NCBI GenBank assembly: GCA_903885665.1
Contig: CAISJL010000013.1
Coordinates: 1 to 64,000, forward strand
Reading direction: 5' to 3'
Length of the DNA stretch: 64,000 bases
Source: an uncultured beta proteobacterium
GTDB lineage: Bacteria; Pseudomonadota; Gammaproteobacteria; Burkholderiales; SG8-41
This document shows positions 1 through 64,000 of the stretch, piece after piece. The first letter of the stretch is position 1; the number at the start of each line of letters is the position of its first letter. The notes under the pieces are model-generated. The model searched no databases. It saw only the letters and a list, made by a program, of their open reading frames with translations, and had not been told where the DNA came from. Made by a program: the position numbers and the translations under genes.

Positions 1-278
1 AACCAACCTACAATTTGGGCAAGCACATATATTAAACAGGCAAATGCTTTGGGCGACAACAAAAAAACAAAAGAAATAGGCAAAATATATAAAATTTTAC
101 CTACATAGACCCCATAACCACTGACAACTAATGAGCACATAATAATGGCGCGCTGCATCGGGTCTATTGGTAACCAACTACTTTTTAATTGTTGATTCAA
201 AACCGCTTGAAATGCCATTGCATTGCGATCTGGCTCTGATAGATTTAAATTTGATTGATTATGCTCTGGTATAGTCAT
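1..278 (-). CDS. Partial membrane protein of unknown function, runs off left edge
   Basis: This open frame is not in the ORF track because it has no stop inside the window. Reading the minus strand from the ATG at 278 gives MTIPEHNQSNLNLSEPD and stays open for 92 codons to base 1. A strong ribosome binding site (AAGGAGG) lies just upstream. After about 40 polar residues there are two hydrophobic stretches (around IIMCSLVVSGYGVYVG and ILYILPISFVFLLS), so it is probably an inner-membrane protein. It starts 27 bases after the leuD stop on the same strand and may be the last gene of a leuCD transcript. I do not recognise the family. Confidence 0.7.
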   Translation of the reverse strand, partial: MTIPEHNQSNLNLSEPDRNAMAFQAVLNQQLKSSWLPIDPMQRAIIMCSLVVSGYGVYVGKILYILPISFVFLLSPKAFACLIYVLAQIVGW

Positions 279-305
279 TTAACCTCCTTCAAAGCAATCG
301 ACTGA

Positions 306-926
306 TTAATGGGCTGATAGTGGTTTAAGCCACGGACGTTCGCGATCGTAATGGGCATGGAATGCTTGCGCAGCATCAGCATACTGCTCGGTTCTAGCAA
401 TATCATCTAGTCCTTTTAATAAACATAGCTTACGAACAGGGTGAATGTCGAACTGAAATACTCTGCCGTTCGGGGCAGTCACTGATTGCGTCGCTAAATC
501 TACTGCAATCTCTGCACCAGGCTTTAACGCTAATTGCTGATGCAACTCTAACACTTCAGCCTCTGACAATATGACGGGTAACAACCCATTTTTGGCACAA
601 TTATTAGCATGAATGTCTCCAAAACTAGTGGCAATGACACAGCGTATACCAAACTCATACAAAGCATAAACTGCACTCTCTCGAGACGAGCCACAGCCCC
701 AATTCCGATCAGCCACAATAATTTGCGCCCGATTATAAGGATCAATATTTAGCAAATGCTCTTTTTCAGAACCATCCAAATTAAAACGTCGATCATGAAA
801 CAATACCCTTGCATACTCGGGACCTCGACTCACCTTATTAAAGCGAGTGGGGCAAATCTGATTAGTATCCACATTAGGCTCATGAATAGGAGCTGCGACC
901 CCTTTAATCTGTGTAAATGCTTGCAT
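306..926 (-). CDS. leuD: 3-isopropylmalate dehydratase small subunit
   Basis: This is the small (swivel-domain) subunit of isopropylmalate isomerase, which with LeuC converts 2-isopropylmalate to 3-isopropylmalate in leucine synthesis in the cytoplasm. The 206 residues match the usual proteobacterial LeuD length. The signature GCGSSRE lies at about residues 77-83 and an NVDT motif near residue 18. It starts 4 bases after the leuC stop with an AAGG ribosome binding site, so the two are translated from one message. No leuB follows; a related dehydrogenase at 32.5 kb looks like the tartrate/D-malate type instead. A paralogous LeuCD-type hydro-lyase with another substrate cannot be excluded. Confidence 0.9.
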   Translation of the reverse strand: MQAFTQIKGVAAPIHEPNVDTNQICPTRFNKVSRGPEYARVLFHDRRFNLDGSEKEHLLNIDPYNRAQIIVADRNWGCGSSRESAVYALYEFGIRCVIATSFGDIHANNCAKNGLLPVILSEAEVLELHQQLALKPGAEIAVDLATQSVTAPNGRVFQFDIHPVRKLCLLKGLDDIARTEQYADAAQAFHAHYDRERPWLKPLSAH

Positions 927-930
927 GGAC

Positions 931-2337
931 TTACCTTAATAGTTTTCTGACGTCTACAAAATGACCATGAATTGCTGCAGCAGCCGCCATCGCCGGGCTC
1001 ACTAAATGGGTACGACCACCAATGCCTTGGCGACCACGGAAATTACGATTTGAAGTAGAGGCGCAACGCTCGCCTGGCTTTAATTGATCGCCATTAATTG
1101 CTGTGCATAAAGAACAACCAGGCTCGCGCCATTCAAACCCTGCTGCCACCAGAATTTGATCTAGCCCTTCCTGCTCGGCCATGCGCTTCACAGACTGAGA
1201 CCCTGGCACAACCCATGCAGGGACTTTTGCACAACCCAATTTTGCAATCGATGCAGCAGCACGAATATCCTCTATCCGACTGTTTGTACAGGAGCCAATA
1301 AATACACGATCCAATTGAATATCTGTAATTGGCATACCAGGCCGAAGGCCCATGTAATCAATCGCAGAAGCATACTCAAGGCTTAAATCGCTATCGTCAA
1401 TGTCTTTAGGGTTAGGAATAACATGGTTCACCGCCAAAGATTGCTCAGGGTTTGTACCCCAACTAACCATAGGCGCAATATCTTCTCCGCGCAAACTGAC
1501 TTCTTTATCAAAAATTGCACCTCGATCACTAGGTAATGTTTGCCAAAATTCTAACGCCTGCTGCCAAGCAGTGCCCGACGGCGCACGTGGTAAACCGTGC
1601 ATATAACTGTATGTAGTCTCATCTGGCGCAATCATCCCCGCGCGAGCGCCTCCTTCGATTGACATATTACAAACTGTCATCCGCTGCTCCATACTCATTG
1701 CAGAGAATACCGCCCCAGCATACTCAATGACAAATCCAACACCTCCTTGAGCACTGATTTTGGCAATAATAGCAAGAATCACGTCCTTTGCAGTGACGCC
1801 CCAACCGAGCCTGCCATCTATAGTAATCCGCATAGTGCGGGGTTTTCGTTGCCAAATTTTTTGAGTGGCCATGACATGCGTCATTTCAGAAGCACCCACA
1901 CCAAACGCTATCGAACCAAACGCCCCATGCGTAGAAGTATGAGAATCTGCGCCACAAATAAACATACCTGGCTGCGTGATGCCTAACTCGGGCGGTACAA
2001 CATGTAAAATACCTTGTTGCGGATGATCAAATCCAAATACATGATTACCATGCTTTGCAGAATTCGTATGCAACTTAATGACCATGTTTTTAATCGCAGG
2101 ATCTTGAATACTGTCTAAACCATGAGCACGACTGGCAGTTGGTACATAATGATCTGTAAACGCATACACTTGCTGTGGTTTGGCCATAGAAATACCACGC
2201 TGAGCTAACTGCGCAAATGAATGTGAAGAGCCCTCATGGACATAGGCACGGTCAACATACATGAGTAACTCCCCGTCCTCCTCAGCAATGGTGTGCGCAT
2301 TCCAAATTTTTTCAAACATTGTTTGTGGGACTGTCAT
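931..2337 (-). CDS. leuC: 3-isopropylmalate dehydratase large subunit
   Basis: This is the aconitase-family catalytic subunit that carries the 4Fe-4S cluster of isopropylmalate isomerase. The 468-residue length is normal. The cluster ligands are visible as Cys350 in GSCTNSR and Cys408/Cys411 in CSLC, matching the spacing known for LeuC. GADSHTSTHGAFG near residue 130 and the C-terminal SNRNFRGRQG are also family signatures. It is the first gene of a leuC-leuD pair; the 217 bases upstream must hold the promoter, but I could not assign -35/-10 boxes with confidence. No regulator gene is adjacent. Confidence 0.93.
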   Translation of the reverse strand: MTVPQTMFEKIWNAHTIAEEDGELLMYVDRAYVHEGSSHSFAQLAQRGISMAKPQQVYAFTDHYVPTASRAHGLDSIQDPAIKNMVIKLHTNSAKHGNHVFGFDHPQQGILHVVPPELGITQPGMFICGADSHTSTHGAFGSIAFGVGASEMTHVMATQKIWQRKPRTMRITIDGRLGWGVTAKDVILAIIAKISAQGGVGFVIEYAGAVFSAMSMEQRMTVCNMSIEGGARAGMIAPDETTYSYMHGLPRAPSGTAWQQALEFWQTLPSDRGAIFDKEVSLRGEDIAPMVSWGTNPEQSLAVNHVIPNPKDIDDSDLSLEYASAIDYMGLRPGMPITDIQLDRVFIGSCTNSRIEDIRAAASIAKLGCAKVPAWVVPGSQSVKRMAEQEGLDQILVAAGFEWREPGCSLCTAINGDQLKPGERCASTSNRNFRGRQGIGGRTHLVSPAMAAAAAIHGHFVDVRKLLR

Positions 2338-2554
2338 TCACTAAACCTTTATTCGTCTATTCTCAGTATTTTAATGGATTACTAAATTCACTGCGGCATG
2401 CATAGTCAGCACTGTAATAATTAATCTGATGCGCCTGTATACGTATAAACAACTTTTTCAAGAATAATCTGTGCAGTTGTAATGGATCAGCATCCAATGG
2501 CCAGTATTAGATCGTAGCTAGTTGAAAATATATGTTAAGTCAGCTATAGCGCTA

Positions 2555-3394
2555 TTACTGCGCGCGATTTGCAATCCATGGCACTGACTTGCCCGCAGTA
2601 GTTATTGTGCCTTCAATCCGATCACCGACTACTTTTCCAAGATATCGGCTGTCTCCAGATTTAAAGCTGATTTGAGTACCGAGCATACGCCCTTCTAATA
2701 CTGGCATCAGCTTATCACCGCGACTGACTGCACCGTGGACCATTTGGTAGTGCTGAGCAAATTTAATATCGTCCTTACCCATAGTCCAACGACCTTCAAC
2801 TTTAGCAGGCACCACCCATAAATACGCAGTACAAAAACTTGTGCAGTCTCCAGATGCGATTTCAGATTGATCGGCCTTCCAATCGCCCATTGTAAAAGAG
2901 TTGGACACTATACGAGTGCCCGGACTCATATCAAGAATTTTTGGACGCAGCTTAACATTGAGTTCAGGCAGTAAAAATAATGTAATTACTGTGGCTTTTG
3001 AGAAGTCAGTGAGAAAAATATCACCCAGAATAAATGTTGCCTGACCAGTTACGCCTTCTTTCTTCGCATTTTCACGAGATAGTTCAACCATATCAGGATT
3101 GTATTCAACCCCAAAAGCAACCGCACCCCGCTTGGCTGCAGTAATTACCGTGCGGCCATCGCCTGACCCCAAGTCGTAGTGAATATCCTTAGCTGTAAGC
3201 TTTGCCATATCTAACATACGATCAACCAAGCCTTGTGCGGTAGGCACCCATACAACATCTTTACCTGCTTGGCCTACTTGCGGCTCAAACCCTGCAGCTG
3301 CAACAGGTGTAGCTTGTACGGTGAACATACTACACAATACAAGTATTGCCATTGTCATTGCGGTAGTACAACGGTGAATTATTTCAAGCTTCAT
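2555..3394 (-). CDS. Signal-peptide-bearing class I SAM methyltransferase-like protein
   Basis: Residues 1 to about 34 look like a Sec signal peptide: a charged start, a hydrophobic core (MAILVLCSMF) and an Ala-rich cleavage region. Behind it is a class I Rossmann methyltransferase domain with motif I DLGSGDGR at about residues 74-81 and an acidic motif II (GVEYNP). The last 90 or so residues form a beta-rich tail without a family match that I recognise. The combination is odd because S-adenosylmethionine is a cytoplasmic cofactor. The hydrophobic segment could instead be an uncleaved anchor. The gene stands alone between leuC and a thioesterase on the same strand. Methyltransferase fold is confident; substrate and compartment are not. 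Confidence 0.7.
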   Translation of the reverse strand: MKLEIIHRCTTAMTMAILVLCSMFTVQATPVAAAGFEPQVGQAGKDVVWVPTAQGLVDRMLDMAKLTAKDIHYDLGSGDGRTVITAAKRGAVAFGVEYNPDMVELSRENAKKEGVTGQATFILGDIFLTDFSKATVITLFLLPELNVKLRPKILDMSPGTRIVSNSFTMGDWKADQSEIASGDCTSFCTAYLWVVPAKVEGRWTMGKDDIKFAQHYQMVHGAVSRGDKLMPVLEGRMLGTQISFKSGDSRYLGKVVGDRIEGTITTAGKSVPWIANRAQ

Positions 3395-3595
3395 AGGTAT
3401 CCTCTTATGAACAGTTTGGCCAGGGTTTATTCATGTAACTACACAGTTTTAATGCATATTACCAATATATCTGCATGTTCAATTGATAACCCTTTTCACA
3501 TACAATTTAATATCAGTCCAAAATCAATCTATCTTTAGCCTGCGCCTAAATTAACACCTTCAGAAATATAGAAATTTGGGTTTAATCAACTAATT

Positions 3596-4105
3596 TCATT
3601 GTTTTTTCTGCGGAATTACAATCTGAGTTTGGGTGATAATTGCTACCAAACTCTGATCTAAATTAGCGATCGTGGTTTGCCATACCATTGTAGTGCGTCC
3701 AATATGCAAGGGGACAGAGGTGGCAACCAATTGCGGACCTTGGCCAGCACCAAAAAAGTTAGTTTTTGATTCTAGCGTAGTAGTGCGAAACTCTTCTGGC
3801 AAATTCGCTAATGTACCTAACGCACCGATCAAATCACCAATTGTCATTAAAATTCCCCCGCAGACGCGCCCACTGCGATTGAGGTGCTCAGGCGCCACCT
3901 GCATTGTGGCTTGCACAATCTTCTGGGAAATTTTAAGAATTTTAACGCCTAGTTTACGCGACATGCCACGACGAGTTAACGATTCCTCAATAATGCCACG
4001 ATTGAAAGCAGGTAATCGATTAGCCGGCAAGACTGAGGCTTTAGCATTAACTACGGCAGGCGTTTTTTTTAACTTCACTGTTATTGGTTGAGCAACCGAT
4101 TTCAC
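3596..4105 (-). CDS. PaaI-like hotdog-fold thioesterase
   Basis: The C-terminal 110 residues match the hotdog thioesterase pattern of the PaaI/YdiI group: LNRSGRVCGGILMTIGD at about residues 76-92 corresponds to the HxxNxxGxxHGGxxxxxxD motif, with Cys where many members have His. Proteins of this group hydrolyse acyl-CoA thioesters, often from aromatic degradation. About 50 residues of basic, Ala-rich sequence precede the domain, which is longer than usual, and an internal start near the second Met (MSRKLG) is possible. It lies on the same strand as the following Bug receptor gene, which would fit a catabolic unit. The substrate is unknown. Confidence 0.72.
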   Translation of the reverse strand: MKSVAQPITVKLKKTPAVVNAKASVLPANRLPAFNRGIIEESLTRRGMSRKLGVKILKISQKIVQATMQVAPEHLNRSGRVCGGILMTIGDLIGALGTLANLPEEFRTTTLESKTNFFGAGQGPQLVATSVPLHIGRTTMVWQTTIANLDQSLVAIITQTQIVIPQKKQ

Positions 4106-4142
4106 AAATACACTCCTTAATTATTAGGATATATCAATAAAT

Positions 4143-5117
4143 TTAATCAAGTTTTGCGCCAGATATTTTAACAATGCGTGCATACTTTTCCATATCGCGC
4201 CGCACGAACTGACTAAACTCAGCAACGCTACTACCCACAGGATCAGCACCTAAGTTTAAAAATTGCTGACTCAACTCTGGAGATCGCACACTCTTGACTA
4301 ACGCCAAGTTAAGTCGATCAACAATCAATGCTGGTGTTTTAGCAGGTGCGAACATACCATACCAATTCACCGCTTCAAAGCCTGGCACTCCCGATTCATG
4401 AATCGTTGGCAACTCTGGCATTTGTGGTGATCGCTGCAAGCTCGCAATGCCAAACACGCGGACTCGTCCAGTTTTGATATAAGACACAATTGGGGCAATC
4501 GAATTAAACATTAAATTCATATGCCCAGCTAGCACATCAGTCACTGCCTGTGGTGCACCTTTGTAAGGTACATGCGTGATCTCTGTTCCCGTCATCTGCT
4601 TAAATAATTCCATGGCCAAATGATTGGCCACACCATTCCCCGCGGATGCGTAGTTCAGCTTGCCTGGCTGACTCTTAGCCAACGCAATCAGCTCCTTTAT
4701 TGATTTTGCTGCTACCGTCGGATGCGCCATCAATACAAACGGTCCCGATGAAATTAAGCTAATTGGAGAGAAATCTTTAATCGTGTCATAAGGTACTTGC
4801 TGTCTTAAGTGCGGCAAAATAGTTAATGCACCCGGACTGCTAATAAATAAAGTATAGCCATCCGGATTAGCCTTTGCAGCCAACTCTGCACCAATCATAC
4901 CGCCAGCTCCCGCTCGATTATCAGCGACTAAAGGCTGTCCAAGTTGCTGGGAGATGCCCGGAAATACTAATCTCGCAGTCACATCGGGACTAGCGCCCGC
5001 CGGCACCGACAAAATAACTCGTATCGGCTTAGTTGGCCATGTTTCAGCCAAGACGCCACTCACACCGCTTATGAATGCCGTGATAACTATTCCAATGATC
5101 CAAGGGTATGCATGCAA
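4143..5117 (-). CDS. Bug/TctC-family periplasmic solute receptor
   Basis: This is an extracytoplasmic receptor of the tripartite tricarboxylate transporter (Bug) family, which captures carboxylated or aromatic solutes in the periplasm. Family markers are WPTKPIRVI after the signal peptide, DNRAGAGG, PDGYTLF and HVPYKG. The track begins at a TTG at 5186 whose Shine-Dalgarno is too close. I prefer the TTG at 5117, which has GGAG about nine bases upstream, starts a clean signal peptide (HAYPWIIGIVITAFISG) and gives the usual length of about 324 residues. It is divergent from an SDR gene, and the same arrangement recurs at 8.8-10.8 kb. No TctA/TctB permease is nearby. Confidence 0.88.
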   Translation of the reverse strand: MHAYPWIIGIVITAFISGVSGVLAETWPTKPIRVILSVPAGASPDVTARLVFPGISQQLGQPLVADNRAGAGGMIGAELAAKANPDGYTLFISSPGALTILPHLRQQVPYDTIKDFSPISLISSGPFVLMAHPTVAAKSIKELIALAKSQPGKLNYASAGNGVANHLAMELFKQMTGTEITHVPYKGAPQAVTDVLAGHMNLMFNSIAPIVSYIKTGRVRVFGIASLQRSPQMPELPTIHESGVPGFEAVNWYGMFAPAKTPALIVDRLNLALVKSVRSPELSQQFLNLGADPVGSSVAEFSQFVRRDMEKYARIVKISGAKLD

Positions 5118-5314
5118 GTTATATTTCTCCAAGAATTTTACTAAAGCTATCTGTTTATTTGATAATTTGCATGGTATCGCGTTCAAGCCCTTACAGTAAA
5201 TCGCTTTGTATATGGACTCTGCACCTCAAAAGCGCTGCTGGTAGTAGTGGATGACCTATAGTCAATGCTACTATTGGCATGTTTATTTTATTTCATACCT
5301 TTAGGACATTACTC

Positions 5315-6064
5315 ATGCAAACCCTACAAGAATTATCTGGAAAAGTAGCGCTCGTTACAGGGGCATCACGCAACATCGGTCGTTGTATTGCGCTGAGTCT
5401 AGCTGCCGCAGGCGCTAAAGTCGCAGTAAATGCTCGCCACGCACAATCTGATGCAGATGCAGTTGTTGCGGAAATCAAGGCAACTGGTGGTGATGCTCAG
5501 ACATTTATTGCTGACATTGCAGACTCGACAGCAGTGCAGAACATGGTAGATGGAGTACTAAAGACATTTGGTCACATTGATATTTTAGTGCTTAATGCTT
5601 CAGTTCGAAAAGAAACTGCATTCATTGACATGAGCTATGAGGAATGGCGCAGTCTGCTTGCCATTACTCTAGATGGCTCCTTTCACTGTACTAAGGCTTG
5701 CCTACCATCCATGATTGCCTCTGGCGGCGGCAGTATTGTCACTATTGGCGGCATGAGCTCACTGTCTGGTGCGAAGCGACGAGTTCACGGCTCTGTTGGC
5801 AAACATGGACTGTGGGGCATGACGCGCGCCCTCGCCAAAGAATTAGGCGAGTATCAAATTCGCGTAAACTGTGTCGCGCCAGGACAAATGAATACCACCA
5901 GAAGCGCAGATCGCTCAGAACGTCCTGCAGTATCTAATGTACCTTTAGGACGCCGATCTGATCCTGAAGAGATTGCCAGCACCGTACGCTTTTTATGTGG
6001 CCCCGGTGCTACCATGATTAGTGGTCAATTAATTTATGTAGATGGCGGTCAACAACAATTCTAA
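5315..6064 (+). CDS. SDR-family protein lacking the catalytic Ser and Tyr
   Basis: This is a short-chain dehydrogenase/reductase fold with the cofactor loop TGASRNIG at residues 15-22 and NAS at about 94-96. The start is set at 5315 rather than the track start because AGGA lies eight bases before this ATG and the Rossmann strand begins directly after it. The catalytic site is unusual. The Ser position is Gly146, the Tyr position is Gly159, and only Lys163 remains, with His158 next to the lost Tyr. The paralogue at 10.0 kb has the same losses. It may use a different chemistry or bind without reduction. It is divergent from a Bug receptor gene. Confidence 0.82.
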   Translation: MQTLQELSGKVALVTGASRNIGRCIALSLAAAGAKVAVNARHAQSDADAVVAEIKATGGDAQTFIADIADSTAVQNMVDGVLKTFGHIDILVLNASVRKETAFIDMSYEEWRSLLAITLDGSFHCTKACLPSMIASGGGSIVTIGGMSSLSGAKRRVHGSVGKHGLWGMTRALAKELGEYQIRVNCVAPGQMNTTRSADRSERPAVSNVPLGRRSDPEEIASTVRFLCGPGATMISGQLIYVDGGQQQF

Positions 6065-6093
6065 ATATTAAACAAAGTAGTTTAGTCCACTGA

Positions 6094-7875
6094 CTATTGG
6101 CCAGGTGTTGTCATAAATTGTAGTTGGGCTAAATGTGCATAAAATGGATCGGCACTCATGAGCTCATCGTGCGTGCCGATCGCATGAACATTACCGCGGT
6201 CCAATACAATAATCCGATCTGCATTTCTGACAGTTGCTAATCGATGTGCAATCACAAGCGTTGTGCGCCCTCTAGCCAAGCGCTCCAAGGCTATTGCCAC
6301 TTTGTGCTCACTGGCAGCGTCAAGCGCACTGGTTGCTTCGTCTAGTAACAATACAGGACAGTCTGCGACTAGGGCTCTTGCGATTGCAATCCGCTGACGT
6401 TGGCCGCCTGAGAGTTGTATCCCACGCTCACCCAGTTGAGTATCAAGACCCTGCGGTAAGCGCTCTATAAATTCAAGCGCATGCGCAGCTTCACAGGCCG
6501 CATACACTTCATCCAGACTGGATTGCGGTCTGCCAAATCGAATGTTTTCAAGAGCACTGGTCGCAAATATCACTGGGTCTTGAGCCACTAAGGCCATCGT
6601 TTGACGTAACAATAGCGGGTCAAAATACCTTATATCAATGCCATCCAGAGTAATATTGCCTGATTGCGGATCGTAAAATCTAAGTAGCAATGAAAATAAT
6701 GTTGTCTTGCCCGCACCAGAGGGACCCACTAAAGCAATTTTTTCCCCTGATCTAATTTCAAAGGATAAGTTTTCGATGGCCGGCATCTGCAAGCGCGTTG
6801 GATAAGAAAAGCGAACCTGATTAAATCGTATAGCGCCAGTGACTGGTGATGGCAATTTAACAACAGGGTTGATTCGTTCTAGGGTTGAACGAGTATCTAG
6901 CAATGCCATGAGTCGTTCGGTAGCACCAGCTGCACGCTGGATTTCTCCCCAAATCTCAGACAAAGTACCAGCACCAGTCGCTACTAAACTGGCATAAAAG
7001 ACAAACGCAGATAGCTCACCTGCGGATAGTTGTCCAGCCAGCACATCATGACCCCCAATCCACAGAATCATCCCAACTGCAGAAAATGCAAACAGCATAA
7101 CGATCGCAATCAGCCATGCTTTGAGTCGAATTCGAGCAACTCCAGCAACATAAGCTTCTTCTGTTGCGTGCGCAAAAATAGTTTGTGTCTGCGATTCATG
7201 GGCATAGGCCTGAATCGTACGTATTTCATGAATTGACTCATCAATGTGGGCAGAAACATCGGCCACACGATCTTGACCATCACGTGACAAATGTCGCACT
7301 CGGCGCCCAACGATGAGTATTGGTATCAAGGTTACCGGTATACCTAAGACAATCAACAACGCCAACTTAGGACTAGTCAAGAATAGCAGGATTAATGCAC
7401 CTAGCATCATCAATGCATGCCGGATAAACATCGACAATCCAAAACTAATAACCTGCCGCAACTGATCGGTATCATTAGTTAAACGAGAAACAATATCACC
7501 CGTACGAACCGCATCATAAAAGTCTGCCGACAATGTCAGCGCATGATCAAAGACTGCACGCCGCAAATCTGCGATAACACGCTCACCTACCGTCATCATT
7601 AAATAAAATCGAGTAAATGTTGCAGCTGCTAATATGACTGCAATTACAAATACACCAATAAGTGCCCAGTTAAGAAGCATTGGGTTTCGCGCACCAAAAC
7701 CCTGATCTATAACCATGCGTAAACCCTGCCCCAGCGCTAGCACACAGGCCGAAGCAATCATTAGAGCAATCAATGCGCAAAGCACACGCCAACGGTATGG
7801 CAGTACAAAACGACTTAGTCGCCGCAACTGTGAGACATTGCCTGTTACTTGCTCAGCACCAGATTGAATCTTCAT
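6094..7875 (-). CDS. ABC exporter half-transporter, MsbA/lipid-export type
   Basis: This is a fused permease-ATPase half-transporter of 593 residues that should act as a homodimer in the inner membrane. Residues 25-320 hold about six membrane helices. The ATPase domain has Walker A GPSGAGKTTL at about 384-393, the signature LSGGQRQR near 488 and Walker B VLLLDEATSALD near 508. The architecture is that of MsbA-like and multidrug-type exporters; the substrate cannot be told from sequence. It sits between the two Bug/SDR modules, convergent with the first SDR gene, whose stop is 29 bases away, and on the same strand as the PcaD-like gene upstream. No strong ribosome binding site is visible. Confidence 0.88.
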   Translation of the reverse strand: MKIQSGAEQVTGNVSQLRRLSRFVLPYRWRVLCALIALMIASACVLALGQGLRMVIDQGFGARNPMLLNWALIGVFVIAVILAAATFTRFYLMMTVGERVIADLRRAVFDHALTLSADFYDAVRTGDIVSRLTNDTDQLRQVISFGLSMFIRHALMMLGALILLFLTSPKLALLIVLGIPVTLIPILIVGRRVRHLSRDGQDRVADVSAHIDESIHEIRTIQAYAHESQTQTIFAHATEEAYVAGVARIRLKAWLIAIVMLFAFSAVGMILWIGGHDVLAGQLSAGELSAFVFYASLVATGAGTLSEIWGEIQRAAGATERLMALLDTRSTLERINPVVKLPSPVTGAIRFNQVRFSYPTRLQMPAIENLSFEIRSGEKIALVGPSGAGKTTLFSLLLRFYDPQSGNITLDGIDIRYFDPLLLRQTMALVAQDPVIFATSALENIRFGRPQSSLDEVYAACEAAHALEFIERLPQGLDTQLGERGIQLSGGQRQRIAIARALVADCPVLLLDEATSALDAASEHKVAIALERLARGRTTLVIAHRLATVRNADRIIVLDRGNVHAIGTHDELMSADPFYAHLAQLQFMTTPGQ

Positions 7876-7909
7876 CTACAGCTTAGTACTTGTCTGATGA
7901 CTAGCATCA

Positions 7910-8695
7910 TTATGAATATTGCTTTAAAAATTTTAAAACAGCTTGATTAAAAAAATATGGTTGCTCTACATTAGACAAGTGAGCAGCTGAAGGGATAATT
8001 ATTAATTCAGCGTCTCGCAAAGCAGCTTGCATTTGCTGGGCCATCCATGGCGTAGTAGCGTGATCATGTTCTCCTACCATCACTAGAGCAGGACACTCTA
8101 TTTGATTGAGTTGATCTAAAACATCAATACGCGATATCGCATTACAACACCCAGCGAAACCATCTACTGGTGTATTACGTATCATGTTTCCAATCCGGTC
8201 CATCTCTAAGGGTTGCGCATTGCGAAATGGTTCAGTAAACCACCGCGCCAAAGTGGATTCCACTAAAGCCTCCATCCCCTCATTGCGTGCATTTTTTACC
8301 CGCTCAGCCCACATCTCTAATGCGTTCTCTGGACGCCTGCTCGTTGTGTCTGCCAATACTAGTGTTTTTAAAATACCTGGATATGCGATTGCAAAAGTCT
8401 GGCCAATCATACCCCCCATCGATAAGCCAATGAAATGTGACTTGTGAATATTTAATGCCTGAAACAATCCAGCAAGATCAGTAGCCAATTCGCTTAAGGT
8501 ATATGCACCTACGGGCGCGCTGCTGAGCCCATGACCGCGAGTATCATATCTTAGAACACTAAAGTGCCTAGCCAATTCTTCAGCCAATCCGTCCCACATT
8601 CCCAAATCACAAGCCAGCGAATGGTATAGCGTCACCCAGGGACCTGAACCTGAAATTTCATAATTACAGGTGATACCATTGATATTTTTTTTCAT
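7910..8695 (-). CDS. Alpha/beta hydrolase, 3-oxoadipate enol-lactonase (PcaD)-like
   Basis: The fold and length (about 261 residues) match the PcaD-type alpha/beta hydrolases that open 3-oxoadipate enol-lactone in the beta-ketoadipate pathway. The catalytic triad can be read as Ser93 in GLSMGG, Asp212 in GEHDHATTP and His240 in AAHLSN, counted from the track start. The first codons are GTG at 8698 and ATG at 8695; I take the ATG. It is followed by the ABC exporter 34 bases on. A PcaC-like protein lies 2 kb away but no other protocatechuate genes are present, so the true substrate may be a different lactone or ester. Confidence 0.78.
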   Translation of the reverse strand: MKKNINGITCNYEISGSGPWVTLYHSLACDLGMWDGLAEELARHFSVLRYDTRGHGLSSAPVGAYTLSELATDLAGLFQALNIHKSHFIGLSMGGMIGQTFAIAYPGILKTLVLADTTSRRPENALEMWAERVKNARNEGMEALVESTLARWFTEPFRNAQPLEMDRIGNMIRNTPVDGFAGCCNAISRIDVLDQLNQIECPALVMVGEHDHATTPWMAQQMQAALRDAELIIIPSAAHLSNVEQPYFFNQAVLKFLKQYS

Positions 8696-8769
8696 CACTA
8701 TACGTTTCTAGTGCAATAGAAGCACTTCGTTTAATTAAGCACTTCATTTAATCCAATATTAATCTAACA

Positions 8770-9756
8770 CTATTGTGCTTTTATGTTTCCGGCATTGGCA
8801 ATTGTGGTGAATATCGCGATATCGCTTGCGATCAATTTGTCAAACGCTGCAGGCGTTGTTGGGCTTGGCTCCAAGCCAATCGGTGCCCATCGCTTACGCG
8901 CCTCAGGATCATTTAAAATTCGCGTCACTTCATGATTTAAACCCATCAAAATTGGCTTGGGGACCCGTTGCGCCGTAAGCAATCCAAACCACAATATTGA
9001 CTCGAATTTAGGTACGCCGGCTTCCGCAATGGTCGGTACATCGGGTAGCAATGGGTCCCGCTTGATAGATGAAACACCTAAACCTAATAACTTACCCTCA
9101 CGCACAAATACTACAGCATTCGCAATCGGTGACATAAAAAAATTTACTCGTCCAGTCAAAGACTCGGTTAACGCCTCTGGAATTCCCTTGAATGGAATAT
9201 GCACTGCATCAATCTTTGCCATACTCTTAAATAACTCACCAGCAAAATGACTACCGCTACCTACCCCGGCTGATGAGAAATTAAATTGTCCAGATTTTTG
9301 TTGTGCGGCTTGCATTAGATCTTTTAAATTTTTATAGCCGGATGTTGGCGATGTCACCAATACATATTTAGATACCGCTGTTTGCGAAATTCCTGCAAAG
9401 TCACGCAATGCATTAAAAGGCAATTGTGAATAAATTGCAGGTGCAACAGCATGTGCAGAGGATACAGCTAGCAATGTATAGCCATCCGGATTTGCATTAG
9501 CTGTAATATTAGCAGCTATCGTGCCCCCTGCACCGGGACGATTATCAACAATCACTTGTTGCTTATATTCCTCTGATAACCGTTGTGATATATAGCGTGC
9601 GGTAATATCTGGCCCTCCTCCCGGAGTAAACCCGACTAATATTCGTATGGGTTTTATAGGGTAATCAGCTGTGACTGCGCGACTTGCTGCAGTGTACAAA
9701 CCGCACCAAAAAAATAAACTCATTACAATTACATAACATACATTCCTTAAACCCAT
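8770..9756 (-). CDS. Bug/TctC-family periplasmic solute receptor
   Basis: Another Bug-family receptor: hydrophobic signal segment (VCYVIVMSLFFWCGLY), then YPIKPIRILV, DNRPGAGG, NPDGYTLL and HIPFKG, with a usual length of about 328 residues. Start codons GTG at 9759 and ATG at 9756 are both served by a GGAG site; ATG is preferred. It is upstream of the PcaD-like gene on the same strand and divergent from the second SDR gene across a 240-base AT-rich spacer. This repeats the Bug-SDR layout at 4.1-6.1 kb. The ligand is unknown; family members bind di- and tricarboxylates, aromatic acids and amino acids. Confidence 0.9.
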   Translation of the reverse strand: MGLRNVCYVIVMSLFFWCGLYTAASRAVTADYPIKPIRILVGFTPGGGPDITARYISQRLSEEYKQQVIVDNRPGAGGTIAANITANANPDGYTLLAVSSAHAVAPAIYSQLPFNALRDFAGISQTAVSKYVLVTSPTSGYKNLKDLMQAAQQKSGQFNFSSAGVGSGSHFAGELFKSMAKIDAVHIPFKGIPEALTESLTGRVNFFMSPIANAVVFVREGKLLGLGVSSIKRDPLLPDVPTIAEAGVPKFESILWFGLLTAQRVPKPILMGLNHEVTRILNDPEARKRWAPIGLEPSPTTPAAFDKLIASDIAIFTTIANAGNIKAQ

Positions 9757-10000
9757 CACATCACTCCAATAACTGTTATAAAAAAATGCTTTTTTAAAAA
9801 GTCTCGTTTATATCAACTCATTGCTTACAGACTGAATGCATCCAGATTGTTTTTAGCGAATTATTTTTAAGTTTTTCATAATATAGTATGCACTATAACA
9901 GTCCAAAATCATTGATGTCACGATATGGACGGCTCCAGATCAAACATTGCCGGTAATTTTCAATAATTTAGGTATGATCATACTTTTTGAAAGTCTAAAC

Positions 10001-10780
10001 ATGTCAACTTACCACACTCCTGTATCCATTAATCCTAAACCTCTTATTGGTGAAGTTGCACTCATTACTGGTGCAGCAAAAAATATTGGTCGGTCTATCG
10101 CACTAGAGCTTGCAGCAGCAGGTGCTACTGTTGCTATCAATACTCGTAGCTCATTGTCTGAAGCGAATGCCGTTGCTACAGAGGTTCATGCAATGGGTGG
10201 TAATGCCGCCGTTTTTGTAGCAGATATTGCAGACCCAGAAGCAGTCAAGCAAATGTGCGCTGCAGTTGTTAGCACACTGGGAACAATTACAACCCTTGTA
10301 TTGAATGCTTCTGTTCGCCAAGAAATTCCATTCACTGAAATGACTTTTAGTCAGTGGCGAGAAGTCATGTCTATCTCACTCGATGGCTCATTTCATTGCA
10401 TTAAAAATGTTATGCCTGGAATGCTTGCAAGAGGCTGCGGCAATATCATTACCTTAGCAGGGGACACTGCATTGACAGGTGCGATTGGCAAGGTGCACAG
10501 TTCATCTGCAAAAAGTGGCTTAGCGGGAATGACTCGGGCTTTAGCACGCGAGCTCGGACCCCAAGGGATTCGTGTCAACTGCGTCTCACCGGGTAGCTTT
10601 AATACCACACGACCATCATCTCGACCCGCACGCCAACCTGCTGCCGGTCGAATTCCTCTAGGTCGATGGGGTGATTCGGCAGAGTGCGCTGCCACCGTTC
10701 GTTTTTTATGTAGCCCTGAATCAGGCTTTATTACTGGCCAAACTATTCACATTAATGGCGGCCAATGGACTTTTGCATAA
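10001..10780 (+). CDS. SDR-family protein lacking the catalytic Ser and Tyr (paralogue)
   Basis: This is a close relative of the SDR at 5.3 kb, with cofactor loop TGAAKNIG at residues 23-30 and similar sequence almost throughout, including LDGSFHC and NCVSPG. Again the Ser position is Gly (154) and the Tyr position is Ser (167), while Lys171 and a neighbouring His166 are kept. The start at 10001 is chosen because it puts the Rossmann strand at the expected place; its ribosome binding site is weak (GAAAG). The gene begins a rightward run with a CMD-family gene and an MFS gene, suggesting a role in catabolism of the solute bound by the divergent Bug receptor. Confidence 0.82.
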   Translation: MSTYHTPVSINPKPLIGEVALITGAAKNIGRSIALELAAAGATVAINTRSSLSEANAVATEVHAMGGNAAVFVADIADPEAVKQMCAAVVSTLGTITTLVLNASVRQEIPFTEMTFSQWREVMSISLDGSFHCIKNVMPGMLARGCGNIITLAGDTALTGAIGKVHSSSAKSGLAGMTRALARELGPQGIRVNCVSPGSFNTTRPSSRPARQPAAGRIPLGRWGDSAECAATVRFLCSPESGFITGQTIHINGGQWTFA

Positions 10781-10883
10781 ACTACATTTCAGAAGTTGGC
10801 TTGATTTAACGTCCTGATTTAGCATCTTAATTCACCTCTTTAATTAAACACAATCGATCCATTTATTTTTAAAAGGAGTTTAC

Positions 10884-11456
10884 ATGTCCACTCTTACCCC
10901 ACGCCTTCCCAAAATTCCACCAGAGCAAATGACCGAAGAGCAAAAAAAAGTAGCAGCAGAAATTGTGGCAGGTCCTCGTGGTGAGTTACGCGGCCCCTAC
11001 ATTCCGCTTATTCGTAGTCCAGGGCTTGCCAGTCCACTTCAGCAAGTGGGCGAATATCTTCGCTTCGGCTCTCCCCTTGATCGACGTATTGCAGAGATGG
11101 CCACATTATTAGCTGCACGTCATTGGACACAACATTATGAATGGATTGCGCATCACAAACATGCCATGACTGCCGGATTAAGCCCGGAAATTGCCCAAGC
11201 TATTGCCGAGGGTCGGCGTCCCACGAATATGGCTGCTGATGAAGATGCCGTATATGATCTTGTCATGGAATCGTTAAATAATAAAAGTGTTTGCGATACC
11301 ACCTACAATCGTGCGCTAGTATTATTTGGCGAGCAAGGCATTATTGATTTATTGGGTATCTCAGGATACTACGCACTGCTCGCGATGATTCTTAATGTTG
11401 CGCGCACTCCGTTACCTGTTGGTCGCGATCCAATGATGCCTTGGTTTCCCCACTAA
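10884..11456 (+). CDS. Carboxymuconolactone decarboxylase (CMD)-family protein
   Basis: The 190-residue protein has the all-helical CMD fold signature: an RRIAEMATLLAARHW-like helix followed by HYEWIAHHKHAMTAG. It lacks the CxxC redox pair of AhpD peroxidases, so it belongs to the non-redox branch that includes PcaC-like decarboxylases and many uncharacterised proteins near catabolic SDRs. An AAAAGGAG ribosome binding site precedes the ATG by the right distance. It follows the second atypical SDR by about 100 bases and precedes an MFS carrier, so the three probably form one transcript. Exact reaction unknown. Confidence 0.8.
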   Translation: MSTLTPRLPKIPPEQMTEEQKKVAAEIVAGPRGELRGPYIPLIRSPGLASPLQQVGEYLRFGSPLDRRIAEMATLLAARHWTQHYEWIAHHKHAMTAGLSPEIAQAIAEGRRPTNMAADEDAVYDLVMESLNNKSVCDTTYNRALVLFGEQGIIDLLGISGYYALLAMILNVARTPLPVGRDPMMPWFPH

Positions 11457-11519
11457 TATTGCTAAAAAATTAATCTGTTCTTACTACTTACACTTCTTGC
11501 CGGACACAGCTTCGCCTCC

Positions 11520-12656
11520 ATGGCGGTGCTGGTCTTGGCGGCGGTCGCCCCAGCCGTTGCCCTAGATTATGGTATTAATAGTTCGCTCATTGGTTACCAA
11601 ATCAGTTTGATTAGTTTTGGGATGATGTTAACCCTCACATTATTAGGTAATACGAGCAAACGATATGGAGCGGCACGCACTAATCAAATTGGGCACGCTT
11701 TCATCGCAAGCGGTATTTTAATACTACTCATACCTTGGCTACCATTTCTGATCGTGGGATCACTGATTATTGGTTTAGGCTACGGCATGATCACCCCTTC
11801 CGCCTCTCATTTACTGATGCGTTATACCTTGCCACATCGTCGTAGCACAGTATTTTCTATCCATCAAATCGGAATCCCTGCAGGTGGCATACTTGCATCC
11901 TCGATCGCACCTGCGATCACTGTGTATGCAAGTTGGCACTGGGCAGTACTTTTTAGTGCAAGTCTGTTAGTTTGTGTTGTATTACTCATGCAAGTACGGC
12001 GCCATCATTGGGACGATGATCGCGATCAAAGTGCGGCTATCATCACCCCCAATCCATTTGCAGGTACTCAAGCAATTTGGGCTCATCCCAAGCTAAGACT
12101 TGCCACACTGGCCGGCAGTTGCTTTTCGTGGGTACAATTCTGCACAGCGACATTCACGGTTGTTGCTTGTGTATCTGTATTGCAGATGGACTTGTTAATT
12201 GCAGGCACTGTATTGTCTGTAGTACAACTCTCAAGCGCAGCTGGTCGAGTATTAATGGGGTGGATTGTCGATCGTATTAATAACACAATCATCGTCCTGG
12301 GTTTCAATGCAGCCATCTTAATCATTGCTACTATCGCAACCCTTTTTTTAACCCCAGAATTGCCATTATTTGCAATCTATATTTTATTTGCGGTTCTTGG
12401 TGCAACCTCTGGTAGCTGGCCAGGAGTGCTGTTATCCGAAGTGGGACGACTAGCCCCCTCGGGAAATGTTAGCTTAGCCATCAGCGGTTCTCTAGTCATT
12501 ACGAACGTAGGTAAATTTTTAGGACCTATTATTTTCGTCAATATGTATGCTTATTCACAACAATATACCCTAACATTTGCAGCTCTTACTGTACCAGCAG
12601 TAATTGCTTTATATAGTTTATATGCGGCTCAGCAACAATCAGAACAGACCACATAA
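11520..12656 (+). CDS. MFS transporter, N-terminus uncertain
   Basis: This is a major facilitator superfamily carrier with about 11-12 membrane helices and an RRST loop between halves of the first domain. The annotated ATG has no ribosome binding site and cuts the first helix short: in the same frame upstream the codons read LFLLLTLLAGHSFAS, which is good transmembrane sequence, but no ATG, GTG or TTG exists before the in-frame TAA at 11463. A CTG at 11475 or an ATT could be the start, or a 5' lesion has removed it. It lies 63 bases after the CMD gene. The family is clear; intactness is less so. Confidence 0.75.
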   Translation: MAVLVLAAVAPAVALDYGINSSLIGYQISLISFGMMLTLTLLGNTSKRYGAARTNQIGHAFIASGILILLIPWLPFLIVGSLIIGLGYGMITPSASHLLMRYTLPHRRSTVFSIHQIGIPAGGILASSIAPAITVYASWHWAVLFSASLLVCVVLLMQVRRHHWDDDRDQSAAIITPNPFAGTQAIWAHPKLRLATLAGSCFSWVQFCTATFTVVACVSVLQMDLLIAGTVLSVVQLSSAAGRVLMGWIVDRINNTIIVLGFNAAILIIATIATLFLTPELPLFAIYILFAVLGATSGSWPGVLLSEVGRLAPSGNVSLAISGSLVITNVGKFLGPIIFVNMYAYSQQYTLTFAALTVPAVIALYSLYAAQQQSEQTT

Positions 12657-12737
12657 AATTAACTCACATAATGCGCATATTCATTTTTAACAGTGCACAT
12701 TTTTATTTTTCTGTAAATTTATCGAGCTCGCATCTAT

Positions 12738-13514
12738 ATGAACACGATACTAAAGGTATTTTTCATAATCAGCATTTTAATAACATTTACTGCACGTTCT
12801 CAAACACCCAGCCCGCAAATGCAATACAACGATGCATGCGCCCACTGCCATACACCTGGACTTGGTGGCGCACCTCGCTTAGGTTCAGCTAAAGACTGGA
12901 GTGCACGCATCCGTCCTGGCCTTAATTTACTGTATCAATCAGCACTATATGGTGTACCCAATACAACCATGTCCGCCAAAGGTGGATACAAAGAATTAAG
13001 TGATATTAATGTACGTGCAATCGTCGATTTCATTCTGAGCGCAAGTCAAATAACACCTTTGCAACTTGCTGCCGCAGTTCGCTATGATACGCTAGGTATT
13101 AAAGACCGTGAATTCATTTATTTAGATGCTAATTTTGACGGCGTGTTAAATAAGCAAGAACTTGGTCGCGATTCGATGTTGACTGATAAGCTATCACGCT
13201 TTGACCAAAATTTTGATGGTGTAATTAGCTTTAAAGAATACCAGACTCTAACTATTGAGCTTGAGGGGGATCGGACAAATGCTAATGTTACTGATTTAAC
13301 AATCAGCAACGAGATTCACTTGATATTGCAATCTATGCCCCTACTAAAAGGGCAGGCCATAAAAATTGATGTGCAAGCTGGGCGCGTGATAATCACTGGC
13401 ATGGTCAATACAGCACAGGATATTCTTAGCGTGCAACGTGCCCTGCGTTGGGTCTCTGGCATTAAACAAATAGACAATCGTTTAGTATCTGGGGCGCTAT
13501 TAGCTTGGGACTAA
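12738..13514 (+). CDS. Exported cytochrome c - EF-hand pair - BON domain protein
   Basis: After a signal peptide (residues 1 to about 22) comes a c5-like cytochrome c domain with heme site CAHCH at 34-38 and a probable axial Met78 in MSAKGGY. Two perfect EF-hand loops follow, DANFDGVLNKQE at 130-141 and DQNFDGVISFKE at 156-167, which should bind a pair of calcium ions. Residues 185-252 look like a BON domain (QRALRWVSGIKQIDNRLV), a module linked to membrane or ligand binding. The start at 12738 is placed directly before the signal peptide. It follows the MFS gene by about 80 bases. Each module is recognisable; I do not know a named family with this order. Confidence 0.8.
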   Translation: MNTILKVFFIISILITFTARSQTPSPQMQYNDACAHCHTPGLGGAPRLGSAKDWSARIRPGLNLLYQSALYGVPNTTMSAKGGYKELSDINVRAIVDFILSASQITPLQLAAAVRYDTLGIKDREFIYLDANFDGVLNKQELGRDSMLTDKLSRFDQNFDGVISFKEYQTLTIELEGDRTNANVTDLTISNEIHLILQSMPLLKGQAIKIDVQAGRVIITGMVNTAQDILSVQRALRWVSGIKQIDNRLVSGALLAWD

Positions 13515-13655
13515 TAGCGCCATTTGATTCAAACTAATCAGTAAGCTTAACGCAGTTGCTACCATTTTATTGCGAGCAGTAATTACTCATTTTTACACTA
13601 CTCAAAATATCATAGTCGTTATTCCACCTTGCAGCTAAATGGTTATTGGTACTAA

Positions 13656-14654
13656 TTATTGATTAGCAACAATACCTGCAGCCTTAACCGTTTTTGCCCA
13701 TTTTACTAGCTCAGTCCGGATATACGCTCCAGCTTCAGCGGGTGAGTTTCCAATGGGCACCGATCCTAATCGTGCAAATCGCTCACGCACTTCAGGTAAT
13801 CCAATAATTCGAACGGATTCTTTATTCAGTTTTTCAATGATTGGCGTTGGAATCTTAGCCGGTCCAATCAAGACGCCCCAAGAGGTCGATTCATAGCCAG
13901 GCACTGTGTCTGCTATTGCCGGCACATCGGGCAACTCTGTTGAACGCTCTTTTGAAGTCACCCCCAAAGGTCGCAAACGCCCACCTTTAATATGCGGTAG
14001 TGTTGCAATAACCGTATCAAACATGACATCCACTCTGCCACCCATCAAATCTGGATGTGCTGCAGTGCTACCTTTATAGGGCACATGCAAAAGTTTTACC
14101 CCGGTCATCAGCTTAAATAATTCTGCGCTCATATGCGGTGAGCTCCCCGTACCACTGGAAGCAAAACTTAATTTATCAGGGCGCGCCTTAGCCATCTCAA
14201 TCACATCTTTGACGGTTTTACCAGAAAACTGATTGTGGGTGACTAATATCAAAGGATTAGCTGCAGTAATTGTAATCATTGAAAAATCACGGCTCGAATC
14301 ATAGGGTAATTTATGAACTGCAGCATTCACTGCAAAGCTCAACGAACCCAAACCCAGCGTATATCCATCAGGGGCCGACTTTGCAACTAAGTCCGTACCA
14401 ATAATGCCTGTAGCTCCAGTGCGATTATCAACGACTGCATTAACACCCCAAGTTTGAGAAAATTTTTCCGCGAGCATACGAGCAGTGACATCTGAAGCAC
14501 CGCCAGGTGGGAATGGCACAATAATTCGGATTGGGCGATCGGGATACGCTGCCATGGCCATGGTATTCATTAAAAAAGACGCTACGATACCTAAGTAACT
14601 TAATATCTGATTGGCGGCATTTGTGGTGCCCATGGTTTTGGTGTAAATCTTCAT
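13656..14654 (-). CDS. Bug/TctC-family periplasmic solute receptor
   Basis: Bug receptor with YPDRPIRIIVPFPPGGASD, DNRTGATG, PDGYTLGLG and HVPYKG. The track start adds 20 residues; I use the ATG at 14654, which has AGAGGG four bases upstream and begins the signal-peptide region (hydrophobic core ILSYLGIVASFLMNTMAMA). The protein is then 332 residues. It is convergent with the cytochrome/EF-hand gene and stands alone, with no permease partner nearby. The ligand is unknown. Confidence 0.9.
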   Translation of the reverse strand: MKIYTKTMGTTNAANQILSYLGIVASFLMNTMAMAAYPDRPIRIIVPFPPGGASDVTARMLAEKFSQTWGVNAVVDNRTGATGIIGTDLVAKSAPDGYTLGLGSLSFAVNAAVHKLPYDSSRDFSMITITAANPLILVTHNQFSGKTVKDVIEMAKARPDKLSFASSGTGSSPHMSAELFKLMTGVKLLHVPYKGSTAAHPDLMGGRVDVMFDTVIATLPHIKGGRLRPLGVTSKERSTELPDVPAIADTVPGYESTSWGVLIGPAKIPTPIIEKLNKESVRIIGLPEVRERFARLGSVPIGNSPAEAGAYIRTELVKWAKTVKAAGIVANQ

Positions 14655-15000
14655 ATTACCCTCTAGTTTAATTATTAATCGGTATAGTCTAGCAATTATA
14701 ACGTTGTGGCACATGAATCCATATTCTCACCGACGTGCACAAGCAAAAAAACGTGCATTTAGCGCTGCACCTAATGCAGACTAAAGGCAAGGTCGATCCG
14801 TCCGTATTTTGAACTAATTGCCTGCCCTATATTACCTACGGACCTTAATTTCATATACTATCGAGGATCAATAAACTGCATCATACAAAATAATTGCTAG
14901 CCTTATTATTTGTTAATATGACTCATCTTTTAATCATATTTAAATCATTTTTTAACTTACTTGCCTTTGCATTAATACCATCTATTTTGGAGATCATGTG
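14655..15000. other. Intergenic region, divergent promoters likely
   Basis: AT-rich spacer between a leftward Bug gene and a rightward hydrolase gene. Seven-base inverted arms (GTCCGTA near 14800 and TACGGAC near 14837) are present with a 30-base loop. A 23-codon ORF at 14713-14784 has no ribosome binding site and I do not regard it as a gene. No RNA gene was recognised. Confidence 0.4.
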
Positions 15001-16347
15001 ATGAAACTATCAGCCGCAGCACAAGCTCAGCAAGAACTCAAACTCAGCAAACGTAAAGCTGCATTACTTGAAAAATTACCAAAGCGTGCAGATGAGGACC
15101 CTTTTGTTGTTGGTATCGGTGGCTTTTATCGGCGATGGTTTAATTTAATCGATGACATTCAATTATTAATTGATACTGTTAAAAACATTAAAAGCACAGA
15201 AGATGAAGATTGGGTCCCTGTATGGAGCGCAGTCGCAGAAAAGTATGAGGCAACTGGCGATACATTACTAAAAAAACGGGATCGTATCGGTGCTCGAAAA
15301 GCTTATATTCAAGCTAAAACATTTTTTAGTTTGGCACGCTTTCCATCTCCATATTGGTCTGGCTCGTCTATCTGTCCACCAACAATGAGTGAAATTAAAA
15401 CCGCATCCTATAATAATTATTTACGTTGTTTTGATAAATCTGCCGCACTACTCGATGGTCATATTGAAACAATTACCGTTAAGAAAAAAGGCATGGTCGC
15501 TACGGGTTATCTTCGACTCCCCAAGGGAGCATCAGCCAAGAATAAAGTGCCTGCAGTTTTGGTTATGTGTGGTGCAGATATGTATAAAGAGGATAGAGAA
15601 AAATATGCTGAGGGTGCACTGAGCCAAGGTATGGCAGCCTTAGTAGTCGATGCACCAGGAACGGGACAAACCACATTCCCACATGCGCCTGAGTCAGTGA
15701 TTGCCTGGAAAGCCGCAATCGATCTACTTTCAGCTCGCCCCGAAATCGACGGTAATCAAATTGGGGCTTTTGGTGTGAGTCGTGGTGGATTATGGGTCAT
15801 TCGCTTAGCTGCACATGACCCTCGTATCAAAGGCCTAATTGCTTGCGCCCCTGGTGGCGTTGGATATTGGGGAACGGATGAGCAACGTAAACAATGGCGT
15901 GACGCAGCCTTAGAGCGTTCACGCACCAACTGGTTTGGCCCCAAAGGTAGCCGTCCACCGCTTAAACCAGTGACAGAGCAGTCACAACGAGAAGAATTCT
16001 TAAAGTGGTCACTCAAAGACCAGGGCTTGCTCGATAAATTACAAATGCCGATGTTTCTAGTGAATGGGAAGATTGATCACCTCACCCCCATAGAGAATCT
16101 CTATATGTTACTAGAAAGTGGGCCTGCTGATAGCCGCGTTGCACGCGTATATCCTGACGACGGTCATATTGCAGCTAAAAATGAGCGTGAGTGGGGACCT
16201 GCATCTTGGGCATGGTTACGCGGTGTATTGACCCAAGGTAAGAACAGCAAATCTACCAAATCAAGTATTAGCACGAAAAAAACGAGTAACGCAAAGCCAG
16301 CGATTAAGAAATCAGTATCAAAGAAAAAGTCAGCTACTCAGAAATAA
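15001..16347 (+). CDS. Alpha/beta hydrolase, FrsA/pseudooxynicotine-hydrolase-like, with Lys-rich tail
   Basis: This is a two-part protein: an N-terminal helical region (residues 1-150) and an alpha/beta hydrolase core with Ser260 in GVSRGG, Asp359 in NGKIDH and His389 in DDGHI as the likely triad. This layout is that of the FrsA/DUF1100 and 2,6-dihydroxypseudooxynicotine hydrolase group, which cleave C-C or ester bonds. Residues from about 411 on form a Lys/Ser/Thr-rich tail that is probably disordered. GTG at 14998 and ATG at 15001 are adjacent; GGAG is eight bases before the ATG, which I prefer. The 3' end overlaps the convergent Sir2 gene by 14 bases. Confidence 0.78.
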   Translation: MKLSAAAQAQQELKLSKRKAALLEKLPKRADEDPFVVGIGGFYRRWFNLIDDIQLLIDTVKNIKSTEDEDWVPVWSAVAEKYEATGDTLLKKRDRIGARKAYIQAKTFFSLARFPSPYWSGSSICPPTMSEIKTASYNNYLRCFDKSAALLDGHIETITVKKKGMVATGYLRLPKGASAKNKVPAVLVMCGADMYKEDREKYAEGALSQGMAALVVDAPGTGQTTFPHAPESVIAWKAAIDLLSARPEIDGNQIGAFGVSRGGLWVIRLAAHDPRIKGLIACAPGGVGYWGTDEQRKQWRDAALERSRTNWFGPKGSRPPLKPVTEQSQREEFLKWSLKDQGLLDKLQMPMFLVNGKIDHLTPIENLYMLLESGPADSRVARVYPDDGHIAAKNEREWGPASWAWLRGVLTQGKNSKSTKSSISTKKTSNAKPAIKKSVSKKKSATQK

Positions 16348-17119
16348 AACTAGATGGCAATCTTGCCGCTTTGCAAATTTGCGGCAAGATTGCGCTAATC
16401 GACTCACGCAATACTGCATTCGCAGCGTCGTCAAATGCAGTTAGTTCTGCGTTGAGCACGACTAATTTCGCTCCGCGCTCTATAGCTCTAGGCACTAATG
16501 CTGCAACTGGATACACCCGTAGGGTAGTGCCAACAGTCATTAATAAATCACACTGATCAATTGCGGCAGCTGCAGCGTTAACGATTTCTGGCACTAATGG
16601 TTGACCAAAAGAAATCGTGTCGCTCTTTAATAGCCCACCGCAGTGGACACACGCAGGATCTGGATCGCCTTGGCGTACCCGCTCCAATGTCTCTTGCATA
16701 GGGCCTCGCCATTGACAGGTTAAACACATTACTTTGTGCAGGCTACCATGCACTTCAATAACACGCTGCGGTGTTAAACCCGCTCGTTGATGTAATCCGT
16801 CTATATTCTGCGTAATCAGTGCTCGTAATCGGCCACTTTGCTCGAGTTCAGCTAGCGCTAAATGTCCAACATTTGGTTCTGCTGTCCATGCTGGATGCGC
16901 TAATCTAGACTGCCACGCTAAGCAACGCACTTCAGGATCTGAGATGTAATACCGAATATCCGACATTTGCTCAGCTTTCGGATTTAAAGTCCAAATCCCT
17001 TTAGGGCCTCGAAAGTCTGGAATGCCAGAATCAGTAGAAATCCCAGCACCTGTTAACACTACAATATTCTGAGATTGTGCAATCCATTCCTGTATCACTG
17101 ATAATGTATATTGAGGCAT
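16334..17119 (-). CDS. Sir2-family NAD-dependent protein deacylase
   Basis: This sirtuin removes acyl groups from protein lysines using NAD in the cytoplasm. The motifs are GAGIS at 24-28, PDFRGP, the TQNIDGLH loop near 103-110, catalytic His124 in EVHGS and a zinc site with CLTC (132-135) and CVHC (157-160). At 261 residues it is somewhat longer than the shortest bacterial CobB proteins. AAGGA six bases before the ATG supports the start. Its last codons overlap the end of the convergent hydrolase gene and carry a strong inverted repeat. Confidence 0.9.
   Translation of the reverse strand: MPQYTLSVIQEWIAQSQNIVVLTGAGISTDSGIPDFRGPKGIWTLNPKAEQMSDIRYYISDPEVRCLAWQSRLAHPAWTAEPNVGHLALAELEQSGRLRALITQNIDGLHQRAGLTPQRVIEVHGSLHKVMCLTCQWRGPMQETLERVRQGDPDPACVHCGGLLKSDTISFGQPLVPEIVNAAAAAIDQCDLLMTVGTTLRVYPVAALVPRAIERGAKLVVLNAELTAFDDAANAVLRESISAILPQICKAARLPSSFISE
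16357..16393. repeat. Perfect 13-bp inverted repeat at convergent gene ends
   Basis: The arms GCAATCTTGCCGC and GCGGCAAGATTGC are exact reverse complements with an 11-base AT-rich loop. It lies ten bases after the hydrolase stop and inside the last codons of the Sir2 gene. There is no T-run on either side, so it is not a textbook intrinsic terminator, but it could end or protect both convergent transcripts. Confidence 0.75.
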
Positions 17120-17292
17120 TTTTTGATCCTTAGATGCTAAACCTCTACCAAAATTAAATGATATTTAGTTTTCCACAATACAGACCCCGTCATATAATCG
17201 TCGAATATTTTTAGACTTAATACTTAAATATCTAAAACTAATACATCGGTAATCTGTGATCGAAGGGACTCGGGGTTATACTCTTACCCATC

Positions 17293-18450
17293 ATGCCATT
17301 AATGCCACTACATCTGATTATTATACTGACCACCATCAATTTTATTACGCAAAAAGGGTGTCGAATACTGCTGACCTTGTATGCAACGAATTTAGGTGCA
17401 GGTCCACTCGAAACTGGTGTAATGTTTGCATTATATGGTTTATTTCCATTTTTATTAGCTGTTATGGCTGGGCGATTAGCGGATCGATTTGATAATCGAC
17501 TGCTGATGTACTGGGGCCTGAGTACTTATACAATTAGCTTAGCGATCCCATTTTTTCTACCTAACCTGAGCACTCTCTATTGGGTTGCTCCTATTTGGAG
17601 CGTTACCAGTATGCTTTGGGTGGTTGCCACTCAAAATTTAATTGGCATTATCTCTACAAAAGAGACGCGGACCCAAAACTTCAGCTTTTATAGCTTAGGC
17701 GAATCTCTTGCATCAATTGCAGGTCCAATTATCGTTGGCGTATCTATCGATTATTGGTCACACTTGCCAACTTTTTTAGTATTAGCGGCAATACCTGGAC
17801 TATGCACTGCGATCATTCTCTTTAACCGTCAACGACTACCTACACCCGAGATCAAACCGTCCGTCGAGAATCATAAACAACAGTTGATGGACTTGCTACG
17901 TCTGCCTGCGATGCGTAATGCTTTGCTAACAAATGCTGTAGTGATGGCCGGATTAGATCTGTTCAATCTCTATATGCCCATTTATGGTCATAGCTTGCAT
18001 TTCTCAGCGACGACTATTGGCTTAGTCATGGGTGCTTTTGGTGCAGCGGCTTTTGTCACGCGAACAGCTCTGCCTACACTCACAAAATGCTGGACTGAGA
18101 AAACCGTCTTAATGGGGGCCTTAGCTATTTCTGGATGTGTATTTATTGCTATACCGTTCACGGCTAGTGCCCCTTGGTTGGCATTTTCAGCCTTCTTGCT
18201 TGGGTTAGGTCTAGGCTGCGGCCAGCCCTTATCTATGGTACTGGCTTTTAACGCTGGGCCTCCTGGGCGCTCAGCGGAAGCCCTTTCAGTACGGCTGGCG
18301 GTAAGCTATGGCGCACACGTAGTAGTTCCGCCAATGTTTGGTGTCATTGGAAGTCTATTAGGTATGGCGCCAATTTTCTGGACTTGTGCTGTAGTGATGG
18401 GCAGTGGCGCTTATTTAAATTATCAGCCTAAGAACCCACCTATGCAGTGA
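17293..18450 (+). CDS. MFS transporter
   Basis: A 385-residue carrier with about 12 hydrophobic segments and the MFS loop signature GRLADRFDNR between helices 2 and 3 (near residues 60-70). It opens with MPLMPLHLIIILTTINF, which suits a first helix; no clear ribosome binding site is visible and the Met at codon 4 is an alternative. The gene stands between the divergent Sir2 gene and a convergent metallo-beta-lactamase-fold gene. The substrate cannot be assigned. Confidence 0.85.
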   Translation: MPLMPLHLIIILTTINFITQKGCRILLTLYATNLGAGPLETGVMFALYGLFPFLLAVMAGRLADRFDNRLLMYWGLSTYTISLAIPFFLPNLSTLYWVAPIWSVTSMLWVVATQNLIGIISTKETRTQNFSFYSLGESLASIAGPIIVGVSIDYWSHLPTFLVLAAIPGLCTAIILFNRQRLPTPEIKPSVENHKQQLMDLLRLPAMRNALLTNAVVMAGLDLFNLYMPIYGHSLHFSATTIGLVMGAFGAAAFVTRTALPTLTKCWTEKTVLMGALAISGCVFIAIPFTASAPWLAFSAFLLGLGLGCGQPLSMVLAFNAGPPGRSAEALSVRLAVSYGAHVVVPPMFGVIGSLLGMAPIFWTCAVVMGSGAYLNYQPKNPPMQ

Positions 18451-18520
18451 TTACTTATCTACCAGTCGCGACGTATCCAGCACTCACACACTGAGGTCAA
18501 TAAACGGTTAAACCATTCAT

Positions 18521-19486
18521 TTAAGGGTAAGCATTCTCTGCCCTACCGGTAGTCAGTAAATGATAGTAACTACTGATAAATAAATTCATGCGATAGTAGT
18601 TTCGAATATGGCTATAGGATTCAAATTTAATATTCCGAATAATTTCATCTTTGCTCATTCCTTTGGCAAATGCAGCTCGCATACCCTGATCAAAATCTTG
18701 CAGCATTTTAGCCTCATGTAATACATCCGCTTTATTCCCAATATCGCCATGGCCTCCTAAATATATATCCACATCCATCTTTGCAATTGTTTCTAAAATA
18801 GAGACCCATCCTGCAATCGAAGGGGTAAATGATGGGTTTGGCCAACTCTCTTTTGAAAATGGCCCTCCCGCAAAGAATACTCGCTCTTTTGGAAATCTCA
18901 CGAAGGTATCACCGGGGTTCTGTCCTGCACCCATATACAAAATCTCTACAATGCGTCCACCTACATTTAATGTCATTGATGAATCAAATGTAATATCGGG
19001 CAAGACTAATTGCACAGCCTTGCCATCAAATTGCATTTGTTTAAAATAACCCTGACGGCGCTTCATCTCCAATCCAAAATGATGTTGCATCATGCCCGCA
19101 GTATCTCGATGTGCAATAAATAATGCACCCTCGCGCTTAAATACTGTGTTACCAAAGTAGTGGTCTCCATGTGCATGGGTATTAATAACCCAGCGAATTG
19201 GTTTGTCTGTAGTTTTACGAATCGCTACCAAAAGTTCTTCAGCGCGTTTGGGATGCTGCCTCGTATCAATAACTAACACACCTTCAGATGTCACTAACCA
19301 AGCATTATTAGATTCTTGATGATGATATTGAAAATACAGACCGGGGGCGACTTCTGTAACCTTAATGGGGACGTCTTTCTCATCCACCTCACCGGCACCT
19401 GTGGCTTGGGCCCATGAAAATCCACAGAAAATCAACATGAATAACACCGCAATCCATTTTTTGATACTTTCCAAACCTTTTATCAT
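18521..19486 (-). CDS. Exported metallo-beta-lactamase-fold protein with missing metal ligands
   Basis: The start is set at 19486, where AGGAGG precedes the ATG; the protein then has a clear signal peptide (WIAVLFMLIFCGFSWAQA). The first metal motif is intact: His104, His106, Asp108, His109 in THAHGDH. The later ligands are not: the usual GHTPGD is GQNPGD, so the His196-equivalent is Gln189, and the usual FAGD is FAGG, so the bridging Asp221-equivalent is Gly208. His246 in GGHGD is kept. It may bind one metal or have lost hydrolase activity. It is periplasmic by prediction and convergent with the MFS gene. Confidence 0.8.
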   Translation of the reverse strand: MIKGLESIKKWIAVLFMLIFCGFSWAQATGAGEVDEKDVPIKVTEVAPGLYFQYHHQESNNAWLVTSEGVLVIDTRQHPKRAEELLVAIRKTTDKPIRWVINTHAHGDHYFGNTVFKREGALFIAHRDTAGMMQHHFGLEMKRRQGYFKQMQFDGKAVQLVLPDITFDSSMTLNVGGRIVEILYMGAGQNPGDTFVRFPKERVFFAGGPFSKESWPNPSFTPSIAGWVSILETIAKMDVDIYLGGHGDIGNKADVLHEAKMLQDFDQGMRAAFAKGMSKDEIIRNIKFESYSHIRNYYRMNLFISSYYHLLTTGRAENAYP

Positions 19487-19687
19487 GACGCATCCTCCTG
19501 TTCTTCGACTGTATCGCTTATATTCACGCAAGCACTCATCATCGTATAATATTCTAACCAAACCTAAAAGAAGACAAAAAAGTCATTTAATCTCCATATC
19601 GATCTAAACACTATGAAACAGATATTCCTAAGCTGATTCTTATCCTATACGATCTCATAAAATAATACTCATTATTGGAGGCAGGTC

Positions 19688-20659
19688 ATGAATAAATCTC
19701 TACGTTCAATCATCAGCACGCTCACGCTGGGGCTAATAATCACAACCATACAGGCCCAAAATTATCCAAACCGCGCTATACGTATCCTTATACCCTTTAC
19801 TGTCGGTAGCGCTGCAGATGTCATAGCGCGTGCTATCGAGCCTGCGTTACGTGACCGACTTGGGCAAGCAATTGTGATTGACAATCGCGGCGGTGCCGGC
19901 GGCAATATTGCTGCTGAGCTTGCTGCTAAAAGCGTGCCTGATGGATATACCTTAATGATGGGCACAATTGGCACGCATGCGATTAATTTAAGTTTATATT
20001 CAAAGCTAAACTATCACCCAATTACCAGCTTTACACCCATTACTAAAGTTGGAGACAGTCCCAATATTTTAGTTGTTAATCCCAGTGTCCCAGCAAAAAC
20101 AGTCAAAGAGCTAATCCAAATCGCTAAAAATAAACCAGGTATATTAAATTACGGCACTTCGGGCTCTGGCACTTCTGTGCATTTGTCAGCTGAGCTATTT
20201 AATAACATGGCCAAAGTTAAAACGATCCACGTACCGTTCAAAGGTGCTGCAGAAGCATTAACCGCACTTATTTCTGGGCAAACCGATTTAATGTTTGCCA
20301 GCATGTCTTCTGCAATCCCAATGATTAAAGCAAATCGTCTCCGGCCTCTGGGTGTCACCTCTCCAACTCGCACCGCTGCACTGCCTGAGATACCCACAAT
20401 CTCTGAAGCTGGATTGCCTGGTTTTAATGCTGTTGCATGGTATGGCTTAGTGGGACCTGCAGGGCTACCCATTGCAATAGTGAGTGCTCTGAATAAAGCT
20501 ATGCTCGATTGCCTAGCACAGCCCGATGTCAAAGCACGCCTAGCCAACTCTGGCGTCGAAACTGTTCCCGGTAATTCAGAGGAGTTTCGTAAATTAATTG
20601 AGTCTGAAATACCTAAATGGGCAGCAGTAGTTAAAGCTTCTGGCGCAAAAGCTGATTAA
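19688..20659 (+). CDS. Bug/TctC-family periplasmic solute receptor
   Basis: Bug receptor of 323 residues: signal peptide to about residue 22, then YPNRAIRILIPFTVGSAAD, DNRGGAGG, PDGYTLM and HVPFKG. The start is supported by GGAGG seven bases upstream. It is divergent from the metallo-beta-lactamase-fold gene and convergent with the quinone-oxidoreductase-like gene. The ligand is unknown and no permease is linked. Confidence 0.92.
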   Translation: MNKSLRSIISTLTLGLIITTIQAQNYPNRAIRILIPFTVGSAADVIARAIEPALRDRLGQAIVIDNRGGAGGNIAAELAAKSVPDGYTLMMGTIGTHAINLSLYSKLNYHPITSFTPITKVGDSPNILVVNPSVPAKTVKELIQIAKNKPGILNYGTSGSGTSVHLSAELFNNMAKVKTIHVPFKGAAEALTALISGQTDLMFASMSSAIPMIKANRLRPLGVTSPTRTAALPEIPTISEAGLPGFNAVAWYGLVGPAGLPIAIVSALNKAMLDCLAQPDVKARLANSGVETVPGNSEEFRKLIESEIPKWAAVVKASGAKAD

Positions 20660-20673
20660 TTCAGCTTTTGCAG

Positions 20674-21645
20674 CTACGCTATCCTAACTACAATCTTACC
20701 AACCATAGCGCTTGCTTCCATATGCGCCTTAGCGGCGGCTAATTGATCAAAATTAAACACTTTATCAACAATCGGAATCATTCTGCCATTTTGCAAGGCA
20801 GGTAGCATATCCCTTATAAACCCAGCAGCAGATTCAGCACGCCCACTCACCGGTAAACGAGCATTTGATACGCCAAAAATTTCTAAGCGGCCAACATGCA
20901 CTGCATTTAAATCAATCTCTGCGCTAAATTGGTTGTCAACATAACCCACAGTTGCTAGGCGGCCACGGAAAGCCAAGCATCGCACGCACTCAGCAAATAC
21001 CGATCCACCAACACCGTTAACGACTAAATCAACACCATGACCACCCGTTGCAGCTCTAACAGCTTCTGCGAAATCAGGTTGACGTGTTGCAATGCCTACA
21101 TCAAGACCAATTGTTTTTAACTGATCCAGTTTTTGCTGTGACCCAGAAGTCCCAATACTCTTTGCACCCAGCTCTTTCGCCATATGAATACTGGCCATCC
21201 CTGCGCCTGAAGATGCCCCCATCACTAACAATGTCTCACCTGCCTGTAGATGTCCATACATCACTATGGCTTCATAAGCCGTAATATAACTCACTGGAAC
21301 AGCAGCGGCCTGCTCCCATGATAAGCATTTGGGTTTAGGCATGAGTTGATGTATATCCATGACTGCATACTCTGAAAAACCACCACGTACTCGGCCAAAC
21401 ACCTCATCACCGATTTGAATCCCTGAGATACCATCACCTACAGCGTGAACAATGCCTGATGCCTCACCTCCACCCTGTTTTTCTGGCCCTCCATGCACTG
21501 CACCGCCTGCAAAAATCTCGCCACGATTCATTGCAGAAGCAAACACTTTAATCACTACTTCCTGTGATTTAGGTTGCGGTACTGGCATATCGCGGAACTC
21601 TATAAAAGTTTTATGATCTTTAGTAACAATCCATCCTGATTTCAT
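20674..21645 (-). CDS. Zinc-independent MDR oxidoreductase, quinone oxidoreductase-like
   Basis: A medium-chain dehydrogenase/reductase of 323 residues, the usual length for the NADPH:quinone oxidoreductase (Qor) branch. It has a GroES-like N-terminal part with GGGEASGIVHAVG, and a cofactor domain whose dinucleotide loop reads GASSGAGMASI. The structural-zinc Cys cluster and catalytic zinc ligands of classical alcohol dehydrogenases are absent. Such enzymes reduce quinones or enones with NADPH. It lies on the same strand as, and 67 bases after, another Bug receptor gene. Confidence 0.85.
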   Translation of the reverse strand: MKSGWIVTKDHKTFIEFRDMPVPQPKSQEVVIKVFASAMNRGEIFAGGAVHGGPEKQGGGEASGIVHAVGDGISGIQIGDEVFGRVRGGFSEYAVMDIHQLMPKPKCLSWEQAAAVPVSYITAYEAIVMYGHLQAGETLLVMGASSGAGMASIHMAKELGAKSIGTSGSQQKLDQLKTIGLDVGIATRQPDFAEAVRAATGGHGVDLVVNGVGGSVFAECVRCLAFRGRLATVGYVDNQFSAEIDLNAVHVGRLEIFGVSNARLPVSGRAESAAGFIRDMLPALQNGRMIPIVDKVFNFDQLAAAKAHMEASAMVGKIVVRIA

Positions 21646-21711
21646 GATTTTTCCAATGTATAAAAAATTTGATTAAGAAATTAATCAGCTCTACATAATG
21701 TATCAAACTAC

Positions 21712-22713
21712 TTACTCCATCGCCATTTCACTCACGATCGGCCCCCAACGACGTAACTCCTTCTGTACAAATTGCGCGGTACGCTCGGGAGAGGTGCTGA
21801 CAACAGGTTCGGCACCTGCCTGCCTTAAAAACTCTTGCATCTGTGATAGCGCCATAATTTTAGCATTGGCTTGACTGAGGGCATCTACAACTGCACGCGG
21901 CGTATTGGCCGGCAAAAACAATGCATTAAAAGCTTGCACAACCAACTCTGGCATACCAGCTTGTCCCGATGTTGGAACATCAGGCACTGCATGTAAACGC
22001 TCTTCAGCACAAATCACCAACATTCGAATGCGGCCTGCTTTGTGATACTGCAGTGGGGCAGGACTAATCGTTGGCATATAGACAGGAATATGTCCTGCGA
22101 CCAAGTCGCTAAGGCCCGGACCTGCCCCCTTATACGGAATATGAACCATCTTTAAATCACCGCCTAATTTTTTTAACAACTCGCCTGTCAAATGCGTGAT
22201 GCTTCCGGTGCCAGCCGAACCATACGATAACTGCCCAGGATTCTTTTTCGCAAAATTCACCAGCTCTTTTAACGCCTTAACTGGCATCGATGGGTGCACT
22301 GCAACTCCAGTAGGCACCATTGTGATAATCCCTAATGGGGTGAAATCTTTAATTGGGTCATAGCCCAAATTTTTATTACCTAATGGATTTAGCACATGAG
22401 TAGTAGTGTTAGCGATGAGTAACGTATGGCCATCTGGTTTAGCGCGAACAACCTCCATTGCACCTATTGCCCCAGATGCACCCGCGCGATTATCAATCAC
22501 TATAGCCTGCCCTAATACTCGGGTCATCTCCTGAGCCCAACGCCTACCAATGATGTCATTAACACCCCCAGGTGCAAACGGCACCACAAGACGAATTGGA
22601 CGATCAGGAAACTTAGTTTGTGCAGCCGATTGGCATACTGCGCCATACATGAATATGAAAATTAAGATCGACCGCTTTAGATTCAAAGACTCCAAACGCC
22701 AAATCGACGACAT
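21712..22713 (-). CDS. Bug/TctC-family periplasmic solute receptor
   Basis: Bug receptor with FPDRPIRLVVPFAPGGVND, DNRAGASG, PDGHTLL and HIPYKG. The track begins at a TTG; the ATG at 22713 has AAGGAGA seven bases upstream and is the better start, giving 333 residues. The signal segment (RSILIFIFMYGAVCQSAAQ) follows. It probably shares a transcript with the oxidoreductase gene downstream. In place of the usual PDGYT it has PDGHT. Confidence 0.9.
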   Translation of the reverse strand: MSSIWRLESLNLKRSILIFIFMYGAVCQSAAQTKFPDRPIRLVVPFAPGGVNDIIGRRWAQEMTRVLGQAIVIDNRAGASGAIGAMEVVRAKPDGHTLLIANTTTHVLNPLGNKNLGYDPIKDFTPLGIITMVPTGVAVHPSMPVKALKELVNFAKKNPGQLSYGSAGTGSITHLTGELLKKLGGDLKMVHIPYKGAGPGLSDLVAGHIPVYMPTISPAPLQYHKAGRIRMLVICAEERLHAVPDVPTSGQAGMPELVVQAFNALFLPANTPRAVVDALSQANAKIMALSQMQEFLRQAGAEPVVSTSPERTAQFVQKELRRWGPIVSEMAME

Positions 22714-22958
22714 GCACAACTCTCCTTCAAAGTTACCTTATGAATACAATCACTTAAATTGCATTTTTTACGTTTACAGAAAGAATAGAGTTAGCATTCT
22801 CATGTCTTAGAGCAATCATACAACATGAGCTAATATGCACAAAAAACACACACAATAGCTAAACTTCAATCATAGTCGTGATGCTAAATCGTATCTCTCA
22901 TTTGCGCAACTGACTACAATGCTGGGCGTCCGTTAATTAAACGGGTCCGATTAAGTCA

Positions 22959-25900
22959 TTACACCTGATAATTCCACTCTCGCCACCCGCCCAGTAATGG
23001 AAAATACAATCCCATACAAATATTCTTATGACCCAAGGCGCTCAGGAATTCCGCATAGCGTTCTAATTGTGGGCGATAACGTTCTTGCTCATTATTTAAG
23101 AATTGCTCAATACCAGACCCTGTATGTGCACTTGTCTTATAGTCAATAACCCACCTGACACCTGCAGCATCAATAAATGTGCGGTCTATAACGATATTGA
23201 GCAATTGCGTACCATTTAATCCTGTTAACTTTAGCTCAGCCTGGGCATCTGGATGCGCAGCTAATAACCATCGACCTCGTTTATCGTTCAGGGTTTCTTG
23301 CAAAGCTTTAATCACTCGCTCTATTGAAGTATTCAGTTCAGACTCTGGAACGCCTAGGCGAGTTAATTCGCGCTGCCAACGCGGTCTTAGCTCAACAATA
23401 CGCACCAGGGGCCATTGCTCTAGACCTTGATCGGCGATTGATTGCAGACCTCTATGCACCACAGTACCCACATGCATAGCGCTTGCAGAAGCCCAATTAA
23501 ACTCCACTTCACCGAGACGAGTTCCAAGCAATTCTGGCTCTACAGGATTGGAGTTCTGATGAATTGCTAACGGTAATTGCGGTCTCGACCAGTCAATAGG
23601 TAATCGGTAGTACCTTAGCGCCTCTAGCGAAATAGTATCTGATGAATGAGAATTATGAACTTCTTCTGAATTAGTATTTTGCGATAGACTAATATATTGA
23701 CTGGATATTGCAGGCCACAAACGCGCCAACAAAGAGCGGCTATTGGGAATAATCTCTTTGGCTGTTTGATCACTTGAAGTTGACGCTTGAGCGTTGTTAT
23801 TATTAGGATCGAGACTTTTTTGTTTATTTTTAATCTGTCCAATCAAGTGTAAAACTGACCTAGCACGAGTTGCTGCAACATACAATAGTCGTGCATCCTC
23901 GTGCTGCGATTTAAGACTTTCTAAACCATTCATATAACTATAAAGGGAGTCATTACTGTGACTATTACTGTTACTTAAGGGCGCTAACAGTAAATAAGGT
24001 GAGCTGCCTGGACGTCGGCGCTCATTCCATTGTAGTAATTGATTTTTATTGCTTCTGGGAGCGCGGCCCAAACTGGGAACAATCACAACATCAAACTCCA
24101 GACCTTTCGCTTTATGGATAGTCATCAACTGCAAACGTGCAGAGCACTGGGTATCTGGCAATGCAAACAGTTGTTGCACTTGCTCCGTCAAGACTTCAAA
24201 ATCTAATAAATCACCTGCTGTTTGATGCGCTTCTAGCAAGTTGAAGAATACATGTGCATCAGCAAGATCAACGGCTAGCTCTAAGCAAGCCGGCCCACCT
24301 AGCGCCAACCAAGCGCCTTCAACCCAGCGCGATAAAGACACCCGGCGACGTTGTGTAATAAAAGTCGCCAAAGTATTTCGCAGTTTAAGGATTCGAACTT
24401 GTCCGTCCATTGATAATTGCTGAAAACGCAATTCGTCGTTGATGGCCTCCCAAATTACACGCTGTTGATCATCTGCAAGCAAATGCGTTAAATCCGCTAA
24501 TGAAATACCACACCATGGAGCGCGCAACACCGCTAGCCAAGCAATGCTGTCGGCACTGTGCAGTAATGCACGGGTTAGCGCAAATAAATCCTGAACTACA
24601 GGACGCTCACCAAGTGCTTCAATATCAATCGCCTGAAAACTAATATTTTGTTTTTTGAGTAATGGAATCAAACTCACCAAATGACTACGATTACGCACTA
24701 GCACTGCAATCGTACTCACATCACTGGCTAAGCTTTCACGTATCAATTTGAATACTAAGTCAGCTTCTTGCTCACGATCCATAGTGGTCATGGAATGCAG
24801 TTTCACTAAGCCACCAATAGTGTCCTGACGAGCGCACGTAGACGCAGAATATGTTACTGCACCATTTAGTAGATCATCCTGTTTAGGCAACACTTTTTCA
24901 AATGTGTGATTAACCCATTCCACTATCCCTGGTTGGGATCGAAAGTTAACACTGAGCATTAATGGACGCAAGGGTATCCCTGCAATTCCATCTTGCCGAA
25001 CAGACAAATACAATCCAACATCAGCCTGTCGGAACCGATAAATGGATTGCATTGGATCACCCACCACAAACAAGGTTCTACCATCGCCCTCTTCCCAACC
25101 TTGCACTAATCGCTCAATTAATCTGCGCTGCCCTGCTGCTGTGTCTTGAAACTCATCGATCAAAAGATGATGGATACGATAGTCTAGGCTAAGGGCTAAA
25201 TCAGTTGGATTGTCATCAGCGCCTAATGCCTCTAATGCTGCTAAAGCGATGGCTTGAAAATCTGCTTCATGACGCTCACCCATCACAATATTCAGTTGTG
25301 CCGCTAACACAGGCAATATTTGCAATAGCGCCCCTAGCACTTGCCATTGCTTCTCTGTGTAAGTCGGCAATGGCAACGACCTTACTGTGAGTAATGCCTT
25401 CAGGCACTGCCTATCGACTGTCGCTAGTCGACCCAGCAAGGCGATAGCCTCCGGCTTACGGGGGTCTTTGGGAGGGAATCCATTATTTTTATTTAAGCTC
25501 TTGCGGACTTCATCATCCTTGGTAAACATGAAATGCATTATTCCATGCCATAAAGCCAAATCTACAACTTGATCTCTAATGCATCCATCCCAATCAAGGC
25601 AAGCTCGTAATGGAGTATCAATACCCATACTTTCTAATTGACTTGCAGCGTGACGAGTTAACTGAATCAGCGACTGTAAATCTTCAATTGGTAATTGATG
25701 TATAAACCGTAGCGCTTGTGTTAGGCCAGCCTCAATCTCGATTACTAAAGATGCCTCCAAAATCGCTCTTGTTTTAGCGGTATCAGCACCATGACCGCAC
25801 AAATGATCCAGCCATTGATCACGCTTACTTAACATCTCAATAAATAAGTTTGCAACCTTGATCTGGTTGTTGTCTAGATGTAGTAACAAAGTTGCAATGG

Positions 25901-26447
25901 TTGTCTTGTAAATTATTTCCTCATCAAGCAACGCTAACGTTCGGCGCGCTGCCTCAGCGTACAATATTTGAGGTATTGTAGTAATCTTTGGCTGCCCTCC
26001 AAGCCGCGACATCACCGGCATCTGCCTAGCCAATGATTGGCATAAAGCATCAATTGTCTGTATCCGTAATCGATTCGGATTTTGATCTATATTCCAACTT
26101 TTTTTTGCTGCATGCAATCTAACTGCGCGCGCTAATTTCCATGTTTGTAGCTGATGTGCTGCCTTTGGCGCTTGCTCCTGTTCTGCGCTATATAGTGCGG
26201 CCAATACTCTAGCGCGCATTTCCGCTGCAGCCTTACGGGTAAAAGTAATCGCAATAATTTCTTCAGGCGAATCCACTGTAACCAGAAGAGCAAGTATCCG
26301 TTGAATTAATAATTCAGTTTTACCAGACCCCGCAGGCGCTTGAACAATATAGGAGTGGTAAACATCTAACGCCTGTTCACGCTGTGCGGCATCTGCGGGT
26401 AATGTAAGCATCTCGCTACACCACACCCAGGGCTTGATTAGAGTCAT
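22959..26447 (-). CDS. AddA-like UvrD-family helicase with C-terminal nuclease domain
   Basis: This is a large (1162-residue) DNA helicase-nuclease subunit for processing double-strand breaks. Walker A QAPAGSGKTELL is at about 36-47, motif Ia/II sequences include ITFTRKAAAEMR and LLIDEFQDT, and DPMQSIYRFRQAD is a UvrD motif III. MTIHKAKGLEFDVV is motif V. A RecB-type PD-(D/E)XK nuclease motif, WVIDYKTS, lies near residue 1100. The ATG overlaps the upstream AddB-like gene by 32 bases and has GAGGGA seven bases before it. The two-gene layout resembles AddAB/AdnAB rather than RecBCD. An internal patch of Asn/Ser-rich codons near residues 870-930 is probably a linker. Confidence 0.85.
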   Translation of the reverse strand: MTLIKPWVWCSEMLTLPADAAQREQALDVYHSYIVQAPAGSGKTELLIQRILALLVTVDSPEEIIAITFTRKAAAEMRARVLAALYSAEQEQAPKAAHQLQTWKLARAVRLHAAKKSWNIDQNPNRLRIQTIDALCQSLARQMPVMSRLGGQPKITTIPQILYAEAARRTLALLDEEIIYKTTIATLLLHLDNNQIKVANLFIEMLSKRDQWLDHLCGHGADTAKTRAILEASLVIEIEAGLTQALRFIHQLPIEDLQSLIQLTRHAASQLESMGIDTPLRACLDWDGCIRDQVVDLALWHGIMHFMFTKDDEVRKSLNKNNGFPPKDPRKPEAIALLGRLATVDRQCLKALLTVRSLPLPTYTEKQWQVLGALLQILPVLAAQLNIVMGERHEADFQAIALAALEALGADDNPTDLALSLDYRIHHLLIDEFQDTAAGQRRLIERLVQGWEEGDGRTLFVVGDPMQSIYRFRQADVGLYLSVRQDGIAGIPLRPLMLSVNFRSQPGIVEWVNHTFEKVLPKQDDLLNGAVTYSASTCARQDTIGGLVKLHSMTTMDREQEADLVFKLIRESLASDVSTIAVLVRNRSHLVSLIPLLKKQNISFQAIDIEALGERPVVQDLFALTRALLHSADSIAWLAVLRAPWCGISLADLTHLLADDQQRVIWEAINDELRFQQLSMDGQVRILKLRNTLATFITQRRRVSLSRWVEGAWLALGGPACLELAVDLADAHVFFNLLEAHQTAGDLLDFEVLTEQVQQLFALPDTQCSARLQLMTIHKAKGLEFDVVIVPSLGRAPRSNKNQLLQWNERRRPGSSPYLLLAPLSNSNSHSNDSLYSYMNGLESLKSQHEDARLLYVAATRARSVLHLIGQIKNKQKSLDPNNNNAQASTSSDQTAKEIIPNSRSLLARLWPAISSQYISLSQNTNSEEVHNSHSSDTISLEALRYYRLPIDWSRPQLPLAIHQNSNPVEPELLGTRLGEVEFNWASASAMHVGTVVHRGLQSIADQGLEQWPLVRIVELRPRWQRELTRLGVPESELNTSIERVIKALQETLNDKRGRWLLAAHPDAQAELKLTGLNGTQLLNIVIDRTFIDAAGVRWVIDYKTSAHTGSGIEQFLNNEQERYRPQLERYAEFLSALGHKNICMGLYFPLLGGWREWNYQV

Positions 26448-29139
26448 CTATCAATCCCTCTTCTTCTTCATCCCCATCTGCCATGCCATAAATTTCACGG
26501 ACACGGCACACTGCTTTTAATTCGCAATACTCACAAGTTTGAGGGAACTTTTTAGGATCTACGCTAGCATCGCCAGCTTTAAAATCCTCGGCTAACCGGG
26601 TTAAAACTCTTTTCCAATCAATTAACTGATGTTCCCAATGTTCTATATGCTCTATATTTTTAGACTTAGTGTTATTAGATCTAAATTGCTCTACCTTTGA
26701 ACTTAAAAAACCTTGATAATTTATATCGCCATTTTGTAAACCAATATACATAACACCATTATTCGCTTCAGTAGTGAGTGCGTATAATGGGAGCTGTGGT
26801 TCATCAGGTCGCTCTCCTTGGAGAGCATTCTTCGATATTTTTCCAGTTTTATAATCAATAATTAAATTTCCAGATCGCCAGAGATCTATACGGTCAATTT
26901 GGCCATCCCACTCAATACCTGCAAATCTCATAACGCGCTTTTCTTCTACCGCCTTCACAGCAAATGGCTCTCTTTGCAACTCTTGTTCTAATAGGTTTTC
27001 ACATAATTGCGTGAGTCGCATCACTTCTAGTTTAGCAAACTCTTCTGAAATGACATCCGGATCGCGCTCTAGTAAACGATTTAGTGCGCTCTTTACGCTT
27101 TCATCGATTATCTGATGCTTATCCTCTCGACTTAAGGACTCTAAACTATCTCGAGAAGCAATTTTCTGCATTAAACAGGCCAGTGTTGCATGCGCTAAAA
27201 CACCTCGCTCTGCAGCATCTAGGCCGTCATGGCTTCCCTCCAAACCAGTTGCTCCTAGGCGATGGGTGGCATAGGCCCTAAAGGCACATGCTGCTTGATT
27301 CTTAAACACTTGCGTGCCGCCCCTAACCTTAATCCCTGTAGGCAACGGCAAGCCTTGATTATCTTGTAAATACTCACGCCTCTTAGCGGTAAAAATGAGT
27401 TGCTCAACCGTGCTTTGTAATTCGATTACCACAGGCGCTGTAGGTAAATATTTAATTAATGGGCTGGCTTGTAATTCACGGTCACCATCACGTTTTGGGT
27501 AGGAGCATTCTAGAGCGGTTGCAGCCCCCAACCATTGGCGATACATTCGCTTGGCAAACTCAAGGTTCCATTCTGCTGTAGCTCCTGGCACCTGAGCAAT
27601 ACGCTGCCATTTCAGTGGTAAAAAAGGGTTTGGTTGCGGCACGATAGGCCACGCTTCATCAGTGAGCCCGCTCACCATTAAATGATCAAACTCTAAACCT
27701 GCCGCCTCTAGGGCACCCAAAATTTGTATCGATGTATATGTAGTTTCTGCTTGAAATACTACATCCGTTAAATTTTGTGATAACAAATTTACAGCTGATG
27801 CCAAATTGATTTTTCCAAGGATGACGTCGAATTGCGTTAGATGTGCAAGCTCAGCTCGAAATCGCTCGACCGTTTGATATTCTTCCGAACTCAAACTGCG
27901 ATCGCCTGGCCACCCCCAAGACTTCAACAGTTGCGCAATACTAGCAATCCAAGCCGATGGCAATTGGCGTTGTTTTGCTGTTATTTGCACAAGGGTCACC
28001 CAATCCCCAATACGTCGGTGTAGCTCTGGCAGATTCGCTTTTTGCCTCTCGATCAATACCTGCAAAGTTGACAACTTAACCACATTACGGCGGCGCGAAC
28101 GCACACTCGCATCTAGTTGCGCACGCGCTTGTTGTTCAACCTCAGCACCAGTAGCGAAAGGGCTACGTAACAAACTACCGAGCTCCGTCAATGAGAGCTT
28201 TTGCTGGGATGCTAATCGCATCACTAGCTGCGCGGTATGAATTAATGGAAAATCAAGCAACGCTCGGCCAACTGAAATATTATATGCGCGCTGTCTGTCG
28301 TTCGCGGGATCGAGTACGCGCTGCGGCTCAAATACGTCGTCAAAAATCCGCTCTACCATATCTCGGCGACTATCCAGATCCAGCACTACAACACCAATAC
28401 GCAATGCAGGATTTTTTGTGCTTAAATCCCGAGTGCGTGTCGCTATCATCCGCAGCTCACATTCGGCATCGACACATTCAAATTGATATGCAGATGATTG
28501 CCGTACCGGACCGCCAGCCTCAATAATTGCATGGCCTACTATTGCGAAGGCCTCAAATAACGCAATGAGTTGTGGCGAGGGCTGATCAAATCCATAATAA
28601 ACAATTGTTTTTATTTGACCTGGCTGTAGACTGCGCTTGCCTAGTGCTGAAATGATGGCATCTGGCAATCTCGCCTGATCGATCCAATGCTGTTTATCGC
28701 ACTGCGCTCTAAAGCGTTGTGACCACACATGATATTCGGTGACATCTTGATTCAACGCACCACGGTAGTGATCGAGGTCTAATCGATACCGTACTGCTTG
28801 ATTCCAAGCCTGTTGGACCAACCGAGCAGTAGCGCCAATATTTCGTAATAATTTTCCATTAGGACTTGCTGCAATAATTTCCTGCCAAAGGATTAGCTCT
28901 TGCGCAGCACTTAACACCAAATACTCTTGATCAGGATCGAGCGCTTGCCATTCACGATCAACAAATGACCCCAGCGGTAAAATATCTGCTGCGGGCCAAA
29001 CGAGCAAGTTACGCGCCAATTGCGCTGAGTCGTATTCGCGCCGCAAATCTTGAGCTAAGCGTCGATTAGGCGTGATCACCACCATTTTGCATGCGTTCTG
29101 TTCGGCCAATCGCTCTAACAGTTCGCTGCGACTCGTCAT
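26416..29139 (-). CDS. AddB-like PD-(D/E)XK nuclease with Fe-S cysteine motif
   Basis: A 907-residue partner of the AddA-like helicase. The C-terminal nuclease shows LIIDYKTG and the four-Cys pattern known from AddB and Cas4: one Cys in ACAFRAYATH and three in CEYCELKAVC at about 869-878, which would hold a 4Fe-4S cluster. The N-terminal part resembles an inactivated helicase (VVITPNRRLAQDL, with no clean Walker A). Together the two genes would resect DNA ends for RecA loading. It starts the operon; 122 bases separate it from the fdxA stop upstream, so fdxA may be read as a separate unit. Confidence 0.83.
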   Translation of the reverse strand: MTSRSELLERLAEQNACKMVVITPNRRLAQDLRREYDSAQLARNLLVWPAADILPLGSFVDREWQALDPDQEYLVLSAAQELILWQEIIAASPNGKLLRNIGATARLVQQAWNQAVRYRLDLDHYRGALNQDVTEYHVWSQRFRAQCDKQHWIDQARLPDAIISALGKRSLQPGQIKTIVYYGFDQPSPQLIALFEAFAIVGHAIIEAGGPVRQSSAYQFECVDAECELRMIATRTRDLSTKNPALRIGVVVLDLDSRRDMVERIFDDVFEPQRVLDPANDRQRAYNISVGRALLDFPLIHTAQLVMRLASQQKLSLTELGSLLRSPFATGAEVEQQARAQLDASVRSRRRNVVKLSTLQVLIERQKANLPELHRRIGDWVTLVQITAKQRQLPSAWIASIAQLLKSWGWPGDRSLSSEEYQTVERFRAELAHLTQFDVILGKINLASAVNLLSQNLTDVVFQAETTYTSIQILGALEAAGLEFDHLMVSGLTDEAWPIVPQPNPFLPLKWQRIAQVPGATAEWNLEFAKRMYRQWLGAATALECSYPKRDGDRELQASPLIKYLPTAPVVIELQSTVEQLIFTAKRREYLQDNQGLPLPTGIKVRGGTQVFKNQAACAFRAYATHRLGATGLEGSHDGLDAAERGVLAHATLACLMQKIASRDSLESLSREDKHQIIDESVKSALNRLLERDPDVISEEFAKLEVMRLTQLCENLLEQELQREPFAVKAVEEKRVMRFAGIEWDGQIDRIDLWRSGNLIIDYKTGKISKNALQGERPDEPQLPLYALTTEANNGVMYIGLQNGDINYQGFLSSKVEQFRSNNTKSKNIEHIEHWEHQLIDWKRVLTRLAEDFKAGDASVDPKKFPQTCEYCELKAVCRVREIYGMADGDEEEEGLIDDSNQALGVV

Positions 29140-29261
29140 TGCGTCACCCTTGCCATATTATTGCGGACCTGCAGAACAGCTCAGAGATGCAAATGACTTA
29201 TTAACATGACTCTGCATGCATCCAGCTAGCATTCAACACTACGTGCCAAATGCTAGGTGCG

Positions 29262-29585
29262 TTACTTTTCAAGCAACTGTTTTTTAGCTTTGACTTTAGC
29301 CCAATCATCAGCATCACTAGGCGCGTCGATTTTTTCAATAATTACTGGCCAAGTTTTCGCCAACTCGGCATTCAATGCAATGAAATCACGCTGATCATCC
29401 GGCACATCATCTTCAGCAAAAATCGCTTCAACTGGACACTCTGCAACACATAGCGTGCAATCTATACACTCATCGGGGTCTATCACCAACATATTCGGCC
29501 CCACGTGAAAACAATCCACTGGGCATACATCTACACAATCAGAGTATTTACACTTTATACAAGATTCAGTAACAACGTAAGTCAT
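29262..29585 (-). CDS. fdxA: 7Fe-8S ferredoxin FdxA
   Basis: A small electron carrier of 107 residues. Its N-terminal half holds [18 protein letters not shown] and [12 protein letters not shown], the combined 3Fe-4S and 4Fe-4S ligand pattern of the FdxA family, and the C-terminal tail is the usual acidic/helical extension. The length fits FdxA exactly. It is divergent from trxA across a 384-base spacer. The redox partners are unknown. Confidence 0.93.
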
Positions 29586-29969
29586 GATTTTTTCCGTAAA
29601 ATTGCCGTAAATAACGGTTTTGATTATTTTACCAGATGTCAGCTAAAGACATAAAACTCAGAAATAATGGGCCAATTTATCAACTAACATCAAAAAACTT
29701 GACCTTTTTAACTTTATATGGATTAAATTTTCTCGAAAATTTAGCCAAGCGCTAGCATAACTCTCCTAATTTACGTTATATTAGCATTCGACATGCGGCT
29801 CAAATACAATCCATTCCGTGTTTTCAAGTATTTACTATCCTTGTACTTGTGAAACGTCGAAGGCGCCGCAATCTGATTACTCTGATTTCATATCTCGAAC
29901 GATTGAACGGTTTCTTCTCAGCAGTGTATTTTAAACCCCACACCCTCTATCAAATAAGGTAATAGCGCT
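29586..29969. promoter_or_regulatory. Divergent fdxA / trxA promoter region
   Basis: A 384-base spacer with no ORF I can support. It is AT-rich near the fdxA side and must contain promoters for fdxA leftward and trxA rightward, but no box pair is clear enough to place. No operator palindrome stood out. Confidence 0.4.
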
Positions 29970-30296
29970 ATGAGCGAACACATCCATCATATTACTGATG
30001 ATTCTTTTGAGTCTGAAGTTATTCAATCATCTACCCCAGTATTAGTTGATTACTGGGCGGAGTGGTGCGGTCCTTGCAAAATGATCGCTCCTCTACTCGA
30101 TGATGTAGCACAAAGCTATGCCGGTAAACTTAAAGTGGCCAAGATCAATATTGATGAAAATCCTGCTACCGCTCCTAAATATGGTATTCGCGGCATCCCC
30201 ACATTGATGATTTTCAAAAATGGTGCCGTTGAGGCCACTAAAGTTGGCGCTTTGTCCAAGTCGCAATTAACTGCTTTTATTGACAGTCATATCTGA
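29970..30296 (+). CDS. trxA: Thioredoxin
   Basis: The cytoplasmic thiol-disulfide reductant of 108 residues. The active site WCGPC is at residues 32-36, followed by KMIAPLLDD, and the cis-Pro loop GIPTLMIF lies near 74-81. The length and motifs are those of thioredoxin 1. It is the first gene of the trxA - rho - rpmE order common in betaproteobacteria. Confidence 0.96.
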
Positions 30297-30661
30297 ACCC
30301 TATAATCTGCACGCTTATCTGCCCTACTAGTGTCTCTATCTACTCTATTACAAGAGCACGGCAGCGATAAAATTCTAGGCGGTGCAAGTTAGTCATCAAT
30401 CGTATTGGCCATAACCTGTGTTTGGTCAGCCTGCTAATTGACTATCCCCGCCTAATCTAATCAGCACCCTACTCCTATTATCTTTAAATTTAAATGCTTT
30501 AAAATTAGATTACCTTATTGATTTAATTGATTTAATTGATTTAATTCCAATCTCGACCTCCAACCTCAATGATTAGCGCTTTCGCTGCAATTGCTGCACC
30601 GGCCTAATCCCTAGAGCGCTTTCTCCTTAACCCTAGTTATTTTGCGACCCACTGAAGTCTA
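30297..30661. promoter_or_regulatory. rho leader region
   Basis: A 365-base stretch without a gene between trxA and rho. It is pyrimidine-rich toward the rho start and contains a 9-base tandem repeat. Rho genes are often autoregulated through long leaders; the length and C-rich patches (for example TCTCGACCTCCAACCTC) fit that idea, but no structure could be proven. No ribosome binding site of strong match is visible before the ATG. Confidence 0.4.
30517..30546. repeat. 9-bp tandem repeat, 3.3 copies
   Basis: The unit ATTGATTTA occurs three times in a row followed by ATT, inside the leader between trxA and rho. Confidence 0.9.
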
Positions 30662-31921
30662 ATGAATTTATCTGACCTTAAAAATTTACACGTCGGCGCT
30701 CTCGTCGATATGGCTGTCAAAAACGACATTGATGGCGCTAATCGCTTACGCAAGCAGGAACTGATTTTTGCTCTCCTGAAGAATCAAGCTAAAAAAGGCG
30801 AATCGATATTCGGTGGCGGCACTCTCGAAGTGCTCCCCGATGGATTTGGCTTCTTACGCTCACCCGACACTTCCTACCTTGCCGGTACCGATGATATTTA
30901 TGTCTCACCCTCACAGATTCGTCGATTTAATTTGCATACAGGCGACACCATCGAAGGTGAGATTCGCACACCAAAAGAAGGGGAGCGCTATTTCGCGTTA
31001 GTCAAAGTTGACCGCGTCAATGACGATACCCCAGAGAGCTCTAAACATAAAATTCTATTTGAGAACTTAACGCCTTACCATCCAACCGAACATCTCAAGT
31101 TAGAGCGCGACATCAAGGCTGAAGAGAATTTCACGGGCCGCATTATCGATATCATTGCACCCATAGGCAAAGGCCAGCGCGGCTTAATTGTGTCGCCACC
31201 AAAGGCCGGCAAAACGGTCTTGATGCAGCATATTGCACATGCAATTACGGCAAACCACCCCGAAGTGGTATTGATCGTTTTGCTGATTGATGAGCGACCT
31301 GAAGAGGTTACCGAGATGCAACGCTCAGTGAAAGGCGAAGTGCTTTCATCGACTTTTGACGAACCCGCTAGCCGCCATGTCCAAGTCGCTGAGATGGTCA
31401 TTGAAAAAGCAAAGCGCTTAATCGAACACAAAAAAGACGTTGTCATTCTGCTCGACTCCATTACTCGTCTAGCACGCGCTTACAATACTGTGGTTCCCGC
31501 TTCTGGCAAAGTGCTCACCGGCGGTGTAGACGCTAACGCCCTGCAACGTCCTAAACGCTTCTTTGGTGCGGCCCGCAATGTCGAAGAGGGTGGCAGTCTC
31601 ACCATTCTTGCCACAGCCTTAATAGACACTGGTTCCCGTATGGACGATGTGATCTACGAGGAGTTCAAAGGCACCGGTAATATGGAAATCCACCTAGACC
31701 GACGTATGTATGAAAAGCGGATTTTCCCAGCAATCAATGTAAATCGTTCCGGCACTCGTCGTGAGGAGCTATTAATCCCTAAAGATGTGCTACAGAAAAT
31801 CTGGGTATTGCGCAAACTGCTATACCCAATGGATGAATTAGAAGCGACAGAGTTTTTGCTCGATAAAGTACGTGCAACAAAGAATAATGCTGATTTTTTT
31901 GATTCTATGCGACGCGGCTAA
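30662..31921 (+). CDS. rho: Transcription termination factor Rho
   Basis: The hexameric RNA helicase that ends transcription at C-rich unstructured RNA. The 419 residues contain the N-terminal SAP-like helical part (MNLSDLKNL), the RNA-binding cold-shock-type domain with [14 protein letters not shown] near 60, and the ATPase core with [10 protein letters not shown] as Walker A near 180 and [17 protein letters not shown] as Walker B and Q-loop region. The R-loop/C-terminal [12 protein letters not shown] is conserved. It is followed by rpmE on the same strand. Confidence 0.97.
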
Positions 31922-31973
31922 TCTCGCCATCAACCTGATTTTCCGCAGCACTTGCTCAAACCTTTTAAATCTA

Positions 31974-32010
31974 CGATAATTATCGGTTTCCCGAATTGTT
32001 CGGGTTTCTT
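31974..32010 (+). terminator. Hairpins between rho and rpmE, possible intrinsic terminator
   Basis: A perfect 12-base palindrome (CGATAATTATCG, 31974-31985) is followed by the hairpin CCCGAA-TTG-TTCGGG (31990-32004) and TTTCTT. The second hairpin with its T-rich tail looks like a weak terminator after rho. It ends only about 16 bases before the rpmE start, so it could also act as an attenuator in the rpmE leader. Confidence 0.55.
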
Positions 32011-32025
32011 GCCCAGGATATCGCC

Positions 32026-32262
32026 ATGAAAGCAGATGTACATCCAGAATACCTTGAAATATCAGTAGCTTGTAGCTGTGGTGCCAAATGGCAAACACGC
32101 TCAACTATGGGTAAAGACCTCCACGTTGAGGTTTGCTCGTCCTGTCACCCGTTCTATACCGGCAAACAAAAAGTGCTGGATACAGCCGGTCGGGTTGAGA
32201 AATTTAACCAAAAATACGGCGCGCGCACTCCAACTAGCAAACCTAAATCTGTTGCAGCGTAG
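32026..32262 (+). CDS. rpmE: 50S ribosomal protein L31, zinc-binding type
   Basis: A structural protein of the large ribosomal subunit. The start is moved to 32026 because MKADVHPEY is the family's usual beginning and CAGGA lies seven bases upstream. The 78-residue protein holds Cys16, Cys18, Cys37 and Cys40 (ACSCG and [10 protein letters not shown]), the zinc-ribbon form that is swapped for a Cys-free paralogue under zinc limitation in many bacteria. The C-terminal [11 protein letters not shown] is diagnostic. Confidence 0.95.
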
Positions 32263-32307
32263 TTTTTTGCCTACCTAGTTGCTCATTATTTGTTGTAATG
32301 CTCTACC

Positions 32308-32337
32308 AGGGCAGCCTATTCGGCTGCCCTTTATTTT
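32308..32337 (+). terminator. Intrinsic terminator after rpmE
   Basis: A perfect 9-base stem (AGGGCAGCC / GGCTGCCCT) with a five-base loop is followed by TTATTTT, 46 bases after the rpmE stop. This is a classical Rho-independent terminator. Confidence 0.9.
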
Positions 32338-32536
32338 GATACCAGTCTAGCGTTGAGTTGCCGACTTAAATCTATACCCAAATCTGCCCCCTACGGCACC
32401 GCAGATGCGAACTATAAAACTTCAGAACTATCGCAGACTAAAATCGGGCACAATTCAGCATGTGCTTTTGATGAAACGTTGCGACATGCATTAACACGCT
32501 TTCATTACCCCATTCAAACAAAAAAGGATGTTCCCC

Positions 32537-33598
32537 ATGAAATCATTTCGTATTGCAGTGATCCCTGGCGATGGTATTGGCAAAGAAGTGATGCCTGAAG
32601 GGCTGCGCGTGCTAGAGGCGGTAGGTCGACGCTTTGATATTCAGTGGCAATTTGATGAGCTGGATTGGAGTTGTGACTATTACGATAAGCACGGCGTGAT
32701 GATGCCTGTCGACGGGCTATCACAGCTGCAAAAACACGATGCCGTATATTTTGGTGCCGTTGGTTGGCCTGAACGCCTACCAGACCACATCACCTTATGG
32801 GGACTACTGATTCCGTTCCGCCGTGGCTATGACCAGTATGTCAACCTACGACCAGTGCGACTGATGCCAGGAATGCAGTGCCCACTAGCTAACCGCGCCC
32901 CTGGCGACATTGATTTCTGGGTGGTTCGCGAAAATAGCGAAGGCGAATATTCCTCAGTTGGTGGCCGTATGTTTGCAGACACGCCACGCGAATTTGTCAC
33001 ACAGCAGGCTATCTTCTCACGACATGGCGTAGATCGCATTCTCAAATTCGCATTTGAACTCGCCATGAAACGTCCTAAAAAACATTTAACTTCAGCAACC
33101 AAATCCAATGGTATTTCTATCTCTATGCCTTATTGGGATGAGCGCGTTAAAGCAATGACCGGCCAATACCCAGATATCAAAGTTGATCAATACCATATCG
33201 ATATCTTATGCGCCCATTTCGTCATGCACCCCGACTGGTTCGATGTCGTTGTAGCGTCTAATTTATTTGGTGACATCCTATCGGACTTAGGGCCTGCTGC
33301 CACCGGCACTATCGGCATTGCCCCTTCTGCTAACATGAATCCAGAGCGACTCTACCCGTCGTTATTTGAACCGGTCCACGGCTCCGCACCTGACATCTAC
33401 GGCAAAAAAATTGCAAATCCGATAGGTCAAATTTGGGCTGGTGCCATGATGCTCGACCATCTCGGATGTCCTGAGGCTGCTGCTGCAGTAGTTCGTGCGA
33501 TTGAAACTGTCTTACTAGAAGGGCCTAAGACCCCTGACCTAGGTGGCAGAGCCAACACTACCGATCTTGGCAAAGCAGTTGCTGAGGCGCTCGCCTAA
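32537..33598 (+). CDS. Tartrate / D-malate dehydrogenase (decarboxylating), TtuC/DmlA-like
   Basis: A beta-decarboxylating dehydrogenase of the isopropylmalate/isocitrate family. The start at 32537 has AAGGA eight bases upstream and begins MKSFRIAVIPGDGIGKEV. The substrate region reads LIPFRRGYDQYVNLRPVRL and VVRENSEGEYSSVGGR, which is the pattern of tartrate dehydrogenase/D-malate dehydrogenase rather than LeuB. Metal-binding Asp residues are seen in NLFGDILSD, and EPVHGSAPDI is the nucleotide-binding loop. These enzymes turn D-malate or tartrate into pyruvate or related acids with NAD. The 3' end overlaps the next gene by 56 bases. Confidence 0.82.
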   Translation: MKSFRIAVIPGDGIGKEVMPEGLRVLEAVGRRFDIQWQFDELDWSCDYYDKHGVMMPVDGLSQLQKHDAVYFGAVGWPERLPDHITLWGLLIPFRRGYDQYVNLRPVRLMPGMQCPLANRAPGDIDFWVVRENSEGEYSSVGGRMFADTPREFVTQQAIFSRHGVDRILKFAFELAMKRPKKHLTSATKSNGISISMPYWDERVKAMTGQYPDIKVDQYHIDILCAHFVMHPDWFDVVVASNLFGDILSDLGPAATGTIGIAPSANMNPERLYPSLFEPVHGSAPDIYGKKIANPIGQIWAGAMMLDHLGCPEAAAAVVRAIETVLLEGPKTPDLGGRANTTDLGKAVAEALA

Positions 33599-35270
33599 AC
33601 CACCGTCAACCATAGAGTCAGCCATTCCTACTCTCAGCATAGCGGACCAACCCGCAATCACTCAGCCTATCCGTCGCCGATGGCTAGCATTGCTAACCAT
33701 CGTTTGGTTGGTTGCGGGGTTGGTGGGACATGACCCGTGGAAGTCCGAGGAGGCACTTCACTTTGGAATCATCTTAGAGATGATCGAAGGCCAGCAATGG
33801 TTAATGCCACACATTGCAGGCCAAGCTGTTTTCGATCATCCGCCACTATTCCATTGGCTTGCTGCAACCAGCGCATGGTTGCTCTCGCCGCTCCTACCCC
33901 TACATGACGGCGCTCGTATCATGAGCGGCCTATTCATGCTGGGCACTTTTAGCATTGCCGCTTTAGCCGCGCGCGAGCTCTACGGCAAAGACCGCGCAGT
34001 GAGCGCAATATTGTTATTAATGGCTTGTCTTGGTTTGATATTGCGCACTCATCAAATTATTCCTGACACCCTAGCCTTGTGCGCTACTGCAATCACCTAC
34101 TTCGCCTTAGCACTAGCAGTGCGGCAGCCCTTATGGGCTGGTCTATGGTTGGGTATAGCTTGGGGATTGACGCTGATGAGCGTTGGCATTTCCGAAACAC
34201 TCACCTTAGTGTTAATCAGCTTACTACTTCCCATTTTCAGCCGGCATTGGCGCCACCAATCCTATGGCTATACCATTGCGATAGGGCTACTCGTATGCTT
34301 ACCTTGGTTGCTGTGGTGGCCGCTACTGGTCTATCAGGCAAACCCTACTCACCTCTTGGCTTGGCTGAGCTATGAATGGCAATCATTGGCATTTACCATT
34401 CAGCAATGGCCTAGCACGTGGGCTTTTTATCTGCGCACTGTAACCTGGTATGCGTTTCCAGTATGGCCTCTAACTCTGTGGTCATTATGGCGACTATATC
34501 GGCTACAGCAACTCCAAAATGCAAATATTGTATTGCCGCTGCTAGGTGCTATTGTGACCTTACTCACACTCAGCGTACATACACAATACCGAGAGCTCTA
34601 CGCCTTGCCCTTGCTGTTACCGTTGATGCTACTAGCATTACCAAGCATTGGGAATCTGCGTAGTGGCACTGCCAATGGCTGGTATTGGTTTAGTGTGATG
34701 GGGTTCACATTCTTTATGATTGTTGGCTGGTTTTATTGGTCAGCGCTTGATTTAGGTCTGCCAGCACGTCTACATCGACACTTACACACGATACTGCCTG
34801 GTTATGACTTTGGCTGGAATATTGGTCGCTCGCTATTAGCTATGTGTCTGAGCGCCTTGTGGATTGGCGTATTGGCAATCGTTGCACGTCACCCCTTACG
34901 CCCACTCCTGATTTGGACTTCAGGCTTAACGCTCACCTGGGCCTTAGCGAACACCTTGTTTATTGGTTGGGTAGAAAATGCACAAAGCTATCGCAGCATG
35001 TATTCGCAAATGCAACGCGCCCTACCAGCACAGTATCGTTGCTTAAATACACTGGACCTCGGGTTGCCGCAACAGGCCATGTTGCACTACTTTGCACAAA
35101 TTCGACCGGTTCGCGTTGCCGATAGCAATACAGCGAACACCTGTGATCTCTTGTTAACACAAGGTAAGCCTTTAGATGAACTCTTGGTCTTAGCCCCATG
35201 GCAGATCATTTGGGAGGGCAATCGCCCAGGTGACAAAAAAGAACGTTATCGTCTCTATCATAGGCCATAA
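33543..35270 (+). CDS. ArnT/GT39-like membrane glycosyltransferase
   Basis: An integral membrane protein of up to 575 residues with about 11-12 helices. HDPWKSEEALHFGI near residue 63 matches the acidic first periplasmic loop of PMT/ArnT-type glycosyltransferases, which move sugars from polyprenyl phosphate carriers to lipid A or other acceptors. HPPLFHWL in the next part also fits. The track start is a GTG inside the dehydrogenase gene, in another frame; TTG codons 9 and 13 are alternatives, and no clear ribosome binding site decides. The stop is 4 bases before the hslO start. Confidence 0.75.
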   Translation: MAEPTLPILAKQLLRRSPKPPSTIESAIPTLSIADQPAITQPIRRRWLALLTIVWLVAGLVGHDPWKSEEALHFGIILEMIEGQQWLMPHIAGQAVFDHPPLFHWLAATSAWLLSPLLPLHDGARIMSGLFMLGTFSIAALAARELYGKDRAVSAILLLMACLGLILRTHQIIPDTLALCATAITYFALALAVRQPLWAGLWLGIAWGLTLMSVGISETLTLVLISLLLPIFSRHWRHQSYGYTIAIGLLVCLPWLLWWPLLVYQANPTHLLAWLSYEWQSLAFTIQQWPSTWAFYLRTVTWYAFPVWPLTLWSLWRLYRLQQLQNANIVLPLLGAIVTLLTLSVHTQYRELYALPLLLPLMLLALPSIGNLRSGTANGWYWFSVMGFTFFMIVGWFYWSALDLGLPARLHRHLHTILPGYDFGWNIGRSLLAMCLSALWIGVLAIVARHPLRPLLIWTSGLTLTWALANTLFIGWVENAQSYRSMYSQMQRALPAQYRCLNTLDLGLPQQAMLHYFAQIRPVRVADSNTANTCDLLLTQGKPLDELLVLAPWQIIWEGNRPGDKKERYRLYHRP

Positions 35271-35274
35271 TCAT

Positions 35275-36156
35275 ATGAACGATACTTTGCAATGCTTCTT
35301 GTTTGAGCACGCACCGATTCGCGGCGAACGCGTCCAACTCAATGCGACTTGGCAGGCAGTGACTACACTGCGCACTTATCCGGCGCCTTTGCGTCAGATA
35401 CTTGGTGAGTTAATGGCAGCAGGCTCATTACTCGCTGCAACCCTTAAATTTGATGGCACCCTCATTTTGCAATTACACGGTAGCGGTCCTGTGCAATTGA
35501 TCGTTGTCGAATGCACCTCTGAACACACGCTCAGAGCTACCGCCAAGTGGTCAGGCGGCATTAGCAATGTCGGACTTCGCCAATTACTCGGTAACGGGCG
35601 CTTTGTAATTAACCTAGTACCGCGCTCAGGCCAGCAAAGTTACCAAGGTGTTGTTGAACTCAATGCGGATAGTGTTGCCGAGATTATTGAGCACTACATG
35701 AAGACCTCAGAACAAATTGACACCAAGATCTGGCTCTCTGCGAATGCGCAACAAGCAGCAGGTTTGCTGTTACAGAAATTACCGGAAGCTGAAAGTCCTG
35801 ACGTAGACGCATGGAATCGAGTCGGGCTGTTAGCGTCCACTGTAACTTCATTTGAACTACTCAACCTCCCAACGCAGCAACTCTTAGGACGTCTGTTCCA
35901 CGAAGAAGATGTGCGTTTATTTGAAGCCAATCCGGTGTGTTTTCGTTGTTCATGCACAGTCGCTCGAGTCGCGGACATGTTGCGCATGCTCGGTCAGGAT
36001 GACGTCCAGCAACTGATTGTAGAGCGTGGAGAGGTCGAAATTCTGTGTGACTTTTGCAACCATCGCTATGCCTTTGATGCCGTTGATGCCGCGCAAATTT
36101 TCGCACAACCCGCACAAACGCCACCCATTCCAAGCCCAGACCTCACCCGCCACTAA
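35275..36156 (+). CDS. hslO: Redox-regulated chaperone Hsp33
   Basis: A holdase chaperone of the cytoplasm that is switched on by oxidation. The start is moved to the ATG at 35275, four bases after the glycosyltransferase stop, where MNDTLQCFLFEHAPIRGE matches the family beginning. The zinc-binding redox switch is intact: CSC in CFRCSCTVARV and CDFC in LCDFCNHRYAF near residues 225-265. The length of 293 residues is normal. Translational coupling with the upstream gene is likely. Confidence 0.94.
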   Translation: MNDTLQCFLFEHAPIRGERVQLNATWQAVTTLRTYPAPLRQILGELMAAGSLLAATLKFDGTLILQLHGSGPVQLIVVECTSEHTLRATAKWSGGISNVGLRQLLGNGRFVINLVPRSGQQSYQGVVELNADSVAEIIEHYMKTSEQIDTKIWLSANAQQAAGLLLQKLPEAESPDVDAWNRVGLLASTVTSFELLNLPTQQLLGRLFHEEDVRLFEANPVCFRCSCTVARVADMLRMLGQDDVQQLIVERGEVEILCDFCNHRYAFDAVDAAQIFAQPAQTPPIPSPDLTRH

Positions 36157-36186
36157 TGTTGCGCATGCACCTTGACTGCCTCATAA

Positions 36187-36213
36187 CTGCCCTTTCTGCC
36201 CTTTCTGCCCTTT
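36187..36213. repeat. 9-bp tandem repeat, 3 copies
   Basis: Three copies of CTGCCCTTT follow each other 30 bases after the hslO stop, in a C/T-rich stretch that continues for about 30 bases. On the plus-strand transcript this would be an unstructured C-rich RNA, the kind of site Rho can use. Confidence 0.85.
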
Positions 36214-36362
36214 CCGACCATCCTCCCTTCCCCTCCTTTATGACCGGCTGACCCTCGACACAGTCCATCACCTCGCGTAAACTTTTGCTAGATACTGATT
36301 GCAACATTCTACATAGCGAAATACTAAAATATCTTTTAATTCAATATCTTACAGGAAATATT

Positions 36363-37553
36363 ATGAATCCAGATCGCGAAGTCGTCGTACTCAGTGGGGT
36401 TCGAACTGCAATTGCTGACTATGGTGGCGGATTAAAAGATATCGCACCCACTCAATTAGCCGGACTCGTCGTCAAAGAAGCGGTGAGACGCGCACAAATC
36501 CAACCTACAAATGTCGGTCAGTTAGTATTTGGCAACGTCATCCATGGTGAAGCAAAAGATATGTATTTCTCACGAGTCGCTTGTATTAACGGCGGCTTAC
36601 CCGAAACGACCACTGCACTAACCGTCAATCGACTCTGCGGTAGCGGCTTACAAGCTATCGTCTCTGCTGCCCAAAGTATTTTACTCAAAGACTGCGACGC
36701 GGCCGTTGCAGGTGGCGCAGAGTCAATGAGTCGCGGCGGCTATTTGCTGCCCAATTTACGCTGGGGACAGCGCATGGGCGATGGCAATACTATAGACATG
36801 ATGGTAGGCGCACTCACCGACCCGTTTGATGCCGTGCATATGGGCATTACTGCAGAGAATATTGCCACTCAGTGGCAGATTTCGCGGGCAGCACAAGATC
36901 ACTTTGCTATCGAGAGTCATCGCCGTGCGCTACATGCCATCGAAAAAGGCTACTTTAAAGATCAAATTCTGCCCATCGAAATCAAAACACGCAAAGGCGT
37001 CACGGTATTCGATCAGGACGAGCACCCACGTGCTGGCTTAAGCCTAGCAGACCTAGAAAAACTCAAGCCCGCATTCAAACGAGAAGGGGGATCTGTCACT
37101 GCCGGCAACGCTTCGGGGATCAACGATGGTGCTGCTGCAGTGGTGTTAATGGAACGATCCGCCGCCAAGACAGCGGGCCTACAACCGATTGCGCGACTGG
37201 TCTCCTATGGTCTGGCCGGTGTAGATCCTAAAATCATGGGCATCGGTCCCGTCAATGCTGTACGTCACGCGCTGCAACGCGCTGGACTGCAGATTGAGGA
37301 CATGGATGTCATCGAGTCTAACGAAGCATTTGCGGTGCAAGCACTGGCCGTTGCGTGCGACCTTAAACTGGATGCACAAAAAACCAACCCGAACGGTGGG
37401 GCAGTAGGTCTAGGCCATCCGATTGGTGCAACAGGCGCCATTCTGACGGTGAAAGCACTCTATGAGCTTCAACGTACTGCCAAACGCTATGCACTAGTCA
37501 CCATGTGCATTGGTGGCGGCCAGGGTATTGCTGCAATTTTTGAAAGACTCTAA
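36363..37553 (+). CDS. Acetyl-CoA acetyltransferase (thiolase)
   Basis: A thiolase that joins or splits acyl-CoA and acetyl-CoA, as in polyhydroxybutyrate synthesis or fatty-acid/aromatic degradation. The track start adds 26 residues; the ATG at 36363 has AGGAA and begins MNPDREVVVLSGVRTAI. Catalytic residues are Cys92 in NRLCGSGLQA, His352 in GLGHPIGATGA and Cys382 in MCIGGGQG. The 396-residue length is right for a biosynthetic or PhaA/BktB-type enzyme. A strong hairpin follows the stop codon. Confidence 0.92.
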   Translation: MNPDREVVVLSGVRTAIADYGGGLKDIAPTQLAGLVVKEAVRRAQIQPTNVGQLVFGNVIHGEAKDMYFSRVACINGGLPETTTALTVNRLCGSGLQAIVSAAQSILLKDCDAAVAGGAESMSRGGYLLPNLRWGQRMGDGNTIDMMVGALTDPFDAVHMGITAENIATQWQISRAAQDHFAIESHRRALHAIEKGYFKDQILPIEIKTRKGVTVFDQDEHPRAGLSLADLEKLKPAFKREGGSVTAGNASGINDGAAAVVLMERSAAKTAGLQPIARLVSYGLAGVDPKIMGIGPVNAVRHALQRAGLQIEDMDVIESNEAFAVQALAVACDLKLDAQKTNPNGGAVGLGHPIGATGAILTVKALYELQRTAKRYALVTMCIGGGQGIAAIFERL

Positions 37554-37614
37554 ATCAAGCGCATACCGATTTTATGATCGATCTACTATGACTGAGTTTT
37601 GTTGTTGATTTTAA

Positions 37615-37642
37615 GATTGCCAAGCACACCCGCTTGGCAATC
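37615..37642. terminator. 11-bp perfect hairpin after the thiolase gene
   Basis: GATTGCCAAGC and GCTTGGCAATC are exact reverse complements around a six-base loop, 62 bases after the thiolase stop. No T-run follows on either strand, so it is a candidate processing or Rho-assisted end rather than a standard intrinsic terminator. Confidence 0.6.
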
Positions 37643-37681
37643 GATGATGCGCTTATTATAAAAAACTGAGGAGATCTCGCT

Positions 37682-38026
37682 ATGCTCAAAACGCGGCGCA
37701 TCTTACTGATTTTATTGGCTAATTTAACCTTGATTCCAGTGCCTGCCATGGCCGCAAGGTATCCGGACAAGCCCGTGTGCATTATTGGACGCGCCGCAAG
37801 CCCAGGGCGTGACATCATCTCCAGAGTGCAGGCTGATCGCCCCTTCAGGACTTCAAACCCACGCGCCGTGGTCGATGCGCAACCTGGTGCGGCAGGTGAG
37901 ATTAGTATTCACTTAGCGCTACAAGCAATTACAGTTGATAATGATCACACAACGCTAGGCACCGCCTACCGCGATCACACTCAAAAAATTCACGCTGTCA
38001 TCAAAAATGCAAAGGTTGAATCGTGA
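37682..38026 (+). pseudogene. Internally deleted Bug receptor remnant
   Basis: The 114-codon frame starts like a Bug receptor: signal peptide (LLILLANLTLIPVPAMAA), then YPDKPVCIIG, degraded PGRDIISR, VVDAQPGAAGEI and HLALQAITVDNDHTTLGT, matching the start, DNRPGAAG and DGYTLLxGT parts. The remaining 25 or so residues (HAVIKNAKVES) look like the extreme C-terminus of the family. About 200 residues of the ligand-binding body are missing. It keeps a good ribosome binding site (GAGGAG), and its TGA overlaps the GTG of the following MFS gene by 4 bases, so it may persist because it couples translation of that gene. Confidence 0.75.
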
Positions 38027-39240
38027 CCACCACAACTAACCCCACTGGATTTAGCACCGCTGTACGCGTACTGCTGAACGTCGGTCACGCCGTCGATCAT
38101 ATGTTTTTGTTGATCTTCGCTACCGCAGTATCAACCATGGCTACGGCCTTTGGCTTTAACAATTGGGCAGAACTCATGCCCTATAGCGTTGGTGCTTTTA
38201 TTATGTTTGGTGCTGGCGCACTACCAGCAGGCCGCTTAGGTGATTTATGGGGGCGGCGCAAAATGATGATTATCTTTTTTATTGGCATGGGCTGTAGTGC
38301 CATCTTGGTCGCCATGACCCAAAGTGTATTACAACTGACACTCGCGCTGGCTCTTCTGGGCACGTTCTCCGCCATCTACCATCCCGTCGGCATTCCGATG
38401 TTAGTGCAAAACGTACCCAATCCAGGTGCTGTAATTGGACTCAACGGCCTAGCGGGTAACCTAGGCATTGCCATTGCAGCACTGGTGACCGGACTCTTGG
38501 TAAAATGGTTGGGTTGGCGTGCCGCTTTTGTAATACCTGGAATCATTGCGATTGCTTGTGGCATTTTATTTGCCTGGCTCTGTCCACAAGAGACTGAAGC
38601 TCCGGCAAAGCGTCACTCTGGCAAAGCACAAGTCGCACTAAGTCCACGGTTATTAGCGCGCGCTTTTGCGGTCATGACTGCTGCTGCAGCAGTTAGCACC
38701 ATACTCTTTAACTTCACCACCAATGGCAATGCGCAACTCTTAACCGAACGATTTATTGGCGTCATTGAAGACCCTGCGACCATCGGCCTACTTTTGGCCA
38801 GCATTTACACCGTAGCCTCTATCGCACAACTCGTGGTAGGTCGACTTATTGACCGCATGCCCTTCAAGCCCTTGCAACTGTGGATGTCTATCATCCAAGT
38901 ACCGCTTCTGCTTATTGCCGCCTACACCCAAGACTGGGGGCTTTATGTCAGCCTGTTGATCGTCATGATTTTTGTATTTGGTTCAATTCCATTTACCGAT
39001 GCCATGATCGTACGCTATGTCGATGATCGAATGCGCTCACGCGTTGCAGGAATGCGGCTCACCGTCGCATTGGGTTTTAGTTCAATCGCAGTATGGATGC
39101 TAGGGCCTATGGTGAAAAGCATTGGGTTTAGTCATGCCTTATTAATCATGGCATTGATTGCCTTGATTAAAACTGCAATTGTCTGGCTCTTACCTGACGA
39201 ACCGAAAGCGGAAGTCACATCTAGCGCATCGCCCTCATAG
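38023..39240 (+). CDS. MFS transporter
   Basis: A 405-residue carrier with about 12 helices and the MFS loop GRLGDLWGRRKMM near residue 68. It starts with GTG in the sequence GTGA, overlapping the stop of the broken Bug gene, which implies coupled translation. The N-terminus VRVLLNVGHAVDHMF has an acidic/histidine first helix (HAVDH) seen in several MFS groups related to fosmidomycin-resistance-type exporters. The substrate is unknown. Confidence 0.85.
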   Translation: MTTTTNPTGFSTAVRVLLNVGHAVDHMFLLIFATAVSTMATAFGFNNWAELMPYSVGAFIMFGAGALPAGRLGDLWGRRKMMIIFFIGMGCSAILVAMTQSVLQLTLALALLGTFSAIYHPVGIPMLVQNVPNPGAVIGLNGLAGNLGIAIAALVTGLLVKWLGWRAAFVIPGIIAIACGILFAWLCPQETEAPAKRHSGKAQVALSPRLLARAFAVMTAAAAVSTILFNFTTNGNAQLLTERFIGVIEDPATIGLLLASIYTVASIAQLVVGRLIDRMPFKPLQLWMSIIQVPLLLIAAYTQDWGLYVSLLIVMIFVFGSIPFTDAMIVRYVDDRMRSRVAGMRLTVALGFSSIAVWMLGPMVKSIGFSHALLIMALIALIKTAIVWLLPDEPKAEVTSSASPS

Positions 39241-39415
39241 CAATACATCGGTCGTGAGTTGATCTGTGCACTGCTAGCAGGAGTTACTAACCCCAACCCC
39301 TTGCTCTCTTTGTTATTGATGACTTGCTCTTAGTGAGTGTGCCTTATTCACTGGGGTAGTTCATCATCTCATTAATTGATCATCTAAGCATTTGATCACC
39401 TAAGCACTTCGTCCA

Positions 39416-40867
39416 TTAAGCACTAACGACCAATGCCTTAAAGGCAATCGCTAATTGTGCAGCGGCTTGATCTAATTGCGCCTTGCGCGCAACAAGCCAA
39501 GCGCGTTCGCCAGTCACAGCCTCACGCTCAGCCGCTAGCATTCGTTGCACCTCTTGAGGCTGTGGCCCACCAATACCACGGCGTCCATAGACCATGTATT
39601 CTGCGCTACTGATATGGCGGAACTCGACTTCTGTTAAAGGCAAGTCTTGGCCTGCTTCAGCTTGGTAGATTCGGATCACTTCACTAAAGGGTATATCTTG
39701 CAATCGCAACTGATGCGAACGACCATAGTCAGTGAGCTGCGAAGCAAAATGATGACCCGTCCGAAATGGTACATCTGCGCGTTGGGCAAGCGCGTCGGCA
39801 ATTTCTGTCGTTGTAGAATAATCCGCATCCACCTCCGCACGCGCCCGCTCTTTATTCACCACTAAACCAGTAATCACCTGACCGAGCAACTTAAATACCT
39901 GTAAAGCACGGCCACAAGGCACGGGGTCATACATACGATAATCAAACATCCCCGTGCGGTTGTTATGAGAAATCAAAAATACAGTCTGCAACTCACCCAA
40001 CATAATGCTCGACTGCGCACGCAACTGCTCTAGCGCCGCCGGATTGCGCTTCTGCGGCATGATGCTACTCACGCCTGTAAGCGCGCCACTGGTGAGCAAT
40101 ATCCAGGGCACGGGCTCCGCATATTGAGCATGCAGATCTTGCGCAAACTGGCCGATTTGCACCGCCGCAATGGCTAGTACCCCCGCCACTTCTAGCGCGC
40201 TATCAACTGAGGCTAAGTGATTGGCATCATAGGCGTTCTCTTGCAAACCATCAAAACCCAATAATTGCGTTATGTAGTGACGGTCGATCGGAAAACTCGA
40301 TGTAGCCAAGGCAGCTGACCCTAGTGGATTACGATTGATACGGGCATAGACTTGTTGTAAACGCTCAGTCTGCCGCCCAAGTGCAGCAGCTAGGGCGTGT
40401 AAATAATGAGCCAGTGTTGTCGGTTGCGCTTGCACGCCATGGGTGTAGGCAGGAATTATCGTCTCAATATGCTGCTCGGTTAAGTCAATAATGCGCTCAC
40501 GCACATCGACCAAGGCACTCACCTCTTGAAATAAACCGTCTCGTAAATTCATGCGCGCAATCGCCGAGGCGAGATCCTGACGACTGCGACCGCTATGCAA
40601 TCGCGATGCATCTGCACCAATTAATGCTGTTAATCGCGGCTCGTAATCCAGGTAGTCTGCAGATCGCCGTGGTGCTTCTGTCGCCGCTTGCGCGATTAAT
40701 AGAGCGATCCCCTGTGCAATCTGCCCCGCATAAGGTTGCGGCACAATGCCCGCACTAGCCAACATCACGATGGTGGCTTGATTAATTTGGTCCAAAAACT
40801 CAACTGCTCGCCCACCACTACGAAAAACTTCATTAATATCTAAATTACCACCGTGGGCCGCTTGCAT
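39416..40867 (-). CDS. Argininosuccinate-lyase-like protein of the fumarase/aspartase superfamily
   Basis: A 483-residue lyase-fold protein whose middle part follows argininosuccinate lyase: DASRLHSGRSRQD near 90, AYTHGVQAQPTTLAHYL near 160 and the signature loop GVSSIMPQKRNPAALE near 270. True ArgH usually has SSLMPQKKNPD, so the Lys-to-Arg and Asp-to-Ala changes after the catalytic Ser loop suggest another C-N lyase substrate. A C-terminal extension beyond the ArgH core is rich in Ala/Glu. It has no arginine genes near it and is flanked by an MFS carrier and, on the other side, by a small regulator-like gene. Function is inferred only to the level of superfamily. Confidence 0.78.
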   Translation of the reverse strand: MQAAHGGNLDINEVFRSGGRAVEFLDQINQATIVMLASAGIVPQPYAGQIAQGIALLIAQAATEAPRRSADYLDYEPRLTALIGADASRLHSGRSRQDLASAIARMNLRDGLFQEVSALVDVRERIIDLTEQHIETIIPAYTHGVQAQPTTLAHYLHALAAALGRQTERLQQVYARINRNPLGSAALATSSFPIDRHYITQLLGFDGLQENAYDANHLASVDSALEVAGVLAIAAVQIGQFAQDLHAQYAEPVPWILLTSGALTGVSSIMPQKRNPAALEQLRAQSSIMLGELQTVFLISHNNRTGMFDYRMYDPVPCGRALQVFKLLGQVITGLVVNKERARAEVDADYSTTTEIADALAQRADVPFRTGHHFASQLTDYGRSHQLRLQDIPFSEVIRIYQAEAGQDLPLTEVEFRHISSAEYMVYGRRGIGGPQPQEVQRMLAAEREAVTGERAWLVARKAQLDQAAAQLAIAFKALVVSA

Positions 40868-41206
40868 TGCAGTGTCCTCATAACCATTGATCGGGTATCT
40901 TCAAGAGCGCTATAGCGTATTCAAATTTCAGCCTTATGGATAGCCCAACGCCAGCGCTCAAGCAACAAGCCCCGCGCGCGCCGCGTCTGTGCGAATGACT
41001 CTCCTTGCAAACTAATAATGCAACCAATTGATTTTATTAGTTTTTATTTTAACCGTTGTGTTGGGTGGCGCTGTCAAAGGTGCAGTTTAGGACAAAATAC
41101 TGTATGATAATTGACTGAGCTTGGCACTCTCTGGCTCCTAATTTACCCCTCAGGTTACGGCTTTTTTGCTGATACCGCCCCCTACCCCTCATAAGGAGTT
41201 TTAGCC
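40868..41206. promoter_or_regulatory. Divergent promoter region
   Basis: A 339-base spacer between the leftward lyase-like gene and the rightward winged-helix gene. No ORF or RNA gene is supported. The part nearest the small gene is C-rich and pyrimidine-rich; the middle is T-rich. Confidence 0.35.
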
Positions 41207-41479
41207 ATGCAGGCGATTCTTGATTACCTTAAGAACAGTGGTGAACGCTTAGATTCCGAGATCGCAGCTGCCACCGGCTTATCTGTTGCCAATGTTCGCC
41301 AACGCCTCACCGCACTCCAAGCTCGTGGCTCTGTCATGCTCTGCCACTCCATCCGCTACCACGATGGTAAGGCCGTTGAAGGCATGCTGTGTCGAGTCTC
41401 AGGCTATATACCGCCGGCAGCACCAGGACGCAAATCCAAAGCGCAAATGCCACCCAAAAGCAATAGTTTGATCGACTAG
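41207..41479 (+). CDS. Small winged-helix DNA-binding-like protein
   Basis: A 90-residue protein whose first 60 residues read as a winged helix-turn-helix: ILDYLKNSGERLDSEIAAATGLSVANVRQRLTALQARG. The remaining tail (PPAAPGRKSKAQMPPK) is basic and likely disordered. AAGGAG precedes the ATG at a normal distance. It may regulate nearby genes or act elsewhere; no target site can be named. It is the only regulator-like protein in this half of the window. Confidence 0.7.
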   Translation: MQAILDYLKNSGERLDSEIAAATGLSVANVRQRLTALQARGSVMLCHSIRYHDGKAVEGMLCRVSGYIPPAAPGRKSKAQMPPKSNSLID

Positions 41480-41580
41480 GCTTGATCGACTAAGCTTGGC
41501 CAACGCAGCCGGCCGACTCATCGTCATCTAGCTCATACCGATCTCGCTTACACTGCCCCAAACTAACTCAGGGTAAATCA

Positions 41581-42189
41581 ATGCTCAGACTCTACGGCTC
41601 TGCTAACTCACGTGCGCTGCGCGTGGTCTGGATGTTGCATGAACTCAAGCTACCCTTTGATCACAAGGATTGGTTGCCACGGTCTGCGGAAACTCGCACA
41701 GCTGAATATCAATCGATCAACCCCAATGCGCGGGTACCGACTATCGATGATGATGGATTTATTTTGTCTGAATCGATGGCCATCAATCTATATCTCGCCA
41801 AAAAACATCAAAGTACACTCTACCCCAGCGACCCACAGTCTGAGGCCTTAGTCTGGCAATGGTGTTTGTGGGAGACCGATAGACTAGACCGCGCTATCGT
41901 GAATTATGTGCGCCATACCGTAGCGCTACCCGCTGCCGAACGCAAAGGTACAATCGCGGCAAGCGCATGGGAAGAAGTTCTGCCTGCGCTACGCATTCTC
42001 GATGGCGCACTCCATCACAGTACTTGGCTTGTCGGCAAACAGTTCTCAGTTGCAGATCTAAATGTGGCGGGCGCCCTATATCGAGCCCTAAGTATAGACA
42101 CGCAAGAGTGGCCGCATTTGCATCAGTGGTTGCTGCGATGCTGGGATAGGCCCGCCGCGAAAATTGCCCGCGCCCAACGCGAGCAATAA
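41581..42189 (+). CDS. Glutathione S-transferase
   Basis: A 202-residue cytosolic GST. The thioredoxin-like N-terminal domain begins MLRLYGSANSRALRVVWMLHEL, with NPNARVPTI (cis-Pro) near 50 and the glutathione-binding ESMAI near 63. The all-helical C-terminal domain contains FSVADLNVAG near 157, the usual capping motif. It may detoxify electrophiles or assist isomerisation in aromatic degradation. It stands alone and converges on a Bug gene. Confidence 0.9.
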   Translation: MLRLYGSANSRALRVVWMLHELKLPFDHKDWLPRSAETRTAEYQSINPNARVPTIDDDGFILSESMAINLYLAKKHQSTLYPSDPQSEALVWQWCLWETDRLDRAIVNYVRHTVALPAAERKGTIAASAWEEVLPALRILDGALHHSTWLVGKQFSVADLNVAGALYRALSIDTQEWPHLHQWLLRCWDRPAAKIARAQREQ

Positions 42190-42229
42190 CCTTGCCCATT
42201 CAATCAATTAAACAAATAAAATCAAATAG

Positions 42230-43192
42230 TTAGCCGGGCTGAGCTCCGGTCGATTTAACCACTCTTCCCCATTTGTCAATTTCGCTGCGGATGAACACTG
42301 CGAATTGCTCTGGATTCATCGGCATCGGCACGAAGTCATTAGCATCCATTTTCTCTCGGGTCGTGCGCTCCTGCACAATCGCGGCCATTTCCTTATAAAG
42401 CCGGCCCACAATCTCGGCTGGCGTCTTCGCCGGTGCGACCACACCATACCAAACACTTGCGTCATAACCCTTGAGCCCAGACTCAGAAATGGTCGGCAAA
42501 TTAGGCAGCTTAGCAATACGTTGCGCACTCGAAATCGCTAAGGCCTTTAGGCGACCAGACTTCACCAAAGGCATGGCACCAGGGGTCGATGCAAAAGAGA
42601 GTTGAATCTGACCAGAAACCAAATCAGTATTTGCGAGCACTGCACCTTTATACGGTACAAACACCATATCAATGTCTGCCATACTTCGAAACAATTCGGT
42701 TGCTAAATGCGCTGCGTTACCAGGCACTGCACCAAAATTCAATTGTCCAGGACGCGCCTTTCCTAAGGCAATCAGTTGTTTAATATTTGATGCGGGTAAT
42801 GCTGGATGCACAACCACCACAAACGGTGCGGCAGCAGCTAAAAATATCGGGGCAAAATCTCTAACTGGGTCATAACCTAATTTTGGATACATGCTGACAT
42901 TAATCGACATCGGGCCTGATGTGCCCATGAACAAGGTATAGCCATCAGGTGGTGATTTAGCCACCAACTCAGCGCCGATATTGCCACCTGCACCAGGACG
43001 ATTATCCACCAACACTTGTTGGCCTAGGCGCTCGCCTAATGGTGTGCCAATGAGCCGCGCCAACATATCGGTGGGTCCGCCAGCAACCAAGGGCACGACC
43101 ACACGTATCGGGCGAGTCGGATAAGTCATTTGCGCACCGACACTCATCGCCCACAATCCCGCCATTACCATTACCACTGTCCATCGTTTCAT
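42230..43192 (-). CDS. Bug/TctC-family periplasmic solute receptor
   Basis: Bug receptor of 320 residues with a standard signal peptide (VVMVMAGLWAMSVGAQ), YPTRPIRVVVPLVAGGPTD, DNRPGAGG, PDGYTLF and VPYKG. It starts 19 bases after the stop of the upstream glycosidase-like gene, so both are probably in one transcript. A GGGG site sits eight bases before the ATG. The pairing suggests that its ligand could be a sugar acid or a glycoside-derived product, which is inference from position only. Confidence 0.92.
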   Translation of the reverse strand: MKRWTVVMVMAGLWAMSVGAQMTYPTRPIRVVVPLVAGGPTDMLARLIGTPLGERLGQQVLVDNRPGAGGNIGAELVAKSPPDGYTLFMGTSGPMSINVSMYPKLGYDPVRDFAPIFLAAAAPFVVVVHPALPASNIKQLIALGKARPGQLNFGAVPGNAAHLATELFRSMADIDMVFVPYKGAVLANTDLVSGQIQLSFASTPGAMPLVKSGRLKALAISSAQRIAKLPNLPTISESGLKGYDASVWYGVVAPAKTPAEIVGRLYKEMAAIVQERTTREKMDANDFVPMPMNPEQFAVFIRSEIDKWGRVVKSTGAQPG

Positions 43193-43202
43193 GACTGTAG
43201 CC

Positions 43203-43233
43203 CCGATAAAATTAAACCTCGATAAAATTAAAC
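43203..43233. repeat. 14-bp direct repeat at the 3' end of the glycosidase-like gene
   Basis: CGATAAAATTAAAC occurs twice, 16 bases apart, spanning the stop codon of the glycosidase-like gene and the spacer before the Bug gene. It looks like a small slippage duplication. Confidence 0.85.
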
Positions 43234-45335
43234 ACTACAATCTCATGATCAGTGACCTCTGGTACCGTCACTTGCCATGCGCCTGCCACTAGCGCAACCT
43301 CTACATGCTCACCACTGGATGCGAGCTGCGCGCTGGCCACACGCTTAGACCCACAACGCAACCGCACAAGCACATCGCGCGCTGCAACCAAGTTTTGACC
43401 GGGGTGCCGCCAACCGGTATTTAATGGTTTATTCAAGGGCATAATAATCAAATGGACTAAATCGCGCTTCTCTTGCGCCATATGCGTCACGTCAACATGA
43501 TTCGGCGCCACCACTTCGAGTGCTAAATCAGTGGTAGCCGCCCAACGCACTGCGTTGACTAAGACCTGTGCCAAATCTGGAAAGCCATAGTGGTAGTACA
43601 ACGCCTCCATGGTATTGGCAAAATACACCACCCGTCCAGCACCCTGTTCGCCATGCACCGCCACTGGAATGGTAGTGGTCTCGCGTATCGCACTATATTC
43701 AGGAATGCTAATCGTCGCCCCAGAATGCGCAATCACCGGCGGGATTAAGGTCAACGCCACCTGACGTGTACTGCTAACAGTCACTTCGCGTAAAGCGCCT
43801 TCATTCGGAATTAGATCAGTATCGCCAATATGATCTAATAAGGGATTGGCCGAGTCTTCAATCTTGGCATAAGACGACTTGAGTCCACTGCGATGGCCAC
43901 CATACTGTAGGCCCAAGAGTTTGGCGAATGCAGGCTCGCGGGCAGCACCCGCCACAGTCATAGTGCCTGCTTCATAACTCGCAATCACTCCGCCACCGGC
44001 CTCGGTATACGCCTCCAGAATTGCCGCCAAATGATCTGCGACACAGGCCAAGTTAGAAACAATCACAACCCGATAACGCGCCAAGCGTTCAGCCGTAATT
44101 AATTTATCCGACATCACATCAAACACAATATGCGCTTCTTGTAGCGCACAATACCAACCACGAATAAAGTCTAAGTAGCGCGATTGCGGCTCGCCTCGAC
44201 CATACAAATCCTGGGTATGGCGCGACAAAATCAACAGGACTTGCGCCTGTGACTGCACCCCTTCTAAATAAGTCTGCCAACGCGCAAGCCGTTGAAATAC
44301 GGCCTGCATAGGGGCAATCCCACGCCGGTCAAACAACTCTGAGTAGCCGCCATTGATGTGCAGCCACGGACTCACACCATTGGCCACCTGTTGCGCAATC
44401 CATGGTCGATTCTCTGCTTCGGGTGCAGCATAGAGTCGCCACCACGGATAAAAATAACTCACCGTCATCCAACGGGACTTATCAGGAGCCAAAGTAGCTA
44501 AGTATTTGGCTTGTAACCCTGGCCACCACGGCGCGGTATGTCGACGCTGGCACTCAAAGGTTGGAATATCTTGATGCGCTAGCCAATAATCAATATCCCA
44601 ACCACCTGGACGAATCGTCTCTAACGATTCCATCAACTGCACTGCCGCAATAAACACCGCAGCGGGCTTTGCCGCATGCACTGCGCGATGCATTAATCCC
44701 ACCCAATCGGCGATACGTTGATAACGCCACTCGTTATACAAGCGCCATGCGGGATCATCCCAGTCTTCAGACTGCGGAATTGCTTGACCTGAATGTTGTT
44801 TAAATAGGGTCTGGCAGGTATGGCAATAACAAGTGTCGGTATCCCAGGCCGCAAATTTGCCTTGGTTATTCCAAATACCGTCGGCATCGTAGCGCAGCAA
44901 AATCTCACGCACGACCTCTACTATTCTGACTCGATAATAATCCGCATTCGGGCAAGTGACATAATGCTCGCTGACTTCGCAAAACTCTCCATTGCGATCA
45001 CGCGAAAACCATTCCGGATGCGTTAGCGCTAAAGCCTTGGGCGCACAACTCGGATCAATGCGCGCTAAGACTTTAATGCCTTCGCGGTGCGCAACCGGAA
45101 TAATCTCGGCCAATAAATCACGTCCCGCTAGACCGTCCGATAAGCGATGTCCATCAATGTCCGTCTGATAGAACGCGACAATACCACCACCACTAATACA
45201 GAATGCTGTAGCGCAATAGGTTTTAGCGTTGGCCACCAGTGCCTCGGCATCAACCCGTGGCTCGTCACCTTCGCGAAGATTTAACAATAAAACACGGTGG
45301 GCTTGGGCGGCCCAATGATTAGCTGCTTGACTCAT
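43212..45335 (-). CDS. Putative glycoside-hydrolase-like protein with beta-galactosidase-type middle domain
   Basis: A 707-residue protein without a signal peptide. Residues about 10-350 read like a TIM-barrel glycosidase of the GHL6/GH29-like type: HREGIKVLARIDPSCAP, ADYYRVRIVEVVREIL and RYDADGIWNNQGKF. Residues about 380-590 resemble the trimerisation/middle domain of GH42 beta-galactosidases (YRVVIVSNLACVADHLA, AYTEAGGGVIASYEAGT). A beta-rich C-terminal domain follows. Catalytic residues cannot be assigned. A CHTCQ pair near residue 180 is notable. It leads an operon with a Bug receptor. Substrate unknown; sugar-active function is inferred from fold. Confidence 0.7.
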   Translation of the reverse strand: MSQAANHWAAQAHRVLLLNLREGDEPRVDAEALVANAKTYCATAFCISGGGIVAFYQTDIDGHRLSDGLAGRDLLAEIIPVAHREGIKVLARIDPSCAPKALALTHPEWFSRDRNGEFCEVSEHYVTCPNADYYRVRIVEVVREILLRYDADGIWNNQGKFAAWDTDTCYCHTCQTLFKQHSGQAIPQSEDWDDPAWRLYNEWRYQRIADWVGLMHRAVHAAKPAAVFIAAVQLMESLETIRPGGWDIDYWLAHQDIPTFECQRRHTAPWWPGLQAKYLATLAPDKSRWMTVSYFYPWWRLYAAPEAENRPWIAQQVANGVSPWLHINGGYSELFDRRGIAPMQAVFQRLARWQTYLEGVQSQAQVLLILSRHTQDLYGRGEPQSRYLDFIRGWYCALQEAHIVFDVMSDKLITAERLARYRVVIVSNLACVADHLAAILEAYTEAGGGVIASYEAGTMTVAGAAREPAFAKLLGLQYGGHRSGLKSSYAKIEDSANPLLDHIGDTDLIPNEGALREVTVSSTRQVALTLIPPVIAHSGATISIPEYSAIRETTTIPVAVHGEQGAGRVVYFANTMEALYYHYGFPDLAQVLVNAVRWAATTDLALEVVAPNHVDVTHMAQEKRDLVHLIIMPLNKPLNTGWRHPGQNLVAARDVLVRLRCGSKRVASAQLASSGEHVEVALVAGAWQVTVPEVTDHEIVVFNFIEV

Positions 45336-45345
45336 CTTGACTCAT
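45326..45345. repeat. 10-bp tandem duplication containing the start codon
   Basis: On the minus strand ATGAGTCAAG occurs twice in tandem at the start of the glycosidase-like gene. The second ATG is the one in frame; the first opens an eight-codon frame that runs over it. This may lower translation of the gene. Confidence 0.85.
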
Positions 45346-45602
45346 CCTGATTCACCTCGATCATGATCGCGAGTGCTGGCAATACCCTATCACACCCAAT
45401 CCGACCCGCTTCTGTATACGATGTTTGATTGAATGTACACATCATACGACAAACTTAGTGGAGTGGATGATGACCACCACATATATACTGGACGTTCAGC
45501 CTATTCAGTCCTACAATTCCCAAAACTAAAAATAGCGTACTTCGTAAAGCGCTCCCAGTTGCACATCAGACTATTCATACTAGCAATCGTGGAGACTTCA
45601 AC
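45346..45602. other. Intergenic region upstream of the Bug remnant
   Basis: About 250 bases with no supported gene. It holds divergent signals for the glycosidase-like operon and for the duplicated Bug 5' end. No RNA gene is recognised. Confidence 0.35.
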
Positions 45603-45710
45603 ATGCTGACTCGACTCTGTTCATCCGGGCGTTTGATTGCCTTGATAATGCTGATCTCGTTATTGCTGAGCCAGACACCCTCTCGAAATCATCATAACTT
45701 ACTGATTTAA
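45603..45710 (+). pseudogene. Truncated copy of a Bug gene 5' end
   Basis: This 35-codon frame begins MLTRLCSSGRLIALIML and ends after LLIL-type residues at a TAA. The full Bug gene 229 bases downstream begins MLTRLFSCRCMLILAML, and the 30 bases around both starts are nearly identical, including GGAGAC(T/C)T(T/C)AACATGCTGACTCG. It is therefore a broken duplicate of the signal-peptide region together with its ribosome binding site. It could be translated as a short peptide. Confidence 0.78.
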
Positions 45711-45831
45711 TTAATATTACTGATTGAATTTATTTTATAATTTCACTGATTTTTATACATGTAAGCGCTACCGTCCGAACCCATCATCAAATCATTAAAT
45801 AAACAATCTGAGCACTTTTGGAGACCTTAAC

Positions 45832-46824
45832 ATGCTGACTCGACTCTTTTCATGCCGGTGTATGCTGATCTTGGCCATGCTGACCTTAACAATGCTCGCC
45901 CCACTGACAGCGAACGCTACCGAGGCCAATTATCCTAGCAAACCCATCCGCGTCATTGTGCCCTACCCTCCAGGCGGATCCACTGACCCCACTGCACGCG
46001 CCTACGCCAACTGGCTCACTGAAAAATTCGGTGTGGCCTTGATTATTGATAACCGACCCGGTGCTGGCTCTACCATAGGTCACGGTCTAGGCGCTCGCGC
46101 GACACCCGATGGCTATACCATTCTATTGGGCACCTCTGGCGGTTTAGTCGTGAGTGCTGCTTTTGGGAGCCCGCTGTCCTATAACCCTATCAAAGACTTT
46201 ACGCCAATCGCCATCGGCGTCTATGCGCCCTTCTTGTTAGTTGTGCATCCTGGCGTGCCGGCTAAAAATATGCGCGAATTGATCGATCTTGCTAAAGCCC
46301 AACCCTACAAAATCAACTACGGCTCCCCCGGTACCGGCACCCCTAATCACTTAGGGATGGAATTACTCACTGCGCTAACTGGTGCCAAGTTTACCCACGT
46401 CCCCTACAAAGGCGGTGGTGCTGCTACTGTCGACTTAGTCGCAGGCCGCATCCAAGCCATTTTCGGTAGCATCCCACAATGGCAACCACATTTAGGCGTG
46501 GGCAAAGTGCGGGCGCTAGCCATTGGCCACCCCAAACGTTCGCACTTGATGCCCGACACACCTGCCATAGCTGAGACCTTCCCCGGCTTTAATAACACCA
46601 CCTGGTATGGCTTTCTCGGGCCAGCCGGCATGCCCAATCACGCTGTTCAAAAAATCAACGCCGAGATGAAGCGCGCGACCGAAAATGCAAATTTCGTCAA
46701 AGGCTTAGAGGCAATTGGCCTTGAGCCTGCTTGGACCAGCAGCAAAGATATGGGAGACCTCATCCGCAACGAACTTGCGCGCTGGACCAAAGTGGTGCGC
46801 GATGCGGGGATTAAACCAGAGTAG
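45832..46824 (+). CDS. Bug/TctC-family periplasmic solute receptor
   Basis: Bug receptor of 330 residues. The signal peptide covers about residues 1-30 (LILAMLTLTMLAPLTANA), then YPSKPIRVIVPYPPGGSTD, DNRPGAGS, PDGYTIL and HVPYKG. GGAG lies nine bases before the ATG. It is preceded by a duplicated 5' end and followed by an imperfect hairpin. It is the rightmost receptor in the window. Confidence 0.92.
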   Translation: MLTRLFSCRCMLILAMLTLTMLAPLTANATEANYPSKPIRVIVPYPPGGSTDPTARAYANWLTEKFGVALIIDNRPGAGSTIGHGLGARATPDGYTILLGTSGGLVVSAAFGSPLSYNPIKDFTPIAIGVYAPFLLVVHPGVPAKNMRELIDLAKAQPYKINYGSPGTGTPNHLGMELLTALTGAKFTHVPYKGGGAATVDLVAGRIQAIFGSIPQWQPHLGVGKVRALAIGHPKRSHLMPDTPAIAETFPGFNNTTWYGFLGPAGMPNHAVQKINAEMKRATENANFVKGLEAIGLEPAWTSSKDMGDLIRNELARWTKVVRDAGIKPE

Positions 46825-46827
46825 CCG

Positions 46828-46876
46828 TATGGGGTTTGCGCAGTTTGCTCGCACCAACGCTTACGCAAGCCCCATA
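46828..46876 (+). terminator. Imperfect hairpin after the Bug gene
   Basis: TATGGGGTTTGCG and CGCAAGCCCCATA pair over 13 bases with one G-U wobble, around a 23-base loop, a few bases after the Bug stop. No T-run follows directly, so the terminator call is tentative. Confidence 0.5.
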
Positions 46877-46996
46877 TTGCATTCTAAGGTTATCATCACA
46901 GTATAATTTTATTTATTTTGTATCGATGTGTATGTGTTGAACCATGCCCCACACAATTCATCATCAAATACTAAAGCTCGCGCTACAATAGGGCTT

Positions 46997-48670
46997 ATGC
47001 CACACAACCCTAACCAATCCTCAAGCCATCTCAAGCGCAGCGCTTGGTCTGCACTCGCAGCGCACCGTAGGACGTGGCACAGCCCATTGCGCGAACTATT
47101 CACAGCTAACCCGCAACGCTTTCAACAATTCTCTACACCTGCGTGTGGTCTGCTACTGGACTTTAGTAAAAATCCACTCACCACAGAAACCATTGACCTA
47201 CTCGTCAAGCTCGCCGAAGCCCACGAAATTCCAGGACGGCTTCGCGACCTATTTGATGGTAAAGCTGTCAATGTCAGCGAGAAGCGTCCAGCTTGGCATA
47301 CAGCCCTACGCGCTGGCAAGAGCGCGCCGCATCCCGTGCAGCAGAGCCTTGCAGTGATGCATGAAATTACCCAAGTGCTGCGCGCAGGTGCAATGCTCGG
47401 TAGCACCGGCAGCCCCATCACAGATGTGGTGAGCTTGGGGATTGGTGGCTCCGCCCTTGGACCCCAACTGGTTGCTGCGGCCTGCACGCCACACTCCCAT
47501 GGAACAGCAACGCCACGAGTGCACTTCGTCAGCAACCCAAGTGAAACATTCACTCAACTACTCAGTCAGTTAGATGCGGCGGGTACGTTATTCATTGTGC
47601 AATCGAAAAGCTTCAACACACAAGAAACCCTACACAACGCCCGTTGCGCCCGCCATTGGTTACAAACTGCACTCCATCGCACACAAGTGGATGCCCACTT
47701 TATTGCGATCACCGCACAAACCGATGCTGCTGTTGCTTTCGGGATTCCACGCTCGCAAGTCCTGCCCCTATGGAATTGGGTTGGCGGTCGCTACTCCCTT
47801 TGGTCTGCCACCGGTTTACCCGCTATGATTGCCATGGGTAACACGCAACACGATCTACTGCTAGCCGGTGCCGCGGCCATGGACGCCCATACCCATGACA
47901 TGCCACTGGCTCAAAATATGCCCGTGCTACTCGCCCTCATCGATATTTGGGAGCATCTATTCTGGGATATACAGTCACGTGCCGTAGTGCCCTACCCCCA
48001 TGAGTTATCACTGCTGCCCGCACACCTCCAACAACTCAGCATGGAAAGCCTAGGCAAAGGCGTGCGCTCGAACGGCAAAATACTACGCACGCATTCGGGT
48101 CCGCTACTCTGGGGTGGACTTGGTAGCGAGAGCCAACACAGTTATTTTCAATGGCTGCACCAAGGCACCCATACTGCAGCAGTTGATTTTATTGCCTGTT
48201 GTGAGCCGACATCGCCGTCAGACCCCACGGCATACCAAGCGCACACCGTCATGCTAGCGAATTGTTTTGCACAATCAGCCCTATTAATGAATGGCCTCAC
48301 TACCAATGAAGTGACTGCGCAATTAATCGCTAAGGGCTTGAGTGCGCGCACGGCAGAGCGCCAAGCGCCTCACCAAACTCACCCAGGCAATCGTCCCAGC
48401 AACACCATATTGCTGCCGCGACTCGACGCCTATAGTGTGGGTGCACTGATCGCACTCTATGAGCACCGCACGTATATTCTCGGCGTGTTATTAGGCGTGA
48501 ATGCCTTTGATCAGTGGGGTGTAGAGCACGGCAAACATCTTGCCAAAGCACTAGAAACAGAATTTAATTCACCCAGTCCCGAAAATCACTTCGATAGCTC
48601 AACACAAGGATTAATTGCCCACGTGCGTGCACTACAAGCGGCATTATCGACACCCACTGAGCATACTTAG
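46997..48670 (+). CDS. pgi: Glucose-6-phosphate isomerase
   Basis: The cytoplasmic enzyme that interconverts glucose 6-phosphate and fructose 6-phosphate. The signatures are [22 protein letters not shown], the first PGI pattern [15 protein letters not shown] and the second [14 protein letters not shown]. The track starts at a GTG; the ATG at 46997, with AGGG just upstream, gives 557 residues, nearer the usual length. The 3' end overlaps the convergent orn gene by 4 bases. Confidence 0.94.
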
Positions 48671-49212
48671 ATCTTCATCACATGCGCACGGTAATAGCGT
48701 AGCTCCATAATCGATTCGTGAATGTCTGCAAGCGCCTCATGCTTACCGTGCTTTACCAATCCGGCAAGGACCTCAGGCTGCCAGCGCCTAGCCAACTCTT
48801 TTAAGGTGCTGACATCAATCAAGCGATAATGAAAATAGGACTCTAATTGCGGTAAGTAACGCACCAAAAAGCGGCGATCTTGATGCACAGAATTACCACA
48901 CAACGGTGATGCACCTGCGGGCACATGCAAGGCCAAAAACTCCAACAACTGCGTCTGTGCCTCAGCTTCGGTCAGCGTGGATGCACGCACCCGATCAATC
49001 AAACCTGATTTACGATGAGTCGACTGATTCCACTGGTCCATGGCTGCCAATACCATATCGTCTTGATGCACCACCAGAACCGGCGCTTCAGCCACCACAT
49101 TTAACTGCGCGTCCGTGATCACCAACGCAATTTCAAGCACGCGCTCAGTCTCGGGATTTAAACCACTCATCTCCATATCTATCCAAACCAGCGCGTTGGG
49201 GTCCTGTGCCAT
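48667..49212 (-). CDS. orn: Oligoribonuclease
   Basis: The essential 3'-5' exonuclease that degrades RNA of two to five nucleotides and pGpG. The DEDDh residues are visible: WIDMEMSGL near residues 11-19, [12 protein letters not shown] near 103 with the second Asp, and the C-terminal [11 protein letters not shown]. The 181-residue length is exactly typical. Position next to the M48 protease gene is common in Burkholderiales. Confidence 0.95.
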
Positions 49213-49521
49213 ATTGTTGTGTCCATTTTTGATTAATTATTTAAATACCTACGCCCTAGACCGCATTAAGCCTAGACTAAGTCTAGAATAACCCTATAAT
49301 TATACGGTGCTGTATGGAATATGACGTAATCTCTAATTTAAACGCTGCTATAAACTATATGAAACGATTATCTAGACGATTATTTAATTAAATATTAAAT
49401 TAAATATTTAAATCAATCTTTAAACCAATCTTTTAATCTATCGTTTAATCAATAGTTAAATTTTAACCGCTATTTAAACCACTCTTTAAAACCACCTCAT
49501 TAAACACTTGCGAATGACACT
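49213..49521. promoter_or_regulatory. AT-rich divergent spacer with degenerate TTTAA-type repeats
   Basis: A 309-base region between orn and the M48 gene. From about 49376 to 49505 it holds many spaced TTTAA/TTAAA blocks, for example TCTTTAAACCAA, TCTTTTAATCTA and TCGTTTAATCAA, at roughly 12-base steps. No gene is present. Confidence 0.6.
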
Positions 49522-50772
49522 ATGCATATCTTTGGCATCATTTTCTTAATTGCTCTGCTGCTGACTACCGCCCTCCGCCTGTGGCTCGCACAGCGTCAAA
49601 TCCGCCACATTCAGATTCACCGCGACAGCGTGCCCAGCCAATTCGCCAGCGTCATTAGTCTTAGTGCACATCAACATGCTGCTGACTATAACAGCGCAAA
49701 GACCCAGACCTCCATGTTCAGCATCGCGCTCGAGGCAGCCCTCATCTTAGCCTTCACTTTTGGCGGTGGCCTGCAATTCCTCGACACTTGGACCAGCACA
49801 CAACTACCCGCCGGCATCGGTCGCAGTCTGGCCCTAATTGCCGCGTACACTGCAGTGACGATGCTCATTGATTTACCCCTGAATGTATACCGCACATTTG
49901 TCATTGAAGAGCGCTTCGGTTTTAATAAAATGACCGCCCGCCTGTTTATGATCGACACACTGAAAGGCTTGCTGTTGGCTGCTGCACTCGGTCTACCCTT
50001 AATTGCAACCATTCTGTGGTTAATGGATGCCATGGGCGAATATTGGTGGCTCTATGCTTGGCTGACTTGGATTAGCTTTAACACTGTATTACTCGCCATC
50101 TATCCGACCTGGATCGCACCTCTGTTTAACAAATTCTTACCGCTAGACAACCCATTATTACAAGCGCGTGTTGAACGCTTACTCGATCGCTGCGGCTTTA
50201 AAGTGAAAGGCTTGATGGTGATGGACGGTTCACGCCGCTCCAGTCATGGTAATGCTTACTTTACGGGCTTTGGCAAAACCAAACGCATTGTATTCTTTGA
50301 TACGCTATTAGCGCGGTTAGAACCCACCGAAGTCGAAGCCGTGCTAGCTCATGAGTTAGGCCACTTTAAACACAAACATATCTTACAACGCGTGATCTGG
50401 ATATATACCGTCAGCCTAGGCATGCTCTTTGTGCTGGGTAGCACACTACATCAAGATTGGTTTTATAGCGCGCTCAATGTCAGCACGCCTTCAACAGCTA
50501 TGGCCTTGTTGCTGTTCTCCATAGTGGTACCCGTATTCACTACCCTTGCCCAACCATTCAATGCTGCGGTATCCAGACACCATGAATTTGAAGCCGATCA
50601 GTTTGCAGCCCAGCACACTCAAGCCGGCGACCTCGTATCGGCTTTAGTCAAACTCTATACCGACAATGCTGCGACCCTCACACCTGACCCCTTACATTCG
50701 GCCTTCTACGACTCGCACCCCTCAGCGGCAACTCGCATTGCGCGCCTACAACAAGCAAGCCCTGCGATCTGA
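49522..50772 (+). CDS. M48 family metalloprotease, Ste24/CAAX-protease-like
   Basis: An inner-membrane zinc protease of 416 residues. Several helices occupy residues 1-200, including the M48 N-terminal domain (NVYRTFVIEERFGFNKMT). The zinc motif HELGH is in VLAHELGHFKHKH near residue 278, and the third ligand lies in FEADQFAAQH. Family members take part in membrane protein quality control. The stop overlaps the next start in TGATG, so translation is coupled to phhB. Confidence 0.92.
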   Translation: MHIFGIIFLIALLLTTALRLWLAQRQIRHIQIHRDSVPSQFASVISLSAHQHAADYNSAKTQTSMFSIALEAALILAFTFGGGLQFLDTWTSTQLPAGIGRSLALIAAYTAVTMLIDLPLNVYRTFVIEERFGFNKMTARLFMIDTLKGLLLAAALGLPLIATILWLMDAMGEYWWLYAWLTWISFNTVLLAIYPTWIAPLFNKFLPLDNPLLQARVERLLDRCGFKVKGLMVMDGSRRSSHGNAYFTGFGKTKRIVFFDTLLARLEPTEVEAVLAHELGHFKHKHILQRVIWIYTVSLGMLFVLGSTLHQDWFYSALNVSTPSTAMALLLFSIVVPVFTTLAQPFNAAVSRHHEFEADQFAAQHTQAGDLVSALVKLYTDNAATLTPDPLHSAFYDSHPSAATRIARLQQASPAI

Positions 50773-51098
50773 TGAATTTAAGCAATAAAAAATGTGTGGC
50801 CTGTGAAGGTGGTGTCAGTCCGCTGACTGCTGCTGAAGCTCATGGTTTACTGCAGCACCTCAAGGGCTGGCAACTCCATGAGGGTCATCTACAACGCACA
50901 TTTCAATTTAATGATCACTTAGAGACCATGACCTTCGTCAATGCAATTGCTTGGGTCTCTTTCCGCGAGAATCATCACCCTGATCTCAAAGTCGGATATC
51001 AGCAGTGTCAAGTGCGCTATATCACGCACGCCATCAACGGGCTCTCTGAGAACGACTTTATCTGCGCTGCCAAGATCGACACCTTATTTGTCCTCTGA
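50772..51098 (+). CDS. phhB: Pterin-4a-carbinolamine dehydratase
   Basis: A small cytoplasmic enzyme that recycles the pterin cofactor of aromatic amino acid hydroxylases. The family core is FRENHHPDLKVGY followed by THAINGLSENDFICAAKID. The usual motif THxxGGLT reads THAINGLS. The 108-residue length is normal. It starts in the last base of the M48 gene's stop and its end overlaps the likely start of rsgA, making a tight three-gene operon. No phenylalanine hydroxylase gene is in the window. Confidence 0.9.
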   Translation: MNLSNKKCVACEGGVSPLTAAEAHGLLQHLKGWQLHEGHLQRTFQFNDHLETMTFVNAIAWVSFRENHHPDLKVGYQQCQVRYITHAINGLSENDFICAAKIDTLFVL

Positions 51099-51981
51099 AG
51101 CCCTCAGCACCGGCCTGATCGTTGCGTCCTACGGGCGGCGCTTTTTAGTGGAAGCAGCAGACGGTCGTGTACGCGACTGTGTGACTCGCGGCAAACGTAA
51201 TGACTATGCCTGCGGGGACCGAGTGGCTTATCTAGCACAAGACGATACGCAAGGCGTGATCGATCATCATCTGCCACGCAACACTTTGCTATACCGCTCT
51301 GACGTATGGAAACAAAAACTAATCGCCGCCAATGTCACCCAAATGATTATGGTGGTAGCCTCAGAGCCTTCCTTCGATCTCAATGTGGTGGACTGCTGTC
51401 TGGCGGCCGCTAGTCACGCGAATATTCATGTTTTAATCGTGCTCAACAAAGCAGATCTAGCAACAGCCCCTGTCGCACAACAGTCCTTACAGTTCTATGC
51501 CAACATCGGTTATGCGCACATTCAACTGAGCGCCAAAAACGATATCGACATCTTGCGTCCATATCTACAAGGACACCGCAGCGTGTTAGTTGGCGAATCG
51601 GGCATGGGCAAATCCACCATACTCAACAAGCTATTGCCAGCAGCAGGGGCGCATACCCAAAGTATTTCGCTGGCCTTAGGCACGGGCAAGCACACCACCT
51701 CGAACACGCGACTCCATCATCTCGATGCGGATAGCGAAATCATAGATACCCCTGGGGTTCAAGCCTTTGGTATACACCACTTAGAGGTGGCAGATCTTGC
51801 CGCCGCATTTATTGAGTTTAGGCCCTATCTAGGGCTTTGCCACTTTCGCGACTGCAGGCATTTGAGTGAGCCCAACTGCGCGCTGATTGTAGCCCACGCT
51901 GCAGGGCATATTGAAACACGCCGCCTAGAGTCTTATCGACACCTAGCAACACTCAGGCTGCGCCCAACACTCCGGCGTTAA
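51088..51981 (+). CDS. rsgA: Ribosome small subunit-dependent GTPase RsgA
   Basis: A circularly permuted GTPase that matures the 30S subunit. An OB-fold N-terminus (GLIVASYGRRFLVEAADG) comes first, then G4 LNKADL, G1 GESGMGKST and G3 DTPGVQAFG, and a C-terminal zinc site CHFRDCRHLSEPNCA. The track start at 50941 lies deep in phhB and translates shadow sequence. The TTG at 51088, overlapping the phhB end by 11 bases, is the most sensible start (298 residues), though its ribosome binding site is weak. Confidence 0.9.
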   Translation: MSSEALSTGLIVASYGRRFLVEAADGRVRDCVTRGKRNDYACGDRVAYLAQDDTQGVIDHHLPRNTLLYRSDVWKQKLIAANVTQMIMVVASEPSFDLNVVDCCLAAASHANIHVLIVLNKADLATAPVAQQSLQFYANIGYAHIQLSAKNDIDILRPYLQGHRSVLVGESGMGKSTILNKLLPAAGAHTQSISLALGTGKHTTSNTRLHHLDADSEIIDTPGVQAFGIHHLEVADLAAAFIEFRPYLGLCHFRDCRHLSEPNCALIVAHAAGHIETRRLESYRHLATLRLRPTLRR

Positions 51982-52907
51982 CCAGCGGCGCGCGCCAACG
52001 ATACAATCAACAATAGCGCCAACCACAACACCAAACTGCGCCAGACTAAGCCCACAGCCGCACGCTGGTCTTCAACTTCAACATCTGCACCCTGGCCTAA
52101 CTCAGGTCGGTAGTTGAGCATACCGTCCTCACGCAAGGCGCCACCTAAACGCAATCCTAAGGCCCCTGCGCCACTGGCGAGAATAATCCCTTGCGTGCCT
52201 TGCCCCCATTCTGAGGATTGACTGCGCCAACAGAACACGGCATCTTCAAAGTTGCCGGCGATGGCAAAGCACAGCGCGGTGGCTCGAGCAGGTAACCAAT
52301 CGATATAAGCAAACGCTTGCGCTGCAAATCGACCAAACTGCACCGCCTCGGGCTCAGGACGTCCACCCCAAACCGTGGCTAAGACATCAGCTAGCCGATA
52401 CACCAAAGGCCCCACAGGACCGAGCAACACAAACCAAAACACTGGGGCAAGCACATAACGGTGCGATTGCACCAATCCGAGCTCAATAGCGACCCGCGCC
52501 ACCTCTGCGGCTGATAACTCATCGGCAGGTATGCCGCGCCAACGCCCCAAACAATCACGAGCCCCTTGAATATCACCAGCCTTGAGCGCAGTAGCAATGA
52601 CATTATAGTCATCGCTAAAACGGCGAAAGCCCATCACCACATACAGCACCGCTACAGCCCATAACAAGGCAAACAAGCTATGCACTTGAAGTAGCAGAAA
52701 CTCCACTAGCAAGATCAGCACGACGAGTGGCAACACTGCGACACACCAGGCAATCACACCATGGCGCGCTTGCAAACCATTAAATTGTTGCTCTAAGTAG
52801 TCACTATAACGGCGATAGGACAGATGCAGGACATGACCTGCCCGTAGCGGCCACAATTGCTCTAACCATAATATGCAGACCAAAGCTAAAAATTTCATTA
52901 CGCCCAT
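51978..52907 (-). CDS. CobD/CbiB (AmpE-like) family membrane protein
   Basis: A 309-residue membrane protein with about four or five helices and FGRFAAQAFAYIDWLPARATALCFAIAGNFEDA near residue 190, which matches the CobD/CbiB family and its AmpE relatives. True CobD makes adenosylcobinamide; here no cobalamin genes are near, so a role like AmpE is as likely. The ends of this gene and rsgA overlap by 4 bases in TTAA. The start may be Met1 or Met4. Confidence 0.78.
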   Translation of the reverse strand: MGVMKFLALVCILWLEQLWPLRAGHVLHLSYRRYSDYLEQQFNGLQARHGVIAWCVAVLPLVVLILLVEFLLLQVHSLFALLWAVAVLYVVMGFRRFSDDYNVIATALKAGDIQGARDCLGRWRGIPADELSAAEVARVAIELGLVQSHRYVLAPVFWFVLLGPVGPLVYRLADVLATVWGGRPEPEAVQFGRFAAQAFAYIDWLPARATALCFAIAGNFEDAVFCWRSQSSEWGQGTQGIILASGAGALGLRLGGALREDGMLNYRPELGQGADVEVEDQRAAVGLVWRSLVLWLALLLIVSLARAAG

Positions 52908-53039
52908 CCGAGAATAAAAAATATTAAAAAAATCAGATAGTTACATAAAAACTTACCGACTCACTACTGCATCTATAGCCTAGCGCTACGCGACTCTAGC
53001 CCCTGTTATACCGGCTCAGCGTATCTCTCGCAAGTGACA

Positions 53040-54206
53040 TTAATCCGATTCCAAACCTAAAAATGCGATTAAATCATCTTTACGCGATTGCGTATCGCGG
53101 TAACCCAAAGCAATCAGTTCCCGACAATAGGACTGCTCAAATAATAAATAAGACACTAGACTGGAGCCAGAACGTCGTAAGCCCCCGACTGTATGTAAAA
53201 GGCCACGAATCACTACGGGCAACGACTGCACGTGGCGGGCAGCAATCGTGCTCAAGGGCTCACTGGGGGTGATCACCCGATAGGCTACGGGTTTGAGCCG
53301 CAACTGATGCTCTGCAGCAGTCGCAGCAGGAATTAAACCTACCGTATGATTAATTCGTTGCAAGCGCTCTAAATCAACTTCTAGACCATCTAAAAATATA
53401 CTATCTAGAGCGTGGCCTGCAACTTGCGCTAGGGTTGGATAAGGTGGCGCACTCGATACCGGTGGCGTAGCACTAAACTGCTGGCCCACACCAATCACCA
53501 ATAAACGATCAGCACCCAAATGCAAGGCTGGACTCAATGGCGCCAACTGCCGCATGGAGCCATCGCCATAATACTGCTCATCAATACAGACTGGCGGAAA
53601 AATAAATGGCAAAGCGCTAGAGGCCATTAGATGTGACACCCCTATGGGCATTGCAACACCCACGCGGCGCGTACGCTGCCAGGGCTTCAAGTCCGGGCGC
53701 CCTTGAAAAAAAGTAACTGACTGTCCGGAATAATAAGCAGAGCAAGTCACCGCAAATGCTTTCAATGCGCCGATCTCGACTTGATGATCGATTGCCGAAA
53801 AATCAATGGTGCGCTCAAGTAACGCACTGAGCGGTTGATTGTTTAACAGTGCAACATTGCGCCCCCCATGCCCGACTACGGTGGAGGCAAACCAGCGCGC
53901 GCTATTGGCAAGCGCTCCGCGCCAATCAGCGTGATAGATTTGGGCAGAGTTAAATTGCTCCCACACACGACGCAGACGTCGCGCACTGCGCTGAAAATGA
54001 TGCGCATCGGCAGCTAAGGCTGCGGCATTAATAGCGCCCGCCGATGTGCCACAAATAATCGGAAACGGATTGCCATAACGAGCAGGTAGGAAGTCAGCCA
54101 GCGCACTTAGCACGCCCACCTGATAGGCCGCACGCGCACCACCTCCGGAAAGAATCAATCCAATCGTAGGGCGCTCTTTAGGAGACAGCTGCGGCATTGA
54201 TCTCAC
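53040..54206 (-). CDS. Patatin-like phospholipase
   Basis: A 388-residue serine lipid hydrolase. The oxyanion loop GLILSGGGARAAYQVGV is near residues 17-33, the nucleophile elbow GTSAGAIN near 50 and the catalytic Asp in YYGDGSMRQLAP near 215, the full patatin dyad. It has no signal peptide and probably works at the cytoplasmic membrane face. A C-terminal arm of about 100 residues (GGLRRSGSSLVSYLLFEQSY) is typical of this proteobacterial group. Confidence 0.9.
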   Translation of the reverse strand: MRSMPQLSPKERPTIGLILSGGGARAAYQVGVLSALADFLPARYGNPFPIICGTSAGAINAAALAADAHHFQRSARRLRRVWEQFNSAQIYHADWRGALANSARWFASTVVGHGGRNVALLNNQPLSALLERTIDFSAIDHQVEIGALKAFAVTCSAYYSGQSVTFFQGRPDLKPWQRTRRVGVAMPIGVSHLMASSALPFIFPPVCIDEQYYGDGSMRQLAPLSPALHLGADRLLVIGVGQQFSATPPVSSAPPYPTLAQVAGHALDSIFLDGLEVDLERLQRINHTVGLIPAATAAEHQLRLKPVAYRVITPSEPLSTIAARHVQSLPVVIRGLLHTVGGLRRSGSSLVSYLLFEQSYCRELIALGYRDTQSRKDDLIAFLGLESD

Positions 54207-54226
54207 ACATTATAAGCATTTAAAAA

Positions 54227-54859
54227 TTAAGCATTCAAAACACGGCACATACTATAGAGCATACCTGCTGTGGCACCCCAGATATATCGTCCCGCATAGG
54301 GGATTGCTAAATAGTGACGATGGCGACCACGGAAATGATAATCGCGACGCTGATAATGTGCCGGATTTAAAAAATGCAATAAAGGCGCTTCAAACACATT
54401 GGCTACTTCGGACGGGTTCGGAGTTAAATCAAACGGCGGCTCTAGCCAACCCACTACTGGGGTAACCCGAAATCCTGAAGGAATCTCATAGCTTGGTAGC
54501 CGTCCCAACACGGTCACATGACGCGCAGACACACCCACTTCTTCTTCCATTTCACGCAAGGCTGTAGTTTCTCGATCAGGATCAGTCGGCTCGACGCGGC
54601 CACCAGGAAAACTCACCTGACCAGCGTGATCTCGCAAATGTCCGCTGCGTTGAGTTAACAGTATTTGCACGCCATGATCGCGATTCACCAAAGGCACTAA
54701 CACTGCCGCATGACGAATCACCGCAGTTGGGGGCAATACTGCAACATGACGGTCGCCATCTACATCGGGCAGTGGCTGGTGCTGCAAGCTGATACGAATC
54801 GCCTCAGGTGTGAGCGGTAACTGTAGCGGTAAATTTTTGGGTAAATGCGGTGCGGACAT
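54227..54859 (-). CDS. Nudix hydrolase, CoA pyrophosphatase (NudL) type
   Basis: A 210-residue Nudix enzyme. LLTQRSGHLRDHAGQVSFPGG is the extra signature of the CoA-diphosphatase subgroup, and the Nudix box continues with ALREMEEEVGV near residue 110. It would split CoA into phosphopantetheine and 3',5'-ADP. It lies 20 bases before the patatin gene on the same strand and 47 bases after the MOSC gene. Confidence 0.9.
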   Translation of the reverse strand: MSAPHLPKNLPLQLPLTPEAIRISLQHQPLPDVDGDRHVAVLPPTAVIRHAAVLVPLVNRDHGVQILLTQRSGHLRDHAGQVSFPGGRVEPTDPDRETTALREMEEEVGVSARHVTVLGRLPSYEIPSGFRVTPVVGWLEPPFDLTPNPSEVANVFEAPLLHFLNPAHYQRRDYHFRGRHRHYLAIPYAGRYIWGATAGMLYSMCRVLNA

Positions 54860-54906
54860 GCATGGGTCTCGATACTGAGATTGACAAAGCCAGTCACGGC
54901 ACGATT

Positions 54907-55425
54907 CTAAATCAATTGCGGCGTTGGTAAGGCATAGGCCACGACATCTCCGAGCGCGATCTCTCCACCGACAACTACTCGCGCCACAATACCACCATGA
55001 CCGACCATGGCATTATAACCACCCGCACCCAGTGCAGCCTCCATGCGTGCGCAAGGCTCACATAGCCCCGTGCCTTCAAACAATACCGAACCAATGGTGA
55101 AGCGGGCTTGCGCCAAGGCCAACAGATTAATACCGCTGACCATCAAATTACGGCGCATCAGTGTTGGCGATAACGCTGTGTGCGCCATCAAGGCACTGAC
55201 TATCGGCCAATGCTCAAACTGAAACAAACTAACTTGGCGCAGACTACCAGAGCGCTGCGCGGCGTGATCACCCACCAAGCCTCGCCCAGTCTCCACCCGC
55301 ACCTGTGACACACTAGAAACTGCTGCTCTACGCTCAGAACGCAGACCAATCCAACGCAACTGTCCCGCCCGCGGAAACACCTGTTGCAATTGCTGTATAG
55401 ATTGAGCGATCACGGGCGCAGTCAT
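54907..55425 (-). CDS. MOSC domain protein
   Basis: A 172-residue protein of the MOSC fold found in molybdenum cofactor sulfurases and YiiM-like proteins. GLVGDHAAQ near residue 50, LMRRNLMVSG near 90 and the conserved Cys in GLCEPCARME near 120 are family features. Stand-alone MOSC proteins handle the molybdenum cofactor or reduce N-hydroxylated compounds. It is 9 bases after the fumC stop, so it is probably co-transcribed with fumC. Confidence 0.87.
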   Translation of the reverse strand: MTAPVIAQSIQQLQQVFPRAGQLRWIGLRSERRAAVSSVSQVRVETGRGLVGDHAAQRSGSLRQVSLFQFEHWPIVSALMAHTALSPTLMRRNLMVSGINLLALAQARFTIGSVLFEGTGLCEPCARMEAALGAGGYNAMVGHGGIVARVVVGGEIALGDVVAYALPTPQLI

Positions 55426-55434
55426 CGCATACGA

Positions 55435-56862
55435 CTATTTACGCCGGATAGTGCGGGCTGGCTTAATCTTAATGCCTACCATATCCTCTGGCCGCACCCA
55501 TAGTTCAAACTGCTGATCAGTCACAAAGCCTAAGGCAATCGCAGAGGCCTTCAAGGTCAAGCCTTTCTTATGTGCATTCTTAGCAATTTGTGCAGCTTTG
55601 GCATAGCCAATATGCGGGTTCAAGGCAGTCACCAGCATTAAGGAGTCATTGGTGAGTTGAGCGATCCGTTCACGATTAGGCTCAATACCTTGGGCACAGT
55701 GCTCATCAAAATTCTCACAGGCGTGCGCCAGTAAATGTACGCTATGCAAGAAGTTACGAATCACCATCGGCCGAAATACATTGAGCTCAAAGTTACCCAT
55801 AGATCCACCCAAATTAATGGCCACATCATTACCCATCACTTGGCAACACGCCATAGTCATCGACTCTGATTGGGTTGGATTCACCTTGCCAGGCATAATA
55901 GAGGAGCCAGGCTCATTCTCAGGAATGCTCAACTCACCAATACCACAGCGTGGGCCACTCGATAGCCAACGCACATCGTTGGCCATCTTCATCAAAGCCG
56001 CAGCAAGCGTTTTCAAGGAGCCATGGGCATGTACAACAGCATCGCAAGCGGCGAGCGCTTCAAACTTATTGGGCGCTGTTACGAATGGCAAACCAGTTAA
56101 TTTTTTAAGTTGTGCAGCCACGTCTTTGGCAAATTTAGGGTGTGCATTCAAACCGGTACCTACCGCAGTGCCGCCCAGGGCTAGTTCTGATAAATGCGGC
56201 AAGGCATTATTAATATGGGTCAAGCTATGATCGAGCTGTGCAACATAGCCGGAAAATTCTTGGCCCAAGGTCAAAGGCGTTGCATCTTGCAAATGGGTGC
56301 GGCCAATTTTTACGATCGACATAAACGCCCGCGATTTTTTATCAAGGGTGCGACGTAATTTTTTGAGTGCCGGTTTTAATTGTTGCTCAAGCGCAATGAC
56401 CGCGGCAACGTGCATCGCAGTTGGGAATGTGTCATTAGAAGACTGGCCCTTGTTCACATCATCGTTCTCATGCACCAAGCGCTGCGCACCGCGCCGCCCA
56501 CCCAAAATCTCGGAAGCACGATTGGCCAACACTTCGTTCACATTCATATTAGTCTGCGTACCCGAACCCGTCTGCCAGACTACCAAGGGGAAATGCTGAT
56601 CCCACTGTCCAGTGAGCGCCTCATCAGCAGCGGCAACAATTGCTTTGCCTTTCTTTTTGTCTAACATGCCTAAGGCCATATTAGTCAGTGCAGCTGCTTT
56701 CTTCACCATCACCTGAGCGTGCACTACCGGCATCGGCATGGTCTCGCCAGGAAAATGGAAGTGATGCAAGCTACGCTGTGTCTGTGCACCCCACAACATA
56801 TTGCTCGGAACTTCAATGTCACCCATGGTGTCTTGCTCAATGCGAAAGTTTTTCATAGTCAT
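55435..56862 (-). CDS. fumC: Fumarate hydratase class II
   Basis: The iron-free fumarase of the citric acid cycle, 475 residues. Signatures are [14 protein letters not shown] near 145, [16 protein letters not shown] near 190 and [13 protein letters not shown] near 320. The start could be Met1 or Met3 ([11 protein letters not shown]); neither has a strong ribosome binding site. A five-copy pentamer repeat lies 26 bases upstream of the ATG in the leader or promoter. Confidence 0.95.
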
Positions 56863-56887
56863 ATCGTATTATTGAAAATTACAGTGG

Positions 56888-56912
56888 ATTAAATTAAATT
56901 AAATTAAATTAA
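56888..56912. repeat. Pentanucleotide microsatellite upstream of fumC
   Basis: Five perfect ATTAA units sit 26 bases before the fumC ATG (read on the minus strand as TTAAT). Copy-number change here could alter promoter or leader spacing. Confidence 0.9.
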
Positions 56913-57044
56913 AAAATATACAACATTAAAAAGATCTCTACATCATCACTACTCAACAATGCCACAGCTCAACCATTAGCGTTAGTATTTTTACCATGAT
57001 TAAGCTTACCATCCTTAAGCTCACTACACTGTAGCACGCCACAC

Positions 57045-59354
57045 TTAAGCATTAACCCCAAACAAAGGGCGCTGCTCACCGCGCAATGCATTCGCATCTG
57101 CCACTGTCAGCGCCGTCAAATTCACCACACGTCGGACAGTCGCACTAATCGTTAATATATGCACTGGCTTTGCAGCACCCAGCAATATCGGCCCTACGGT
57201 AATGCCATCACCTGCGGCAGTTTTAAGTAAGTTAAATGAAATGTTTGCCGCATCTAAGTTTGGCATCACTAACAAATTAGCCTGTCCGCGCAGCGTCGAA
57301 TTAGGAAACACTTTAGCCCGAATCTCGGCAGACAATGCGGCATCGCCATGCATCTCGCCGTCAATTTCCAAATGCGGCGCACGTGCAGCAATCAAAGCGC
57401 GGGCATTGCGCATCTTATCGACAGAAGCGCCCTCACCAGAACCAAAATTAGAATGCGACAACAAGGCAACCTTAGGCACAATACCAAAGCGACTGATCTC
57501 CTCTGCAGCCAATAGGGTTGACTCCGCAATCTGCTCGGCATCGGGATCAGGATTAACATAGGTGTCACAAATAAAGACGGTACGCCCTGGTAGCATCAGC
57601 ATATTCATCGCAGCAAAATGTCGCACACCAGCACGCTTACCAATCACCAAATCAATATAGTGCAAATGGCTGCTATAGCCGCCCAACAAGCCGCACAACA
57701 TCCCATCAGCAGCGCCCATTCGCACTAACATTCCGCCAATCAGCGTTGGGCGCAAATGCATATCGGATTTAGCAATCTCTGGGGTGACGCCACGCCGCTC
57801 GCCTAGACGCTGATACTCGGTCCAATACTCTTTGTAGCGCGGATCATCGCTCGGATCAACTAACTCATAATGCTCACCGCGCTTTAAGCGTAAGCCTAAA
57901 CGCTCAACCCGCATCTCAATGACTTCAGGTCGACCAATCAGAATCGGCCGCACAATGCCCTCATCCACCGCGACTTTCACAGCGCGCAATACGACCTCCT
58001 GCTCGCCCTCAGCGTAGACTACGCGCTTCGGTGACTTTTTAGCCACAGCCATCACTGGCTTCATCATCAACCCGGAATGGTAGACCACAGCGTTAAGACG
58101 CTGTGTATACGCATCAAAATCAACAATCGGTCGGGTCGCAACACCGCTTTGCATGGCAGCGCGGGCCACAGCGGGCGCTACCATGCTAATCAGGCGGGGG
58201 TCAAAGGGTCGGGGTATTAAATAATCGGGGCCAAATTTTAAATCTTCCTCACCATATGCGGCGGTAACGACCTCAGATTGCTCGGACTGGGCCAAGGCGG
58301 CAATCGCGTTGACTGCAGCGATTTCCATATCGCGATTAATGGTGGTCGCTCCCACATCCAAAGCGCCGCGAAATATGAATGGAAAGCACAGCACATTATT
58401 GACTTGATTGGGGTAGTCCGAACGCCCAGTTGCAATGACCGCATCAGGCCGCACAGCTTTGACTAACTCTGGCAATATTTCTGGCTCAGGATTAGCCAAG
58501 GCCAAAATCAATGGTCGAGGCGCCATTTGCAACAACATCTCTTGCTTCAACACTTTGCCCGCTGACAATCCCAAAAACGCATCTGCACCCGCCATCACCT
58601 CGCTTAAATGTCGAGCCGGGGTATCAATTGCATAACGCGCTTTTTCAGTGTCCATCTCCTCGGTGCGCCCTTGATAGACAACACCGATAATATCGGTGAC
58701 GGTGATATGCTCTTTCTTGAGACCCAAAGATACTAACAAATCCAGACAAGCAAGCGCTGCGGCACCAGCGCCCGACACTACTAATTTAATATCTTCGATC
58801 TTCTTACCAACCACTTTTAAACCGTTGGTAAATGCAGCACTGACAATAATCGCGGTACCATGCTGATCATCATGAAACACGGGAATCTTGCAGCGCTTAC
58901 GTAACTCGCGCTCTACAATAAAGCACTCGGGCGCTTTAATATCTTCTAAGTTGATACCGCCAAATGTCGGCTCAAGCGCGGCAATAATATCAACTAATTT
59001 ATGGGGATCACGTTCGTTGATTTCGATATCAAACACATCAATACCAGCGAACTTCTTAAATAAAACCGCTTTACCTTCCATCACTGGCTTGGCGGCAAGC
59101 GGCCCAATGCTACCCAAACCCAATACCGCTGTACCGTTAGTGATGACCGCCACCAAATTGCCGCGCGCGGTGTAATCACTAGCGGAACTAGGGTTGGCTA
59201 CAATCTCCTCACAGACTTTAGCAACTCCAGGGGTATAGGCCAGGGCCAAATCCCGTTGATTGACTAGCCCTTTGGTAGGGGTCACCGAGATCTTACCCGG
59301 CGAAGGAAACTGGTGATATTCAAGCGCTGCCTTGCGCAACTGATCTTCTTGCAT
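57045..59354 (-). CDS. maeB: NADP-dependent malic enzyme MaeB with phosphotransacetylase-like domain
   Basis: This 769-residue enzyme decarboxylates malate to pyruvate. The N-terminal malic enzyme part (about 1-430) has [34 protein letters not shown] and the cofactor loop [16 protein letters not shown]. Residues about 440-769 form a phosphotransacetylase-like domain ([28 protein letters not shown]) that regulates activity rather than making acetyl phosphate. The length and layout are those of MaeB. It lies upstream of fumC on the same strand but is separated by about 180 bases, so it is probably a separate unit. Confidence 0.94.
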
Positions 59355-59754
59355 GATGCGGATTACTTTCTAAAAAACGCTGATCATCATCGATCAACTG
59401 AAATTGCTCGTCATACGGACTGTCATTATAGCGTAGCTAGCCCCCTCCAAATTTCAACATCGGGGTATTCAGCCCAACATTTGACTGCCTGCGATATGTT
59501 AAAGTCTAAGGAAGTAAACAGAGCACCAGCACCCCCATCAACCGAATGTCGCAATTTAACATAACTACTTAAACTGTATATAGAAGCCCCCTAACCAACT
59601 CCTTCACTTACTTTTTCATCTCTTTTTAACTCCAGTGACAATCTGTGACCAGCCTTATATACACAGATATACACAGATCCTCAGATTTCCATTGGACTTA
59701 ATCATTTCATACGCAACGACTTTCCCAACACTAATCTATCTAGCGTAACTCACG
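59355..59754. promoter_or_regulatory. Divergent maeB / iminopeptidase spacer
   Basis: A 400-base region without a supported gene. It contains a 10-base tandem duplication (ATACACAGAT twice, 59660-59679). A weak 83-codon ORF of the track starts inside maeB in the opposite sense and is not credible. Promoters for both neighbours must be here. Confidence 0.4.
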
Positions 59755-60711
59755 ATGACCACGCATACACTCTACCCTGAAATCTCTGCTTATCAGTCAG
59801 GCATGCTGGCTCTAGACCACGGCCATACCTTGTATTACGAAGAAAGCGGTAACCCCAATGGCGCGCCAGTGCTATTTCTGCATGGCGGTCCCGGTGCAGG
59901 TGCAACCACTGGACATCGGCGCTTTTTTGATCCCCAACACTATCGCATTATCATTTTCGATCAGCGCGGCGCGGGTCGCTCCACGCCCTTAGGCGGCCTC
60001 GAGGCCAATACCACACCGATTCTTATTGCTGATATCGAATTATTACGCCAGCACTTGGGGGTTTCACGCTGGTTAGTATTTGGCGGCTCTTGGGGCAGCA
60101 CCTTAGCCTTGGCTTACGCCGAGGCTCATCCCCACCGCTGTCACGGCTTAATACTGCGCGGCATCTTTTTATGCCGCGATTCTGAGATTCAGTGGTTTTT
60201 ATACGGTCTACGCCATTTATTTCCAGAGGCTTGGGATACATTTGTCGCGCCGATTCCTGAAGCCGAGCGCCACGACTTACTCAACGCCTACCACCGGCGG
60301 CTGACCGACCCTGACCCCGCCATTCATCTTCCAGCCGCTCGCACTTGGAGCGCTTACGAAGGCGCTTGCTCAACGCTACTGCCCGACCCCGAAACGGTTG
60401 GTCATTTTGCCAGCGATGGCGTGGCACTGGGCCTGGCCCGAATCGAGGCCCACTACTTCCGCAATCAAATCTTTCTACCAGAAAACGCGCTACTCGATAA
60501 CATCCAGCGCATCCGTCATCTACCAGCCATTATTGTTCAAGGCCGCTACGATGCTGTGTGCCCGATTGTCTCAGCAGACGACTTACGCAAAGCTTGGCCC
60601 GAGGCCGAATATGTCATCATTCCGGACGCTGGACATTCTGCCTGGGAGCCAGGGATTACCGCCGCTTTAGTACGCGCCACCGAATACTTTAAAACTATCA
60701 CTCAACGCTAA
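59755..60711 (+). CDS. pip: Proline iminopeptidase
   Basis: An alpha/beta hydrolase that removes N-terminal proline from peptides. HGGPGAGATTGHRRFFDP near residue 43 and FDQRGAGRS near 72 are family motifs, the nucleophile is in FGGSWGSTLAL near 110, and Asp/His lie in GRYDAVCP and DAGHSAWE. The 318-residue length is right for this family. It is followed after about 100 bases by an FAH-family gene on the same strand. Confidence 0.92.
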   Translation: MTTHTLYPEISAYQSGMLALDHGHTLYYEESGNPNGAPVLFLHGGPGAGATTGHRRFFDPQHYRIIIFDQRGAGRSTPLGGLEANTTPILIADIELLRQHLGVSRWLVFGGSWGSTLALAYAEAHPHRCHGLILRGIFLCRDSEIQWFLYGLRHLFPEAWDTFVAPIPEAERHDLLNAYHRRLTDPDPAIHLPAARTWSAYEGACSTLLPDPETVGHFASDGVALGLARIEAHYFRNQIFLPENALLDNIQRIRHLPAIIVQGRYDAVCPIVSADDLRKAWPEAEYVIIPDAGHSAWEPGITAALVRATEYFKTITQR

Positions 60712-60816
60712 CGCCTAATGACGAGTCACTGATGCTAATGACTTCTTGCTAAACGATTAACCCCTACACTATTTTTAACACCTAAACTGTTTAACCCTAG
60801 AACTCAGGAGACCACT

Positions 60817-61731
60817 TTGAAACTCGTCACTTACTGCCCCACCAAACGTAGCCCATCCGCCATTGGCGTCATTGCCGCCGACGGCAGTATTATTGATTTA
60901 GCAACAGCCGCTAAAAAATCTCGTACCAAATTGAGCTTTGATGCACACGATATGTTGAGCCTGATTAGCGCCGGACGCAGCGGCCTCACATTGGTCAAAG
61001 CCGCAACTGCCCGCTGTACCACCGGCCACTACGATGCGGCTAAGGTCACCTTACTCGCACCAATTCCACGGCCACGCAAAAATGTATTCTGCGTGGGTTG
61101 GAATTACCTAGAGCACTTCAACGAAGGGGCTAAAGCCCGCCCCCATGTCCAAGAAATGCCCCTGCATCCGGCATTTTTTAGTAAAGCGCCAACCACGGTT
61201 AACGCACCATATGGCGCAGTGCCCTTGCATGCTGCAGTGACCGAAAAACTAGACTGGGAAGTCGAGCTCGGTGTGGTCATCGGCAAAGGTGGACGCAATA
61301 TCACTGAAGCGGCAGCAATGAAACATATCTACGGCTATATGACAGTGAATGATGTCTCGGCACGGGAAGTTCAGCGACAACACGGCCAGCAATGGTTCAA
61401 AGGTAAAAGTCTAGATGGCCACTGCCCAATGGGGCCTTGGCTGACCACTGCTGATGCGGTGAAAACGCCACAAAATCTACGTATCACCTGTAAGGTCAAT
61501 GGTGTGGTCAAACAGGATTCGAATACCAGCTTTATGTATTTCAAAATCCCCCGCATTATTGCCGAACTGTCTGCTGGCCTGAGCTTAGAGCCAGGAGATA
61601 TCATCCTTACTGGTACGCCTGCCGGTGTTGGTCATGCCCGCAACCCACCCGAATTCATGCATGCCGGCGACCTGCTAGAGACTGAAGTCGAAGGTTTGGG
61701 TGTATTACGTAATCGAATTGCCAAGCAATAA
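60817..61731 (+). CDS. Fumarylacetoacetate hydrolase (FAH)-family protein
   Basis: A 304-residue member of the FAH superfamily of metal-dependent hydrolases, decarboxylases and hydratases. The core reads VFCVGWNYLEHFNE, the metal-binding EVELGVVIGKGG, GYMTVNDVSAREVQ and the C-terminal DIILTGTPAGVG. The start is a TTG with a strong CAGGAG six bases before it, so expression may be limited by the codon. Similar proteins act on 2-keto acids in aromatic catabolism; substrate unknown. Confidence 0.9.
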   Translation: MKLVTYCPTKRSPSAIGVIAADGSIIDLATAAKKSRTKLSFDAHDMLSLISAGRSGLTLVKAATARCTTGHYDAAKVTLLAPIPRPRKNVFCVGWNYLEHFNEGAKARPHVQEMPLHPAFFSKAPTTVNAPYGAVPLHAAVTEKLDWEVELGVVIGKGGRNITEAAAMKHIYGYMTVNDVSAREVQRQHGQQWFKGKSLDGHCPMGPWLTTADAVKTPQNLRITCKVNGVVKQDSNTSFMYFKIPRIIAELSAGLSLEPGDIILTGTPAGVGHARNPPEFMHAGDLLETEVEGLGVLRNRIAKQ

Positions 61732-61842
61732 GCAGGGTCTTGTTCTCGAGAGATTGCTCTGGGGTAATTGCTGGGGGTTGCATCGACAGACTCCCAGCAA
61801 CCTGTATGTCGAGCGCCCACTTCCCCACGCTCAAATTCAAAC

Positions 61843-61861
61843 GCTGGCATTAAAAGCCAGC
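61843..61861 (-). terminator. Small hairpin between FAH and PhaM-like genes
   Basis: GCTGGC and GCCAGC pair around a seven-base AT loop. It lies 42 bases after the phaM-like stop (minus strand) and 112 bases after the FAH stop. The T-rich flanks are weak, so this is a low-confidence terminator. Confidence 0.4.
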
Positions 61862-61902
61862 ATTAAAAATAAATGTCTGATTTAAAAAGAATTTTTAATG
61901 CG

Positions 61903-62157
61903 TTAGGTCGGTTTTTTGTTACCTGCCTGCAAGGCCTCTAGTCCAGCACGTTGGACCTCTAGCGTCTTTAAGGTCATCTGCACCATACTCGTACTCATCA
62001 ATAACCAAGCCTCTACCGCCTTTAATTCGGTAATTTTCTTCTCTATGGCCGCCAAATCAACCGTGGGGGGAACCATCCCAGGAGCGGTAAAGCCCATGGG
62101 ATTCCACATATTTTGCATAAATTCGAAGAAATCCGCCGATCCCTTTTGCTCGCTCAT
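61903..62157 (-). CDS. Short PhaM-like polyhydroxyalkanoate granule regulator
   Basis: An 84-residue protein whose middle, PPTVDLAAIEKKITELKAVEAWL, followed by ALEVQR-like TLEVQRAGLEAL, matches the N-terminal domain of PhaM, which links PHB synthase and granules to the nucleoid. The known PhaM has a long Lys/Ala-rich, DNA-binding C-terminal tail that is missing here. N-terminal FFEFMQNMW is also PhaM-like. It lies 30 bases after the lytic transglycosylase gene on the same strand. A thiolase that could feed PHB synthesis is at 36.4 kb. Confidence 0.8.
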   Translation of the reverse strand: MSEQKGSADFFEFMQNMWNPMGFTAPGMVPPTVDLAAIEKKITELKAVEAWLLMSTSMVQMTLKTLEVQRAGLEALQAGNKKPT

Positions 62158-62187
62158 GGGAAACCCTTACGCTAGTAAAACCTCATA

Positions 62188-62931
62188 CTACAAGGCTTGA
62201 CCATCTTGCGCTAGCACCGTGGATTGATGTGCTGTGGTTGCACGGAGTTGGGGTTGAGCTTGATGGAGTGCAGATTCTAAGCGCTGCTTCTCGCTCATGA
62301 CTTTCTGAGTATAGGCATCAGACTGATCGGCCACTGCGCCTGCGTAGGATTGCAGCGCGCTGGTCATGTCGCCAGTACGCAGCAAATAACTCTTCAAAAT
62401 CCGAATACCCACATGAATATTGGGTTCTGGGTCATAAATCGCCTGCTCGCCACCAAACTTCGAAAATTTAGCCAAATGAAATTGCGGAATAATTTGCATC
62501 AAACCCTTGGCGCCCATCGGACTCTCTGCCAAAGGGTTAAAACGCGATTCAACCGCAATCATCGCCACCACCAATAACGGGTCTAGACCAAATTGGCGAG
62601 CCTGAACATGGGCAATGCGCACCACATCCAAGGTGTCGCTCACGACTAAATTAAAACGCTTGGCCAAGGACTGGGCGAGCACGGCATAGCGCGTCTCTTC
62701 GGCGCTGGGCTTAACTACCACATCGGCAGCACCCGGAGCTTCAAGCGCCGCAGTAGTCAGCGCAGAATAAGCGCCTACCAACCAATCTACCCGAATGGCG
62801 CTATGGCCAATAGACCGCGGGGCCAACAAGACGAACAAAGTTGCAGCAACTAAAGTTACTGTTAATACTGCTCGGCCCAACATTGAAATCACGACTACTG
62901 AAGAATCTTCCGACATCGATTTTGCCAACAT
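62188..62931 (-). CDS. Lytic transglycosylase (SLT domain)
   Basis: A peptidoglycan-cleaving enzyme. The start is moved to 62931, where AAGGAGG precedes the ATG; the track's extra 31 residues are Arg/Ser-rich and unlikely. A single N-terminal membrane segment (AVLTVTLVAATLFVLLAP) anchors it. The SLT domain has the catalytic Glu in AVESRFNPLAESPMGAKGLMQIIP and the later SYLLRTGDMTSALQSYAG. The protein is 247 residues. It shares a strand and probably a transcript with the PhaM-like gene. Confidence 0.88.
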   Translation of the reverse strand: MLAKSMSEDSSVVVISMLGRAVLTVTLVAATLFVLLAPRSIGHSAIRVDWLVGAYSALTTAALEAPGAADVVVKPSAEETRYAVLAQSLAKRFNLVVSDTLDVVRIAHVQARQFGLDPLLVVAMIAVESRFNPLAESPMGAKGLMQIIPQFHLAKFSKFGGEQAIYDPEPNIHVGIRILKSYLLRTGDMTSALQSYAGAVADQSDAYTQKVMSEKQRLESALHQAQPQLRATTAHQSTVLAQDGQAL

Positions 62932-63455
62932 ACGCAAAACCTCCTTAGGAATTTGCCGATCAAAGAACAAACCACCACAGCGGCTTGTTGATCGTGCCCG
63001 TGTTGCAGTGCGTGAGTGGTGCACGCAGCACTAAACACATCCACCCCATCACCAAAATGTCACGGAACATGTGATCAAGAATTTGAATGCACAGTCATCC
63101 GGACTCGTCGACTACCACCTTACATTCACAATAGTACGCTACAGGTAGTAGTCGTCAAACAGTTAAACGCCGCGAATTGTAGTCGTTAATCCACGCTGCC
63201 GCAACCCTCGTCGTCACGCATACGCGCATATCGGTTGCCGCTCAATAACGATTGGGCCCTACTTCACAACCACCAGCCATCCGAATATGACGCACTGAAA
63301 AAAATTAATTTATTCATATAATCAACTATTTATATAAAAATATACAGTTATGGCGCGTATAGCTCTGAGCGCTTTGAGCGACCGCTGGCTGAACATTGCA
63401 AGGGATGATGATGTGCACAACTAAATGGCCACAGCTGTGATAAATTCACACCCCT
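62932..63455. promoter_or_regulatory. Divergent spacer upstream of the transglycosylase and DUF2946-like genes
   Basis: About 520 bases without a gene that I can support. The 31 codons that the track adds to the transglycosylase lie here. The right part (about 63300-63350) is AT-rich and a likely promoter for the rightward gene. No RNA gene was recognised. Confidence 0.4.
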
Positions 63456-64000
63456 ATGGATGACATCGTACTCAAAGGTATGGCCAAATGGCCAAACGTC
63501 CCCGCAGTATTTGGGTGGCTAGCACTCGACCGACGCGGCCAGTGGCGACTCAAAGGTGAGCGCATTACCAACCCAGCGATCTGCGCTTTTTTTGGCCGTA
63601 ACTACGCGCACGATAGCGAAGGTTGTTGGTATTTACAAAACGGACCGCAACGCGTCTACGTCGAACTCGGTCTCACGCCTTATATCTGGCGGATCACTCC
63701 TGGGGAGTCGGCGCCGAGCATTCACGCGCATAGCGGCCTGACTTGCACTCAAATACACGACGCCTTTATTGATGATGCGGGCGACCTACTATTAAATAGT
63801 GTGCACGGTATTGGCTTAGTACACGACGCCGATCTGCATGAACTCATGCCCTACTTCTCCGACGACCAAGGTCATCGCGGCGAGGCTGCCTTAAGCGCCC
63901 ACCTAGACACCCTGACGGCGGGTGACCGCGCACCGCTGTGGCTAACACTCGCAGGCACGCCGGTAATGGTTGAGCCAATCCGTAGCGCGACATTGGCCCA
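63456..64000 (+). CDS. DUF2946-like protein, partial, runs off right edge
   Basis: Not in the ORF track because no stop falls in the window. From the ATG at 63456 the frame stays open for 181 codons: MDDIVLKGMAKWPNVPAVFGW, then RNYAHDSEGCWYLQNGPQRVYVEL. This matches my memory of DUF2946-family proteins of Burkholderiales, which start MDDIV.. and share the QNGPQRVYVEL block. The function of the family is unknown. There is no signal peptide at the N-terminus. The track ORF at 63556 is a shadow in another frame. Confidence 0.82.
   Translation, partial: MDDIVLKGMAKWPNVPAVFGWLALDRRGQWRLKGERITNPAICAFFGRNYAHDSEGCWYLQNGPQRVYVELGLTPYIWRITPGESAPSIHAHSGLTCTQIHDAFIDDAGDLLLNSVHGIGLVHDADLHELMPYFSDDQGHRGEAALSAHLDTLTAGDRAPLWLTLAGTPVMVEPIRSATLA

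Follow-up and report, generated by a model that had tools for sequence, protein, structure and literature searches.

A predicted cytochrome c–EF-hand–BON fusion protein in Burkholderiales and the possible place of calcium in its architecture

What might a bacterium do with a single predicted secreted protein that combines a heme domain, two EF-hand loops, and a BON domain? The question is raised by an ORF of 258 codons (start ATG, stop TAA) in a 64,000-nucleotide stretch of contig CAISJL010000013.1 (hereafter the window) from an uncultured Burkholderiales bacterium (the host). BON domains are common in bacterial envelopes and poorly understood. The first-pass annotation had recognized the three modules in this 258-residue protein and had recommended profile searches, a search for other genomes with the same order, and a structure prediction, all of which bore it out. 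Each of cytochrome c, EF-hand, and BON had at least one model above its curated Pfam cut-off. Cytochrome_CBB3 matched residues 25-99 with 37.1 bits (cut-off 27), the cytochrome c region extending over residues 25-99/102 across models; EF-hand_5 scored 34.2 bits (cut-off 25.9) in two stretches within residues ~124-171; and a single BON domain was detected at residues 186-250 with 32.1 bits (cut-off 27) (Table 1). By sequence, the closest solved structure to the N-terminal part was cytochrome c-554/c-555 (PDB 4j20; phmmer, E 2e-10). An AlphaFold2 model based on an alignment of 21 relatives had a mean pLDDT of 85, with a pTM of only 0.72, which leaves the arrangement of the domains uncertain. Its C terminus showed the helix-strand-strand-helix-strand order of the BON fold, and Foldseek matched one half of the model to 4j20 and the other half to OsmY, DolP, and BonA.

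Table 1. Features of the fusion gene, its product, and the upstream genes of the same run (window coordinates)
Feature	Position	Strand	Basis
Cytochrome c–EF-hand–BON gene, 258 aa	12738..13514	+	ORF, translation, Pfam, ~20 homologous loci
Putative Sec signal peptide, residues 1-21	12738..12800	+	Hydrophobic helix 2-17 in model
Cytochrome c5-type heme domain, residues 25-104	12810..13049	+	PF13442/PF00034, phmmer and Foldseek to 4j20
Heme attachment motif CAHCH, residues 34-38	12837..12851	+	Sequence, family conservation
Met78, presumed distal heme ligand, in PNTxM	12969..12971	+	Invariant in 21/21 aligned
Conserved helical linker, residues 105-123	13050..13106	+	Model helix 107-119, family conservation
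EF-hand loop 1, DANFDGVLNKQE, residues 130-141	13125..13160	+	Canonical ligands
EF-hand loop 2, DQNFDGVISFKE, residues 156-167	13203..13238	+	PF13202
BON domain, residues 186-250	13293..13487	+	PF04972 32.1 bits, Foldseek OsmY/DolP
Short C-terminal tail ending (W/F)D-COOH, residues 251-258	13488..13511	+	Asp258 end common to aligned members
SDR-fold oxidoreductase without usual catalytic Tyr, first in run	9947..10780	+	Pfam, motif alignment
CMD-like protein, just below Pfam cut-off	10884..11456	+	Pfam
MFS transporter directly upstream of cytochrome gene	11520..12656	+	Pfam

Covalent heme attachment at CxxCH implies a periplasmic location, and the hydrophobic helix with which the model begins (residues 2-17) fits a signal peptide. 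Helix and heme motif (C34-A-H-C37-H38) together predict export of the fusion protein, as initially supposed. The CxxCH motif was kept in all members complete at that region. Met78, previously flagged as a possible axial ligand, falls where cytochrome c5/c554 has its distal Met ligand and was kept in all 21 aligned members, in the context PNT(A/T)M or, once, PNTQM; judged from what is known of cytochrome families, the invariance of motif and Met favors a redox-active carrier. Both EF loops of the host protein, described from the outset as canonical, fit the 12-residue pattern D1, D/N/S3, D/N/S5, G6, E12, and shuffling the residues of that protein 20,000 times gave two such loops in 0 cases.

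The cytochrome-EF-BON order was common to ~20 loci, from betaproteobacteria of freshwater and other environments. In the GTDB family of the host, matches reaching past the cytochrome into the EF-hand/BON part were found in 16 of 74 genomes including the host (one match being interrupted by a contig end), and these carriers belonged to two genera (13 of 21 and 3 of 4 genomes). Part of the host's own genus lacks the gene, which is therefore dispensable. Beyond the host family, scanning a single genome of each species with the family alignment as query recovered Polynucleobacter rarus, Polynucleobacter kasalickyi, and several Burkholderiaceae/uncultured MAGs; the alignment was required, as the same kind of contig scan with a single protein as query gave zero matches. 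Outside the host family, evenly drawn samples of 399 order, 369 class, and 399 phylum genomes contained no full-length member at the thresholds applied, and rare members elsewhere are possible because these searches were samples and the pattern scan was not exhaustive. No relatives were found in the viral contigs searched, plasmid matches spanned the cytochrome part only, and the Polynucleobacter copy had zero matches to plasmids. Two database labels deserve comment. A MAG titled Bordetella parapertussis (CAMCYP010000019.1) carries the fusion and matches a host-genus genome, so its label looks wrong, and a 60%-identical fusion fragment (query 62-142) at positions 422-664 of a 3.7-kb contig labelled actinobacterium is probably contamination.

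Cytochrome and BON profiles matched 21 of 21 members, and all aligned members terminated at the same Asp258. Between close pairs of fusion genes dN/dS was ~0.09-0.25, with dN below dS in the cytochrome, EF, and BON parts alike; the fusion gene is under purifying selection. That selection, together with the recurrence of this order at a similar length in separate assemblies, those of named Polynucleobacter strains among them, refutes a chance or assembly artefact joining unrelated genes, an explanation that is vanishingly improbable and in whose favor no point was found; the host assembly is fragmented (187 contigs).

All parts of the protein are known, and their combination appears undescribed. 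A full-text literature search, with most subscription papers outside its coverage, returned no paper containing 'cytochrome c', 'EF-hand', and 'BON domain'. Table 1 of a survey of BON partners lists secretin, CBS, OmpA, mechanosensitive channel, Kbp-type (LysM), and other partners, and neither EF-hand nor cytochrome c is among them (PMC7806268), in agreement with the first-pass remark that it could put no name to the order. The fusion shares CxxCH, the GAP motif, a distal Met, and the fold with class I cytochromes c5, c-554, and c-555 (PDB 4j20, 1kx2, 1cc5), which are single small domains, whereas the fusion adds EF-hands and BON. With OsmY, DolP, and BonA it shares the BON fold and predicted export; however, OsmY and DolP have two BON domains, while the fusion has one with a heme domain in front.

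The C-terminal half also exists by itself. Secreted EF-EF-BON proteins of ~160-220 aa without heme were present in 12 of 300 sampled Burkholderiales genomes (~4%); the sample gave 18 hits, those beyond the 12 being BON-only proteins, a fragment, or the fusion itself. Another stand-alone protein (P0002) occurs in the host's own family. These proteins (P0002, L131-L137, L139-L143) have the EF-EF-BON order of the fusion but lack both its heme domain and its C-terminal (W/F)D tail. Their occurrence marks the C-terminal half as an existing unit, and, as far as sequence comparison goes, the fusion is best read as a c5 cytochrome put in front of a pre-existing EF-BON unit.

Our tentative reading, to which we assign a probability of about 0.45, is that the protein carries electrons in the periplasm while its BON domain tethers it in place and calcium serves as a structural clamp. 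After export it would acquire a single heme and become a class I (c5-type) cytochrome c in which His38 and Met78 are the ligands, and this heme would cycle between the ferric and ferrous states in the periplasm. The C-terminal half would consist of the EF-hand pair and an OsmY-type BON domain, the module also known as separate secreted proteins, and BON would most likely dock the cytochrome to an envelope protein or assembly. Electron delivery would then take place at a fixed site instead of depending on free diffusion. In the host lineage, the calcium-loaded EF pair would act as a structural clamp between heme and BON domains and not as an on/off switch. In DolP, BON2 binds phospholipid through a Trp in its first helix (PMC7806268). 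This Trp was absent from the first BON helix of every member of the fusion family, so DolP-like lipid tethering is not supported, and a protein is the likelier docking partner, although naming that partner would be guesswork.

An electron sink exists in the host, given that its genome has one match to a COX1-type heme-copper oxidase subunit. The suggestion that the protein serves a dedicated dehydrogenase encoded elsewhere was not borne out, because the only PQQ alcohol dehydrogenase gene found in the host genome (contig C98, L117 913-3894, with a DxWDFD stretch) is interrupted by an in-frame stop and has a cytochrome c of its own next to it, and no dehydrogenase or oxidase was found as a steady neighbor of the fusion across clades. 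That PQQ gene is followed by genes for a 117-aa cytochrome c and a periplasmic binding protein, an order resembling xoxF-G-J.

In the window, the fusion gene closes a rightward run of SDR-CMD-MFS-cytochrome genes, as originally described; Pfam and the missing catalytic Tyr agree with calling the SDR atypical. The same order was found in three near relatives (L028, L030, and L042), and in two of these loci the gap between the MFS and fusion genes is ~10 bases, so the fusion gene is probably cotranscribed with the run there. Two SDRs of the window (9947-10780 and 5279-6064) lack the catalytic Tyr of YxxxK and have HSSSAK and HGSVGK instead, motifs that are kept in the three syntenic relatives. 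Bug/TctC-type solute-binding genes, recognized by sequence alone, lie at 4143-5186, 8770-9759, 13656-14714, 19688-20659, and 21712-22719, and a 3-oxoadipate enol-lactonase-like hydrolase, scoring just below cut-off, is encoded near the fusion gene. The surrounding Bug-type, MFS, and lactonase-like genes suggest organic acid uptake and breakdown. In the other clade of the host family the neighbors are quite different, and comparison of neighborhoods, which vary by clade, revealed no conserved redox partner adjoining the fusion gene. The host copy has a long branch (0.98), and its identity to the syntenic relatives is only 47%, compared to 61-74% for the neighboring genes; evolution faster than that of neighbors is unusual for a core respiratory carrier and counts against the carrier reading, as do the dispensability of the gene and the lack of a conserved redox partner beside it.

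The main rival, less probable and on balance unlikely, is that the fusion is an accessory, non-respiratory protein in which the heme domain acts as a fold or redox sensor, the EF-BON half assisting an exported partner in folding or metal binding, in the manner of OsmY or TfcP. For the Polynucleobacter group, this partner could be a Tat-motif (RRTFFK) amidohydrolase, since there and in two further MAGs the fusion lies ~40 bases before the amidohydrolase gene, a pair preserved in six genomes across two differing upstream contexts. The host genome encodes a 67% identical homolog. It lies on another contig, however. The two genes do not adjoin in the host family, and the amidohydrolase occurs in many genomes that lack the fusion. 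In the host genus its presence tracks the genus as a whole, occurring in 12 of 13 genomes with the fusion and 7 of 8 without, no more than expected. With adjacency limited to the Polynucleobacter group and two related MAGs, and co-occurrence within the genus uninformative, the amidohydrolase was rejected as an obligate partner. In several host-family genomes (L121, L123-L129) it adjoins petABC-sspAB-like genes, named from order and size only. An accessory role does have a precedent in TfcP of Myxococcus xanthus, a cytochrome c of the periplasm with a link to calcium biology, which stimulates the binding of calcium by PilY1 (PMC8833165). TfcP has His/Cys ligation and a very low potential and is not described there as having an EF-hand or BON domain of its own, whereas Met78 is invariant in the fusion family. 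Also in favor of an accessory role, P0002 is nearest to OsmY in NCBIfam, though below cut-off.

The conservation of the EF-hand pair differs between lineages. Both loops are canonical in nearly all host-family members, one loop of a single member (L058) deviating, whereas in the P. rarus/kasalickyi group the EF1 ligands are gone (e.g., DQFRLGYLEKKN) and EF2 is partly eroded, with heme and BON kept; two MAGs (L050 and L054) are intermediate. The first-pass annotation envisaged a calcium-gated periplasmic electron carrier, with calcium on the EF pair altering heme exposure or potential and thereby switching electron flow. Its periplasmic carrier is retained here in tentative form, while gating now appears quite improbable. 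In favor of gating, the two canonical loops persist in the host and in nearly every member of its family although other parts of the protein have diverged, and a conserved helix joins the EF pair to the heme domain. However, the persistence of cytochrome and BON after decay of the EF loops in the Polynucleobacter group argues against obligatory gating and indicates that calcium is not essential to the whole family, and no evidence of EF-heme coupling was found. Periplasmic calcium, moreover, largely follows the medium and would make a poor switch. The gap between the loops is 14 residues in every complete member, including those that lost ligands, and this constancy suits a structural role of the EF pair. 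Calcium binding, itself predicted from the loop sequences, may matter in the host's lineage, and where the loops are intact calcium most likely stabilizes the heme-BON junction.

The 14-residue gap is also close to that of lanmodulin (12-13) and unlike the usual ~25 (PMC10232371), which, with a weak NCBIfam LanM match (E 0.016) and the DxWDFD-bearing PQQ dehydrogenase gene of the host, would fit a lanthanide-binding, lanmodulin-like module serving a lanthanide PQQ dehydrogenase. Against this, that dehydrogenase is broken by the in-frame stop and has its own cytochrome, and the LanM match reached 15 bits against a cut-off of 135. Lanmodulin is a stand-alone protein with four EF-hands and Pro at loop position 2, whereas the fusion has two EF-hands and no Pro2 in the loops compared. 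Membership of the lanmodulin family was therefore rejected on EF number, spacing (14 vs. 12-13), and Pro2, and a lanthanide role is highly improbable.

A bolder extension, which we consider decidedly doubtful, is that the place of a cytochrome c in the envelope, and perhaps its electron flow, is set by its own metal-dependent dock, calcium ordering the EF pair so that BON is fixed to a partner assembly, with the Polynucleobacter relatives having lost the calcium ligands and kept the dock. Intact and destroyed EF loops on one scaffold constitute a natural experiment on calcium, and two named Polynucleobacter strains with the fusion make the calcium question testable. For BON domains more generally, one welded to an electron carrier offers a handle with a built-in color, the heme, for finding BON binding targets.
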